From: Candidatus Abyssobacteria bacterium SURF_5
GTDB taxonomy: Bacteria; Abyssobacteria; SURF-5
Assembly (NCBI GenBank): GCA_003598085.1
Contig: QZKU01000142.1
Span: forward strand, 1-34,135
DNA length: 34,135 bases
Direction of reading: 5' to 3'
The first letter of the stretch is position 1, and every line of letters starts with the position of its first letter. The translations under genes were made by a program, and so were the position numbers. Of this stretch, positions 1-34,135 are shown piece by piece. The notes below the pieces were generated by a model, which saw only the letters and a program-made list of their open reading frames with translations, searched no databases and was not told where the DNA came from.

Positions 1-504
1 CTCAAGCTCGAGGACAGCCATGGGCAAGAGCGCCTCATCTCCGCGAAGTTCATGTGCCCCTACGACGGCTTCTCCTTCCCTGAGGTAGAACCGCGCCTCT
101 TCTCGTTCAATTCGCCCTACGGCGCCTGCCCGTCCTGCAACGGCCTCGGCACCAAGCATTACTTCGGCGACGAGCAGTGCGAGTCCTGCAACGGCGCACG
201 CCTGCGCGCAGAGGCGCTTCATGTGTTCCTCGGCGGAGATGCCGAGGCGAACGGCTCGGAAGCTAAAGAAAAGCGCGGCATGAATATCGTCGAGAGCACG
301 TCGCTCTCGATTGAGGATGCCTACGAATTCTTCTCGTCGCTGAGGCTCTCAAAGCAGGACCAAGAAGTCTGCGGGCAAAAGTTCGGGCCGTTTCCTTCGT
401 GTACTAGTGGAGAATCTCTCTCTTCTCCCCCTGCTCCCGGATCCCCCGTGGTGAAATCTCTTCCATTCGCGTCTATTGGCGTTCATTCGCGGTTACAGAA
501 ATGA
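1..504 (+). pseudogene. uvrA: UvrA fragment, broken at both ends
   Basis: The frame open from base 1 encodes the middle of excinuclease ABC subunit A, the damage-recognition ATPase of nucleotide excision repair. Recognisable parts are the zinc-finger region around [17 protein letters not shown], a second Cys pair (CESCNGARL), and the segment leading to NIVE...[10 protein letters not shown]. The stretch between the two Cys pairs is very short, so the insertion domain found in E. coli UvrA is absent; this may be normal for the lineage. After about base 370 UvrA similarity stops. The expected signature and C-terminal ATPase half are missing, and the frame runs through repeat-like DNA to a stop at 502-504. 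No other frame continues UvrA. It is either a decayed or truncated gene or an assembly junction. The N-terminus lies outside the window. Confidence 0.75.
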
Positions 505-725
505 ACAGAGCTTTCACGCGAGACGCTGATTTCACTGTGTTCAACTTGACTGACCCCCTCAGGATGATCCCGCGAGGCGCGGGACTTCGCTACGCTCAGC
601 CACCATTGGGACAGAAAGAATGTCTGTTCATATTCTTGAGCTTTGTGGATGCTCCTTTGCGGGCGTGGCTCACACGCTTCGCGGCTTTACGCGAGGCAAG
701 ATTTTAGATCCGGCGGCAGATGCCT
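371..725. other. Non-coding stretch with degenerate repeat DNA
   Basis: No convincing gene lies between the uvrA break and the glnS promoter. Bases 464-496 carry a degenerate short-period motif (CATTCGCG, then a variant, then CATTCGCGG) that resembles low-complexity dispersed repeats common in bacterial intergenic DNA. Bases 569-580 hold a small inverted repeat (CCCGCG/CGCGGG). Short open frames here have no recognisable protein character. Confidence 0.5.
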
Positions 726-755
726 TTGCGAGGCAACTGAGTTAGATAGTATAAT
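726..755 (+). promoter_or_regulatory. glnS promoter
   Basis: A -35 box TTGCGA (726-731) and a perfect -10 box TATAAT (750-755) are separated by 18 bases. Transcription would start near 762, giving a leader of about 20 bases with the ribosome site AAAGGA (771-776) six bases before the glnS ATG. Confidence 0.65.
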
Positions 756-782
756 GAGAGTGGACTTGTGAAAGGATAACAA

Positions 783-2474
783 ATGAATGAAGAAAGAAAC
801 GGCGCCGGTATTGATTTCATCCGGGCCATCATCAACAAGGACAATGAAACCGGCAAGTATGGCGGCAAGGTTGTGACGCGGTTTCCGCCCGAGCCGAACG
901 GCTACCTGCATATCGGTCACGCAAAGAGCATCTGCCTGAATTTCGGGCTCGCCATCGAGTACGGCGGTCGCTATCACCTTCGCTTCGACGACACGAATCC
1001 ATTGAAGGAGGAAGAGGAATATTTCGAGGCGATCAAGAAGGACGTTCGCTGGCTTGGCTTCGACTGGGGCGAGCACCTCTATTATGCCTCGGACTACTTC
1101 GACCAGCTCCACCAGTGGGCAATCAAGCTGATCGAGGACGGCAAAGCCTACGTGGACGATTTGAGCGCCGACGAAATCCGCGAGTATCGCGGCACCCTGA
1201 CCCAGCCCGGCAAGGAAAGCCCGTACCGGAATCGGTCGGTCGAGGAGAACCTCGATCTGTTCGAGCGAATGAGACGGGGCGAGTTCGAAGAGGGCGCCAA
1301 AGTGGTTCGCGCCAAGATCGATATGGCGTCGCCGAACATCAACATGCGCGACCCTGTGATGTACCGAATCCTCAAGGCGCCGCACCACCGCACCGGCGAT
1401 AAGTGGGTGATCTATCCCTCATACGACTGGGCTCATGGCCAGTCCGACTCCATTGAGGGCATTACCCACTCGATCTGTACGCTCGAGTTTGAGGACCACC
1501 GCCCGCTCTACGATTGGTTCATCGATCAGCTCGGCATCCACCATCCCCAGCAGATAGAGTTCGCCAAGCTCAACTTTACGTATACCATGCTGAGCAAGCG
1601 GAGGCTGTTGCTCCTGGTCAACGAGGGAATCGTCGACGGCTGGGACGACCCCCGAATGCCGACTCTGTCGGGATACCGCCGCCGCGGCTACACTCCCGAA
1701 GCGATCCGCGATATGGTCGCCAAGGTCGGAGTGTCCAAATCCAACTCAACGGTCGACATCGCCTTGCTCGAACACTGCCTGCGGGTGGACCTCAACCGGC
1801 GCGCTCCAAGAAGAATGGCCGTGCTCGACCCGCTCAAGGTGGTCATCACCAACTACCCGGAGGGCGCTGGCGAAATGCTCGACGCAATCAATAATCCCGA
1901 GGACGACTCCATGGGCGCCCGCCGGATTCCGTTCTCAAGAGAGATCTACGTCGAGCGCGAAGACTTCATGGAAGACCCGCCAAAGAAGTTCTTCCGGCTC
2001 GCTCCCGGCCGCGAAGTCAGGCTGCGCTACGCCTACTTCATCAAGTGCGACGAAGTGATCAAGAACGACTCCGGCGAGGTCATCGAGCTTCGCTGCACAT
2101 ACGACCCTGCCACCAAAGGCGGCGATTCTCCCGATGGCCGCAAGGTCAAGGCCACGCTCCACTGGGTAAGCGCGCCGCACGCCGTGGACGGCCAGGCCCG
2201 GCTTTACGATCACCTGTTCTCCACAGAGGATCCTTTTGAAGGCGGGGAAGATAAAGAGTGGAGGAACAACCTGAATCCGAATTCGAAGATTGTAAAGAAT
2301 GGCGTCAAGCTCGAGCCGTCGCTCAAAGACGCAAAACCCTTCGAATTCTTCCAGTTCGAGCGCAAGGGCTACTTTTCGGTGGACCCCGACTCGACGAATG
2401 AAAAGCTCATTTTCAACCGAAGCGTTGGATTGAGAGATACCTGGGAAAAGATCAAGAAATCAAATCAGGAGTAG
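783..2474 (+). CDS. glnS: Glutaminyl-tRNA synthetase
   Basis: A class I aminoacyl-tRNA synthetase that charges tRNA-Gln with glutamine in the cytoplasm. The 563 residues compare well with about 554 for E. coli GlnRS. The signature [12 protein letters not shown] places the HIGH motif at residues 43-46, and MLSKR at 269-273 is the KMSKS equivalent typical of GlnRS. FDDTNP (68-73) and [10 protein letters not shown] (214-223) are further GlnRS/GluRS-family landmarks that favour GlnRS. The C-terminal half fits the two beta-barrel anticodon-binding domains. The start is supported by AAAGGA six bases upstream. A genuine GlnRS means Gln-tRNA can be made directly rather than only by the GatCAB amidotransferase. 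It is transcribed alone from the promoter at 726-755. Confidence 0.96.
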
Positions 2475-2507
2475 GGGCAGGTTTTTCCGCGCAACTGCAG
2501 CCAAAAT

Positions 2508-2639
2508 CCCCTCACCCCAGCCCTCGCCCTTAAGGAGAGGGCTTTGAAAACCAAGATGCCGAAGATGAACTCGTCGTTCAGCAGAGCGAAAATGAGTTGT
2601 TCTATCCTATCCCTAAGGGAGAGGACTCAGGTGAGGGGG
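2508..2639. repeat. MITE-like inverted-repeat element
   Basis: The two ends are imperfect inverted copies. The left arm (2508-2540) begins CCCCTCACCCCAGCCCT and holds CCCTTAAGG. The right arm (2611-2639) holds CCCTAAGGG and ends GGTGAGGGG. The roughly 130-bp unit encodes nothing convincing and sits between glnS and hflK. It resembles the CCCTCACCC...GGGTGAGGG class of dispersed non-autonomous repeats. Whether it occurs elsewhere in the genome cannot be seen here. Confidence 0.6.
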
Positions 2640-2702
2640 ATAGTTCACCCAATAGCGTCATAAGTGCGAATAAACATGCTGCTGTGGGCTCAGGTGGCAG
2701 CC

Positions 2703-2731
2703 TTGAAGCATTTTCAGATGTATGTTACAAT
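2703..2731 (+). promoter_or_regulatory. hflKC promoter
   Basis: TTGAAG (2703-2708) and TACAAT (2726-2731) are separated by exactly 17 bases. The predicted start near 2738 leaves no leader for the upstream ATG at 2740. This supports the ATG at 2779 as the true hflK start. Confidence 0.65.
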
Positions 2732-2778
2732 AACGTGCAATGGGCACCCGGCGACCACATAGAGGCGAAGCGTTCGAC

Positions 2779-3762
2779 ATGGACGACTTTCGCCGCGAAC
2801 TGACCATCCACATCTCCCCTCCGAAAATCGTTGCCGGCGCGCTCGCGGTTCTGCTCGTCATCTGGCTTATCTTCGGCGGGCCCTTTTACATCGTCGGGCC
2901 GGACGAGGAAGGCATCATTCAAACCTTCGGGAAATATACCTCCTCGACTTCGCCTGGCTTCCATTTCAAGTTTCCCTGGCCGATTCAGACGGTCAAGCTT
3001 CCGAAAGTGAAGGAAATAAAAAGGATCGAGATCGGTTTCCGCACGATCCATCAGGGTCCGCCGGCCCAATATCACGACGCCACCAACGATCCCGCGATGT
3101 TAAAGGAAGCGCAGATGCTTACCGGCGACGAGAACGTGGTCAACAGCAGCCTGATCGTGCAGTACAAAATCAAGGACGCCGTCGCATATCTTTTCAATGT
3201 GAAGGACCAGGAGGCGACGCTCCACGATCTGGCCGAGGCGGCCGAGCGACAGGTGGTAGGCAACCGCCCGATCGACGACACGCTGACGACCGGCAAAACC
3301 GATATCCAACTCGAAATACTTGAGAAAATTCAGGCAATGGCCGACCAGTTCGGCCTCGGCGTCACAATCACCGCGGTCCAGCTCCAGGACGTGCAGCCGC
3401 CGGCGCAGGTGGCCGCCGCTTTCAAAGATGTCGCCACCGCGAAAGAGGATCGCGACGGCATCATTAACAACGCCCGCGGATATCAGAATGAGAAGATTCC
3501 GCAGGCGCGTGGGAAAGCGGCGCAGATCTTGAGGGAGGCCGAAGGCTACGAGCGCGAGCGCGTGGCGAAGGCCGAGGGCGATGCGGCGCGCTTCCTCTCA
3601 CTGGCAGAAGAGTACAAGAAAGCGCCCGCCGTCACCAAGGAACGGCTTTACCTGGAGACCATGAAGTCGGTGCTTCCCCGCGTCAAGAAGGTGGTCGTGG
3701 ATGACGAGGCAAGCATCATCAACCTGAATCAGTTGAATCCGGCAACCGGAGGAACGAAATGA
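2779..3762 (+). CDS. hflK: FtsH protease modulator HflK
   Basis: A band-7/SPFH-family membrane protein that, with HflC, forms a large periplasmic cage around the FtsH protease and tunes membrane-protein turnover. One N-terminal transmembrane segment (about residues 14-34) is followed by YIVGPDEEGIIQTFGKY, a typical HflK start of the SPFH domain, and PGFHFKFPWP. The C-terminal half is a charged coiled coil rich in ARGKAAQILREAEGYERERV. The start at 2779 gives 327 residues; it has a weak purine-rich site (GAGGCGAAG) and is preferred over 2740 because of the promoter position. It overlaps hflC by four bases (ATGA), so the pair is translationally coupled. Confidence 0.93.
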   Translation: MDDFRRELTIHISPPKIVAGALAVLLVIWLIFGGPFYIVGPDEEGIIQTFGKYTSSTSPGFHFKFPWPIQTVKLPKVKEIKRIEIGFRTIHQGPPAQYHDATNDPAMLKEAQMLTGDENVVNSSLIVQYKIKDAVAYLFNVKDQEATLHDLAEAAERQVVGNRPIDDTLTTGKTDIQLEILEKIQAMADQFGLGVTITAVQLQDVQPPAQVAAAFKDVATAKEDRDGIINNARGYQNEKIPQARGKAAQILREAEGYERERVAKAEGDAARFLSLAEEYKKAPAVTKERLYLETMKSVLPRVKKVVVDDEASIINLNQLNPATGGTK

Positions 3763-4736
3763 GCAGGGCATGGATTGCAGCCGCGGCGGTTGTGCTGATT
3801 CTTGTGGTACTGCTCGGAAACTCGTTCTTCATCGTCGACGAGACGAAGCAGGCGGTTGTCACCCAGCTCGGCGAGCCGGTCGCCATTATTCTGGGATCGC
3901 TCCCGGCGGAGCAGCGCGCGGAATTGGAGAGGGCGATTCGGGAGTACGAGCAGGACTCGCGAAGCAGCATCGCTGTCAAGCAGGGCGCCGGCCTGCACCT
4001 GAAAATCCCGTTCCTCCAGCAGGTGATCCTCCTGGAGGATCGCATACTCGAATACGATTCCGAACCCACCGATATTGTTACCAAGGATAAAAAACACCTG
4101 CTGGTCGACAACTTCGCGCGCTGGCGCATCGACAATCCGCTGTACTTCGTTCAGGCGGTGCGCACCGAGAACGATGCGCGGTCACGGCTCGAAGACATTA
4201 TCTATTCGATCCTCCGCGAAGAACTCGCCAAGAGCAACTTGATCGAGATCGTGCGCACCGACAACAACGTGCCCGCCCTCAGAGAAAAGATTGAGACCGG
4301 CCGCGAGACAATCATGAACGCGGTCACCGCGAAGGCGAACGAGCAGATGAAAGAACTGGGGATCGAGATTCTCGATGTCCGCATCAAACGGGCAGATCTC
4401 CCGAAGGAAAACCTCGAAGCCGTCTTCAACCGGATGAAGGCCGAGCGCTCCCGCATCTCGAAACAGTATCGGTCCGAGGGCGAGGAGGAGGCCTCCAAAA
4501 TCCGCGCCGAGACCGACCGCGATATCATCATAACGCTGGCTGAAGCGTACAAAGAAGCGGAAACGACCAAGGGAAGAGGCGACGCCAAGGCCGCCGCCAT
4601 TTACGCCAACGCCTACTCATCCCACGCGGAATTCTATCAGTTTCTCCAGTCGCTCGAGACCATCGAACAATCGGTCACGGCCAACGACCAGCTTATCATC
4701 AGCACCAAGGGCGGCGTGTACCAGTTTCTGAAGTGA
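3759..4736 (+). CDS. hflC: FtsH protease modulator HflC
   Basis: Partner of HflK in the HflKC complex. A single N-terminal transmembrane helix (about residues 5-25) leads into FFIVDETKQAVVTQLGEPV and GLHLKIPF, the SPFH domain, followed by a C-terminal coiled coil with RSEGEEEASKIRAETDRD and FYQFLQSL near the end, as in other HflC proteins. Compared with E. coli HflC, about 25-30 charged residues (PAEQRAELERAIREYEQDSR) are inserted between the first strand and the KIPF motif; otherwise the length of 325 is normal. The start overlaps the hflK stop. A possible terminator follows at 4780-4797. Confidence 0.93.
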   Translation: MSRAWIAAAAVVLILVVLLGNSFFIVDETKQAVVTQLGEPVAIILGSLPAEQRAELERAIREYEQDSRSSIAVKQGAGLHLKIPFLQQVILLEDRILEYDSEPTDIVTKDKKHLLVDNFARWRIDNPLYFVQAVRTENDARSRLEDIIYSILREELAKSNLIEIVRTDNNVPALREKIETGRETIMNAVTAKANEQMKELGIEILDVRIKRADLPKENLEAVFNRMKAERSRISKQYRSEGEEEASKIRAETDRDIIITLAEAYKEAETTKGRGDAKAAAIYANAYSSHAEFYQFLQSLETIEQSVTANDQLIISTKGGVYQFLK

Positions 4737-4779
4737 ATCCCGCCTTCTCGAGATGATTTCTTTTCTTGCAAGGTTTCTG

Positions 4780-4797
4780 CGGGTGATCCCGTTTTTT
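4780..4797 (+). terminator. Weak rho-independent terminator after hflC
   Basis: CGGG (4780-4783), a TGAT loop and CCCG (4788-4791) are followed directly by six T. The stem is only four base pairs, so efficiency may be low. It sits 44 bases after the hflC stop, as expected for an operon end. Confidence 0.45.
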
Positions 4798-5047
4798 AAG
4801 AGCCAGCCCTCAGTCGCCGACGTGCTATGCCCCCTTTAAAGAGCTCATCCAGCGCGTCGTGGAATATTTCTCAGTTGCAATCTTCCGCCGAAGCCGTCGA
4901 TGGTCTTCAGCGCCTGGACATCTCCTTTGTCAATGACTTTCTGTTTTGCTTCTATCGACGCTGGCAGAGCAGTCCACGCATGAGGAAAAGCGGTTCTAAC
5001 AAGAAAAGCGGCGGAGAACATTTACGACCGGAACTTGAATTCCTGCT
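4798..5047. other. Intergenic region without a recognisable gene
   Basis: The stretch between hflC and the minus-strand PRTase gene has no convincing coding signal. A 58-codon minus-strand frame (4845-5021) contains a plausible-looking segment (EAKQKVIDKGDVQALKTIDGFGG). It has no clear ribosome site and I recognise no family, so it may be a gene remnant or chance. Confidence 0.35.
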
Positions 5048-5548
5048 CTAGAGCGTGAGCAGCGATTCCACTTTCAGGCCCGAATGACAGCATTCGTTCT
5101 CGCCACGGCTCAAGTCGACGACGACTATGATGCCGTCAACCTCGCAGCCGTGCGCCCGGAGGATGTTGCATGCTTTCATGCACGCGCCTCCAGTTTCGAT
5201 AATATCATCGACAATGACCACGCGCCACCCTCGCTCGAGACGACCCTCGATCGGCTGGTGATCGCTGTTTTCGCGCGAATCCAGCCGGACAAAGAAACCA
5301 TTGATATTGTACCAGTGGGCGTACACGTAAAGGATAGCCGGGCCAATAAGAAAACTTCCGCCGACGCCATGCGAGCCGACGGCCTTGATGCTGGGGTGGT
5401 TGCGCAGGATTAGGTCGCCGATTTCTCCAATGACATCATAAAGCAGCTCCGGCCGTCCCATCATCCCCTTGACGTCCACAAATGAACGTCCTCCGTCGCC
5501 GGTGTCTCTGCGTACGATGAACTTCTGTATCTCCTCTCTCCAGTCCAT
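5048..5548 (-). CDS. Orotate phosphoribosyltransferase-like protein
   Basis: A type I phosphoribosyltransferase. The PRPP-binding motif VVIVDDIIETGGA lies at residues 110-122, preceded by the PRTase fold (GSHGVGGSFLIGPAI near 58-71) and a hood with IEG near 100-102, as in PyrE. PyrE makes orotidine monophosphate from orotate and PRPP. Here the usual flexible-loop RKExKxHG segment is replaced by FVRLDSRENSD, so the catalytic lysine pattern is altered and the substrate may differ. The start at 5548 is chosen because AGGGGG lies six bases upstream; the in-frame ATG at 5566 has no such site. Length is 166 residues, shorter than typical PyrE (about 210). It stands alone, with no other pyrimidine genes nearby. 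Confidence 0.75.
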   Translation of the reverse strand: MDWREEIQKFIVRRDTGDGGRSFVDVKGMMGRPELLYDVIGEIGDLILRNHPSIKAVGSHGVGGSFLIGPAILYVYAHWYNINGFFVRLDSRENSDHQPIEGRLERGWRVVIVDDIIETGGACMKACNILRAHGCEVDGIIVVVDLSRGENECCHSGLKVESLLTL

Positions 5549-5631
5549 ATTTACCCCCTTCGCCATCAGGAACGATGGGAGGTTCAGCCACTTCTTGTTC
5601 TTTCGGCTAACAGGTTATCAAGGGTTGACAT

Positions 5632-5660
5632 ATTATAGCAAAGGCTTGTTCCTGATTCAA
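5632..5660 (-). promoter_or_regulatory. Promoter of the PRTase-like gene
   Basis: On the minus strand TTGAAT (5655-5660) and a perfect TATAAT (5632-5637) are spaced by 17 bases, with TGC before the -10 forming an extended -10. Transcription would start near 5625, leaving a leader of about 75 bases. Confidence 0.75.
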
Positions 5661-5728
5661 AGCTGCTCTCGATTTCTGAATTTTTGATGCGATCTTCCCC
5701 ATAATCGATTGGAAAAGCTGTTTCAACC

Positions 5729-5758
5729 TTGACATAGTTCAATCTCGATTGTTAATCT
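5729..5758 (+). promoter_or_regulatory. Possible promoter of the sugar ABC operon
   Basis: A perfect -35 box TTGACA (5729-5734) is followed after 18 bases by TAATCT (5753-5758), a weak -10. The mismatch would fit an activator-dependent promoter, which is common for sugar-uptake operons. It lies about 70 bases before the binding-protein gene. Confidence 0.45.
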
Positions 5759-5825
5759 GTAGAGAGAGCAGGACGATCAATGTCCATTTACCGCACAATA
5801 TCCTTCACAAGCCCGAAGGGAACAG

Positions 5826-7091
5826 ATGAATAAACTGCTCTTGCCCGCCATCCTCATACTAATAGCCTTGCCTCTATCTGCCGGCTGTTCGAAACAGGAA
5901 ACCGAAACCGTCACAATCAGTTTCCTCGATGCCGAAGACAAGAGCGGCGCATGGGCCGAAGTCATTGAGCGTTTCGAGGCGGCGAATCCGGGAATCCGCG
6001 TCAATCTGATTGAAGGGCCGGCCTCGACGGACACCCGGCGCAGCCAATATGCGGCCGCCCTGCTGGCGGGGGATTCGACTTACGACCTCATCTACCTTGA
6101 CGTTATCTGGGTCGCGAAATTTGCGGAGGCGGGATGGCTGGTCCCGCTCGATGAAAGATTTTCGCCGCGAATGCGCGAAAACTACCTCCCCGGCGATATC
6201 CAGGCATCCGTTTATAACGGAAGCATCTGGCGGGTCCCCATCCGTTCCGACGGCGGCATGCTGTACTACCGAAAAGACCTCCTGGAGCGCGAGAATATCA
6301 GTCCTCCTGAAACGTTCGACGAACTGGTCTCGGCCTCCAAGAAGTTGCAGGATCCGCCGGACCTGTGGGGATTGATCTTCATGGGAAAACAGTATGAGGG
6401 GCTGACGTGCGTGTTTCTGGAGATTTTGCGCGGGTTCGGCGGCGACGTCATCGGGCCGGAAAACGACTGCCTGCTTGACGGCCCTGAATCCATTTCGGCC
6501 TTCACCTGGATTCATGATGTTGTTTTCAAGCATCGCATCGTGCCGGAGGCGATACGAACGTATGAGGAAAACGAGACGCTGGCAGCCTTTATATCGGGCA
6601 GGAGCGTGTTTATGCGAAACTGGCCGTATGCATGGAAAGTGTGCCAGGAGGAAGGCTCCGCGGTTAAAGGGAAAGTGGGCATAATCCCTATGGTTCATTC
6701 ATCCGAGGAGTCCTCATCGGCAACATTGGGAGGATGGGGATTCGGCATCTCAAAATTTTCACGACACAAGGATGAGGCCTGGAAATTCGCCTCGTTTGCC
6801 TCCAGTACCGATGCACTCAAGATCTTTGCCCTCAAACAGGGGGGTGCGCCCTCATTGAAGCCCTTGTATAAGGACGCCGAACTCTCGGCGCTCAACCCGC
6901 ATTATCCGCAACTGTACCGGGTGCTGCTGCATGCCGAACCGAGACCGGTCAAGCCGCAGTATGCAGAAATCAGCGACGCGATTCAGCGACATGTAAGCGC
7001 GGTTCTGACGAGGATGGAGACGCCGGAACAGGCAGCCAGCGACGCAACTGCCGAGATCGACGCCATCTTGCGGCGGGGCCCGGGCAATTAG
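5826..7091 (+). CDS. Sugar ABC transporter substrate-binding lipoprotein
   Basis: An extracytoplasmic solute-binding protein of family 1 (the MalE/UgpB type) that captures a sugar or oligosaccharide for the permeases encoded just downstream. The N-terminus is a lipoprotein signal: a short positive start, a hydrophobic stretch and the lipobox LSAGC, with Cys21 as the lipidated residue. The mature part has family features such as FEAANPGIRVNLIEGP, DLIYLDVIWVAKFAEAGWLVPLD, VPIRSDGGMLYYRKDLLE and LGGWGFGISKFSRHKDEAWKF. Length (421) is normal. AAGGG lies about six bases before the ATG. It is the first gene of a four-gene operon, followed by a strong intercistronic hairpin. The substrate cannot be fixed; the family takes up trehalose, maltose, glycerol phosphate and many others. 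Confidence 0.92.
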   Translation: MNKLLLPAILILIALPLSAGCSKQETETVTISFLDAEDKSGAWAEVIERFEAANPGIRVNLIEGPASTDTRRSQYAAALLAGDSTYDLIYLDVIWVAKFAEAGWLVPLDERFSPRMRENYLPGDIQASVYNGSIWRVPIRSDGGMLYYRKDLLERENISPPETFDELVSASKKLQDPPDLWGLIFMGKQYEGLTCVFLEILRGFGGDVIGPENDCLLDGPESISAFTWIHDVVFKHRIVPEAIRTYEENETLAAFISGRSVFMRNWPYAWKVCQEEGSAVKGKVGIIPMVHSSEESSSATLGGWGFGISKFSRHKDEAWKFASFASSTDALKIFALKQGGAPSLKPLYKDAELSALNPHYPQLYRVLLHAEPRPVKPQYAEISDAIQRHVSAVLTRMETPEQAASDATAEIDAILRRGPGN

Positions 7092-7136
7092 CGGCCGGAG
7101 AACGCGCTTTTGCGGGAGCGCAGCGCAGCCGGCCGC
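7091..7136 (+). promoter_or_regulatory. Intercistronic hairpin after the binding-protein gene
   Basis: GCGGCCGG (7091-7098) pairs perfectly with CCGGCCGC (7129-7136), and an inner GCGC/GCGC pairing is possible. No T-run follows, so it is not a standard terminator. Its place between the binding-protein gene and the first permease gene fits an mRNA-stabilising or attenuating element that keeps the binding protein in excess, like the REP sequences between malE and malF. Confidence 0.6.
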
Positions 7137-7158
7137 AAAGGAGGAATAGCCGTCCCGA

Positions 7159-8028
7159 ATGATTACCGCCCGCCTCAGGAAAATGCACCCTGATTTCCCC
7201 TTCCTGTTCACGATCGTGCTTCCGGCGCTTCTGATGTGCGCATTCGTATTCCTGTATCCCGCGGTTCTGGCGGTGCGCGCCTCCATTTTCAGCAGGAGCG
7301 GACTTTCCTTCAATCACTATTCGCATTTGCTGTCGGACAATCTGTTTTTCAGAAGCCTCCTGCGCACGTTCCTCTTTGCGGGCATTTCCGTATCGATTGA
7401 ATTTGTTCTCGGATTCGTCATAGCGATTTTGCTCGCGGCAGAATTGCGCGGGCGCAGTTTTTTTCGTGCCGCTCTGCTGATACCCTGGGTGCTTCCGCCC
7501 GCAGTCATGGGATTCGCCTGGCGCTGGATTTTCTATGAAGAGTATGGGATCGTCAATGACCTGTTGACGCGACTCGACATAATCGAGACAACCATACCCT
7601 TTCTTGCCGACCCGCGATGGGCGTTCGGGACGCTCGTCTTTGCAGATGTGTGGAAGACTGCTCCTTTTGTCGGTATCATCCTTTTGGCCGGGCTGACGGT
7701 CATTCCGCGCGACCTTTATGAGGCCGCCGCGGTCGATGGCGCCGGAGTAATTCGTCGGTTTTTTCTCGTGACTCTGCCGATGCTGGCGCCGTACATCCTC
7801 ACCGCGCTTCTGTTCCGGCTGGTTCATACCCTCGGCATCTTCGATCTGGTGTGGGTGCTGACGGGCGGCGGCCCGAGCAGCAGCACCGAGATGGTGTCGC
7901 TCTACATTACCAAGGAGACGTTCGCCTTTCTGAACATCGGCTACGGGGCCGCATTATCGGTGACTATGTTCGCGATTGTACTGTTGATTGCGGCCACTGT
8001 CTCATTCCTCTCGATGAGGAGGTTCTGA
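7159..8028 (+). CDS. Sugar ABC transporter permease (MalF/UgpA type)
   Basis: An inner-membrane permease subunit of a carbohydrate importer. About six hydrophobic segments are visible, beginning near residue 13 (FPFLFTIVLPALLMCAFVFL). The EAA loop that docks on the ATPase reads EAAAVDGAGVIRRFFLVTLP near residues 192-211. Length (289) is typical. An in-frame stop at 7147-7149 rules out an upstream start. GGAGG lies about 14 bases before the ATG, longer than ideal. The stop overlaps the next gene's start by one base (TGATG). It would form a heterodimer with the next permease. Confidence 0.92.
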   Translation: MITARLRKMHPDFPFLFTIVLPALLMCAFVFLYPAVLAVRASIFSRSGLSFNHYSHLLSDNLFFRSLLRTFLFAGISVSIEFVLGFVIAILLAAELRGRSFFRAALLIPWVLPPAVMGFAWRWIFYEEYGIVNDLLTRLDIIETTIPFLADPRWAFGTLVFADVWKTAPFVGIILLAGLTVIPRDLYEAAAVDGAGVIRRFFLVTLPMLAPYILTALLFRLVHTLGIFDLVWVLTGGGPSSSTEMVSLYITKETFAFLNIGYGAALSVTMFAIVLLIAATVSFLSMRRF

Positions 8029-8858
8029 TGCGAAAAGGAATGCGATTTCCTGCGTATGTGCTCGTTACGGTCCTCGTCGCCTTTTCGCTCGCTCCCTTCA
8101 TCTGGGAGGTATCAACGTCGCTGAAACCTCAGCACGAAGTAATGCAGCTTCCGCAGACAATCCTGCCGCGGCAGCCGAACATCGAAAATTACGAGGGAAT
8201 ATTCGAGCGGCGTCCCTTCGGGCGCTACATCCTCAACAGCGTGATGGTTGCGTCGGTTTCCACCGTTCTGGCGTTGGCCGCCGGCGCGCTGGCCGCCTAC
8301 TCGGTTGCGCAGACGAAGGCCAAGTGGCGAGTGACGCTGATGCTGCTGTTCCTGCTGCCGGGAATTTTACCGCCTATCCTCTTTCTCGTCCCCATTTACA
8401 TTTTCTTCAGTTCGCTGCGTCTAACCAACACCTACGCCGGCCTGATCCTCGTGCACGGCGCGTTTCACATCAGCATCGTTTTTTGGGTTCTGGAAAATTT
8501 CTTCGAGCGCTTCCCGCGCGACCTGATTCATGCGGCCCGTGTGGATGGCTACTCGCATATAGGAGCCTTTGTGCGGATTGTTCTCCCGCTGGCGGCGCCG
8601 GTGGCCGTGACAGCCGGACTGCTGGCGTTTATTTTCTCATGGAACGAGTTCCTGTTCGCTTTGCAATTGATCAGTCGGGATGAACTCCGCGTGGCGACGG
8701 TGGGCATCTCGATGCTCTCGGGAGCAAGCATTTACGAGATCCCGTGGGGACAGATAGCGGCGGCGGTCGTCATCACAAGCCTGCCGGTCATCGCCGCCGT
8801 TTTGATCTTCCAGAGAAAAATCGTCTCCGGTTTGACCGCTGGAGCGGTAAAGGAATAG
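8028..8858 (+). CDS. Sugar ABC transporter permease (MalG/UgpE type)
   Basis: The second permease subunit of the importer. It has an N-terminal transmembrane segment (FPAYVLVTVLVAFSLAPFIW), LKPQHEV typical of MalG-type proteins, and several further hydrophobic helices. The EAA-like loop reads HAARVDGYSHIGAFVRIVLP. The start at 8028 is chosen because AGGAGG lies five bases upstream and the ATG shares its A with the preceding TGA, a classic coupled arrangement; this gives 276 residues, normal for the family. Longer in-frame extensions would overlap the first permease by about 180 bases and are not credible. Confidence 0.92.
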   Translation: MRKGMRFPAYVLVTVLVAFSLAPFIWEVSTSLKPQHEVMQLPQTILPRQPNIENYEGIFERRPFGRYILNSVMVASVSTVLALAAGALAAYSVAQTKAKWRVTLMLLFLLPGILPPILFLVPIYIFFSSLRLTNTYAGLILVHGAFHISIVFWVLENFFERFPRDLIHAARVDGYSHIGAFVRIVLPLAAPVAVTAGLLAFIFSWNEFLFALQLISRDELRVATVGISMLSGASIYEIPWGQIAAAVVITSLPVIAAVLIFQRKIVSGLTAGAVKE

Positions 8859-8875
8859 GTGCTTCAGGATTTCCC

Positions 8876-9946
8876 ATGGCGTTTGTCGAGATAGAAAATA
8901 TTTCAAAATCGTTCGGGAAACAGAAGCGGGTGCTTGAGGAGATCTCGTTTCAAGTTCCCGATCATACCTTCTTCACGCTTCTCGGGCCAAGCGGCTGCGG
9001 CAAGTCCACGCTGCTCAAAATAATAGCCGGCCTGGAAGTTCCGGATCGAGGGACGGTTCGCATCGCGGGACGCGACGTGACGGAGTTGTCGCCGGCGAGA
9101 CGGAACATCGCCATGGTTTTTCAGAGCTACGCCCTTTACCCGCACCTGTCGGTCTTCCGCAACATAGCGACTCCTCTCAAATTGAGGAGGGTCCCTCAGA
9201 GAGAAATCGAGCGGCGGGTGAGAGAGACGGCCGAGCTTCTCCGGATAACGGAACATTTGGAAAAGCGGCCGGGCCCGCTCTCAGGCGGAGAACGCCAGCG
9301 CGTGGCGCTGGCGCGCGCGCTGGTGCGCGAACCAGAGGTCTTTCTGATGGACGAACCCTTGTCGAACCTCGATGCGCTCCTGCGCGAACGGACGCGAGTC
9401 GAGTTGAAGATGCTGTTTTTAAAGTTGAGGGCGACCGTCATCTACGTAACGCACGATCAGGTCGAGGCAATGGCGATGTCGGATGTCATCGCCGTTCTGA
9501 ACGAGGGCCGCATTCAGCAGGCGGGCCCGCCGATGGATATCTATGGCAGGCCGGCCAACGAATTCGTTGCCGGTTTTGTAGGAAGCCCGCGCATGAATTT
9601 TTTCGCGGTGAGCATCCGGAATCGGAAAATACATTTTGAAAAGGGGCAGACCGTTCCCGTGCCGCCACAATTTCGGGCGATCAGCGAATTGCCCGAACAG
9701 GCCGCTTTGGGATTCAGGCCGGAGGATGCGCGGCTGGAAGAAGGTGGAATGGAGTTTACGGGCGAGATACGAGCCGTCGAGGAGCTCGGGCCTCAATCAG
9801 TTATCGTGTTACATACAAGAGAAGGCGACGCAAGGATTGTACTCGCCGCCATGACGAAGAAAAGCGGGCCGCTGAAATTTTCTGTGCCCCATGAAAGGAT
9901 TCATCTGTTTCGAAGACCGGGCGGGGAGTCCGTGAGACCTGCGTAA
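8876..9946 (+). CDS. Sugar ABC transporter ATP-binding protein (MalK/UgpC type)
   Basis: The ATPase that drives the importer from the cytoplasmic face. Walker A is GPSGCGKST (residues 37-45), the Q-loop is in MVFQSYALYPHLSV, the signature is LSGGERQRVALARAL, Walker B is VFLMDEPLSNLD, and the H-loop His is in IYVTHDQVEAMAMSD. After about residue 235 there is a MalK-type C-terminal domain (NEFVAGFVGSPRMNFF, LGFRPEDARLEEG). The start at 8876 gives 356 residues, normal for the family, with AGGA seven bases upstream. The operon is self-contained, as it has its own ATPase. The C-terminal domain is slightly short, so regulation may be simplified. Confidence 0.94.
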   Translation: MAFVEIENISKSFGKQKRVLEEISFQVPDHTFFTLLGPSGCGKSTLLKIIAGLEVPDRGTVRIAGRDVTELSPARRNIAMVFQSYALYPHLSVFRNIATPLKLRRVPQREIERRVRETAELLRITEHLEKRPGPLSGGERQRVALARALVREPEVFLMDEPLSNLDALLRERTRVELKMLFLKLRATVIYVTHDQVEAMAMSDVIAVLNEGRIQQAGPPMDIYGRPANEFVAGFVGSPRMNFFAVSIRNRKIHFEKGQTVPVPPQFRAISELPEQAALGFRPEDARLEEGGMEFTGEIRAVEELGPQSVIVLHTREGDARIVLAAMTKKSGPLKFSVPHERIHLFRRPGGESVRPA

Positions 9947-9967
9947 GCGCCTGAATGAGGCCTCTGA

Positions 9968-10336
9968 TTATCGTTTTCGAGCTACAGCGCCCTTCCCGGA
10001 CAAAAACTCCTTCAGTGCTGCGGCATTATTGAATCTTTCTTCCTTCGAGCCATAGACGAGGGTGACGGCGCCTTTTTCAGCCTCCTGCCGTATCGGTTCG
10101 AGAACATCGCCTTTCGCAGCGAGTTCTTTCAAGTACCGCCTCTTGAATGCGTCCCATTTAGCGGGTTCGTGATTGAACCATTTTCTTAATTCACTGCTTG
10201 GAGCCGCCTCCTTCAGCCACAGATCAATGCGCGCGTTTTCCTTCTTCAATCCTCTTGGCCACAGCCTGTCGACAAGCACCCGAAAGCCGTCGTCGTTGCC
10301 GGGAGCCTCATACGCTCTTTTCGTCCTGATGTCCAT
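9968..10336 (-). CDS. DUF488 family protein
   Basis: A small cytoplasmic protein of the DUF488 family, whose biochemical role is not established. It begins with the family pattern ([28 protein letters not shown]) and continues with [23 protein letters not shown] and [22 protein letters not shown]. The start at 10336 gives 122 residues, matches the family start and leaves 16 bases after the protease stop. An upstream ATG at 10375 would overlap the protease gene by 23 bases. It is the last gene of a three-gene minus-strand operon with the S2P protease and DUF72. Confidence 0.85.
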
Positions 10337-10352
10337 AAGGCGCTGCTTTCGA

Positions 10353-11495
10353 TCAGATCTGATTGCCTTCGTCATTCAGCTCTATCTTGAGCGAGAGGAA
10401 CCTCATCAAGTCTTTCAGCGAAATCACACCGATCAGTTTTCCGTCCTCTACCACGATCAACCGGCTCGAGCCGGTTCTATTCATCGTTGAAAGCGCTTTC
10501 ATCGAGTCCTCGTTGGGCCCAATGGTATTCTGGGGAGAGCAGGTGTGAACATACTCGGACACCTGGTGACGCGCCCATTCCTCGCGTGGTATCTCCTTTA
10601 CCTCTTTTGTGGTGATGCACCCGACAATGGTGCTGTCTTCGACCACCGGAAACATTTTGTAGTGGTACCGGTAGATGTAGTTCTCAACAAGGTCATCGAT
10701 TGAGGTTTCCGGCGTGACCGTGATCGGGTGCGGCTGCATGAAGCGCCGGACCGGCTCACCTTCGAGCGCCTGTCGTGTCATCAACTGCTGATAGGACATA
10801 TTAGCCGCATTGCGCAGAAACATCCCGATCAGAAACCACCAGATGCCGCCGATCAGGTTTCCGGCCAGCAGGCTGAGCACGCCGAGGATGATCAGCACCA
10901 ACCCGAAGCCCGAGCCGATCTTGGCGGACGTTCGGGTAGCCCACCGGATGTTCTTTTTCCAGCTCCACAGGCCGGCCCTCAGCACGCGCCCTCCGTCGAG
11001 CGGAAAAGCGGGTACAAGATTGAAGGCGGCGAGAATCCCATTGATCAGCCCGAGATAGTTGAAGATTCCGTTGACGTACATCGGCCAGTTCGCGCCAACG
11101 CCCAGAAAGTAAACCGCATAGAAGAACAGGGCCAAGAAAATGCTTGAAAGCGGCCCTGCAATCGCCATGGAAAACTCGGCCTTCGCGCTCTGGGGCTCTT
11201 CGGACATTTCCGCCACACCCCCGAAAATAAAGAGCGTTATTCCCTTCATCGGAAGCCCGAATCGTCGCGCCACCAGCGAATGCACCATCTCATGAAAAAC
11301 GATCGAAAAGAACAGTCCGAGAGCGCCGATAACGCCCATGGTCCAATATGTTCCGGCAGAGAACCCCTTATACCGGAATGGAAACAGGCCGGCGGCCAGC
11401 GACCACGTCACCAGGAATGCGATAATGAGCCAGCTCAGGTCCGCCTTGACGGTAAACCCGAACAGTTTAAACAATTTAATGCTCTTGCCGAACAT
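10353..11495 (-). CDS. Membrane site-2 zinc protease with C-terminal CBS pair
   Basis: An M50-family intramembrane metalloprotease. The zinc motif HEMVH is at residues 68-72 inside a transmembrane helix, and the third ligand motif is [16 protein letters not shown]. About six hydrophobic segments occupy the first 230 residues. The rest holds two CBS domains ([20 protein letters not shown]..., [20 protein letters not shown]...[16 protein letters not shown]), which often sense adenine nucleotides. The start at 11495 is supported by AAAGGAGGT four bases upstream, giving 380 residues; an extension to 11531 lacks a site. Such enzymes cleave membrane-bound regulators, but the target is unknown. It lies 47 bases after DUF72. 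Confidence 0.9.
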
Positions 11496-11542
11496 GGTTA
11501 CCTCCTTTCTTTTCTTCTGTAATCGCCGCAATGAATCTTCAT

Positions 11543-12283
11543 CTATTTCCCCACCAACTTCTTTCTTAATGTCTGCGCGTTGAAAACGGCGTGTGCGGCG
11601 AAATCATTATTAAAATAGGCGTAAATATCGCGCTCCTTCTTTCTTGTCTCCGATTCCAGCCAGTCCGCCCACCTCTCGAGTTCCCGGTCAGAATAACTCC
11701 CCTGCGACTGTTCGCTGCCGTGGAACCTGACATAGGTGACAGGACCGATTGCTCGCCACGGTATCTGCAGGCCGCCCTTATCATGAACGCAATGGCCGAC
11801 ATTGTATGCTTCAAGGAGCGCAAAGGTTTGATCGTTGATCCATCGCTGGTCCCGAAATTCGACGACATGAATGAGATCCCGCGGAAGTAGCTTCAATAGG
11901 CTCTCGAAACGATCAAGATGGCAACTGAAGTTCGGGGGGAATTGGTATAAAATCGGGCCAAGGTGCTCCTTGAGAAGGCGCGTTCTCTTTAGAATCAGGG
12001 AAACCGAATCTTCGACATCCTTTAATCTCCTGATGTGCGTGATATACCGGCTCGCTTTCACGCTGTAAACGAACCCTTCCCTCGCTTTCGCCGCCCACCC
12101 CTCGAACGTTTTTTCCTCAGGCAGGCGATAAAACGTGTTGTTGATTTCAACCGTATCGAAAGTCCCGGAATAGAATTCGAACCATCGTTTCTGCGGCAGG
12201 TCCGCGGGATAAAACTCGCCTTTCCAATGCGGATAGCTCCATCCCGAGCATCCAACGAATATATTTCGACCGTTTTTTCTCAC
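11543..12283 (-). CDS. DUF72 family (YecE-like) TIM-barrel protein
   Basis: A DUF72 family protein with no firmly established activity. Characteristic segments are NIFVGCSGWSYPHWKGEFYP near the start, FDTVEINNTFYRLP, LGPILYQFPPNF, HVVEFRDQRWIND, TYVRFHGS near the catalytic-like end of the barrel, and the C-terminal DIYAYFNNDFAAHAVFNA. Length (246) is typical. It starts at GTG; AAGGA lies about 12 bases upstream, so initiation may be modest. It heads the DUF72 - S2P protease - DUF488 group, and the first and last members are both uncharacterised. The organisation suggests a common, still unknown, role. Confidence 0.88.
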   Translation of the reverse strand: MRKNGRNIFVGCSGWSYPHWKGEFYPADLPQKRWFEFYSGTFDTVEINNTFYRLPEEKTFEGWAAKAREGFVYSVKASRYITHIRRLKDVEDSVSLILKRTRLLKEHLGPILYQFPPNFSCHLDRFESLLKLLPRDLIHVVEFRDQRWINDQTFALLEAYNVGHCVHDKGGLQIPWRAIGPVTYVRFHGSEQSQGSYSDRELERWADWLESETRKKERDIYAYFNNDFAAHAVFNAQTLRKKLVGK

Positions 12284-12341
12284 TATTTAATACTGTCCTT
12301 GATGGGAAATTTCGGCAACCAGCCGCCAAATCATGCGGCAG

Positions 12342-13706
12342 TCAGGAGAGAACCTGCTCCTTGAGCCGCTGAGCCACCTGCTTCATCTGTTCTCGCAGCC
12401 GCTCGCTTTCGCGAACCGTGTATTTGGCCGGATTTTCTATTGTGGCTATAGGTGGAGGGAGCGAGCCAAGGGATGTCGCGCATCGGGAACGAATGGCGTC
12501 CAAGGATTCGTCGAACGTTCTCTTGCCCATCTCCATCACCTTATGCAGCAGGGGAACTGCGTCAGGGACAGGGTCTTCAGAGCGCAGCGCAATAACGTCC
12601 TCATCAAGACGTCCATCGCGGTCGAGAAAACGGTATACCTGTTTTTCGGCGGGGAGCGTGACCTTGCCTTCGCTCAATTTGAGAACGGGCCGTGCATCGT
12701 ATTCAACCAGTTTATAGGCCATATCGACATACGGGGAATCCTTCGAAACACCCATATTTGTGCCGACGCCGAACCCGTCGATTGGGGCATCCTGCCTGAG
12801 CACGTCGCGTATCTTGTATTCATCGAATCCGCTGCTGGCGATGATCATTGAATCAGAAAGGCCCGCCTCATCGAGGATCTCGCGCGCTTTCTTGCTCAGA
12901 TCGGCCATGTCGCCGCTATCGAGCCGGACGCCCCTCATGGTCTGCCCGCGTTCCTTCATCTCGCGACCCACGACACACGCTTTCTTCACGCCGGAAAGCG
13001 TGTCATACGTGTCGACCAAGAGAATCGTGTTGCGGGGATGGCTGCGGGCGAAGGCGCGGAAGGACTCGATCTCGTCTTCAAAGGTAGTGACGTAGGAGTG
13101 GGCCATGGTGCCGCTGATCGGAATGCCGTAAAGCTTGCCGGCGAGCACGTTGCTGGTCGCATCAAAGCCGGCGATGTAGCTGGAGCGCGCCACCAGAAGT
13201 CCTGCCTCGGAGCCATGCGTTCTTCGGAGAGAGAAATCGACGAGCGTCTTCCCGCGGGAAACGGCCATGCATCGCGCCGCCTTCGTGCAAATCAGCGACT
13301 CCAGATGCATGATATTGATGAGGCGGGTCTCCAGAAGCTGCGCTTCGATGATCGGCGCGGTCACCTCGAGGATCGGCTCGTTGGCGAAGAAGAGTTCGCC
13401 TTCTCTCATTGCACGAATGTGGCCGGTAAATCGAACTTCTCGCAGGTACGCAAGGAAATCTTCCGGAAACATTCCGGTCGAGCGCAGGTATTGAATGTCA
13501 TCGGCTGTAAATTGAAAATTCTCGACGTATTCAAGCGCGTGATGGAGTCCGGCGGCGACAAAGTAACCCCAGTTGTGCGGATAAGTGCGGACGAACAGGC
13601 TGAACGTCGCCGGCGCAAACATCTGCTCCCGAAAATAGCTCGACGCCATGGTGAGCTCGTACAGATCCGTGAAGAGGGGGGAAAGTCGGTTCGGGATCTC
13701 GCTCAT
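12342..13706 (-). CDS. pncB: Nicotinate phosphoribosyltransferase
   Basis: Makes nicotinate mononucleotide from nicotinic acid and PRPP, the salvage entry to NAD. Family landmarks are LFTDLYELTMA near the N-terminus, LINIMHLESLICTKAAR, SLRRTHGSEAGLLVARSSYIAGF, and ISGTMAHSYV, which contains the His autophosphorylated during catalysis. VDTYDTLSGVKKA, VRLDSGDMADL and GFGVGTNMGVS complete the phosphoribosyl-binding barrel. The start at 13706 (454 residues) matches the family start; the frame extends to 13793 but that part looks non-coding. It lies downstream of the acyl-CoA synthetase on the same strand. NAD is also handled by NadK at 27974, but the two loci are not close. Confidence 0.93.
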   Translation of the reverse strand: MSEIPNRLSPLFTDLYELTMASSYFREQMFAPATFSLFVRTYPHNWGYFVAAGLHHALEYVENFQFTADDIQYLRSTGMFPEDFLAYLREVRFTGHIRAMREGELFFANEPILEVTAPIIEAQLLETRLINIMHLESLICTKAARCMAVSRGKTLVDFSLRRTHGSEAGLLVARSSYIAGFDATSNVLAGKLYGIPISGTMAHSYVTTFEDEIESFRAFARSHPRNTILLVDTYDTLSGVKKACVVGREMKERGQTMRGVRLDSGDMADLSKKAREILDEAGLSDSMIIASSGFDEYKIRDVLRQDAPIDGFGVGTNMGVSKDSPYVDMAYKLVEYDARPVLKLSEGKVTLPAEKQVYRFLDRDGRLDEDVIALRSEDPVPDAVPLLHKVMEMGKRTFDESLDAIRSRCATSLGSLPPPIATIENPAKYTVRESERLREQMKQVAQRLKEQVLS

Positions 13707-13830
13707 TCGCCTGCTATCTGTCCGGATTGGGTTTCCAGCGAGCGCGCCGGCTCTGCTAATTTTCAAGAGAACACGCGCACAACACCCTTGCAAGCTGCGC
13801 GTTTCATAAAGGCGAATTCAGGGACTGCGC

Positions 13831-15489
13831 CTATTTCTTGTCCCTTTTTGCTTTCGCCAACTCTTCCGCCCTGAGCTCTTTGCGCAGAATTTTTCCGACC
13901 GCCGTTTTTGGCAGCTCCGTGCGGAACTCGATAATTTTTGGCACCTTGTACGGAGCCAGATTTTCCTTGCAGAATTTGGTGATCTCTTCGGCGGTGGCTG
14001 TTTCGCCGGGACGCAATACGATGAACGCCTTCACCGTCTCGCCGCGATATTCATGAGGAACGCCGATAACCGCCGCTTCCATCACTTTCGGATGCTGATA
14101 CAGCACCTCGTCAACCTCGCGCGGATAGATATTGTACCCGCCCGCTATAATGAGGTCTTTTTTTCTGTCCACGATATAGAAGTAGCCGTCTTCATCCATG
14201 CGAGCGATGTCGCCGGTCAGCAGCCAGCCATCCTTCAGTTGCTGTTCGCTTTCCTGCGGCTTGTTCCAGTAGCCGAGCATCACCTGCGGCCCCTTGATGA
14301 TCAATTCGCCTTCGGCGCCGGGCGGCAGTTCTTTTTGCCAATCATCGGGATCAACGATTTTCGAGTCAGTGTCGGGGAAAGGAATGCCGATGCTGCCCGG
14401 TTTGCGGACGCCCAGAATGGGCGTCGAATGCGTCACCGGAGAGGCCTCGCTCAGGCCGTACCCTTCGGTCATCGAAATCCCGAGAGCGGTTATCCCGTTA
14501 ATGGTCTCGATGGGGAGAGGTGCGGAACCGGAATTGAACAGCGCCACTCGCTCCAGACCCGCCTCGGCGGCATTGGGATGGTTCAAGATCGCGGTGAATA
14601 ACGTAGGCACGCCGGGGAAGTAGGTGATGTCGTGTGTCATGAAAGCGTTCAGCAGGTCGTCGATATCGAACCGGGGAATCAACACCATCTTGGCGCCGCT
14701 GAACATGCCGGCATTCATTCCGCACGTCATACCGTAAGAATGGAAGATCGGGATAACGATGAGGTACACTTGCTGGTCGCGAGGCATCAACTCCGTCGCC
14801 CACAGCCCCACCTGGACCGTGTTCGAGACGATGTTCTTGTGCGAAAGGGTCGCTCCCTTGCTCAGACCGGTGGTGCCGCCGGTGTACTGCAGAACGGCCG
14901 GCTCATTGATGTCGATATCGACGATCGGCGGCAGCTTGCTTTCGCCCTTCTTCAATAGATCAAGAAAACCGTATTCGCCGCCCGCGAGGTCTTCGTATGG
15001 CGCCACATTCTCGAGCGGATCGGGAACCATAAAGTCGAGGACCCGTGTCACAATCGTGTTCTTTACACCGGTTTTCTCCTTGACGTTCCTTATTTTCTGA
15101 ACGTGCATGTCGATGCAGAAGACGGTTTCCGTTCCACTGTCGTTTAACTGGTGCTCCAATTCCCGTTCGGTATAGAGAGGATTCACGTTGACAACGATTG
15201 CGCCAATCCGTAGGGTTGCATAGTAGGCGATGATGATCTGCGGACAGTTCGGGAGCATCACCCCAACGCGGTCGCCTTTCTTGATTCCCATTTCCGCGAG
15301 GCTGGAAGCGAGTTGATTGACAAGGACCCGCAGCCGCCGATAGGTCAGGGTCGCTCCATAGAAATCGGTGGCGATGCCGTCCTTGTATTTGGAAGCCGCG
15401 AGATCGAGCAGAAAATGCGCCGGAACTTTGGGATACCGGATGGTATTCGGGACAAAATAATCATAATGCTGATACCAGGGTTTTTCCAT
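13831..15489 (-). CDS. Long-chain acyl-CoA synthetase (AMP-forming)
   Basis: An ANL-superfamily ligase that activates a carboxylic acid as acyl-AMP and then forms acyl-CoA. The phosphate-binding motif YTGGTTGLSKGATLS is at residues 202-216. GYGLSEASPVTH and GYWNKPQESEQQLKDGWLLTGDIARMDEDGYFYIVDRKKDLIIAGGYNIYP (given here only as a landmark region near residues 415-470) are FadD-like. The C-terminal catalytic lysine lies in KTAVGKILRKEL. Length (552) is normal. AGGTG lies four bases before the ATG. The closest family type is FadD, but the acid is unknown. Given the two dehalogenase-like genes just upstream, a small hydroxy or alkanoic acid should be considered. Confidence 0.92.
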   Translation of the reverse strand: MEKPWYQHYDYFVPNTIRYPKVPAHFLLDLAASKYKDGIATDFYGATLTYRRLRVLVNQLASSLAEMGIKKGDRVGVMLPNCPQIIIAYYATLRIGAIVVNVNPLYTERELEHQLNDSGTETVFCIDMHVQKIRNVKEKTGVKNTIVTRVLDFMVPDPLENVAPYEDLAGGEYGFLDLLKKGESKLPPIVDIDINEPAVLQYTGGTTGLSKGATLSHKNIVSNTVQVGLWATELMPRDQQVYLIVIPIFHSYGMTCGMNAGMFSGAKMVLIPRFDIDDLLNAFMTHDITYFPGVPTLFTAILNHPNAAEAGLERVALFNSGSAPLPIETINGITALGISMTEGYGLSEASPVTHSTPILGVRKPGSIGIPFPDTDSKIVDPDDWQKELPPGAEGELIIKGPQVMLGYWNKPQESEQQLKDGWLLTGDIARMDEDGYFYIVDRKKDLIIAGGYNIYPREVDEVLYQHPKVMEAAVIGVPHEYRGETVKAFIVLRPGETATAEEITKFCKENLAPYKVPKIIEFRTELPKTAVGKILRKELRAEELAKAKRDKK

Positions 15490-15682
15490 TATACACCTCG
15501 AAGAATTTAGGAACCGTTCGTCTTAATTTGGGGCAAAAAGGACAGCCAAAATTCTATCATATTTCCTGCAGAAGGAAAAGCCTTTATAAAAAGCAGGGGC
15601 CATTCGGGGTTGTCCACAAGAGACGCATTCGCCCCTGCCGCCAGCCGTATCGAATGATTTACGGCGGCCCCGCACCTTTGGC
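15490..15682. other. Spacer with a possible extended -10 promoter for the acyl-CoA synthetase
   Basis: On the minus strand TGATAGAAT (15551-15559) forms an extended -10 with TAGAAT. The -35 region is poor. It lies about 65 bases before the ligase start and could give that gene its own promoter. No coding sequence is recognised here. Confidence 0.35.
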
Positions 15683-16510
15683 TCAGCTCTCGAGAAAAAC
15701 CAGGAGGTGGCGCTCGACCTCTTGCGGCTGATCGAGCATGACGAAGTGGCGGGCGTTCGCGATGCGGATGAGACGGGTCTTGGGGATATCCCATGCGAGG
15801 CGCTCGCCGTATTTGAGCGGCTGGAACGGATCGTCCTCGCCCCAAAGGATCAGCGCCGGCGCATGAATGCGCGGAAGGAGGTGGGTCAATTCCGTAGTCT
15901 GGTTCGTATTAAGCGATGCCGCATTGCGGATAAGCGAGCGTTTCCCGATCTCGGTAGCATACGGCGCCAGCAGCCCCTCCAGTATTCCATCGTTGGGCGA
16001 GTTGGAGAATCCCTTCTTGAGCGCCTGCTTGAGTACCGTCTGAGCGGCCGAAGCGGACATCTTGCGATCAGCCTCGGGGTGGCCGAATTGAAGCATCATC
16101 TCAATTGGCCAACTGTCGTAGCAAACTGAATTCATCAGGCAGAGGTGCGAAACCAGGTGGGGGTACAGTGTTGCCAGCCGCAGCGCTATTCCTCCGCCTA
16201 TGTCATGTCCCACGACGGCTGCCCCGTGCATTTCCGTCGCTTCCATCCAGGTGGCAATCATCTCGGTCTGACAGCGGATCGAGCGGTCGAAACGGTCGCT
16301 TTTATCGGAGTATCCAAAACCGAGGAGGTCCGGCGCCAGCACGCGCCTCGTTTCGGCTAGGGCGGGAATGAGCCGATGCCATAAGTAGCCCCAGGTCGGA
16401 ATCCCGTGTAGAAGAAGAATCGGCAAGCCCCTGCCCTCCTCCGCGAAACTCATGAAGCGGCCATTCAGTTCTGCGACCTTTTGCGCCGCCTGATAATCTC
16501 TCCACTCCAT
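15683..16510 (-). CDS. Haloalkane dehalogenase-like alpha/beta hydrolase
   Basis: An alpha/beta-hydrolase with an aspartate nucleophile. The nucleophile elbow is VGHDIGGG (Asp103), the oxyanion region HGIPTWGYLWHRL (from residue 35) is the HGxPTWxYLW pattern of haloalkane dehalogenases and related fluoroacetate dehalogenases and epoxide hydrolases, the acid is in WGEDDPF (Asp227), and the His is in ANARHF (His255). Asp rather than Ser points to carbon-halogen or epoxide hydrolysis rather than an esterase. The start at 16510 gives 275 residues, with AAAGGA six bases upstream; starts at 16531 and 16591 lack a site. It lies 31 bases after a DehI-type haloacid dehalogenase and is surely co-transcribed with it. 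Confidence 0.85.
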   Translation of the reverse strand: MEWRDYQAAQKVAELNGRFMSFAEEGRGLPILLLHGIPTWGYLWHRLIPALAETRRVLAPDLLGFGYSDKSDRFDRSIRCQTEMIATWMEATEMHGAAVVGHDIGGGIALRLATLYPHLVSHLCLMNSVCYDSWPIEMMLQFGHPEADRKMSASAAQTVLKQALKKGFSNSPNDGILEGLLAPYATEIGKRSLIRNAASLNTNQTTELTHLLPRIHAPALILWGEDDPFQPLKYGERLAWDIPKTRLIRIANARHFVMLDQPQEVERHLLVFLES

Positions 16511-16541
16511 CCTGTTTCCTTTGGAATTCATCGTGGTGGTT

Positions 16542-17426
16542 TCATCGCGCCGCCGCCGGGAAAGGAGAGAGAACAAGTTGCCTGCGGTCATGCCAGTCCA
16601 ACTGGAAGAGTGCGATGTTGATGATCAGCGGCGCCAAGATGTCCTCGAACTTTTCCGTGATCTGAGTGATTTCGCCCGCATCCTCGCCCAGTTCCTCGAG
16701 CTGTTCGCGGGAAATCACCGGATAGGGTAGCCGACCGGCGCTATCCCGCGCAACCTGCCGCACTTCTTCGGCCGCCTCTACATAATCCTGCCGGCCGATC
16801 ATTGGCCTCAATCTTTTCCATGCCTCGATAAGATAATCCGGCCACAGCGCGAGAGTGCGGTAATCGCTATTGATCGACGGCAGGTTGAGCACCTGCCTGA
16901 TATCGGCGAATAACTCATTGATTCGCTCTTCTTTGGGGTCTTCGGAAATCATTTCCATCGGATACATTTTTTCAGGTACTCCGCGCTCGATCATCTCCAG
17001 AAATTTTGCGCCTTCGATCGTTTCCCTCACGCGTCCGCCGGTCAAAGAAAGCCGCACCGCAGAAGCCATCACGAGGAGTTTCGGATTGATGTAATGATAA
17101 AGATCGAGCGCCGCCTTGAGCTGGTATGCCTGGCTTTCACCCAAACTCACGTTGGCGGGCACCCTCAGCCTGTCCAAACGGCCGGCCCGCAGCACCGCTT
17201 GAGCGCGCACGGAATCGGCGGCGTCCTCGAACAGGCGAGTTCCCGCGTTCGGGCGAATCGAGTTCCACAGCACAAGAAAAAATTTGTCATATCGCGCCCA
17301 TGTCCGAAAGATGAGGTTGATGCCGCTGACCCGAAACGTCTGCCTGATCTCGTGATAAATCCGCTCGACCTCGCCTTCGGCCTCATATTCGTCGATCTGT
17401 TTCTTCCTGCTTAATCCGAAAACCAT
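16542..17426 (-). CDS. DehI-type 2-haloacid dehalogenase
   Basis: A DehI-family (group I) dehalogenase, which hydrolyses D- and L-2-haloacids to 2-hydroxyacids by direct attack of an activated water. The protein is an internal duplication: GINLIFRTWARYDKFFLVLWNSIRP (half one, near residue 35) matches SINSDYRTLALWPDYLIEAW plus KRLRP (half two, near 184). Asp188 in NSDYR coincides with the catalytic Asp189 described for Pseudomonas DehI. Length (294) is right for the family. The start at 17426 has GGGGG upstream. It is transcribed from a good promoter at 17540-17569 and leads the operon with the dehalogenase-like hydrolase. Whether it acts on a halogenated acid or has been recruited to something else is unknown. 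Confidence 0.82.
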   Translation of the reverse strand: MVFGLSRKKQIDEYEAEGEVERIYHEIRQTFRVSGINLIFRTWARYDKFFLVLWNSIRPNAGTRLFEDAADSVRAQAVLRAGRLDRLRVPANVSLGESQAYQLKAALDLYHYINPKLLVMASAVRLSLTGGRVRETIEGAKFLEMIERGVPEKMYPMEMISEDPKEERINELFADIRQVLNLPSINSDYRTLALWPDYLIEAWKRLRPMIGRQDYVEAAEEVRQVARDSAGRLPYPVISREQLEELGEDAGEITQITEKFEDILAPLIINIALFQLDWHDRRQLVLSPFPAAAR

Positions 17427-17539
17427 TGCCGGATTTCCCCCTCAGTAAACATTGACCGCATTCAACTGCAGCCGCCAGTAAGAGAACGGAAAATAAGCTG
17501 AAGAATGTACGCACAAACAGGAAGAAGACTATGAAGGAG

Positions 17540-17569
17540 ACTATAATGAGGTCACGGGGAATACGTCAA
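17540..17569 (-). promoter_or_regulatory. Promoter of the dehalogenase operon
   Basis: On the minus strand TTGACG (17564-17569) and TATAGT (17540-17545) are separated by 18 bases. The start would fall near 17533, leaving a leader of about 105 bases before the DehI gene, long enough for regulation. Confidence 0.65.
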
Positions 17570-17660
17570 CGAGTGCCATTTTATTGGTAAACGAACTGTA
17601 AATTTGCGGATGCTTCTTTTTGGGGATTGAAACTGCCAACACCTCGGAACGCAGCAGGAA

Positions 17661-18896
17661 TCATACTGTCTTTTTCCAGGATTTAAGCCTCTTCAGCTTC
17701 TCCAGTAAAGAAAAAAGACGCGGTTGTCGCCCGGCCCCATTCATGGAGAGGCGTTCTTGCCCGAAATGATAGAGGGTGCGGATTCTGTTCTCCACTTTGT
17801 ACTTCAACCTCGATTTTTGCACCAGGATGCTCAGCATCTCGTTGGAATCGGTAGACAGGCTTTTCTTATACTGCGAGTCGTCCGCGAGGAAATCGTACAA
17901 AAGGAATCCTTTGGCCGCATTATGCAAAACTGCATGGTAATGGCAAACCAGTCCCGGCCGGTATACGTTCTTTGCAAGATAACTGAATCCGCTTTGATAA
18001 AAAAGGACGCATCCCTGGTACAGGAAGTTGTATAGACATCCAATCGGGTTCATTCCGGCGGTTATCTCCATCAATTGAATCTCCCCGTGATCAAAGCGTC
18101 TCGAAATCAGGTTCTTGTGGAACTTGATCATGTAATCAGTGCCGAACGCTCCGGGTTGTCCTCGATTCTTCCACTCCTTCTGGTGTAACAGAACAAGCTT
18201 TTCAAATATTCCCAATGCATCTTTTGCGCTTCCCGCAACACGCACGTGAATATCTCCCCATTTCTTGTACTCTTTGAGGGTGCGCCGGATTTGCTGGCGC
18301 CTGTTGTTACTGAGCAGCGCCAAATAATCCATGTTGTTTTTCCGAACACCCTCCAAATCGACGTAATACGAGTTTCTCCTGTCAAGTATTTTCAAATTGT
18401 ACTTCCTGCTCATGTCCCTGATTATCAAATTAGGGCAGTAAACCGGCGAATATCTGGGCATGTAAAACTCATCCCAGTTCTTTAAGGGAATCATCTCGAC
18501 CATGTTTTCCAAGGCAATCGTAATATCCGGGTCGATTAACACAGCATTGTATTCGAGGCAGAGAGAATCGAAGAAGGGAATAAGCGTTGAATTCAGTGAA
18601 AGCTGACCCGCTCTAAAGAGTCTGTGCCGGATCACATTGTGAGAGCCGACAAAAAAGGCAAGGATCGGTGAATCATTCTTGAAGCCGGCGATCAGCGAAA
18701 CGCCGCAGTCTGGAGGAAGGCTCCTGATCCACGAATCAACCCAGCCCCATGAAAGGAAATAGGAATGGGGGCACTTCCCCAGGAGCGAGGTCCAAATGTC
18801 CTCGACAAGATCAAAACGTACAAAAGGGTTGTAGACAGTTAAATGTATCCTTTCCGCATGACGTTTGGCTGTATTCGCGAATACGCCCAATCTCAT
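17661..18896 (-). CDS. CelD/FemAB-like GNAT acyltransferase
   Basis: A GNAT-fold protein of the Acetyltransf_6 (CelD-like) type, often found in polysaccharide or cellulose loci or attached to cell-envelope glycan work. Landmarks are YFLSWGWVDSWIRSLP near residue 46, RQQIRRTLKEYKKWGDIHV, LVLLHQKEWKNRGQPGAFG, MEITAGMNPIGCLYNFLYQGCVLFYQSGF, HYHAVLHNAAKGFLLYDFLADDSQYKKSLS. The exact acceptor is not known. Codon use is visibly more AT-rich than its neighbours, and it is flanked by non-coding DNA on both sides, which suggests a separate origin or transfer. The ATG at 18896 has only a weak ribosome site (411 residues). It has no matching exopolysaccharide genes nearby. Confidence 0.78.
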   Translation of the reverse strand: MRLGVFANTAKRHAERIHLTVYNPFVRFDLVEDIWTSLLGKCPHSYFLSWGWVDSWIRSLPPDCGVSLIAGFKNDSPILAFFVGSHNVIRHRLFRAGQLSLNSTLIPFFDSLCLEYNAVLIDPDITIALENMVEMIPLKNWDEFYMPRYSPVYCPNLIIRDMSRKYNLKILDRRNSYYVDLEGVRKNNMDYLALLSNNRRQQIRRTLKEYKKWGDIHVRVAGSAKDALGIFEKLVLLHQKEWKNRGQPGAFGTDYMIKFHKNLISRRFDHGEIQLMEITAGMNPIGCLYNFLYQGCVLFYQSGFSYLAKNVYRPGLVCHYHAVLHNAAKGFLLYDFLADDSQYKKSLSTDSNEMLSILVQKSRLKYKVENRIRTLYHFGQERLSMNGAGRQPRLFSLLEKLKRLKSWKKTV

Positions 18897-18913
18897 AGAG
18901 GATGTTACCCCGC

Positions 18914-18940
18914 GGCGCTCCCGATGACGGGCGAGGCGCC
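18914..18940. promoter_or_regulatory. Strong hairpin upstream of the acyltransferase gene
   Basis: GGCGC (18914-18918) pairs with GCGCC (18936-18940) and CCCG with CGGG around an ATGA loop. It lies within 20 bases of the acyltransferase start on the minus strand, so it would sit in its leader and could hold back translation. No T-run follows, so it is not a clear terminator. Confidence 0.4.
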
Positions 18941-19124
18941 TGACGTGAATGGGGACTCTAAAAACGGAGGTACAAAAGAAGAGCTACTCTAGATTTCACG
19001 CGAGCGGCGGCAACCGCTAGTAGATTCGGAAAAAAAGAACGTTTCGGGGCGGCGATTGCCGGATTTTACTCGACCGCCGCCTGCCGCCTATGGTTCGATT
19101 CTACCTGCCCATTCAGTTTTCTTC

Positions 19125-19154
19125 TTGCGCTTGGCGATTCCTGCACAGTACAAT
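19125..19154 (+). promoter_or_regulatory. Promoter of the oxidoreductase - TIM-barrel operon
   Basis: TTGCGC (19125-19130) and TACAAT (19149-19154) are 18 bases apart. The start would be near 19161, about 20 bases before the oxidoreductase ATG with its GGAGG. The rest of 18941-19124 shows nothing recognisable. Confidence 0.5.
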
Positions 19155-19181
19155 AGCGGCGGTCTCGGGAGGAATTCTTTC

Positions 19182-20261
19182 ATGAAATCAAGCATCGGGT
19201 TGATTGGCGCCGGCTTCATCGGGGTGGCGCACGCGAATGCCATTGAAGCGATAATCTCCGAGAAGCTGGTGGAGACGGAATTTCATGCGGTTTGCGATCT
19301 CAATGAGGAACGCGCAACGACGATTGCGCAATCTTTCGGCGCACGCATCCACTGCAGCGACGCGGAAAAGTTGATTCGATCGGGGGATATCAATACAGTC
19401 TTTATTTGCACGCCGACTAAATTTCATCCCGAACTGGTGGAGCTTTCTGTGAGGGCCGGGCTCAACATTTTCTGCGAAAAGCCGCTTGCTTGCTCATATG
19501 CACAGGTCAAGCAGATGCAGGCAGCGGTCCTGCATTCGGGCGTGAAGAATCAGGTGGGCCTGGTGCTGCGTTATTCGCCGGTTTATAACGTTATCCGCAG
19601 CCTGATCTCCGACAAAAAGCTCGGCCGGCCGATGTCGGTCATCTTCCGCGATGACCAGTATTTCCCTATCCAGGGGATCTACGGGAGCACCTGGCGCTGC
19701 GAATTTGAGACGGCTGGAGGCGGCGCCCTCATCGAACACAGCATTCATGATGCCGACATCCTGCGGTGGCTGCTTGGAGATATTTCGAGCGTCCGCGGCA
19801 TCATCAGGAATTTTGCCGGACATCGGGGCATCGAGGACCTGGCGTCCGCGCAGCTCGAATTCGCCAGCGGCTGTGTCGGCCATTTGCTTTCGGCATGGCA
19901 CAACATCCTGCGGCGGGAATCGAACCGGTACATGGAGATTTTCTTCGAGAACGGGCACATATCGAGCGCCGACGACTTCATTGGCTCCATCGCGTGCCAG
20001 TTTAGCGGCGGCGAGATCGAGGAAATACCAGGCGCTGAAGTGTTGCGCCGTTATCTTGATGAAGTCGGCCTGAGCGACCCTCGCTTCAATTGCCTCCACT
20101 CTGGACAGGGCATTCAGGATTATCATTTTTTGAAAGCGCTGGAGACGGGCATCAAGCCGTATCCGGATTTTGGCGTTGCGGTAAAAGCACATGAGCTTGT
20201 GGAGGCCGTGTATCGCGCCGCACGAAACGGAGCAGACATCAAGTTACCGCTGAAAGATTGA
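19182..20261 (+). CDS. Gfo/Idh/MocA family oxidoreductase
   Basis: An NAD(P)-dependent sugar or cyclitol dehydrogenase family member. The dinucleotide-binding motif GLIGAGFIG (residues 6-14) opens a Rossmann domain; the substrate-side lysine is in FCEKPLACS (EKP at 99-101). The C-terminal alpha/beta domain has GGGALIEHSIHDADILRWLLG, with the conserved D and H of the family. The start at 19182 gives 359 residues and has GGAGG nine bases upstream; the frame extends to 19056 but that part is not protein-like. It is followed after 41 bases by a glycosidase-like protein, so both may process the same sugar. Substrate unknown. Confidence 0.9.
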   Translation: MKSSIGLIGAGFIGVAHANAIEAIISEKLVETEFHAVCDLNEERATTIAQSFGARIHCSDAEKLIRSGDINTVFICTPTKFHPELVELSVRAGLNIFCEKPLACSYAQVKQMQAAVLHSGVKNQVGLVLRYSPVYNVIRSLISDKKLGRPMSVIFRDDQYFPIQGIYGSTWRCEFETAGGGALIEHSIHDADILRWLLGDISSVRGIIRNFAGHRGIEDLASAQLEFASGCVGHLLSAWHNILRRESNRYMEIFFENGHISSADDFIGSIACQFSGGEIEEIPGAEVLRRYLDEVGLSDPRFNCLHSGQGIQDYHFLKALETGIKPYPDFGVAVKAHELVEAVYRAARNGADIKLPLKD

Positions 20262-20302
20262 CTCTTGCGCGAGCGTCTCTTTTAAAAGTGGAGATTCGAG
20301 CC

Positions 20303-21295
20303 ATGCTGAAGACTGGTGTCGCCTATCACGATGTGCGAAGCATAAGACATGTACGGGAAGACTTGGAGGACATGGCCGCACATCACTGCAATCTCGTCGT
20401 ACATACTTTCTCCGAAACCGATCTCTCGTTTTATACGCGCGCGATGCGCGAGATCGTGAGAATGTCAAAAGACCTCGGGCTTGAAGTATATATCGACCCG
20501 TGGGGCGTCGGCGGCATTTTTGGCGGCGAGGCCCTCAGCGCGTTTATCGGTAATCATCTCGACGAACGCCAGATTACCGCAAGCGGCAAATCGGTTCCGG
20601 CCGCTTGCATGAACAGCGATGGCTTTCGCGCATTCATGAAATTATGGATCGAGACAGCGGCTGAAATCGGCGCCGACGTCGCGTTTTGGGACGAGCCACA
20701 CTTCTACACCGGCGACTGGACCGGCGGACAAAGATCATGGGCTTGCCGCTGCCAAACCTGCCAAAAACTGTTCGAGCAGAAATGCGGGCGCAGTATGCCG
20801 CACCGGTTGGAGAGCGATGTCGTCGAATTTCGAGAGGCAACCGTCGTCAATTTCTTCACACAGCTTTGCGAGCACGCGCGAACCTGCGGACTCAAGAACG
20901 CGCTCTGCGTATTACCGGAACAGGACACTCTTCATGGCGTAACCCAATGGGAAACCCTCGCCGCTATTCCAGCCCTCGATATCTTCGGAACCGATCCCTA
21001 TTGGGGAATATTCGGCAAACCACTCGAAAGTTACTGCCGCGAAAAAACAAGAGAAGCAAAACGCTTGTGCGATAAGTACGGACGCGAGCTCCAGATGTGG
21101 GTGCAGGCATTCCTGATTCAGGAAGGCAAAGAAGACGAGGTCATGCAGGCCGCCGAATTCCTGTACGATGAAGGCGCCCGCAACATAGCCGCCTGGAGCT
21201 ACGGCGGCGGCGGATGCATGGTCGTCCGCTCCGAAAACGCAGAAAAGGTGTGGGAAAACCTGGGGAAGGTCTTCGGGAAACTACATAAGAGATGA
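20303..21295 (+). CDS. TIM-barrel glycosidase-like protein
   Basis: A cytoplasmic 330-residue protein that looks like a TIM-barrel glycoside hydrolase relative, of no family I can name with confidence. Barrel-like strands are GVAYHDVRSI, LVVHTFSETD, LEVYIDPWGVGGIF, DVAFWDEPHFY (candidate catalytic Glu131), FGTDPYWGIF, MWVQAFLIQEGKE and IAAWSYGGGG. A Cys group (Cys148, 150, 153, 161: CRCQTCQKLF...C) could bind zinc or stabilise a loop; a similar CxCxxC insertion is seen in GH42-like and related planctomycete-type glycosidases. The start at 20303 has GGAG nine bases upstream. There is no signal peptide, so any substrate would be internal, possibly an imported oligosaccharide. Confidence 0.65.
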   Translation: MLKTGVAYHDVRSIRHVREDLEDMAAHHCNLVVHTFSETDLSFYTRAMREIVRMSKDLGLEVYIDPWGVGGIFGGEALSAFIGNHLDERQITASGKSVPAACMNSDGFRAFMKLWIETAAEIGADVAFWDEPHFYTGDWTGGQRSWACRCQTCQKLFEQKCGRSMPHRLESDVVEFREATVVNFFTQLCEHARTCGLKNALCVLPEQDTLHGVTQWETLAAIPALDIFGTDPYWGIFGKPLESYCREKTREAKRLCDKYGRELQMWVQAFLIQEGKEDEVMQAAEFLYDEGARNIAAWSYGGGGCMVVRSENAEKVWENLGKVFGKLHKR

Positions 21296-21391
21296 CAGAT
21301 CTTTTTCCCCCGAAAGTAAGGCGAAAATCGGAATGACTAAAAAGAGCGCTTTGATATCTTAATAATAGATTCCGCTGCAGACCCCCCCCTT

Positions 21392-21449
21392 TGGTAGGGC
21401 CGAATTCATTCGGCCAGTCTTGAATGGGCCAATAAATTCGCACCTACCA
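21392..21449. repeat. Palindromic dispersed repeat (REP/MITE-like)
   Basis: TGGTAGG (21392-21398) and CCTACCA (21443-21449) are outer inverted ends. Inside, GGCCGAAT (21398-21405), TC, ATTCGGCC (21408-21415) is a perfect hairpin. The 58-base unit resembles the GTAGGGGCGAATTC... dispersed palindromes of many bacterial genomes. Its right end supplies the stop codon of the small zinc-ribbon gene. Confidence 0.65.
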
Positions 21450-21614
21450 TAGCGCGGTTGAACCCGAGAGTGGGGGTTTTGCAGCAGAATCAATAATAGA
21501 GACTTGCTCAACTTCATGCCGATGATAATACCCGCACGGACTCCAGCCGCAGTTGATGCACAATTCACAGCCTTCGGTGAAAATGACCACTCCCCCACAG
21601 CTTGGGCAGCTCAT
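21444..21614 (-). CDS. Small zinc-ribbon protein, like the C-terminal tail of B12-dependent ribonucleotide reductase
   Basis: A 56-residue protein beginning MSCPSCGGVVIFTEGCEL. Six Cys (3, 6, 16, 19, 22, 27) are arranged CPSC-N9-CELC-xx-CGWSPC, the same layout as the metal-binding C-terminus of NrdJ-type class II ribonucleotide reductases. No reductase body is present in the window, so this is a free-standing ribbon, possibly a relic or a thiol/metal-carrying small protein. The start is well supported: AAAGGAG lies eight bases upstream of the ATG at 21614. The last two residues and the stop (TGGTAG) come from the inserted palindromic repeat, so the original C-terminus was probably different. 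It follows lexA by about 95 bases on the same strand. Confidence 0.65.
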   Translation of the reverse strand: MSCPSCGGVVIFTEGCELCINCGWSPCGYYHRHEVEQVSIIDSAAKPPLSGSTALW

Positions 21615-21708
21615 ACCAATGGCTCCTTTACCTTCCCAATCCGGTTATCTTAAAGTAATCCGCCGATTTCCTTCAGTCCGAGACAACCCTCCAATCGCCG
21701 CGCCCGCT

Positions 21709-22320
21709 TCAGTACCTTCTCATCAAGCCGACCACTATCCCCTGGACACGCACGTCGCGATTCTTCACGATGATCGGCTGCATCGATTCGTTTGCCGGCT
21801 GAAGGCGGATCGCATCTTTTTCACGATAATACTTCTTCAGTGTTGCATTCTCGCCGTCGAGCAGCGCAACGACCGTTTGCCCATTGTTGGGTGATTGCCC
21901 CTCGACCACAATTACAAAGTCGCCATCCATGATGTGATCGTCAATCATCGAGCTGCCTTTCACCCGCAGAACAAATTTTCTGAGCGGCGTCTTCGGAACC
22001 AACTCTGACGGAACCGCTATTGACTCGCGATTCTCGACGGCCTCAATCGGTGCGCCAGCCGCAATAAATCCAAGCAGCGGCAGTTCCACAACACCCCCCG
22101 AAAAATCCTCCGACTCTACCTCCAGACTTCGTTTTTTGTTTGATTCGTGCCGGATGAGCCCCTTCCGCCGCAACTGTGCAACATGCTTGTGAACCGTCGC
22201 GACCGACGACATTCCCAATGCAGCGCCGATTTCCTCCAAGCTCGGCGAATACCCATTCTGCGAAACAAATAAAGCGATATAGTCGAATACTTCTTTTTGT
22301 CTTCTCGTGAGAGCGGCCAT
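21709..22320 (-). CDS. lexA: LexA repressor
   Basis: The SOS repressor, which self-cleaves when RecA filaments form on damaged DNA. The N-terminal winged helix-turn-helix (residues 1-65, LTRRQKEVFDYIALFVSQNG) ends in a recognition region SPSLEEIGAALGMSSVATVHKHV. The cleavage site is Ala88-Gly89 (IAAGAP), the nucleophile Ser124 lies in GSSMIDD, and the general base Lys162 is in ATLKKYY. Length (203) is normal. GAGGAG lies eight bases before the ATG. It is divergent from the helicase-nuclease gene, and the 86-base gap holds overlapping promoters and a direct repeat, suggesting autoregulation and control of both genes. Confidence 0.96.
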   Translation of the reverse strand: MAALTRRQKEVFDYIALFVSQNGYSPSLEEIGAALGMSSVATVHKHVAQLRRKGLIRHESNKKRSLEVESEDFSGGVVELPLLGFIAAGAPIEAVENRESIAVPSELVPKTPLRKFVLRVKGSSMIDDHIMDGDFVIVVEGQSPNNGQTVVALLDGENATLKKYYREKDAIRLQPANESMQPIIVKNRDVRVQGIVVGLMRRY

Positions 22321-22336
22321 AAGATATACTCCTCAA

Positions 22337-22366
22337 TTGACGCGGCAACGTCTATATTGATACTAT
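22337..22366 (+). promoter_or_regulatory. Promoter of the helicase-nuclease gene
   Basis: TTGACG (22337-22342) and TACTAT (22361-22366) are spaced by 18 bases on the plus strand. The -10 overlaps the lexA -10 on the other strand, and the direct repeat at 22371-22389 would lie at the start of transcription, an ideal place for repression. Confidence 0.55.
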
Positions 22367-22393
22367 ACTAGGCGAAAGAAAGGCGAAAGTCAA
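22365..22393 (-). promoter_or_regulatory. lexA: lexA promoter
   Basis: On the minus strand TTGACT (22388-22393) and TAGTAT (22365-22370) are 17 bases apart. The start would fall near 22358, about 38 bases before the lexA ATG. The spacer is almost filled by the repeat GGCGAAAG. Confidence 0.6.
22371..22389. promoter_or_regulatory. Candidate LexA operator: direct repeat of 11-bp period
   Basis: GGCGAAAG occurs twice (22371-22378 and 22382-22389), three bases apart. The 11-base period is one helical turn and equals that of the direct-repeat SOS box GTTC-N7-GTTC of Alphaproteobacteria. The sequence itself differs, and no GAAC-N4-GTTC or CTGT-N8-ACAG box is seen nearby. It covers the lexA promoter spacer and the start of the helicase transcript, so one bound dimer would repress both. 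This is an inference. Confidence 0.5.
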
Positions 22394-22406
22394 GCGGAAT
22401 TTCATC

Positions 22407-24788
22407 ATGACAATTCGAATAGATGACTCCACCCGAACTATCCAAATGGGCGTTGGCGACCTGGTTCGGCTGATAAACCCGTCGGAGACATTTCGGACAG
22501 GCAGCTCCCAATTTGCGGCTCATTGGGGTCAGCAGGCGCATAAGCGCCTGTACGGCGAGGCCGCCCTTAACAAGCGTTCAACCGAGGTGCATGTGTCGCA
22601 TTCACTTGCACTTGGAGAATATTCTGCAGTTATCACGGGACGTATCGATCTGATCGTGGAGGCGGCCGACAAAACAATCGTTCAGGAAATCAAAACCGTT
22701 GCCGCGCCCGGGCAAACACTCGAAGCTGCGACGGAGGATAGCCTACCCTCGTTCCGTGATCAACTCCGGCTTTATCTGTACCTGCTTGAATGTTCCGGTT
22801 ATAAGAATCTGCACGGGGAATTGGTAGTGGTGAGCCTGATGGATGGCTCGATAGCAAGAATTCCGGTAACATACGACTTGGGGGCGGTATATCTGCTGAT
22901 ACGTTCCGTTCTTCTTGGAGTAGTACGTGAGCACGAACAGTCAACGGCGAGAAAGGATTACCGCCGTTCGCTGGCAAAGAGGATAGGTTTTCCCCATGAG
23001 GAGGCGCGCCGATACCAGGAGGAGGCGGCCGCGTCGGTACGGAACGCGCTGGAGACGCGAAACAATCTTCTCCTGAGCGCGCCGACGGGGGTGGGAAAGA
23101 CCGCTGCGGTGCTCGCGCCGGCGCTTCGTTTCGCGCTGGAGAACGATTTGCGCATATTCTGGGCAAGCGGCAAAAGTTCGCATCAGGAGATCGTAGCCAC
23201 CACGCTCAGGTTGATCTTGCCGCCCGACGCGCAGATTTCAGCTCTCTTTCTAATGGCCAAAGAGAAGCTTTGCCCGAATGAGCTTTTCTCCTGCGAGGAG
23301 CATCTTTGCAGGTATTCGCAGGAGTATTCTGCAAGATCGAATCAGGCGGCGGTGAAAGCTCTGCTGCAACAGCAATTGATTTTGCCGGAGGATGTAATTA
23401 GGGTTGCTCGCGAAAACGATACGTGTCCGTTCGAGCTTTCCCTGCAGGCGGCATCGAACGCCGATTTCATTGTGGGAGACTACAATTACGTTTTCGATCC
23501 GAAAAGTTCGTTGCGCAGGTTGCTGCCGCCGAAAAATCGGAGAGGATGGATTCTGATCATAGACGAGGCGCACAATCTGTATTCGCGGGCCAGAGGGTAT
23601 TTCTCGCCGTCCATCAGCGTTGAGGATATGCAGGAAGCCAGCCGAGCGGCCGGAGAAAGTCATGTTGCCCCGGATGGAGTTTTGTCCCTGCTTGACGAGG
23701 TGAAAACATATGTGAGTGAGATCGGCGGTGCACGCCCGTCCGAACGGCAGAATCAATTCATTGTCGAGATCGATAAGAATTTCTTCCGCGCTATCGGCGG
23801 CCGGACGAAGGAGATCCTTTCGGATTATTTTCTTGCGCGTCTTCGCGCTGGGATGGAGACCGGGGAAGATCCGCTCGCCCGATGTCTGACAGACATCGAC
23901 ACCTTCTGCACCATGTCCGCTCTCGAAGGCGATTTCGCATTCCTTTTTGATTCGACCGCCGCGCTCTTAAAGCAGGTATGCCTTGATCCTTCCCTGCAGA
24001 TCGGAAAGATCATTAATTCCTTTTTCAGCGTAATTGCCGTTTCGGCCACCCTGGAGCCGCATCGCTTCTTTCAGGATGTGCTGGGTTTTCCTGCCGACGA
24101 AACGATTGCGGCAAGTTTCCCGTCTCCGTTCCACCGCGAGAACAGGAAAATCGTGATCGTGCCCAATGTTTCCACAACATATCGAGACCGGACGCGCACC
24201 GCTCCCGGCGTAGCGCACATACTTCAGGAAATATCGGTGATCAAGCCGGGCAACTATGCCGCCTTCTTCCCGAGCTATGCGTATCTGCGCCTTATCGCAA
24301 CACACCTGCAAGATTTCTGCGGGAACCTTGTCATTCAAAAAGAGACGCTGCAGAAGAGCGACATAGTCGAAATGGTGAGGGTGCTTCGCGAGCGCCGGTC
24401 GACGAACTTGATTCTGGCAGTCCAGGGCGGCTCGCTGGCCGAGGGGGTGGATTACTCCGATAATTTGCTCGATGGGATCTTCATTGTCGGAGTGGGCCTG
24501 CCGGAACTCTCGCTGGAGAACGAGTTGCTCAAAGCTCATTTCGATGAAAAGTACTCGGCCGGATTCCAGTACGCGTACCTGTATCCCGGCATGATGAGGG
24601 TCATCCAGTCGGCCGGGCGCCTGATTCGGAGCGCCGACGATATCGGTTTCATCATTCTTATCGGAAGGCGGTATGCGACGCCGGCGTACAACTCCCTTCT
24701 GCCGCGCGACTGGTACAGGTATTCGATAGAAGAGCTTATCGCGAGCGATGCCGCCGCCGAAGTCCGCGCTTTCTGGGATTCGCTGTAA
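22407..24788 (+). CDS. DinG/XPD-type Fe-S helicase with N-terminal PD-(D/E)XK nuclease domain
   Basis: A fusion for DNA damage processing. The first 180 residues form a RecB/Cas4-like nuclease: GRIDLIVE (Asp81) and QEIKT (Glu94, Lys96) give the D...ExK catalytic triad. Then comes an SF2 helicase of the XPD/DinG group: Walker A APTGVGKT (225-232), four Cys (289, 296, 301, 340) able to hold a 4Fe-4S cluster, a DEAH box (386-389), and the motif VI region QSAGRLIRS near the end. Such helicases unwind 5'-3' and are damage-linked; E. coli dinG is SOS-induced. Length is 793. The ribosome site is poor. Being divergent from lexA behind a shared repeat, it is probably a LexA target. An anti-phage role is also possible. 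Confidence 0.88.
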   Translation: MTIRIDDSTRTIQMGVGDLVRLINPSETFRTGSSQFAAHWGQQAHKRLYGEAALNKRSTEVHVSHSLALGEYSAVITGRIDLIVEAADKTIVQEIKTVAAPGQTLEAATEDSLPSFRDQLRLYLYLLECSGYKNLHGELVVVSLMDGSIARIPVTYDLGAVYLLIRSVLLGVVREHEQSTARKDYRRSLAKRIGFPHEEARRYQEEAAASVRNALETRNNLLLSAPTGVGKTAAVLAPALRFALENDLRIFWASGKSSHQEIVATTLRLILPPDAQISALFLMAKEKLCPNELFSCEEHLCRYSQEYSARSNQAAVKALLQQQLILPEDVIRVARENDTCPFELSLQAASNADFIVGDYNYVFDPKSSLRRLLPPKNRRGWILIIDEAHNLYSRARGYFSPSISVEDMQEASRAAGESHVAPDGVLSLLDEVKTYVSEIGGARPSERQNQFIVEIDKNFFRAIGGRTKEILSDYFLARLRAGMETGEDPLARCLTDIDTFCTMSALEGDFAFLFDSTAALLKQVCLDPSLQIGKIINSFFSVIAVSATLEPHRFFQDVLGFPADETIAASFPSPFHRENRKIVIVPNVSTTYRDRTRTAPGVAHILQEISVIKPGNYAAFFPSYAYLRLIATHLQDFCGNLVIQKETLQKSDIVEMVRVLRERRSTNLILAVQGGSLAEGVDYSDNLLDGIFIVGVGLPELSLENELLKAHFDEKYSAGFQYAYLYPGMMRVIQSAGRLIRSADDIGFIILIGRRYATPAYNSLLPRDWYRYSIEELIASDAAAEVRAFWDSL

Positions 24789-24813
24789 CTCCGGCCGCTG
24801 CGTTGACCGAATT

Positions 24814-26250
24814 TCATTTCGAGACGAGAACGACCGCGAGGCCCTCTCTTTCATCGTTAGTGTAAAGGATCACCAGATCATCGCGGTTGTCGTCGTTCAG
24901 ATTGAGTAGGGACATGCTTCCATAAGCGGGGACTTCAAGTCCGGCGGAGGGTTCGCGCGGAAGGACGTCGTCCATGTTGGTCAAGAAGAAAGAGAGGCGG
25001 TTCTCGGATGTGCCCACCACGAAATCGTCCAACCCGTCTCCGTTAAAATCGCCGGCCGCTCGTGCCGGCTCAGTCCCATCCTCGCTGGCCGGAATATATA
25101 TTGCTCTCGTAACCACCGGTCGTTCGCCGTACCGGCCGTCCTCCCCTATTCTCCGCAGTTCCGTCTCCACCCGGATGCGGTTGCGGATGAAATAATTAAT
25201 GAAGAAGCCAATGCCGACGTCGATGTCGTGCAGCAGGACTTCCAATTTGCCGTCGCCGGTAGCATCAAGGAAAACGGGGAGGACAAGACTTGAATCCGCC
25301 GCGAGCACCTGGTCCGGGCTGTCCTTGTAAGTGAAATCCTCGGCGCCGAAATAGATCTGCACTTCACTTTCCAGATTCTTCATCTGCGAGACCAGAACGA
25401 GCACCGCATCGGGAATGACATCGGCATTGAGGTCCATGAAACTGGAGGCACCGATAAAATCCTTGGTGAACTTGCGCAAAAGCGGACTGCTTTCGTGACG
25501 GTCCAGCGAAGAGGAGCCGTTTGAGAGGAAGAAGTCCATGCGCTCGAGATCGAACGCGCCGAGATCGATCCGCCCGTCGCTATCGAAGTCGGACAGCGCG
25601 ATTGCCGGGAGCCCGTAACCGATCGATTGCTGGTCCCCCTGCTGCCGGAACGAACCGTTGACCGGAAACTCGAACGTTCGGTCTTCGGCGAAGCGGAAAG
25701 CTTCATCCTGTACAAAAAGGCGCATCCCCTCGACCACTGGAACCAAAAGGTCCTTCCTTCCGTCGGCATTCAGGTCGGCGATCCAGTTCACGGAAGCGAC
25801 AAACCTGCTGGTTGGCGGTAAGAGGGAGCGGTGTAACAGAATCCTCCTCGAATTGACCACATTTGAGCCGCTTACCTTGAACAGCATCACGCCGTCGCCG
25901 TCGAAAGAGAGCAGATCATTCTTCCCATCAAGGTCGATATCATCGAGCTGAACTCCACTCGCCTGCTCGCCGAGGTGCATTTCGAAATTTGGATGAAGGG
26001 CGAATTTTCCATCTTGTTGCAGATAAACGCTGCAGGACTTATCTCGGGATTCTTTGGATGGTTTGCTGAAGAGCAGCAAGTCCGCCTGCCCGTCACCATT
26101 CATATCGCCCGCGCCCGCCGAAATGATGATTCCGGAAAGGCGGAACGAGAGGATTTCGTACTGCAAGTCCTCCTGACCGGCTGCATGAGACGAGAGACAG
26201 AAGAATGCGGCTGCAAGCAGGGGAAGCACCAAGAGCGGCGACCATCTCAT
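24814..26250 (-). CDS. Secreted FG-GAP/VCBS beta-propeller protein
   Basis: An exported protein with a Sec signal (hydrophobic residues 5-22, cleavage likely after SSHAAG). Eight calcium-binding-like repeats of the form DxNxDGxxD start near residues 49 (DMNGDGQAD), 104, 159, 221, 273, 329, 401 (DFNGDGLDD) and 450, spaced about 50-70 residues, fitting a seven- or eight-bladed propeller. Such proteins bind ligands or other proteins outside the cell; no catalytic residues are seen. The start overlaps the recN stop by four bases (ATGA), so its translation is coupled to recN, an unusual partnership. Length is 478. Function unknown. Confidence 0.82.
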   Translation of the reverse strand: MRWSPLLVLPLLAAAFFCLSSHAAGQEDLQYEILSFRLSGIIISAGAGDMNGDGQADLLLFSKPSKESRDKSCSVYLQQDGKFALHPNFEMHLGEQASGVQLDDIDLDGKNDLLSFDGDGVMLFKVSGSNVVNSRRILLHRSLLPPTSRFVASVNWIADLNADGRKDLLVPVVEGMRLFVQDEAFRFAEDRTFEFPVNGSFRQQGDQQSIGYGLPAIALSDFDSDGRIDLGAFDLERMDFFLSNGSSSLDRHESSPLLRKFTKDFIGASSFMDLNADVIPDAVLVLVSQMKNLESEVQIYFGAEDFTYKDSPDQVLAADSSLVLPVFLDATGDGKLEVLLHDIDVGIGFFINYFIRNRIRVETELRRIGEDGRYGERPVVTRAIYIPASEDGTEPARAAGDFNGDGLDDFVVGTSENRLSFFLTNMDDVLPREPSAGLEVPAYGSMSLLNLNDDNRDDLVILYTNDEREGLAVVLVSK

Positions 26251-27971
26251 ATTGATTTTCGGGAGAGCGCCAACAATTCCTGCGCGTGCTTTAATGATAT
26301 GTTTCCGGTGGCATCGCCGCCCAGCATCCTGGCAATCTCCCGGATGCGTTTTTCTCCTTGTGGAAAGCTGATTTCGGTGCGCGTTCGGCCGCCCGCCACC
26401 AGCTTATCGACTACAACATGATTATGCGCCATCGCGGCGATTTGTGGCAAGTGCGTGATGCAGATAACCTGGCGCGAGGCCGCGACCGTACTCAACTTTT
26501 CAGCTATGCGCATCCCCATGCTGGCGCCCACGCCGGCATCAATTTCGTCAAAGATAACGACCGGCACCTTGTCGGTCTCGGCAAGAATCGTCCGAAGAGC
26601 GAGCATGATGCGCGAGATTTCGCCGCCTGATGCGATCGCAGCCAACGGTTTCGGCGGCTCCCCTACGTTCGCCGACATGAGAAATTCAACTGTATCAATG
26701 CCCCAACTGCTGGTTTTCCAAGTCTTTCCCTTATATGTCACCAGCCCGTTGGGCGCCTCCTCTTGCTGCACCGAAACGAGAAATCTGGCTTTATCCATGC
26801 CAAGCTCGCGCAGGTGCGCCTGCACGTTTCTTTCCAGCCGATTCGCCGCCTCAATCCGCTTTTGCGACAGAACCATCGCCAGCTTGCCCGCTTGTTCGCT
26901 CACCAATTGAATTTCTTCGCTCAACCGATTTTTTTCAGAGGACGAACCGGTAAGACGATCCAGTTCCGACTGCATGTCTTCGGCGAGATCGAGGAGCGCA
27001 TCCAACGATTCGCACCGGTAGCGACGCTTCAGTTTCGATATCGTCTGTAGCCGGCTTTCAAGGGCGTCGAGTTCGGCGGGATCATATTCAAGACGGCTCA
27101 GGTAATCCTGCAACAGCGAGGAAAGCTCCGCCAACTTGTAGCGAATGTCTTCGTATTCCCGCAACGATTGAGCAAAACCATGATCGATCCGTCCGACTTC
27201 CTGCAGAGCATGCATGAGAGCATCCCACGTTCCCGCAATCGGCTGCGGATTCTTCTCGCCGCCGGCCAGCATATCGTAGCTCTCGCCGATGAGGCGGTGA
27301 ATGTTTTCAGAGTTGGCGATGACGCTTCGCCGCGTCTTTATCTCCTCGTCTTCGCCGCGTGTCAGTCCGGCCTGCTCGATCAGCTTCAGTTCTTCCCTCA
27401 ATTCTGCGACGCGCTGGTTGCGATGGGATTCCTGCGCTATGATGCGTTCCAGCGTGGCTATCCGCTGCTTCAAATCGCCATAGCGCTGCCGCATCATGGT
27501 CGCATCGGCGCCGAGCCCGGCGAATTCATCGAGCAGCGCCAGATGTTTCTTCGGGTTGATCAACGACTGGTGCTCGTGCTGGCCGTGCATGTCCACCAGG
27601 CTCTCGCCGACAGTCTCGAGCAGGTTCAGCGTCACGAGCGAGCCGTTGAGGAAGCACTTGCTCTTGCCGTCGGCCGTAATAATCCTCCTGAACAAAAGCT
27701 CGTCGTTCGAGGCGTCCAACTCCATCGATTCTATGACTTCTTTTGTCTTGAAACAGGCGCAAATGTCAAATGCGGCCTCGATCTCCGCCGACGATGACCC
27801 CCGCCGGATGACGCCGGCGCTCGCTCTCTGGCCGAGAAGAAGATTCATTGCATCGATAATGATGGATTTGCCCGCGCCGGTTTCACCGGTCAACACATTC
27901 AAGCCGGGCTTCCAAGGGATTATCAGATCGTCGATCAGCGCGAAATTCCGAATGTGAAGCATGTTCAACAT
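26247..27971 (-). CDS. recN: DNA repair protein RecN
   Basis: An SMC-like ATPase that joins DNA ends during double-strand-break repair. Walker A GETGAGKS (29-36) follows the family start LHIRNFALIDDL; Walker B is VVIFDEIDAGVGASMG and VICITHLPQIAAMAH follows. The central region is a coiled coil. Length (574) is normal. It starts two bases after the nadK stop; a second in-frame ATG at 27962 is equally possible. RecN is a classic SOS gene, but no SOS-like box is obvious at the operon promoter, which is at 30180-30208. Here it lies in a tlyA-nadK-recN operon, an arrangement found in many bacteria. Confidence 0.96.
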   Translation of the reverse strand: MLNMLHIRNFALIDDLIIPWKPGLNVLTGETGAGKSIIIDAMNLLLGQRASAGVIRRGSSSAEIEAAFDICACFKTKEVIESMELDASNDELLFRRIITADGKSKCFLNGSLVTLNLLETVGESLVDMHGQHEHQSLINPKKHLALLDEFAGLGADATMMRQRYGDLKQRIATLERIIAQESHRNQRVAELREELKLIEQAGLTRGEDEEIKTRRSVIANSENIHRLIGESYDMLAGGEKNPQPIAGTWDALMHALQEVGRIDHGFAQSLREYEDIRYKLAELSSLLQDYLSRLEYDPAELDALESRLQTISKLKRRYRCESLDALLDLAEDMQSELDRLTGSSSEKNRLSEEIQLVSEQAGKLAMVLSQKRIEAANRLERNVQAHLRELGMDKARFLVSVQQEEAPNGLVTYKGKTWKTSSWGIDTVEFLMSANVGEPPKPLAAIASGGEISRIMLALRTILAETDKVPVVIFDEIDAGVGASMGMRIAEKLSTVAASRQVICITHLPQIAAMAHNHVVVDKLVAGGRTRTEISFPQGEKRIREIARMLGGDATGNISLKHAQELLALSRKSI

Positions 27972-27973
27972 GA

Positions 27974-28849
27974 CTATCTGCGTCCCCAGTTCAATTTGTT
28001 CCTCAGCACTTCAAAATAGCTTTTATTTGCCGAGGCGGCCAGGCGGATTGTATGGGGCGATTTCTTGATAATCACCTGATCCCACTGGTGCAGCTCGACC
28101 GCTATCTGGCCGTCGATCATCAACCCCGGCGAGGCATGTTCAGAGGCGATGACAACTCTCGTCACCTGGTTTGAAGAGAGCACCAGCGGACGATTGGTCA
28201 GCATGTGAGGGCAGATGGGTGTAATAACAATTGCCTCGGCTTCCGGATAGATAATGGGGCCGCCGGCTGAGAGCGAATGCGCCGTCGAGCCGGTCGGAGT
28301 CGAAATGATCAACCCGTCACAGGCGTAGGTGGCAAGAAACTCCTCATCCACGTACGTCTCCAGCATCAGCATCCTTTCCAGAGCATCCCGCTGTATGACG
28401 ACGTCGTTCAGGGCTACCTGCTCGCGATGGATCGAGCCGTCGGAATGGATCACCGTGCAGTCCAGCATCATGCGTTCCTCGATCCGGTGCAGGCCCTGCA
28501 GCACCTCCTCGAGTGTGGTGAAGACTTCGGTCTCGGTGACTCCGGTGAGAAATCCAAGACCGCCCACTTTCACGCCGATCAGCGGCGTGCTGCACCCGTT
28601 CATCTGTTTGGCGACGCTGAGCATGGTGCCGTCGCCTCCAAATGCGATGATGAAGTCGACAAGACGCGGCAGTTCGCGGCTCTGTTTGTATTCGAGAGGC
28701 AAGTCCAACATGCCGGATACCGAGGCGTCCATAAGAACCTCGAGTCCCCGGCGCCGCAGCCAATCGACAACCTGCTCGATCAGCGGAAATGAGCCGGTCT
28801 TGGTTGGATTTACGATAATGCCTACGCTTTTGATCTTCTTCTTTTCCAT
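27974..28849 (-). CDS. nadK: NAD kinase
   Basis: Phosphorylates NAD to NADP with ATP or polyphosphate. The conserved GGDGTML motif (residues 71-77) provides the catalytic Asp, and the second motif TPTGSTAHSLSAGGP follows. The nucleotide-binding fold is complete; 291 residues is typical. I favour the ATG at 28849, two bases after the upstream stop, over the GTG at 28870, which would overlap the upstream gene. It belongs to the tlyA - zinc ribbon - nadK - recN operon. Confidence 0.95.
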   Translation of the reverse strand: MEKKKIKSVGIIVNPTKTGSFPLIEQVVDWLRRRGLEVLMDASVSGMLDLPLEYKQSRELPRLVDFIIAFGGDGTMLSVAKQMNGCSTPLIGVKVGGLGFLTGVTETEVFTTLEEVLQGLHRIEERMMLDCTVIHSDGSIHREQVALNDVVIQRDALERMLMLETYVDEEFLATYACDGLIISTPTGSTAHSLSAGGPIIYPEAEAIVITPICPHMLTNRPLVLSSNQVTRVVIASEHASPGLMIDGQIAVELHQWDQVIIKKSPHTIRLAASANKSYFEVLRNKLNWGRR

Positions 28850-28851
28850 GG

Positions 28852-29388
28852 TTACCGAAGGAATCGCCACAGGTTTATGAGCTGACGGGCAAGCGTGATA
28901 CCGGGATGATATCCGGCCCCAAATGTGGTCCCGCCGAGCTCAAGCGTCTTCTTCAGTCCATCCTTTCGGCGGCGGTCCTCCTTCTTTTTCGCCTCGCTTT
29001 GTCGCATCCGTTCTTTGTTCTGAATGCGCTTTTCTTCGAGGTACGTCTTGTAAATCATCAATTCGCCTTTATCAAACCAGAAACCATGGCAGCCGGGGCA
29101 ATAGTCGATATGCAGCCCTTGCGGCAGATTCATGCCCTCTTGCTCGGTGAGATAAATCTCGCAGCGCGGACAAAAGAGAGCTGTGTCTCTCGGCTCTGTG
29201 ACGATTTCGTCAAGCTCGACGTCGGATTCAACCTCGAGTGCCGAATCGCGGCTGAGAGCGAAGGCCACGTCGCGATCGACCCAAATTCCCATGCAGGCAT
29301 TGCACTGGTACAACTGGAGCACAGTCCCATAATGGCCTACCGTGTCTTGCTGCCGCATCAATTCCCGACATTTCGGGCATCGGACCAT
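28852..29388 (-). CDS. Double zinc-ribbon protein (zf-TFIIB type)
   Basis: A 178-residue soluble protein with two TFIIB-type zinc ribbons: CPKC at 4-7 with CNAC at 29-32, and CPRC at 73-76 with CPGC at 97-100. Each is followed by a GxW(V/F)D motif (GIWVDRD, GFWFDKGEL) typical of this family. The C-terminal third is highly charged (EAKKKEDRRRKDG). No function is established. GAGGAGG five bases upstream gives a strong start. It sits between tlyA and nadK and would be translated with them. Confidence 0.85.
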   Translation of the reverse strand: MVRCPKCRELMRQQDTVGHYGTVLQLYQCNACMGIWVDRDVAFALSRDSALEVESDVELDEIVTEPRDTALFCPRCEIYLTEQEGMNLPQGLHIDYCPGCHGFWFDKGELMIYKTYLEEKRIQNKERMRQSEAKKKEDRRRKDGLKKTLELGGTTFGAGYHPGITLARQLINLWRFLR

Positions 29389-29398
29389 TCGCTCCTCC

Positions 29399-30151
29399 TC
29401 AACCGATGGGCTTCGCCAGATAGATAAAAAACTCCTTGTTTCCCGCGGGCCCGAGCAGCGGCGACTCGATCACTCCTCGCGAGAGCAGGCCCGAGTCGGC
29501 CGCGAAATCGCTGATCTTCTGAATCACGCGGCGGTGGACGGCGTCGTCTCGCACGACTCCGCCTTTGCCCACGTGTTCGCGCCCGGCCTCGAATTGGGGT
29601 TTGATCAGGGCCATAATTTCACCGTCGGCAGACAGCACCGCGGCCGTCGCCGGCAACACCAGAGTGAGTGAAATAAAGGAGACATCGATTACGGCAAACT
29701 GAGGTGGCTCCTCGAACATGTCCCTTTGCAGGTTGCGCGCGTTCGTCCGCTCCAGTACCACGATGCGCGGATCATTTCGCAATTCCCACGCAAGCTGACC
29801 GTACCCGACATCAACGGCATACACTTTCCGCGCGCCGTACTTCAAGAGGCAATCCGTGAAACCGCCCGTCGAGGCGCCGACATCGAGCGCTATTTTGCCG
29901 TCGAGGTCAGGGTGAAAATGGTCGAGCGCGCTCTTGAGTTTTTCGCCGCCGCGACTGACAAACTCGCTTTTTTCCGATACTTCGAGGACGCTTCCCGGTT
30001 TCACGACCGCACCCGCCTTGTCGGCAATGTTTGAGTCGATTTTGACCGATCCGCCAAGGATCAAAGCCCTTGCCTTGGCGCGAGTTGCAACTACATTCAA
30101 CTCGACCAGCAACTTGTCGAGTCTCTCCTTTTTTCCTGCAATAAACTGCAC
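29399..30151 (-). CDS. tlyA: TlyA family rRNA 2'-O-methyltransferase
   Basis: A SAM-dependent methyltransferase of the TlyA family; in mycobacteria and others it methylates C1920 of 23S rRNA and often C1409 of 16S rRNA. The N-terminal S4 RNA-binding domain covers about residues 8-68 (ERLDKLLVELNVVATRAKARALI), and the SAM motif is DVGASTGGFTD (90-100). Later landmarks are VIDVSFISL and LIKPQFEAGREHVGKGG. It starts at GTG, with GGAG about ten bases upstream. Length is 250. It is first in a five-gene operon, driven by the promoter at 30180-30208. Confidence 0.94.
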   Translation of the reverse strand: MQFIAGKKERLDKLLVELNVVATRAKARALILGGSVKIDSNIADKAGAVVKPGSVLEVSEKSEFVSRGGEKLKSALDHFHPDLDGKIALDVGASTGGFTDCLLKYGARKVYAVDVGYGQLAWELRNDPRIVVLERTNARNLQRDMFEEPPQFAVIDVSFISLTLVLPATAAVLSADGEIMALIKPQFEAGREHVGKGGVVRDDAVHRRVIQKISDFAADSGLLSRGVIESPLLGPAGNKEFFIYLAKPIG

Positions 30152-30179
30152 ACTCTTGACTCTCCAGCCACCCTTTCGG

Positions 30180-30208
30180 ATTATACCACGATGCTATAGT
30201 GCGTTCAA
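30180..30208 (-). promoter_or_regulatory. Promoter of the tlyA-nadK-recN operon
   Basis: On the minus strand TTGAAC (30203-30208) and a perfect TATAAT (30180-30185) are spaced by 17 bases. The start would fall near 30173, about 20 bases before the tlyA GTG. The rest of 30209-30374 shows nothing recognisable apart from a small CTGTC/GACAG dyad at 30307-30318. Confidence 0.75.
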
Positions 30209-30374
30209 GAAACGGCAGCGCCACGCACACTTAGGCTGTACGGCGCCCACATTCCGATGCTGAGTCATCGTGGAAATCGGGAGAGGAGGAAAAGGGCAAA
30301 TCAAAACTGTCTCGACAGCATGCTAATTCATGGGGTCGCGGCTGAAGCTAGGCAAATAACGGGAAGAGCAGGGT

Positions 30375-31367
30375 TCACTTCTCCTGCAGAGTTTCTTCGA
30401 TTTTCATTCCGAAGTGCCGCCCCCCTTTTTCGCGGTGAACAAGCAACTGGGTCCCCTTCTGCAAGGAGGCGACTGAGACTGATTTTCCGTTCGGCTGAAC
30501 GAGACGAATTGTCTCTGCGTTTTGCAGGATAACCGATGCCCGCTGTCCCGAGATTTCTGCAACCACGAGCAAAAGCGGCCGCCGCTCGATTTTGCAGCGC
30601 CCCACATTGGCTACTTGTGAGGCCCCCGAATGATCGACCAGCATCACCTCGTCGCCGGTTTGCAGTTCGGAGAGATATCGGGTAGCTCCATCCGTGGAAA
30701 GGAGATAGGCGTGCACGGGACCGGCATTCACCCGGAATGGTCTGGCCGCAACATACGGGTTCTCCTCGGACTCGGACTGGACGAGAAAGAAGACATCGCT
30801 CGAATTCCCGATGAGCATTCCCTGGCCGGGCCTCATGTGCGAGCACGTGTCGATGCACACGCGATCACCCATCCCGAGCATCCGGGTCTCCGCGACCGTC
30901 GCCGTCTCCATCTCGATGCGAGGAAGAATGCCGTGGATTACCTCGACCGTCTTCCCCACTTCATTCAAATCCGTGGTGGTCAGAACAACTCCGTCGGCGC
31001 CTTTTTCAAGAATCCCGACAGCGGTTTTCGCCGTTTCCGAATCATGCACTTCGACAAACAAACCACCTCGCTGCGCGATAATATTTTCGATCGGGATGAT
31101 GGTCCAATCCTTCATGCGGAGGATGAGCAGTTTGTCTTTCGGACTCCTGGCGGCGCGTTGCTCATCGGCTTTGGAATTGATTTCAATCAGGATGATATCC
31201 TCTCCCAGTTTCATATCGCCGTCTTCGGCGACGGTGGGAATCAGTCCCAGCTCTTTGACTCTCGGGGAATGCCCCTTGGGAACGATGACGGCATCAGCGC
31301 CCGATTCAAGGGCGCGAATGACAAGTTGCTTGTTCCACGGGTCGGCGTTCACCCAGACTTTTTTCAT
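30375..31367 (-). CDS. 3-dehydroquinate synthase II (archaeal-type AroB')
   Basis: Converts 2-amino-3,7-dideoxy-D-threo-hept-6-ulosonate to 3-dehydroquinate by NAD-dependent oxidative deamination, as for Methanocaldococcus MJ1249, bypassing classical DAHP synthase and AroB. Family landmarks are KKVWVNADPWNKQLVIRALESG at the start, GLFVEVHDSETAKTAVGILEKGADGVVL, VCIDTCSHMRPGQGMLIG and PFRVNAGPVHAYLL, with YLSELQTGDEVMLVD in the C-terminal barrel. Length (330) is normal. It begins three bases after aroA', with GGAG in the overlap region. Together they supply dehydroquinate for aromatic amino acids; later shikimate genes are not in the window. Confidence 0.9.
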   Translation of the reverse strand: MKKVWVNADPWNKQLVIRALESGADAVIVPKGHSPRVKELGLIPTVAEDGDMKLGEDIILIEINSKADEQRAARSPKDKLLILRMKDWTIIPIENIIAQRGGLFVEVHDSETAKTAVGILEKGADGVVLTTTDLNEVGKTVEVIHGILPRIEMETATVAETRMLGMGDRVCIDTCSHMRPGQGMLIGNSSDVFFLVQSESEENPYVAARPFRVNAGPVHAYLLSTDGATRYLSELQTGDEVMLVDHSGASQVANVGRCKIERRPLLLVVAEISGQRASVILQNAETIRLVQPNGKSVSVASLQKGTQLLVHREKGGRHFGMKIEETLQEK

Positions 31368-31370
31368 ATC

Positions 31371-32165
31371 CTACTTCTCCAGCACTTTCCTGGCTTCTTT
31401 GGCGGTAACCCCTTCATGAACAATCTTGCCGATGGCCTCGACAATTTTCTCGGGGCGCTTGTGCTGAAAGGCGTTTCGTCCAATGGATACGCCCGCCGCG
31501 CCTGCCTTCAGTGCATCTTCCACCATCGTCAGAAGCTGGGCTTCGGTCTCCATCTTTTCCCCGCCCGCAATGACGACAGGCACGGGACATCCCTCAACTA
31601 CCTCCTTGAAAGACTCAATGCTGCCGGTGTAGTTGCATTTTACGATGTCGGCGCCGAGTTCCGCCCCCACGCGGGCAGCATGCTTGACATATTTTACGTC
31701 ATATTCGCTTTCTATTTTCTTGCCCCGCGTGTACAGCATGGCGAGCAGCGGCATGCCCCAATGGGCGCACGAACGTGAGATCGAGCCAAAGAACTCAAGC
31801 ATCTCGATATCCTTCTCCGCTCCAAGGTTAATATGTATGCTCACGGCATCGGCTCCGAGTTGTATCGCTTCTTCGACCGAGCAGACGGGGACTTTGGTGT
31901 TCGGATCGGGACTCATTGAAGTATTGGCGGAGAGATGGATGATCAAACCCACATCCTTGCCGCTTCCGCGGTGACCCGCGCCGACGATGCCTTTATGAAT
32001 AATGATGGCATTTGCTCCACCCTCGACAATCTTATCGATGGTCACCCGCATATTGACCAGCCCCTGGATTGGACCCATCGTTGTGCCATGATCCATCGGC
32101 ACAATCACGCTTCTGCCGGAATTTCTGTCGATGATCCTCTCGAGTCGTATCTTCTTCCCGATCAT
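31371..32165 (-). CDS. 2-amino-3,7-dideoxy-D-threo-hept-6-ulosonate synthase (archaeal-type AroA')
   Basis: A class I aldolase-type enzyme that condenses L-aspartate semialdehyde with a 6-deoxy-5-ketofructose phosphate derivative in the alternative shikimate entry. The catalytic residues match Methanocaldococcus MJ0400 with a constant offset of eight: Asp25 (PMDHG), Tyr145 (AMLYTRG) and Lys176 (ADIVKCNY), the Schiff-base lysine. The fold ends with [15 protein letters not shown] and [11 protein letters not shown], phosphate-binding segments. Length (264) is normal. AGGAAGG lies six bases before the ATG. It is first in an operon with aroB'. LsrF-type aldolases are related, but the partner gene favours AroA'. 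Confidence 0.9.
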
Positions 32166-32231
32166 TGCAAACCTTCCTCGCCTCTAATTAATTCTGGCCG
32201 CTGGACTTACCGTGAACGCACAGGTCGGCAT

Positions 32232-32260
32232 ATTCTACTCCATTCCTGCAAAAAATTCAA
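32232..32260 (-). promoter_or_regulatory. Promoter of the aroA'-aroB' operon
   Basis: On the minus strand TTGAAT (32255-32260) and TAGAAT (32232-32237) are 17 bases apart, a near-consensus pair. Transcription would start near 32225, leaving a leader of about 60 bases. Confidence 0.7.
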
Positions 32261-32347
32261 TTGGCGCCGATTTGATCGTTTCCGACAGACGTTTTGCCCA
32301 ATGCGCGGTGCTCCGATTCCGCCGTAAGTCAACGGATGCGCGTAAGT

Positions 32348-32376
32348 TTGCAAATTATATGGGGACATGGTAAAAT
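32348..32376 (+). promoter_or_regulatory. Promoter of the tat operon
   Basis: TTGCAA (32348-32353) and TAAAAT (32371-32376) are spaced by 17 bases. The start would fall near 32384, about 75 bases before tatA. It is divergent from the aroA' promoter, with about 90 bases between the two; nothing else is seen in that gap. Confidence 0.6.
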
Positions 32377-32456
32377 TTTATAAGAATTCAAGCGTCGGCG
32401 ATGCGCCGGCCTGATACTTAAAAAGATGTCAATCCCGGAGCGGGAGGTGAATACAT

Positions 32457-32666
32457 ATGATCGGTTGGCAGGAACTGTTAATAGTCATGGTGATAGTAAT
32501 GCTTGTCTTCGGGACGAGCAAGATCAGCGGTATCGGGAAATCGATGGGAACGGCTATCCGCGATTTTCGAGACAGCATGAAAGGCGAACCCGAAGGAGAC
32601 AAAAATTCGGTCAGCCCGAAAGAAGAAAACGCGAGTGAAGAGAAAGAAGCCGGCAAAATTAAATGA
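32457..32666 (+). CDS. tatA: Twin-arginine translocase subunit TatA
   Basis: A small membrane protein that forms the pore for folded, Tat-signal-bearing proteins. One N-terminal transmembrane helix (IGWQELLIVMVIVMLVFG) ends at the Phe-Gly hinge (residues 18-19), followed by an amphipathic helix (IGKSMGTAIRDFRDSMKG) and a short charged tail. A hydrophilic residue near position 5-6 rather than Pro/Glu fits TatA/E more than TatB. GGGAGGTG seven bases upstream supports the start. Length is 69. The stop overlaps tatC (ATGA). Confidence 0.9.
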   Translation: MIGWQELLIVMVIVMLVFGTSKISGIGKSMGTAIRDFRDSMKGEPEGDKNSVSPKEENASEEKEAGKIK

Positions 32667-33379
32667 ACGACGTAAAGATGACCTTCACCCAACATTTGGC
32701 GGAGTTGAGGATCCGCTTGGTGAAGGGTTTGGCCGCGATCGCGGTATTCTCGATCATCGGCTATATTTTTCGCTCCCAGATCCTCTACGTCATAAAGAAA
32801 CCGCTGGGCACCACCATCCCGCTTCATGCCTTTGATCTGTTCGAGCCTTTCTTCGCATCCCTGAGAATCGCCGGCTATACCGGCTTGTTCTTCGGATTGC
32901 CGTTCCTGGTGTACCAGATCATGATGTTCTGTCTTCCCGCTCTCAGACCGAACGAGAAAAAGGTGATCGTGGGGGGGCTCGTCTGCGGCGTTTTCCTGCT
33001 CTACGGCGGCATCATCTTCTCGTACATGTTCATTTTGCCCATGCTGATCCCGCAATTGGCGGGGTTCTTTTCCACGGGCGTCGAACAGACATTTTCACTT
33101 AAAATGTACATCGACAAGATCTTTAGATTTATTATCGGGTTCGGACTCGGCTTCCAGCTTCCCATCATCCTGATTGTTCTCGTGCGGGTGGGCGTCGTTT
33201 CAGTCGAGGGGCTCCGCAAAAACCGCAAATATATGATGGTCGGCATCTTCATCATGGCCGCCATCCTCACTCCGCCCGATGTGATCTCGCAAATGCTGCT
33301 GGCTGTTCCGCTGCTGGTGCTTTACGAAGTCAGTATCTGGGTGTCATCTTTCCTGGAAAGGAGTGAGCGAGCGACATGA
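32663..33379 (+). CDS. tatC: Twin-arginine translocase subunit TatC
   Basis: The polytopic receptor of the Tat pathway, which binds the twin-arginine signal. It begins KMTFTQHLAELRIRLVKGLAAI, matching the conserved HLxELRxRL of TatC, has FFASLRIAGYTGLFFGLPFLVYQIMMFCLPALRPNEKK in the second region (landmark near residues 68-105), and about six hydrophobic helices. Length (238) is typical. The start overlaps tatA and the stop overlaps the next gene (ATGA each), so the three are translationally coupled. Confidence 0.95.
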   Translation: MNDVKMTFTQHLAELRIRLVKGLAAIAVFSIIGYIFRSQILYVIKKPLGTTIPLHAFDLFEPFFASLRIAGYTGLFFGLPFLVYQIMMFCLPALRPNEKKVIVGGLVCGVFLLYGGIIFSYMFILPMLIPQLAGFFSTGVEQTFSLKMYIDKIFRFIIGFGLGFQLPIILIVLVRVGVVSVEGLRKNRKYMMVGIFIMAAILTPPDVISQMLLAVPLLVLYEVSIWVSSFLERSERAT

Positions 33380-33720
33380 TCGGCATAGGTCCCGTCGAAT
33401 TACTGGTCATCCTCATCGTAGCCCTCATCGTCTTCGGCCCCGAAAGAATGCCCGAGCTGGCCCGCAACCTGGCAAAATTGGTCCGCGACCTGCGAGGTGC
33501 CATGGATGAGGTGCGTGAACAGTTCAACGAATTAACGAAAGAGGACCTCCTGCCCACTAAAGAGATCGACGCATACTATCGCGAGACCATCGACAGCGTC
33601 AAGAAATCAATCGAGCCGCCTCCCGACATGCCCGACATTAAAGATATCAATGCAGAAGTCGAACAATCCATCCGCCAGATAGACAACCCGCCGCCTGACA
33701 AGTCAGAACAACAAACCTAA
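33376..33720 (+). CDS. tatB: Twin-arginine translocase subunit TatB-like
   Basis: A single-helix Tat subunit. The N-terminal helix carries Glu8 (IGPVELLVILIVALIVFGP), and the hinge FGPERMPELARNLAKLVRDLRG matches TatB (FGPxxLPE). A longer, acidic and proline-rich tail (EPPPDMPDIKDIN, DNPPPDKSEQQ) fits TatB better than TatA. TatB works with TatC as the docking site. Length is 114, shorter than E. coli TatB (171) but common elsewhere. It is the last gene of tatA-tatC-tatB; the order, with TatB after TatC, differs from E. coli tatABC. Confidence 0.85.
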   Translation: MIGIGPVELLVILIVALIVFGPERMPELARNLAKLVRDLRGAMDEVREQFNELTKEDLLPTKEIDAYYRETIDSVKKSIEPPPDMPDIKDINAEVEQSIRQIDNPPPDKSEQQT

Positions 33721-33754
33721 CCTGCTTGTCAACCCCCGCATCCGCCACTTGTCC

Positions 33755-34016
33755 AAATATGGGGACAGACACCATATTTATCTCCGTAAGCCTATGTCTA
33801 GCCATAGTTTATAAATTCCATTCTCGTTTTTTAAAAGGGAAAAATGATGAGAGTTAATAAAAATAAGGCGTCTGTTCCAATATTCCTTGCTTCGGTTTAA
33901 GGACAAGAAGTTGAAAATACACATGTTCTTTAAACTTCATTTCATAAAAAGAAATAGTGATTTGCTTTGTAAGTTATTGTAAATCAAGTACTTCACAAAA
34001 ATAATATGGTGTCTGT
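33755..34016. repeat. Hairpin-ended element with 14-bp exact inverted ends (RAYT/MITE-like)
   Basis: The left end is a hairpin: AAATATGG (33755-33762), nine-base loop, CCATATTT (33772-33779). Within it ACAGACACCATATT (33765-33778) recurs exactly inverted as AATATGGTGTCTGT at 34003-34016. The motif GGGGACAGACACCATATTT is of the kind that flanks REP-associated tyrosine transposase genes and their non-autonomous derivatives. No transposase is seen inside. Confidence 0.6.
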
Positions 34017-34040
34017 GAGACTGTCCGACGATTAAGGTTG

Positions 34041-34056
34041 TTGAACTATAGTTCAA
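34041..34056. promoter_or_regulatory. Perfect 16-bp palindromic operator-like site
   Basis: TTGAACTATAGTTCAA is a perfect palindrome, centred 24 bases upstream of the -35 box of the promoter at 34072-34100. It contains GAAC-N4-GTTC, the core of the Gram-positive LexA/DinR box, but could equally bind an XRE-type regulator. Confidence 0.6.
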
Positions 34057-34071
34057 GATATTAATTTATGG

Positions 34072-34100
34072 TTGACAATAGCCTCTTTTTGTGGTATCAT
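34072..34100 (+). promoter_or_regulatory. Strong promoter of the gene at the right edge
   Basis: A perfect TTGACA (34072-34077) and TATCAT (34095-34100) are spaced by 17 bases, giving one of the best promoters in the window. The start would be near 34107, just before AAGGGGAGGT. Confidence 0.75.
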
Positions 34101-34124
34101 CTCCTTCAACAAGGGGAGGTGAGC

Positions 34125-34135
34125 ATGGCGCAAAG
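34125..34135 (+). CDS. Start of an unidentified gene cut by the window edge
   Basis: AAGGGGAGGT (34111-34120) followed by ATGGCGCAA at 34125 is a strong initiation site directly behind the promoter. Only Met-Ala-Gln is visible, so the product cannot be named. Confidence 0.6.

Follow-up and report, generated by a model that had tools for sequence, protein, structure and literature searches.

The lexA and helicase genes and the gap between them

The window, i.e., the whole stretch of 34,135 nucleotides that was analysed, is one complete contig of the Candidatus Abyssobacteria bacterium SURF_5 genome (5.1 Mb, 145 contigs). A lexA gene and a nuclease-helicase gene were located back to back in the window, separated by a gap of 86 bp (22321-22406). 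The coordinates of this divergent pair, reported in a first-pass annotation of the sequence, were re-derived and proved exact. The features of the locus are collected in Table 1.

Table 1. Features predicted at the lexA/nuclease-helicase locus (positions in the window)
Feature	Position	Strand	Remarks
lexA (LexA1)	21709..22320	-	203 aa; TIGR00498 E 3e-60, PF01726, PF00717
LexA operator (putative), TTTCGCC-N4-TTTCGCC direct repeat, period 11	22371..22389	-	unique exact copy; kept in lexA promoters of relatives
lexA promoter TTGACT-17-TAGTAT	22365..22393	-	operator occupies spacer; -35/operator/-10 order as in relatives
Predicted helicase promoter TTGACG-18-TACTAT	22337..22366	+	faces lexA promoter, -10 elements overlap; start inside operator
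EndoDinG-type nuclease-helicase	22407..24788	+	793 aa; PF12705, PF06733, PF06777, PF13307; PDB 9kqh E 2e-74
PD-(D/E)XK nuclease domain	22518..22901	+	about aa 38-165; H45, E60, D81, E94-x-K96 invariant in 11 homologues
XPD/Rad3-type helicase core, four-cysteine FeS motif	23001..24713	+	aa 199-769; C289, C296, C301, C340; PDB XPD matches
Weaker operator-like repeat TTTCGCC-TTAC-TTTCGGG	21309..21326	-	about 380 bp downstream of lexA

The lexA product, LexA1, was assigned by profile match as a wHTH domain followed by an S24 peptidase. The recognition helix SSVATVHKHV (K45), the cleavage site A88-G89 and the catalytic residues S124 and K162 were all invariant in the alignment, i.e., the autocleavage residues are intact.

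Three promoter-like sites were counted in the gap, compared with 0.4 +/- 0.6 in shuffled sequence, and both of the overlapping sigma70-type promoters proposed earlier were recovered. The plus strand reads GGCGAAAG AAA GGCGAAAG, with the copies at 22371-22378 and 22382-22389, and along the lexA strand this direct repeat is TTTCGCC-TTTC-TTTCGCC. The repeat had been described as lying in both promoters. For the lexA promoter this is correct, as its spacer contains the whole repeat; in the helicase promoter the core is left free. Here the repeat begins 5 bp downstream of the -10 element and extends over the predicted start and the first approximately 17 transcribed bases. A reading with three tandem units instead of two was rejected, as the third and imperfect unit (22393-22400) is missing in the sister genus, G001. 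A site comparable to the weaker repeat downstream of lexA was also observed in G001, about 310 bp downstream of its lexA.

The exact sequence GGCGAAAG-N3-GGCGAAAG occurs a single time in the 5.1 Mb genome. Near-matches with two or three mismatches were no commoner across the whole genome than those of a reversed-pattern control, so that the exact copy alone is informative. A wider regulon in the same genome was considered and rejected, because the matches with one to three mismatches equalled the control and were nearly all intragenic. The scan for the repeat upstream of other SOS genes of this genome, proposed in the first-pass annotation, found none before recA, dinB or the second lexA. The recN gene (26247-27971) follows closely behind nadK, and the scan of the window gave no strong site in its vicinity. 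Of the known SOS boxes, neither the direct repeat GTTC-N7-GTTC (the half-site here carries TTTC) nor the palindromes GAAC-N4-GTTC and CTGT-N8-ACAG were present within 260 bp upstream of lexA.

Conservation of the repeat and the LexA recognition helix

Two genomes of the same family were compared with that of SURF_5. In G001, whose LexA is 72% identical, TTGACTTTCGCCTAACTTTCGCCTATAAT was found 187 bp before lexA, between the -35 and -10 elements. The other genome, G002, has no close LexA1, and the paralogue LexA2 is present. At greater distance, the same place in the lexA promoter, between -35 and -10, holds TTGACTTTCGCCAAAATTTCGCC in G058 (LexA 54% identical) and CTTTCGCCTCTGTTTCGTCTA in G026 (46%). 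Conservation in related lexA upstream regions, which the first-pass annotation had proposed to look for, is therefore observed, and the loss in close relatives that it had named as counter-evidence is not: the sister genus retains the repeat perfectly.

The comparison was extended to named lexA loci of Acidobacteriota, Gemmatimonadota, delta/myxobacterial MAGs, Nitrospinota and Patescibacteria, of which 79 had upstream DNA that could be used. In other genomes, genes were called by a simple ORF script rather than a gene finder. The pattern TTCG-N7-TTYG was found before lexA in 71 of the 79 loci (reversed sequence, 7/79; shuffles, 0.7), a share that describes loci picked by similarity to LexA1 and not LexA in general; in some of them the lexA start was set by alignment, so the upstream region may miss the true promoter. 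When spacers from 2 to 15 were tried, 7 alone stood out and the next best reached 16 loci. In a test free of any assumed sequence, 34/79 promoters had a direct repeat of an exact 6-mer with period 11, where 5.4 would be expected; neither the other periods nor inverted repeats showed such a peak in these promoters.

LexA is known for changes of its operator during evolution. In the present set, residue 45 of the recognition helix agreed with the base following TTCG at 75/75 loci, a count that overstates the independent evidence, as one or two independent changes lie beneath it. The VHKH helix with K45, as in LexA1, was accompanied by TTCGC or TTCGT in 44/44 loci, and the VHEH helix with Glu45 by TTCGG in 31/31. 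The Glu form was found in Gemmatimonadota-type loci and, outside them, in Patescibacteria. In a tree made with the helix masked, residue 45 changed twice, and just one of these changes is on well-supported branches. Two Acidobacteria with another helix (NGVYKH/NGVFKH) carry TTCAC, and the period is unchanged. In this very large set of LexA proteins, one helix residue tracks one operator base while orientation and period are kept, so that the change of specificity is open to direct test.

The box was also found at other SOS-type genes. In G058 it stands upstream of a small gene, behind which lie genes for a LexA/UmuD-like peptidase and a Y-family polymerase, i.e., an umuD-like plus umuC operon, and lexA of this genome is followed by a gene of dinB type. 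In G026 it lies before an HNH-endonuclease gene and before a DinB_2 gene. Among 12 Acidobacteria-type genomes searched, one has an exact box before a gene whose best match is the error-prone DNA polymerase, dnaE2; the other eight exact matches were all at lexA, and the reversed pattern gave 0. No box was detected upstream of recA in the nine genomes checked.

A second LexA (LexA2, C68), 45% identical to LexA1, is encoded in the same genome. Its promoter contains TTGACAAGTATACAAATGTATACTATA, with the palindrome GTATACAAATGTATAC, which recurs at the LexA2 gene of G001 without change and at that of G002 with one mismatch. A wide regulon for this palindrome was rejected, as further matches in the three genomes were not above control. 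Each LexA operator, as an exact copy, is therefore present solely at its own lexA. That each paralogue would have its own operator fits the model of duplicate lexA genes with diverged boxes (PMC8565304). The two cases are alike in having two or more paralogues per genome, each with its own operator, and differ in that each operator here, as an exact copy, is confined to its own lexA.

Relatives retain the repeat, its position within the promoter is constant, and its sequence changes together with the recognition helix; for these reasons it is very probably the operator of LexA1.

The nuclease-helicase

The description of the divergent gene product as a DinG/XPD-type helicase with a PD-(D/E)XK nuclease was confirmed in both parts by domain profiles, i.e., PDDEXK_1 (2e-6, above cut-off), DEAD_2, HBB and Helicase_C_2. 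Walker A, DEAH and the other helicase motifs, together with the four cysteines, are invariant in the same 11 homologues as the nuclease residues (Table 1), and both the nuclease residues and the cysteines are those listed for EndoDinG. This family was characterized in section 3.7 of PMC11981726 by a PD-(D/E)XK domain with H, E, D and E-x-K residues, an XPD-type helicase and a four-Cys FeS motif. The window protein shares all of these, with the nuclease at the N-terminus, and it is an EndoDinG, an already described family, with predicted enzyme activities. A full-length relative by sequence is PDB 9kqh. The window gene differs in facing lexA across an operator, whereas section 3.7 of that paper names no LexA control.

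Relatives of the helicase, at 25-39% identity, are spread across many families. Among 23 full or partial relatives, lexA was found in none within flanks of roughly 1.5 kb. No known SOS box was found within 250 bp before the match in these relatives, a distance counted in some of them from a partial match, for which the true promoter may be farther away. Relatives were also observed in other genomes and plasmids, and searching of viral contigs and GTDB contigs by peptide patterns gave none.

The gene order of G001, lexA - FG-GAP gene - recN - nadK, is identical to that of the window minus the helicase. Either the helicase therefore came in beside a lexA operator that was already present, or G001 has lost it. 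The pair had been taken for a self-contained damage-inducible module. Self-contained fits, because the repeat is private to the locus, but conservation as a module is not observed: lexA and the helicase were seen together in this genome only, the sister genus is without the helicase and none of the 23 relatives has lexA in the flanks of roughly 1.5 kb.

Proposed control of the locus and the direct-repeat LexA boxes

A private lexA/EndoDinG circuit is fairly likely, in which LexA1 on the repeat would shut both promoters and DNA damage would open both. A LexA dimer would bind the two same-direction TTTCGCC half-sites, one helical turn apart on one DNA face. For this, one of its two DNA-binding domains would have to rotate against the dimer axis, and the alphaproteobacterial direct repeat would demand the same. 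Because the operator occupies the -35/-10 spacer, bound LexA1 would block RNA polymerase at the lexA promoter, and the same binding would shut the facing EndoDinG promoter, with its predicted start inside the operator. Upon DNA damage, RecA filaments would lead LexA to cut itself at Ala88-Gly89, and both genes would be expressed. EndoDinG would then unwind and nick damaged or stalled DNA, with a presumed role at stalled or broken DNA, until LexA builds up again. As recA lacks the box in the nine genomes, induction would rely on RecA outside LexA1 control. This counts against the circuit, as do the weaker operator-like repeat downstream of lexA, for which the circuit does not account, the small number of independent changes at residue 45 and the occurrence of the pairing in one genome. 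The uniqueness of the operator in the genome would make the circuit private to lexA/EndoDinG, running beside LexA2 and the palindrome in the LexA2 promoter.

Joint control of the helicase by the LexA1 operator is probable, and it has to be weighed against an operator that governs lexA only. The helicase would then be a recent and unrelated arrival, constitutive or unregulated, and its facing promoter a chance match. G001 carries this operator with no divergent gene next to it, the helicase is patchy among relatives and was seen beside lexA nowhere else, and its promoter, a prediction, matches at 9/12 and has no counterpart in G001; all of this would suit such an arrival. However, the helicase ATG lies 17 bp past the operator, so any near promoter must overlap or face it, and the promoter-like sites in the gap exceed those of shuffled sequence. 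XPD-family helicase genes are also LexA targets elsewhere, i.e., dinG and yoaA of E. coli (PMC11981726). The window gene is alike in encoding an XPD-family helicase, for which we infer LexA control, whereas dinG and yoaA have no nuclease domain, are placed apart from lexA and have the palindromic operator CTGT-N8-ACAG. Control of lexA only is accordingly considered rather unlikely.

It is very improbable that the repeat has nothing to do with LexA and belongs to the promoter in some other way, e.g., as an activator site, or as a spacer favoured by a sigma factor or by DNA bending. Its constant position between -35 and -10 in lexA promoters would agree with such a feature, and LexA1 binding is itself something we infer. 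However, throughout the 75 loci the half-site varies in step with the recognition helix of LexA, the same box precedes umuDC-like, dnaE2 and HNH genes, and at lexA paralogues in these genomes another box occupies that position. That the helicase belongs to CRISPR type IV (CasDinG) or another anti-phage system, with an incidental LexA link, is scarcely credible. A match to the PADLOC typeIV_DinG model (2e-102) would speak for it, but this is a general match to the DinG family. A scan of 20 window proteins in addition to lexA and the helicase gave no cas domain, and the intact PD-(D/E)XK and four-Cys FeS motif mark EndoDinG, whereas the FeS domain of CasDinG is described as vestigial in PMC10450177.

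The joint LexA1/EndoDinG circuit would use a variant of boxes already known. The operator had been considered to match none of the common SOS boxes. It is not palindromic, but direct-repeat LexA boxes of 11-bp period have been reported, i.e., GTTC-N7-GTTC in Alphaproteobacteria (PMC8565304, PMC3323433). Both boxes are direct repeats in one orientation with an 11-bp period and a TTC core in the lexA promoter. They differ in the half-site, which is TTTCGCC here (TTCGG in the Glu45 relatives) and GTTC there, in the LexA helix (VHKH/VHEH against GIHRL) and in the phyla of their carriers. The Balneolaeota LexA motif TTACACATATTTTWTACATA (PMC7739468) is a direct repeat too, in which ACATA recurs at 11 bp by our reading of the consensus, and it differs in sequence and phylum. 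The geometry is known and the half-site differs, and the present box is thus a variant of the known direct-repeat LexA boxes. No description of the exact box was found in the literature searched; an earlier one is possible for some groups, Patescibacteria above all, and part of the distribution may have been published already.

Several independent origins of direct-repeat recognition were proposed by the authors of PMC7739468. In a quick tree, a supported branch separated all direct-repeat LexA proteins, with the alphaproteobacterial one among them, from the palindrome readers, although the alphaproteobacterial row is long and its placement unsure. This long-branched tree suggests that the present and the alphaproteobacterial direct-repeat LexA may be one lineage. 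A tentative reading, which we hold as possible rather than probable, is one old direct-repeat LexA lineage in Acidobacteriota, Gemmatimonadota, delta/myxobacterial genomes, Nitrospinota, Patescibacteria and perhaps Alphaproteobacteria. It would have a residue-45 code (Lys, TTCGC/T; Glu, TTCGG) with orientation and 11-bp period fixed, and LexA1 would have been reduced to a private circuit, into which the nuclease-helicase was drawn. If this is true, the alphaproteobacterial-type box of Acidobacterium capsulatum (Mazon 2006, as cited in PMC3323433 and PMC7739468) would not have to imply lateral transfer.

With this box, SOS sites can be predicted in phyla for which no description was found. The locus would also be a candidate case of a LexA-controlled EndoDinG, of which we found none described.

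Gene neighbourhood of lexA

The genes near lexA (LexA1) were compared with those of the sister genus (G001). A similar CELCINCGW peptide was found there at the position of the small zinc-ribbon-like ORF of the window, so this ORF may form one operon with lexA. The recN run comprises recN, an FtsJ/S4-domain (TlyA-like) gene, a zinc-ribbon gene and nadK, and the recN-nadK-zinc-ribbon neighbourhood is kept in G001.

Features near lexA loci or at operator-like repeats (G000, genome of the window; C, contig; L, locus)
Feature	Position	Strand	Remark
Zinc-ribbon-like ORF, MSCPSCGGVVIFTEGCELCINCGW...	window 21444-21614	-	immediately downstream of lexA
recN run	window 26247-30151	-	tightly packed, near lexA
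Weaker operator-like repeat	window 21309-21326	-	
Weaker operator-like repeat	G001:C228:66930-66952	-	
Second lexA	G000:C68:10579-11256 (L342)		palindromic operator GTATACAAATGTATAC
Gene after second lexA	L342 2251-2931		overlaps second lexA
Third LexA type	G001:C208:39690-40286 (L053)		~2 kb upstream of recA
HNH-endonuclease gene	G026:C33:594-1707 (L126)		immediately after LexA-type direct repeat
Operator-like ATGACTTTCGCCAAACTTTCGCT	G002:C19:26103-26125		

Other LexA types

Read only by eye, the product of the gene following the second lexA resembles a RecA/KaiC-type ATPase whose P-loop is degenerate. The promoter of the third type carries a different palindrome, ACCGTCATTAGACGGT.

Further operator-like repeats

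Besides the lexA promoter copy, G000 and G001 each have one weaker repeat ~310-380 bp downstream of lexA, immediately beyond the end of a converging gene, and no same-strand gene follows it. In G002, of the same family, no close LexA1 was found and no clear gene lies downstream of the operator-like site, possibly a relic. The HNH-endonuclease gene of the far relative G026 was matched partially by the IscB model, in the HNH part only. Two Acidobacteria LexA (L182, L220), with the helix NGVYKH/NGVFKH, have the promoter repeat ATTCACC-N4-ATTCACC/TTTCACC, which is a third half-site variant with the 11-bp period unchanged.
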